Under the pieces are notes generated by a model. The model was not told the DNA's origin. It did not search any database and was given only the letters and a program-made list of their open reading frames with translations. Made by a program: the position numbers and the translations under genes. Shown in pieces: positions 1 through 9,317 of a stretch of 9,317 nt of DNA; positions within the stretch are counted from its first letter, which is position 1; every line of letters starts with the position of its first letter. This DNA is from Nitrospinota bacterium (GTDB lineage Bacteria; Nitrospinota; Nitrospinia; UBA9942; JAHJSF01), in NCBI GenBank assembly GCA_018830405.1, contig JAHJSF010000041.1:1-9317 (forward strand). The letters are read 5' to 3'.

Positions 1-130
1 GCCCGGGGATAATGTAAGCATAGAGGGGGAGTTGATTACCCCTATAGCTATGACCAAGGACCTGCGTTTTGCAATCCGTGAAGGTGGAAGAACGGTTGGC
101 GCAGGCGTTATCAGTGAGGTGATTGAATGA
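1..130 (+). CDS. tuf: Elongation factor Tu, C-terminal end (partial)
   Basis: This is the last 42 complete codons of EF-Tu, the GTPase that delivers aminoacyl-tRNA to the ribosomal A site. Base 1 is the third base of the preceding codon. The translated tail runs [17 protein letters not shown], then a segment containing [17 protein letters not shown], and ends SEVIE. This is the standard end of the third beta-barrel domain (domain III), which contacts the tRNA T stem. The GTP-binding domain lies upstream of the window. The stop TGA (128-130) overlaps the start of rpmG in an ATGA arrangement, so the 3' end of tuf also supplies the rpmG ribosome binding site. A second tuf copy elsewhere in the genome is common in bacteria but cannot be judged here. 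Identification is firm despite truncation. Confidence 0.97.
116..122 (+). promoter_or_regulatory. Ribosome binding site of rpmG, inside tuf
   Basis: GAGGTGA lies within the last codons of tuf. The GAGG core (116-119) ends 7 nt before the ATG at 127. It fixes the rpmG start at the ATG that overlaps the tuf stop codon and supports translational coupling of the two genes. Confidence 0.7.
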
Positions 131-276
131 GGGAGATTATTCAGCTTGCCTGCTTAGAGTGTGCTCGCAGAAATTATTCTACGACCAAGAATAAAAAGAA
201 GACAACTGAGCGGCTTGAGCTGAAAAAATATTGTAAATTTTGCCGCTCTCATACGCTACATAGAGAGACTAAATAG
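127..276 (+). CDS. rpmG: 50S ribosomal protein L33, zinc-binding form
   Basis: A 49-residue basic protein beginning [20 protein letters not shown], matching L33 of the large ribosomal subunit, which sits near the E site. Two CxxC pairs are visible (C9/C12 and C36/C39), with the second in a YCKFCRSH context. This is the zinc-ribbon (C+) form; some bacteria also have a cysteine-free paralogue used under zinc starvation. Length is normal for the family. The ATG overlaps the tuf stop by 4 nt (ATGA), and its Shine-Dalgarno sequence is inside tuf, so coupling to tuf translation is likely. tRNA-Trp follows 17 nt downstream. L33 next to secE/nusG is a widespread bacterial arrangement. The gene is easily missed because it is so short. 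Confidence 0.96.
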
Positions 277-293
277 AGCGGAAGATGTCCGTT

Positions 294-367
294 AGGCCAG
301 TAGCTCTAACGGCTAGAGCACCGGACTCCAAATTCGGGTGTTGGAGGTTCGAATCCTCCCTGGCCTG
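294..367 (+). tRNA. trnW: tRNA-Trp, anticodon CCA
   Basis: A full cloverleaf can be drawn by hand. The acceptor stem is AGGCCAG (294-300) with CTGGCCT (360-366), and the discriminator is G367. The D stem is GCTC/GAGC (303-306/316-319). The anticodon stem is CCGGA/TTCGG (321-325/333-337, one G-T wobble) around the loop CTCCAAA with anticodon CCA at 328-330. The T stem is GGAGG/CCTCC with loop TTCGAAT. The 3' CCA is not encoded: GCTA follows the acceptor stem, so a CCA-adding enzyme must complete it. By standard numbering position 14 is T (307) rather than the nearly invariant A. Only 17 nt separate it from rpmG and 19 nt from the first possible secE start, so it must be cut out of the mRNA-type transcript. 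Placement between tuf and secE is common in bacteria. Confidence 0.95.
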
Positions 368-386
368 CTAACTAAATATATTGTGA

Positions 387-590
387 TTGGTATTTACATT
401 GAAAAAGTTTGATGATCTGGTAGCTTTTCTTAAAGAGGTTAGGGCCGAAGGACGTAAGGTAGTCTGGATTGATAGAAGTCAGACGGTGTCTGCGACTATT
501 GCCGTGCTATTTGCGGTTTTGTTGATAGGGTTTTATCTTGGCATAGTCGACGTTGCTTTGTCGAAGATTGTCCAGAGGATTATTCATTAA
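387..590 (+). CDS. secE: Preprotein translocase subunit SecE
   Basis: SecE is the small clamp subunit that stabilises SecY in the inner-membrane SecYEG channel. The protein is 67 residues from TTG 387. It has an amphipathic N-terminal helix (LVAFLKEVRAEGRKVVW), then one hydrophobic segment at about residues 36-53 (ATIAVLFAVLLIGFYLGI). It matches the short single-span SecE found in most bacteria outside the gamma group. The start is uncertain: TTG 387 and in-frame TTG 399 (giving MKKFDDLVAFL, closer to the usual N-terminal length) are both possible, and neither has a clear Shine-Dalgarno sequence. There is an in-frame stop at 384. The usual VVWP motif reads VVWID, so the conserved proline after W27 is isoleucine (codon 468-470). 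The order secE-nusG is the classical one, which supports the call. Confidence 0.93.
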   Translation: MVFTLKKFDDLVAFLKEVRAEGRKVVWIDRSQTVSATIAVLFAVLLIGFYLGIVDVALSKIVQRIIH

Positions 591-638
591 TCGTGTTGCC
601 GGCTTTTGCCTGTATATAGAGTAGGATTATAATTTCCG

Positions 639-1178
639 ATGAGTTTTGATTCAGATAAGAAGTGGTACATCATACATGCCTATTCAGGACATGAGGCTAA
701 GGTTAAGACCCTGCTTGAGGAGAGGATTAAGCGTGCGGGGGTAGAGGATAGGATTTCCCAGATTTTATTGCCGGTTGAAGATGTTGTGGAGATAAGGAAT
801 GGGAGAAAGAAGATAACCAGCCGAAAGTTTTTCCCCGGATATCTCTTGATAGAGATGGAGATGGATGAAAACCTTTGGTATCTAATCAAAGAAACTGCCA
901 GTGTTACCGGCTTTTTGGGAGGTAACAAACCGGTTCCATTAGATGAGGCTGAGGTCAAAAGGTTGGTCGATAGAATGAAGGGCTCTGAAGAAAAACCGAC
1001 CCATAAGGTTGCCTTTGCTGAAGGGGAGAGTGTTCGTGTTATCGATGGTCCGTTTGCTAACTTTACCGGTTCTGTAGAGGATGTAAACATGGATAAGGGG
1101 AAGGTCAAAGTCATAGTTAGCATATTCGGCAGGGGGACACCTGTGGAATTAGATTTCCCTCAAGTGGAAAAGATATAG
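639..1178 (+). CDS. nusG: Transcription termination/antitermination protein NusG
   Basis: NusG binds RNA polymerase across the beta' clamp helices and beta lobe, suppresses pausing, and through its C-terminal domain recruits Rho or ribosomal protein S10. The 179-residue length is typical. The N-terminal NGN domain is clear: [11 protein letters not shown] (residues 9-19), [10 protein letters not shown] (64-73) and GFLG (91-94). A linker at about 114-125 leads to the KOW domain with [12 protein letters not shown] (128-139), FTGSVEDV (142-149) and a final [11 protein letters not shown]. No insertion or truncation is seen. ATG 639 is preceded by AGGA (623-626), a somewhat long spacing of 12 nt. 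It lies 48 nt after secE and 55 nt before rplK. Its polymerase partners rpoB and rpoC are encoded in the same cluster. Confidence 0.98.
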
Positions 1179-1197
1179 TCTTTAGTTGGTCTATTTA

Positions 1198-1213
1198 AGA
1201 TTGTGTGCAATCT
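1198..1213 (+). promoter_or_regulatory. Hairpin in the rplK leader, possible L1 autoregulatory site
   Basis: AGATTG (1198-1203) and CAATCT (1208-1213) form a perfect 6-bp stem with loop TGTG. It is followed 7 nt later by the rplK Shine-Dalgarno region, CATGGAG (1218-1224). In E. coli, L1 represses its own operon by binding an rRNA-like structure just before the L11 start, so the position fits. Direct similarity to an L1 site is limited to the short CATGGAG match as I recall the 23S L1 region, so the role is inference. No T-tract follows, so it is not a terminator. Confidence 0.4.
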
Positions 1214-1233
1214 GTAACATGGAGTTTTAAGAT

Positions 1234-1665
1234 ATGGCGCCTAAGAAGGAAGTTACCAAACTGATAAAGTTGCAAATCCCGGCTGGTCAGGCCAACCCGT
1301 CCCCGCCTGTCGGGCCGGCACTTGGTCAGCATGGTGTTAATATAATGGAGTTTTGCAAGGCCTTCAATGAACAAACGAAGGGGGAGATGGGGACCATTAC
1401 GCCGGTTGTTATATCGGTCTATAAAGATAGATCCTTTTCCTTTGTTACAAAGTCCCCACCGGCAGCTGTTTTAATTAAACAAGCCGTTGGCATAGTAAAG
1501 GGATCAGCAGAACCTAACAAGAATAAGGTTGGCCAGATAACTATGGCCCAACTTAAGGAGATAGCAACCAAGAAAATGGCAGATCTTAATGCCGTTGATA
1601 TGGATGGGGCTATCAGAATTATAGGCGGAACGGCCGTTAGTATGGGTGTAACAATTAAGGATTGA
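1234..1665 (+). CDS. rplK: 50S ribosomal protein L11
   Basis: L11 forms the stalk base with 23S rRNA and is part of the GTPase-associated centre acted on by EF-Tu, EF-G and RelA. The length of 143 residues is normal. The N-terminal domain carries [20 protein letters not shown] (residues 12-31); its prolines (22, 24, 25) form the face contacted by thiopeptide antibiotics. [13 protein letters not shown] follows at 36-48. The rRNA-binding C-terminal domain (about 70-143) has [24 protein letters not shown] and a GGTAVSMGV end. ATG 1234 has GGAG at 1221-1224, spacing 9 nt. It precedes rplA as in nearly all bacteria. A small hairpin sits directly before the ribosome binding site, where L1 feedback control acts in E. 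coli. Confidence 0.98.
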
Positions 1666-1694
1666 CAAGGGTTGCGCCATTAAATTCTTGGCTA

Positions 1695-1728
1695 CTCAGT
1701 TAAACAGCGTTGGGTTGTTTTGCTTGAG
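1695..1728 (+). promoter_or_regulatory. Imperfect hairpin in the rplK-rplA spacer
   Basis: The 115-nt spacer (1666-1780) can fold as CTCA (1695-1698) with TGAG (1725-1728) and GTTAAACAGC (1699-1708) with GTTGTTTTGC (1714-1723). The loop is GTTGG (1709-1713), with one T-T mismatch, two G-T wobbles and one bulged T (1724). No T-tract follows directly, so it is not a standard terminator. rplK and rplA are usually only a few nucleotides apart, so a long structured spacer is unusual. The function is unknown; an RNA processing or translational control element is possible. Confidence 0.4.
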
Positions 1729-1780
1729 GAGTGGTAAGGTTATTTAGTGACGTGCTTTTATTTTTTCAGGTGATTTTAAG

Positions 1781-2491
1781 ATGAAAACACATGGTAAGAG
1801 ATATATTTCTGTAGCGGAAAAGATTGAGCCGGGCAAAAAGTTCTCTTTTGAAGAAGGAACCAAAAAGATTAAAGAGGTTGGTCCTGCCAAATTCGATGAG
1901 ACATTAGAGATAGCGGTTCGTTTGGGGGTCAACCCCGCTCATGCCGATCAGATGGTTCGTGGAACGGTTGTTCTGCCGAGTGGAACAGGAAAGACTGTTC
2001 GAGTCTTGGTCGTTGCCCAGGGAGAAAAGCTTGCTGAGGCTACAGCCGCAGGGGCTGATTTTGTGGGTTCTGAAGACATGATTGAAAAGATGAACAAAGG
2101 ATGGCTTGACTTTGATGTTATTGTGGCTACCCCTGACATGATGGGGGCTCTTGGTAAGCTGGGTAAGGTGTTAGGACCGAGAGGTTTGATGCCTAACCCA
2201 AAGTCAGGAACGGTTACATTTGATGTAGCTTCAGCGATTAAGCAGATTAGAGAGGGTAAAATAAACTTCCGCGTAGATAAAGGAGGTGTTGTTCACGCTA
2301 TCTTAGGTAAGGTAAGTTTTGAGCATGTAGATATTATGGCTAACACCAAGTCTCTGCTTGAGGCTCTTGTTAAATTGAAGCCTTCTTCCGCCAAGGGTAG
2401 GTACATAAAGGGAATAGCCCTTTCGACTACCATGGGGCCAGCAGTGAGGCTTGATGAGGTTGAAATATCTAATATGCTTAGAGTTTCTTGA
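1781..2491 (+). CDS. rplA: 50S ribosomal protein L1
   Basis: L1 forms the mobile L1 stalk that helps move deacylated tRNA out through the E site. In many bacteria it also represses its own operon by binding the mRNA. The protein has 236 residues, within the usual 225-240. The L1 signature is clear at about residues 129-145 (KVLGPRGLMPNPKSGTV). Domain I is split around an inserted domain II, with VVLPSGTGKTVRVLVVAQGE (63-82) and DFDVIVATPDMMG (110-122) visible. The C-terminal part has INFRVDKGGVVHAILGK (161-177). ATG 1781 is supported by AGGTGA (1768-1773), spacing 7 nt. It lies 115 nt after rplK, an unusually long gap for this pair, and 60 nt before rplJ. Nothing is missing. Confidence 0.98.
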   Translation: MKTHGKRYISVAEKIEPGKKFSFEEGTKKIKEVGPAKFDETLEIAVRLGVNPAHADQMVRGTVVLPSGTGKTVRVLVVAQGEKLAEATAAGADFVGSEDMIEKMNKGWLDFDVIVATPDMMGALGKLGKVLGPRGLMPNPKSGTVTFDVASAIKQIREGKINFRVDKGGVVHAILGKVSFEHVDIMANTKSLLEALVKLKPSSAKGRYIKGIALSTTMGPAVRLDEVEISNMLRVS

Positions 2492-2498
2492 GTTGGTT

Positions 2499-2513
2499 TG
2501 TTAAGGACTAACA
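2499..2513 (+). promoter_or_regulatory. Small hairpin in the rplA-rplJ spacer
   Basis: TGTTA (2499-2503) and TAACA (2509-2513) pair around loop AGGAC, 27 nt before the rplJ Shine-Dalgarno sequence. Many bacteria have an L10-binding leader before rplJ, but this 60-nt spacer is too short for the usual large leader, and I cannot recognise its conserved core. It could be a remnant or part of a larger fold extending into rplA, or chance. Confidence 0.22.
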
Positions 2514-2540
2514 TACCTGTTTTTTGTTAAATAATTATAA

Positions 2541-2546
2541 AGGAGG
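2541..2546 (+). promoter_or_regulatory. Ribosome binding site of rplJ
   Basis: AGGAGG preceded by A gives a near-perfect Shine-Dalgarno sequence, 5 nt before TTG 2552. This decides the non-ATG start: no ATG, GTG or other start gives a better-placed N-terminus for L10. Confidence 0.85.
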
Positions 2547-2551
2547 ATAAA

Positions 2552-3070
2552 TTGCCTACCGAGGCGAAGCTTAGAACTGTTGATGAATTGAGGGAAAAGT
2601 TTTCAACGGCCCAAAGCGTTATTTTTGCTGAATATAGTGGTTTGAATGCCTTCGAGATTGGCGAGTTACGTCGTCAGCTCAGAGATGCCTCCAGCGAGCT
2701 TTGTGTCGTTAAGAACACATTGGCCCGCAGGGCAGCTGAGGGGACACCTCTTGAATCGGCCGTTGCGTATTTTAGGGGAAGTTCTTCAGTCGTCCTTAAT
2801 TATACAGATTCTACCGATCCTATGAAGGTTATGGTTAAGTCTGCTAAAGATTTAGAGAAACTAAATCTTAAGGGAGGGCTGATTGCCGGCAAGGTTCTCT
2901 CGGCTGAAGAAGTAAAGAAGGTATCTGAGCTTCCGTCGAAAGAGGTTCTTATTGCCCAGTTACTGGCTACCATGAATGCCCCGGCTACAAACTTTGTTGG
3001 TGTATTGTCCGGTGTTATTAGAAAGTTGCTAGATGCTTTAAAAGCCATAGAGCAGAAAAAACAGTCGTAA
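2552..3070 (+). CDS. rplJ: 50S ribosomal protein L10 (stalk anchor)
   Basis: L10 anchors the L7/L12 dimers to the ribosome and, with L11, forms the base of the stalk. It has 172 residues, normal for bacteria. The N-terminal rRNA-binding domain has SVIFAEYSGLNAFEIGELR (residues 22-40) and VVKNTLARRA (52-61). GGLIAGKVLSAEEV follows at 108-121 and LPSKEVLIAQLLATMNAP at 127-144. The C-terminal helix (about 146-170, FVGVLSGVIRKLLDALKAI) is the L7/L12 docking helix. The start is TTG with an excellent Shine-Dalgarno sequence, giving the N-terminus MPTEAKLRTVDELREKF. rplL follows after an unusually long 144-nt spacer. In E. coli the L10-L7/L12 complex represses this operon; a corresponding site is not recognisable here. 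Confidence 0.97.
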   Translation: MPTEAKLRTVDELREKFSTAQSVIFAEYSGLNAFEIGELRRQLRDASSELCVVKNTLARRAAEGTPLESAVAYFRGSSSVVLNYTDSTDPMKVMVKSAKDLEKLNLKGGLIAGKVLSAEEVKKVSELPSKEVLIAQLLATMNAPATNFVGVLSGVIRKLLDALKAIEQKKQS

Positions 3071-3131
3071 ACAGTACTGATAAAGTGGTCTGGATATTGT
3101 TAGATTGAGGTCTTTTTTATTGATTAATGTT

Positions 3132-3157
3132 TTGCATTGTCCGAACGGATGGTGTGA
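3132..3157 (+). promoter_or_regulatory. Wobble-rich hairpin in the rplJ-rplL spacer
   Basis: TTGCATTGTCC (3132-3142) can pair with GGATGGTGTGA (3147-3157) around loop GAAC. This gives 11 pairs, of which five are G-T wobbles, so it would exist only as RNA. It lies in the 144-nt spacer, 13 nt before a second, perfect hairpin. The pairing was drawn by hand and the wobble content makes it less certain than its neighbour. Confidence 0.3.
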
Positions 3158-3171
3158 TTAAGATTAACCTG

Positions 3172-3190
3172 ATGACCATAGATTGGTCAT
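3172..3190 (+). promoter_or_regulatory. Perfect hairpin just upstream of the rplL ribosome binding site
   Basis: ATGACCA (3172-3178) and TGGTCAT (3184-3190) form a perfect 7-bp stem with loop TAGAT; G3171 and T3191 can add a wobble pair. The stem ends 11 nt before the strong rplL Shine-Dalgarno sequence AAGGAGAG (3202-3209). It may protect or expose that site, helping the higher yield needed for L7/L12 (several copies per ribosome). It is not a terminator: no T-tract follows. The function is inferred. Confidence 0.4.
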
Positions 3191-3214
3191 TCGTAAAATT
3201 CAAGGAGAGAAGTT

Positions 3215-3604
3215 ATGTCAGGAGCGGTAAAAATTGCTAAAAAGGATGTTGTATCTTTTATAGAGAGTATGTCTGTTATTGAGCTTTCTGAGTTTGTTAA
3301 AGAGTTAGAGGAAAAATTTGGTGTGTCCGCTGCCCCTGTTGCCATGGCCGGGGTTGCTGCTGTTGTCAGCGGGGAAGCTGTTTCTGATGAACCCAGCACT
3401 GTTTCTGTTATTTTGGCCGCTGCCGGAGATAAGAAGATACAGGTAATTAAGGTAATTAGAGAGATAACAGCGCTCGGCCTTAAAGAGGCCAAGGATCTTG
3501 TTGACGGTGCTCCAAAGCCTGTGAAGGAAGGGATCGAGAAGGCTGAGGCCGAGGCGATTAAGGCCAAGCTTGTTGAAGTTGGGGCTACCATAGAAATAAA
3601 GTAA
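3215..3604 (+). CDS. rplL: 50S ribosomal protein L7/L12
   Basis: L7/L12 forms the multicopy stalk dimers that recruit translation GTPases. The protein has 129 residues, close to the usual 120-130. The N-terminal dimerisation helices (about 9-37) include [17 protein letters not shown]. An Ala/Val-rich hinge follows (about 38-59). The globular C-terminal domain (about 60-129) has [20 protein letters not shown] (73-92), then [14 protein letters not shown] (93-106) and ends GATIEIK. ATG 3215 has AAGGAGAG at 3202-3209, the best-placed ribosome binding site in the ribosomal part of the window, as expected for a protein needed in excess. Upstream spacer hairpins (3132-3190) and the large downstream hairpin before rpoB (3659-3700) would allow its expression to be set apart from both neighbours. 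Confidence 0.98.
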
Positions 3605-3624
3605 TTACCTGTATGAACGGCTTC

Positions 3625-3713
3625 TAACCTGTTTTTATAAGTTGATATATATTTTTAGGCCCTTTTCGCGGGGGGAACTGTTCCCTCATGCGGAAAGGGC
3701 TCTATTCAGGTTA
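3625..3713 (+). promoter_or_regulatory. Large structured RNA element in the rplL-rpoB spacer
   Basis: The core is an 11-bp stem, GCCCTTTTCGC (3659-3669) with GCGGAAAGGGC (3690-3700), having one G-T wobble. After a small internal loop, an inner stem GGGGGAA (3671-3677) pairs with TTCCCTC (3681-3687) around loop CTG. The whole is enclosed by the inverted repeat TAACCTG (3625-3631) / CAGGTTA (3707-3713). No T-run follows the core stem (TCTATTCAGG comes next), so it is not a simple intrinsic terminator. In E. coli the same spacer contains an RNase III cleavage site and a partial attenuator that lowers rpoBC relative to rplL. This element sits in the equivalent place and may do the same; that part is inference. 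Confidence 0.65.
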
Positions 3714-3770
3714 TGCATCCAAGCTCATACAATTCCTTGAAATAGTTCCCAGTAAGGAGATTAATACAAA

Positions 3771-6700
3771 ATGAACAATAGTTCGCCGTCATCCCCAAGA
3801 AACCGCATAGAGCGGACCGATTTTGCCAAGATTAGCTCTATTGTGGACATTCCGGATCTTATAGAGATACAGAAGAGCTCTTACGAACGTTTCCTGCAAA
3901 AGGATGTTAATCGTGAGCGCCGTGATAATGTTGGGCTGCAAGAGGTGTTTAATAATGTGTTCCCTATATACGACTACAATGGATTGTCATTTCTTGAGTT
4001 TATAGGATACGAAATTGGTATATGGTGGTGCGGTTGCGGCGAGTACTCCGGTTGGGGTGGAGATGGGGTTGTCTGCTCTAAGTGCGGCAAAAAGGTGCAG
4101 TACAAGGAGAAGTATACCATAGAGGAATGTGCTGAGAAGGGGATTACTTATGCCGCTCCTTTAAGAATTGTAGTTCAGCTAGTTACCCGTGAGAGAGATA
4201 AAGACGGGGTTGAAAATATAAGGGAGATTAAGGAGCAGAAGGTATATTTGGGTGAAATCCCCCTTATGACCGATACCGGTACGTTTGTAGTCAATGGGAC
4301 GGAACGGGTTGTTGTAAGTCAGCTGCACCGTTCTCCCGGTGTCTTCTTTTTGCATGAAAAGGGGAGTAAGGCCAAGACAGGTAAGGCAATACATGCGGGG
4401 CGCTTGATTCCTTATCGTGGCTCTTGGCTTGATTTTGAGTTTGATTCTAAAGATATTCTTCATGTCAGGATAGATAGACGCCGTAAGCTCAATGTCTCTG
4501 TGTTTTTGAAGGCCCTAGGTTTTACAACCTCAGAATTGCTCAAGAAATTTTATCCTGAGATAGAGATTACCTACGATAAAAAGAACAATGATTTTTTTAT
4601 AGCTTCTTCCAATATCTTTGCAGATATGAAGGCCAAGGATGACATTAATGACCCAGCCAGTGGGGAGGTCATTATTAAGGCCGGTAGAAAGTTTAACAAA
4701 AGGGCGATCAGAAAGCTTGAGAATGCCAAGATAAAGAAGATACCTGTTGAGGTTTCCGATATAGTCAACAGGATTATAGCTTCCGATTTGGTGGATTCAG
4801 ATACCGGAGAAATACTCCTTGAGACCGGACAGAGAATTAGTGAGGAGAATGTTAGTCTCCTGAAGGATAGCGGCGTTAAGACCTTTGCTATCTTTGATAT
4901 TGACGAGAGAGCCGGAGAGGGATGCTTGAGAGAGACCCTCTTGTCTGACAAGTCTTCTTCTAAGGAAGAGGCCTTAAAAGAGATATATAAGAGGATGAGA
5001 CCGGGTGAGCCCCCCACGGAAGAGGCGGCTAGGCTTCTATTCGAGGGGATGTTCTTCAATCCTAAGAGATATGATCTCTCCTCTGTCGGCAGGATGAAGC
5101 TGAATAAGAAGCTCGGTTTGGATATTCCGCTTACTGAAAGATTGCTTACCCCCGAGGATATTCTAAGGTCGGTTAAGTATCTCCTTGACCTTAGAAAGGG
5201 AATCGGTGAGGTTGACGACATAGATCATCTCGGAAACAGGAGGGTCAGATCTGTAGGTGAGTCTATGGAAAACCAGTTCCGCCTCGGTATGGTCAGGATG
5301 GAGCGTGTGATTGTAGAGAGAATGAGCGTTCAAGATATAGACACCTGTATGCCTCAGGATCTTATCAACTCCAAGCCGGTAACTGCTGCCATAAAAGAGT
5401 TTTTTGGGAGCAGCCAGCTTTCACAGTTTATGGACCAGACTAACCCACTTTCTGAGATTACCCATAAGAGGAGACTTAGTGCCCTCGGACCGGGCGGGTT
5501 AACCCGCGAGAGGGCAGGGTTTGAGGTTAGAGACGTACATCCGACTCACTATGGGAGGATATGTCCTATCGAAACACCTGAAGGACCTAATATCGGTTTG
5601 ATCGCCTCTCTCAGCACCTATGCCAGGGTCAATGATTTTGGCTTCATAGAGGTTCCATACAGGAAGGTTAAGGATGGGCTTGTTTCCAAAGAGGTTGTTT
5701 ACCTTTCTGCCATGGACGAGGGGAATGTTGTTATGGCCCCGGCCAATGCCGAGTTGGACTCTAAGGGACACTTTGTTTCTGAAATTATATCTGCCCGAAA
5801 GGGGGGAGATTTTGTCAACGTGGCCCCTGACGAGATAAACTATATGGATGTTTCCCCGAAGCAGCTTGTTAGTGTTGCGGCTTCGTTGATTCCTTTCTTG
5901 GAGCATGATGATGCTAACAGGGCCCTCATGGGGTCTAACATGCAGAGGCAGGCTGTTCCTCTTCTTCATACCGAGGCCCCTATTGTGGGTACAGGGATGG
6001 AGAGTAAGGTCGCCCGAGACTCAGGTGCCTGTATTGTGGCCAAGCATAAGGGAGAGGTTCTGAGTGTAAGTGCCAGACGCGTTATTGTTAGGTATGATTT
6101 GGGCCAGGGGGAGTCGGTCGTTGAGGTTCATCCCTGTATAAAATATGCTAGATCTAACCAGAATACCTGTATAAATCAGATTCCGGTAGTCTTGCCTGGT
6201 GATAAATTTGCCAAGGGGGATGTGCTGGCTGATGGGTCTTCTACAGACAGAGGTGATCTTGCCCTGGGGCGGAATGTTATGGTTGCCTTTATGCCGTGGG
6301 AAGGCTACAACTATGAGGATGCGATAATAATCAGCGAAAAGCTTGTTAAGGATGACTATTATTCCTCCGTTCATATTGAAGAGTTTCAAGTTGAGGCGAG
6401 AGAAACCAAACAGGGAAGGGAAGAGATTACCCGTGATATCCCTAATGTAGGGGAAGATTCTCTTAAGGATATGGATGAGAGCGGAATTATACGTATAGGG
6501 GCCAGAGTTACACACGACGATATACTGGTTGGTAAGGTAACCCCTAAGGTAGAGACACTCCTCTCTCCCGAGGAAAAGCTTCTTAAGGCAATATTCGGTG
6601 AGAAGGCCGGCGAGTGGAGGGATTCGTCTTTACGTGTTCCTCCGGGTGCCGAGGGCATTGTAACTGATGTCCAGATCTTTTCGAGAAAGGGAGCCGACAA

Positions 6701-7802
6701 GGATAAGAGGGCCAAAGAGATAGAGGAGGATAGAATTGTCTCCATAAAAAATGATGTTAATGAGCAGATTCGGTTTATCAAGGATGATGCGGCCGAGCGG
6801 ATAAAAAAGCTTGTTATCGATAAAAACCTATCTAATGAGATAAAGAAAAAAGGGATTAATATCCCCAAAAAGAAGAAGTTAACAGGGGATATCTTGGCTG
6901 GCCTCTCCTATGATGAGCTTGCCTTGGTTAAGGTGCCCGATAAGGATGCCATGTCTCAGATAGATGTTGTTGTTGAGACAGTGGAAACAAGGGTTGCCTT
7001 ACTCAATAATGCCTTGGAGGATAAGAAGGCCCTAATCAAGAAGGGGGATGAGCTTTCTCCTGGGGTTATAAAGTCTGTTAAGGTTTTTGTCGCCATGAAG
7101 AGGAAGATAAAGGTCGGAGATAAAATGGCCGGCCGTCATGGTAATAAAGGTGTGGTTTCCAGGGTTGTTCCCGAGGAAGATATGCCATTTATGGATGATG
7201 GAACGCCGGTTGACATTATATTGAATCCCCTCGGAGTTCCGTCAAGGATGAACGTTGGACAGATACTGGAGACATACCTTGGTTTGGCCGGGAAAAAGCT
7301 CGGCAAGTATTATGCTACCCAGGTATTTGACGGTGCCAAGGAAGAGGAGATAATGGACCTCCTCAGAGAGGCCGGTTATGATGGTTCCGGTAAGGTACAG
7401 CTTTTAGATGGCAAGACAGGTAAGCCGTTTGCCCAGAAGACCGTTGTTGGGCAGATATATATGCTGAAGCTTCATCATCTGGTAGACGATAAGATTCATG
7501 CCAGATCAACCGGTCCCTACTCCCTTATTACCCAGCAGCCGCTTGGAGGTAAGGCCCAGTTTGGAGGACAGAGGCTGGGAGAGATGGAGGTTTGGGCCCT
7601 TGAGGCCTACGGAGCCGGGCATACTCTTCGAGAGATGCTTACGGTTAAATCGGATGATATTGAAGGAAGAAGGCGGATGTATGAGTCTATTGTAAGGGGA
7701 GATGATACCTTACAAGCGGGGATGCCGGAGTCTTTTAATGTTCTCGTTAAGGAAATGCAGAGCCTATGTCTAGATGTAGAGCTTGTTAAGGATAAAAAAT
7801 AA
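3771..7802 (+). CDS. rpoB: DNA-directed RNA polymerase subunit beta
   Basis: The beta subunit forms one pincer of RNA polymerase and much of the active-site cleft. It has 1343 residues. [16 protein letters not shown] (27-42) opens the protrusion. A 30-residue insertion at about 84-113 carries C87, C89, C102 and C105 in a zinc-ribbon pattern not present in E. coli beta. HRSPGVFF (186-193) and [13 protein letters not shown] (213-225) follow, then an SI1-like insert (about 262-382). The rifampicin pocket is at about 546-575 ([17 protein letters not shown], then [13 protein letters not shown]); S551, Q552, D555, H565, R568 and S570 match the sensitive form. An SI2-like insert is at about 971-1060. 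[12 protein letters not shown] has active-site lysines K1118 and K1126. The C-terminal part has [23 protein letters not shown] 3771 has AAGGAG (3754-3759), spacing 11 nt. The gamma-proteobacterial segment of about 50 residues after LETYLG is absent. Confidence 0.99.
4020..4109 (+). other. Zinc-ribbon insertion within RpoB, similar to the RpoC zinc-binding domain
   Basis: Codons 84-113 of rpoB interrupt the protrusion domain between YEIG and KYTIEEC, where E. coli has only a couple of residues. The segment has C87-x-C89-x12-C102-xx-C105. The RpoC zinc-binding domain in this window has C70-x-C72-x12-C85-xx-C88, the same spacing. Aligning beta W85-V109 with beta' W68-V92 gives 13 identities in 25 positions, including W, CxCG, Y and GVVCxKCG. 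At DNA level 4065-4088 and 8153-8176 agree at 20 of 24 bases. Metal binding is inferred from the cysteine pattern. Confidence 0.8.
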
Positions 7803-7820
7803 CCATAAGTTGCAATCTTG

Positions 7821-7871
7821 GCCATTTTAGGTCGGAATTATCTGCTGGTGATTCTGCCGATTTAAAATGGC
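7821..7871 (+). promoter_or_regulatory. Long hairpin in the rpoB-rpoC spacer
   Basis: GCCATTTTAGGTCGG (7821-7835) pairs with CCGATTTAAAATGGC (7857-7871) over 15 continuous pairs, two of them G-T. A CTG bulge (7854-7856) separates this from an inner stem, AATTAT (7836-7841) with GTGATT (7848-7853), having loop CTGCTG. G7820/T7872 can add a wobble pair. It fills half of the 107-nt spacer and ends 25 nt before the rpoC Shine-Dalgarno sequence. No T-tract follows, so termination is unlikely. A long double-stranded stem suits RNase III cleavage or mRNA stabilisation between beta and beta'; that role is inference. Confidence 0.65.
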
Positions 7872-7891
7872 TCATTATAATAAACCAGTAA

Positions 7892-9317
<1,426 letters not shown>

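Follow-up and report, generated by a model that had tools for sequence, protein, structure and literature searches.

A predicted zinc ribbon in the beta protrusion of RNA polymerase of Nitrospinota and Acidobacteriota, probably related to the zinc-binding domain of beta'

The window, i.e., the whole stretch of 9,317 nt that was analysed, comes from a Nitrospinota assembly of 1.42 Mb (87% complete); of its relatives that have a name, the closest is Nitrospinota bacterium NC_groundwater_1752 (L032), of the same order. The window contains rpoB and the start of rpoC, preceded by genes which we take, by recognition, to be the end of tuf, rpmG, tRNA-Trp, secE, nusG, rplK, rplA, rplJ and rplL, in this order. 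The features of interest are as follows.

3771..7802, + strand: rpoB, beta subunit, 1343 aa (open reading frame; Pfam RNA_pol_Rpb2_1 to _7)
4020..4112, + strand: predicted accessory zinc ribbon, RpoB residues 84-114 (gap against solved RpoB chains; invariant length in Nitrospinota)
4029..4031, + strand: codon of C87, predicted zinc ligand (46 of the 56 distinct inserts have this Cys; it is lost jointly with the others)
4035..4037, + strand: codon of C89, predicted zinc ligand (sequence; insert comparison)
4074..4076, + strand: codon of C102, predicted zinc ligand (sequence; insert comparison)
4083..4085, + strand: codon of C105, predicted zinc ligand (sequence; insert comparison)
4227..4238, + strand: IKEQ, RpoB residues 153-156, conserved beta1 motif (position by alignment)
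8111..8185, + strand: N-terminal zinc ribbon of RpoC (beta'), residues 74-98, with C76, C78, C91 and C94, paralogous (sequence; hhalign 97.9%)

We take the IKEQ motif to be the edge contacted by Mfd and CarD, the exact motif being given from general knowledge. In the RpoB tree, the RpoB of the window stood next to those of its order, with a branch as long as 1.61 changes per column. Its residue 86 is W, the residue being E in nearly all other RpoBs.

The insert lies in the beta1 (protrusion) domain, flanked on its N-terminal side by LEFIGYEIG. In phmmer alignments with solved RpoB chains, residue 83 of the query corresponded to residue 76 of E. coli beta and residue 115 to residue 80, a net excess of 28 residues, and the boundaries of the insert coincided exactly with the break in these alignments. 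The original prediction of a ribbon-like insert with the CxC-x12-CxxC pattern in the beta protrusion was thereby confirmed. The start predicted for it (residue 84, position 4020) was correct; the end, however, is residue 114 (position 4112) and not residue 113 (4109).

The spacing of C87, C89, C102 and C105 is the same as that of C76, C78, C91 and C94 in RpoC. We reproduced the earlier counts of 13 identical residues out of 25 between the two ribbons and of 20 matching bases out of 24 between positions 4065-4088 and 8153-8176. When the cysteines were fixed and the rest of the insert was shuffled, the mean number of identities to RpoC was 6.7, compared to the 13 observed (P = 0.00016); the test on the whole family, given below, is far stronger. 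For DNA the outcome was different. Over the whole ribbon 43 of 78 bases were equal, compared to 40.7 expected from the codon use of both genes (P = 0.20). The 24-base stretch gave P = 0.03, but this stretch had been picked by eye, after the fact. Since the base identity is what codon use predicts, it adds nothing beyond the protein similarity and gives no evidence for recent copying.

The distribution of the insert bears on the same question. Among 72 Nitrospinota genomes searched with RpoB, 63 had matches; these produced 56 distinct inserts (L231 included), and in all readable RpoBs every insert was 32 residues long, counting G83. The insert is phylum-wide in Nitrospinota and old, neither local nor recent. 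The original prediction had offered copying from the adjoining rpoC as one possible origin. For a recent event of this kind in this lineage, by gene conversion or copying, there are the 20 of 24 bases matching over the GVVCxKCG codons. Given the presence of the insert in all relatives and the base identity of the whole ribbon noted above, this scenario is hardly credible; besides, the ribbon of the window, with its 13 of 25 residues, is no nearer to its own RpoC than the ribbons of the relatives are to theirs on average (52%).

In Acidobacteriota, 191 of 198 genomes had a match, and in about 180 of these the site is occupied by a longer version with two ribbons, a figure that rests on the unbroken alignment length to a double-ribbon query, with about 50 sequences inspected directly. 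In the double form the first ribbon, CxC-x12-CxxC, is followed by CxxC-x10/11-CxxC. The exceptions were five genomes without the ribbon, two with a Cys-less remnant and some with partial ligand loss (e.g., WKSRSG). Since some Acidobacteriota lack the ribbon entirely, it is not indispensable.

We found no insert in any of the 73 Nitrospirota genomes with a match, in 32 genomes of an Eisenbacteria-type phylum, in 58 genomes of Omnitrophota or in any of the gamma- and alphaproteobacterial loci inspected, and none of the solved RpoB chains was found to have it. The further suggestion, made along with the original prediction, that other deltaproteobacterial RpoB proteins have Cys-rich inserts at this site was not supported. 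In a delta-like phylum, to which a delta-named MAG belongs, about 100 genomes were without the insert; its carriers are Nitrospinota and Acidobacteriota. As sampled, it has the distribution of a clade-restricted beta insertion, which these two phyla have and which is not part of the common bacterial core.

Other variations in RpoB length were seen in the course of this survey. Four Nitrospirota genomes (G286, G295, G311 and G337) have RpoB frames of about 1725-1733 aa, about 400 aa beyond their neighbours, and long RpoB frames (1580-1726 aa) were present in the delta-like phylum as well. L009, and most of the Nitrospinota loci that do not belong to families f1 and f2, have a further insert, about 45 residues long, between VLFDRER and VREVKEQK. 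It directly precedes the IKEQ-type beta1 motif and is absent from the window and its order.

The relatedness of the first insert to the zinc domain of RpoC, raised in the original prediction, was supported by searches, by hhalign and by the identity with cysteines excluded. In a six-frame search of the Nitrospinota genomes with the RpoB N-terminus, RpoC was matched with E about 5e-6 and 53% identity; among the matches listed, RpoC was the only non-RpoB match, and no other ribbon had E below 1e-3. RpoC used as a blastp query found, in turn, the RpoB ribbon (26 aa, 61.5%). The best 60 matches of the insert profile to all PDB sequences (hmmsearch) were all beta' or cyanobacterial gamma chains, and beta' or gamma chains ranked first in phmmer against PDB sequences as well. 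RpoC was thus first in the profile comparison, with no unrelated zinc ribbon family nearer among these 60 matches. In a Pfam scan of the insert, all that came up were generic ribbons below the threshold; Pfam has no separate model for the beta' ribbon. In hhalign, where single-template E-values are uncalibrated, the insert scored 97.9% against RpoC in its Cys form and 79% in its Cys-less form. Apart from the CxC-x12-CxxC pattern, the two ribbons have in common a W two residues before the first Cys, a G after CxC, and GVxCxxC.

One may suppose that the inserted element was a generic zinc ribbon of other descent and that fold constraints alone made it similar to RpoC. Gains of zinc ribbons come about easily, and Pfam DZR and further generic ribbons are among the matches of the Acidobacteriota double form. 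The likeness to RpoC, however, survives removal of the cysteines. With the Cys columns excluded, the identity in the Nitrospinota family was 42%, compared to a mean of 11% in position shuffles, and none of 2000 shuffles reached 42%; the Cys-less Nitrospinota forms had 47% identity to RpoC. Taken with the results of the PDB and six-frame searches, this makes convergence distinctly improbable.

The Acidobacteriota ribbon is a weaker case. The best full-length match of its first ribbon was beta' (E 0.006), with shorter matches (S27e and others) interleaved, and the identity to RpoC with cysteines excluded, 23%, was above chance but much weaker than in Nitrospinota. Taken as a whole, the double domain is also similar to double zinc ribbons of a generic type. 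Between themselves the Nitrospinota and Acidobacteriota ribbons scored 97.6% in hhalign; they share the site, and the Acidobacteriota form differs in being basic and in having about 33 additional residues, with a CxxC...CxxC as its second ribbon. In the automatic alignment of the single and double forms, the Nitrospinota CxxC is set against the final CxxC of the latter. The equal CxC-x12-CxxC spacing, on the other hand, favours pairing the Nitrospinota ribbon with the first ribbon of Acidobacteriota.

We observed that the ligand cysteines of the Nitrospinota insert are lost in concert. All four are present in 46 of the 56 distinct inserts; the remaining 10 have none or C102 only, and no insert has two or three. 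The cysteines are kept in close relatives of the window, and the losses are confined to more distant genera (g10, g13, g19, g20 and g21, in four families). When the insert was excluded and an RpoB tree was built by a quick method that leaves some forks open, the Cys state changed five times on it, in independent lineages. The change count alone cannot tell loss from gain; loss is indicated by the four-Cys forms on deep branches and by the presence of the four cysteines in the homologue, RpoC. In each loss three or four ligands are gone jointly, and the length and the framework are kept. For example, WECxCGEY is replaced by WETSxGEY or WENGEGEY and CxxCG by DxxTG or CxxTG, and the residues W, GE[YF], LGG, GV and KEK are largely retained.

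In the same genomes RpoC keeps its four cysteines and L33 keeps its CxxC pairs. One of the RpoCs counted as four-Cys, that of G043, is located on a contig with a chimeric rpoB. On this contig (C14; L227; rpoB N-terminus near 487 kb) the N-terminal half of RpoB is alphaproteobacterial (65% to L053) and the C-terminal half is of Nitrospinota type (69% to L032). Another contig of G043 (C42; L251) ends inside a Nitrospinota rpoB. The mosaic rpoB is most likely an assembly chimera in the MAG.

The joint loss of ligands with the protein kept (10 of 56 inserts, five changes on the tree) resembles the zinc and non-zinc forms of ribosomal proteins (e.g., PMC3087516). By analogy, the ribbon could store or sense zinc, its loss being a part of general zinc sparing. 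However, in the zinc/non-zinc pairs a single genome has the two forms, and zinc controls them; in Nitrospinota, among the matches listed, there is one rpoB per genome, apart from the one chimeric contig. General zinc sparing was rejected on account of the cysteines kept in RpoC and in the zinc-form L33, encoded in the same operon, in genomes with a Cys-less RpoB ribbon, and a role in zinc economy or sensing is accordingly very improbable.

Rather, the joint loss, the conserved length and framework and the intact RpoC and L33 cysteines suggest that zinc is most likely a staple and that the shape of the hairpin is what matters. The predicted metal staple was most likely lost under selection for the hairpin, as judged from the pattern of replacements. 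The ribbon might also be a passenger, an old functionless insertion tolerated on the surface, as the repeated ligand loss in Nitrospinota and the few Acidobacteriota with no ribbon or with a Cys-less remnant would allow. This is unlikely to a similar degree as convergence, given that the 32-residue length is invariant and that W, L-G-G, G-E and K are near-invariant throughout the phylum, even after the loss of the metal.

The insert was modelled confidently in its context. The AlphaFold2 model of RpoB residues 1-545 had pLDDT 81 overall and 87-93 at residues 81-120. A fold search with this model aligned it throughout to residues 25-502 of E. coli beta and was uninformative on the insert. An isolated 64-residue piece with the ribbon gave a weak model (pLDDT 71), and the fold search with this weak model returned no significant match (Z 2.7 and 2.1 only) to any fold, the BEAN fold (CATH 3.90.105.10) included.

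The beta1-lobe is the domain on which CarD and Mfd dock (PMC5397179; PMC4593161), near the upstream part of the transcription bubble (PMC4593161). The RNA polymerase-interacting domain (RID) of CarD and Mfd binds the same domain in which the ribbon is located, but belongs to separate proteins. In 42 Nitrospinota genomes we mostly found one RID carrier with a long Mfd-type frame; G039 has two. The sole CarD-length carrier in these genomes was a 159 aa frame in G001 (contig C99:11801-11971). The idea that the ribbon is a stand-in for CarD was rejected, since CarD-length ORFs are present in Acidobacteriota both with and without the ribbon, so there is no exchange.

The ribbon of beta' contacts RNA (putRNA) at the exit channel (PMC9378689); the RpoB ribbon is in the other subunit, on the protrusion, and is without the basic run of the beta' ribbon. 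KYKRMKxK of RpoC is replaced by GEYKxLGG in the Nitrospinota RpoB ribbon. The mean net charge is +3.0 for the RpoC ribbon, compared to -2.8 for the Cys forms and -5.7 for the Cys-less forms of the Nitrospinota RpoB ribbon. The Nitrospinota RpoB ribbon thus does not offer the basic, RNA-contacting surface of the exit channel: its mean charge is negative, the charge of the window's own ribbon is only +1, and it is located in beta1. A further difference is that the RpoC ribbon keeps its cysteines in the very genomes in which the RpoB ribbon has lost them.

The mostly acidic character of the Nitrospinota ribbon, set against the basic RpoC ribbon, favours contact with protein over contact with nucleic acid. 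The charges of the window's ribbon and of the Acidobacteriota ribbon (mean +2.4) do not argue for protein contact. Together with the proximity of the beta1-lobe to the upstream part of the bubble and the binding of putRNA by the beta' ribbon, they are consistent with a ribbon in contact with the upstream DNA duplex or, at the upstream fork, with the non-template strand. We regard such a contact as unlikely, though less so than a passenger role, and the upstream-DNA contact suggested originally is not favoured, the Nitrospinota ribbon being mostly acidic and the basic run of RpoC being replaced. Charge is the only functional hint; on this sequence-derived property, protein contact or stabilisation of the protrusion would rank first and DNA contact second.

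The mechanism that we propose is as follows. The four cysteines C87, C89, C102 and C105 would hold one Zn2+, which would staple a rigid hairpin protruding beside the docking edge of Mfd and CarD, near the upstream end of the bubble. The hairpin would most likely be a lineage-specific element for protein contact or for domain stabilisation. The metal may be only a staple, its ligands being jointly replaceable by a metal-free turn; this would explain why the ligands were replaced together in several lineages with the hairpin kept. On balance, we consider it fairly probable that the insert is a structural zinc ribbon homologous to that of beta', gained once long ago, and serving as a zinc-stapled hairpin in protein contact or domain stabilisation.

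In the RpoB tree built without the insert, Nitrospinota and Acidobacteriota each formed one group. Their union was not rejected (AU p = 0.59), and the tree with the union outscored that of the free search by 4.9 log units. This result is consistent with a single gain of the ribbon and does not show it. The Nitrospina genome paper had Acidobacteria as sister by one tree method and left the position open (PMC3578206). We infer that the ribbon was gained once, before Nitrospinota diversified and probably before their split from Acidobacteriota. Thirty residues are too few to fix the time or the direction of copying. A tentative reading, with a chance somewhat short of even, is that the beta' ribbon was duplicated into the beta protrusion, creating a second metal site that is a shared derived character of Nitrospinota and Acidobacteriota and that became metal-free at least five times.

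Lineage-specific insertions of beta (Lane and Darst nomenclature; the BEAN domains, PMC11515920) are alike in being clade-restricted inserts in a conserved core subunit. Compared to the BEAN-type insertions, the ribbon is, by sequence, a 32-residue Cys4 hairpin, and it is located in the protrusion. In the survey of beta and beta' insertions from 2024, five sites are given for beta, by domain half, and zinc is not mentioned (PMC11515920). In the accessible text of the E. coli model paper, Acidobacteria are named for inserts i4, i9 and i11 only (PMC2939025). We found no description of the beta ribbon in a literature search that had the Lane and Darst 2010 insertion catalogue outside its reach. 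Provisionally, the beta ribbon appears to be undescribed.

Structures of bacterial RNA polymerase come from few phyla, and Nitrospinota include major marine nitrite oxidisers. Since the extra ribbon is present throughout the phylum on the domain used by Mfd and CarD, the models based on E. coli, Thermus and Mycobacterium may lack a contact made during transcription initiation or repair coupling in Nitrospinota and Acidobacteriota. Being a rare genomic change, the insert is also relevant to whether Nitrospinota are to be placed beside Acidobacteriota. The repeated joint loss of ligands amounts to a natural experiment on the purpose of structural zinc; if our reading is true, one essential protein would show, at least five times over, how a zinc ribbon can become a hairpin without metal.
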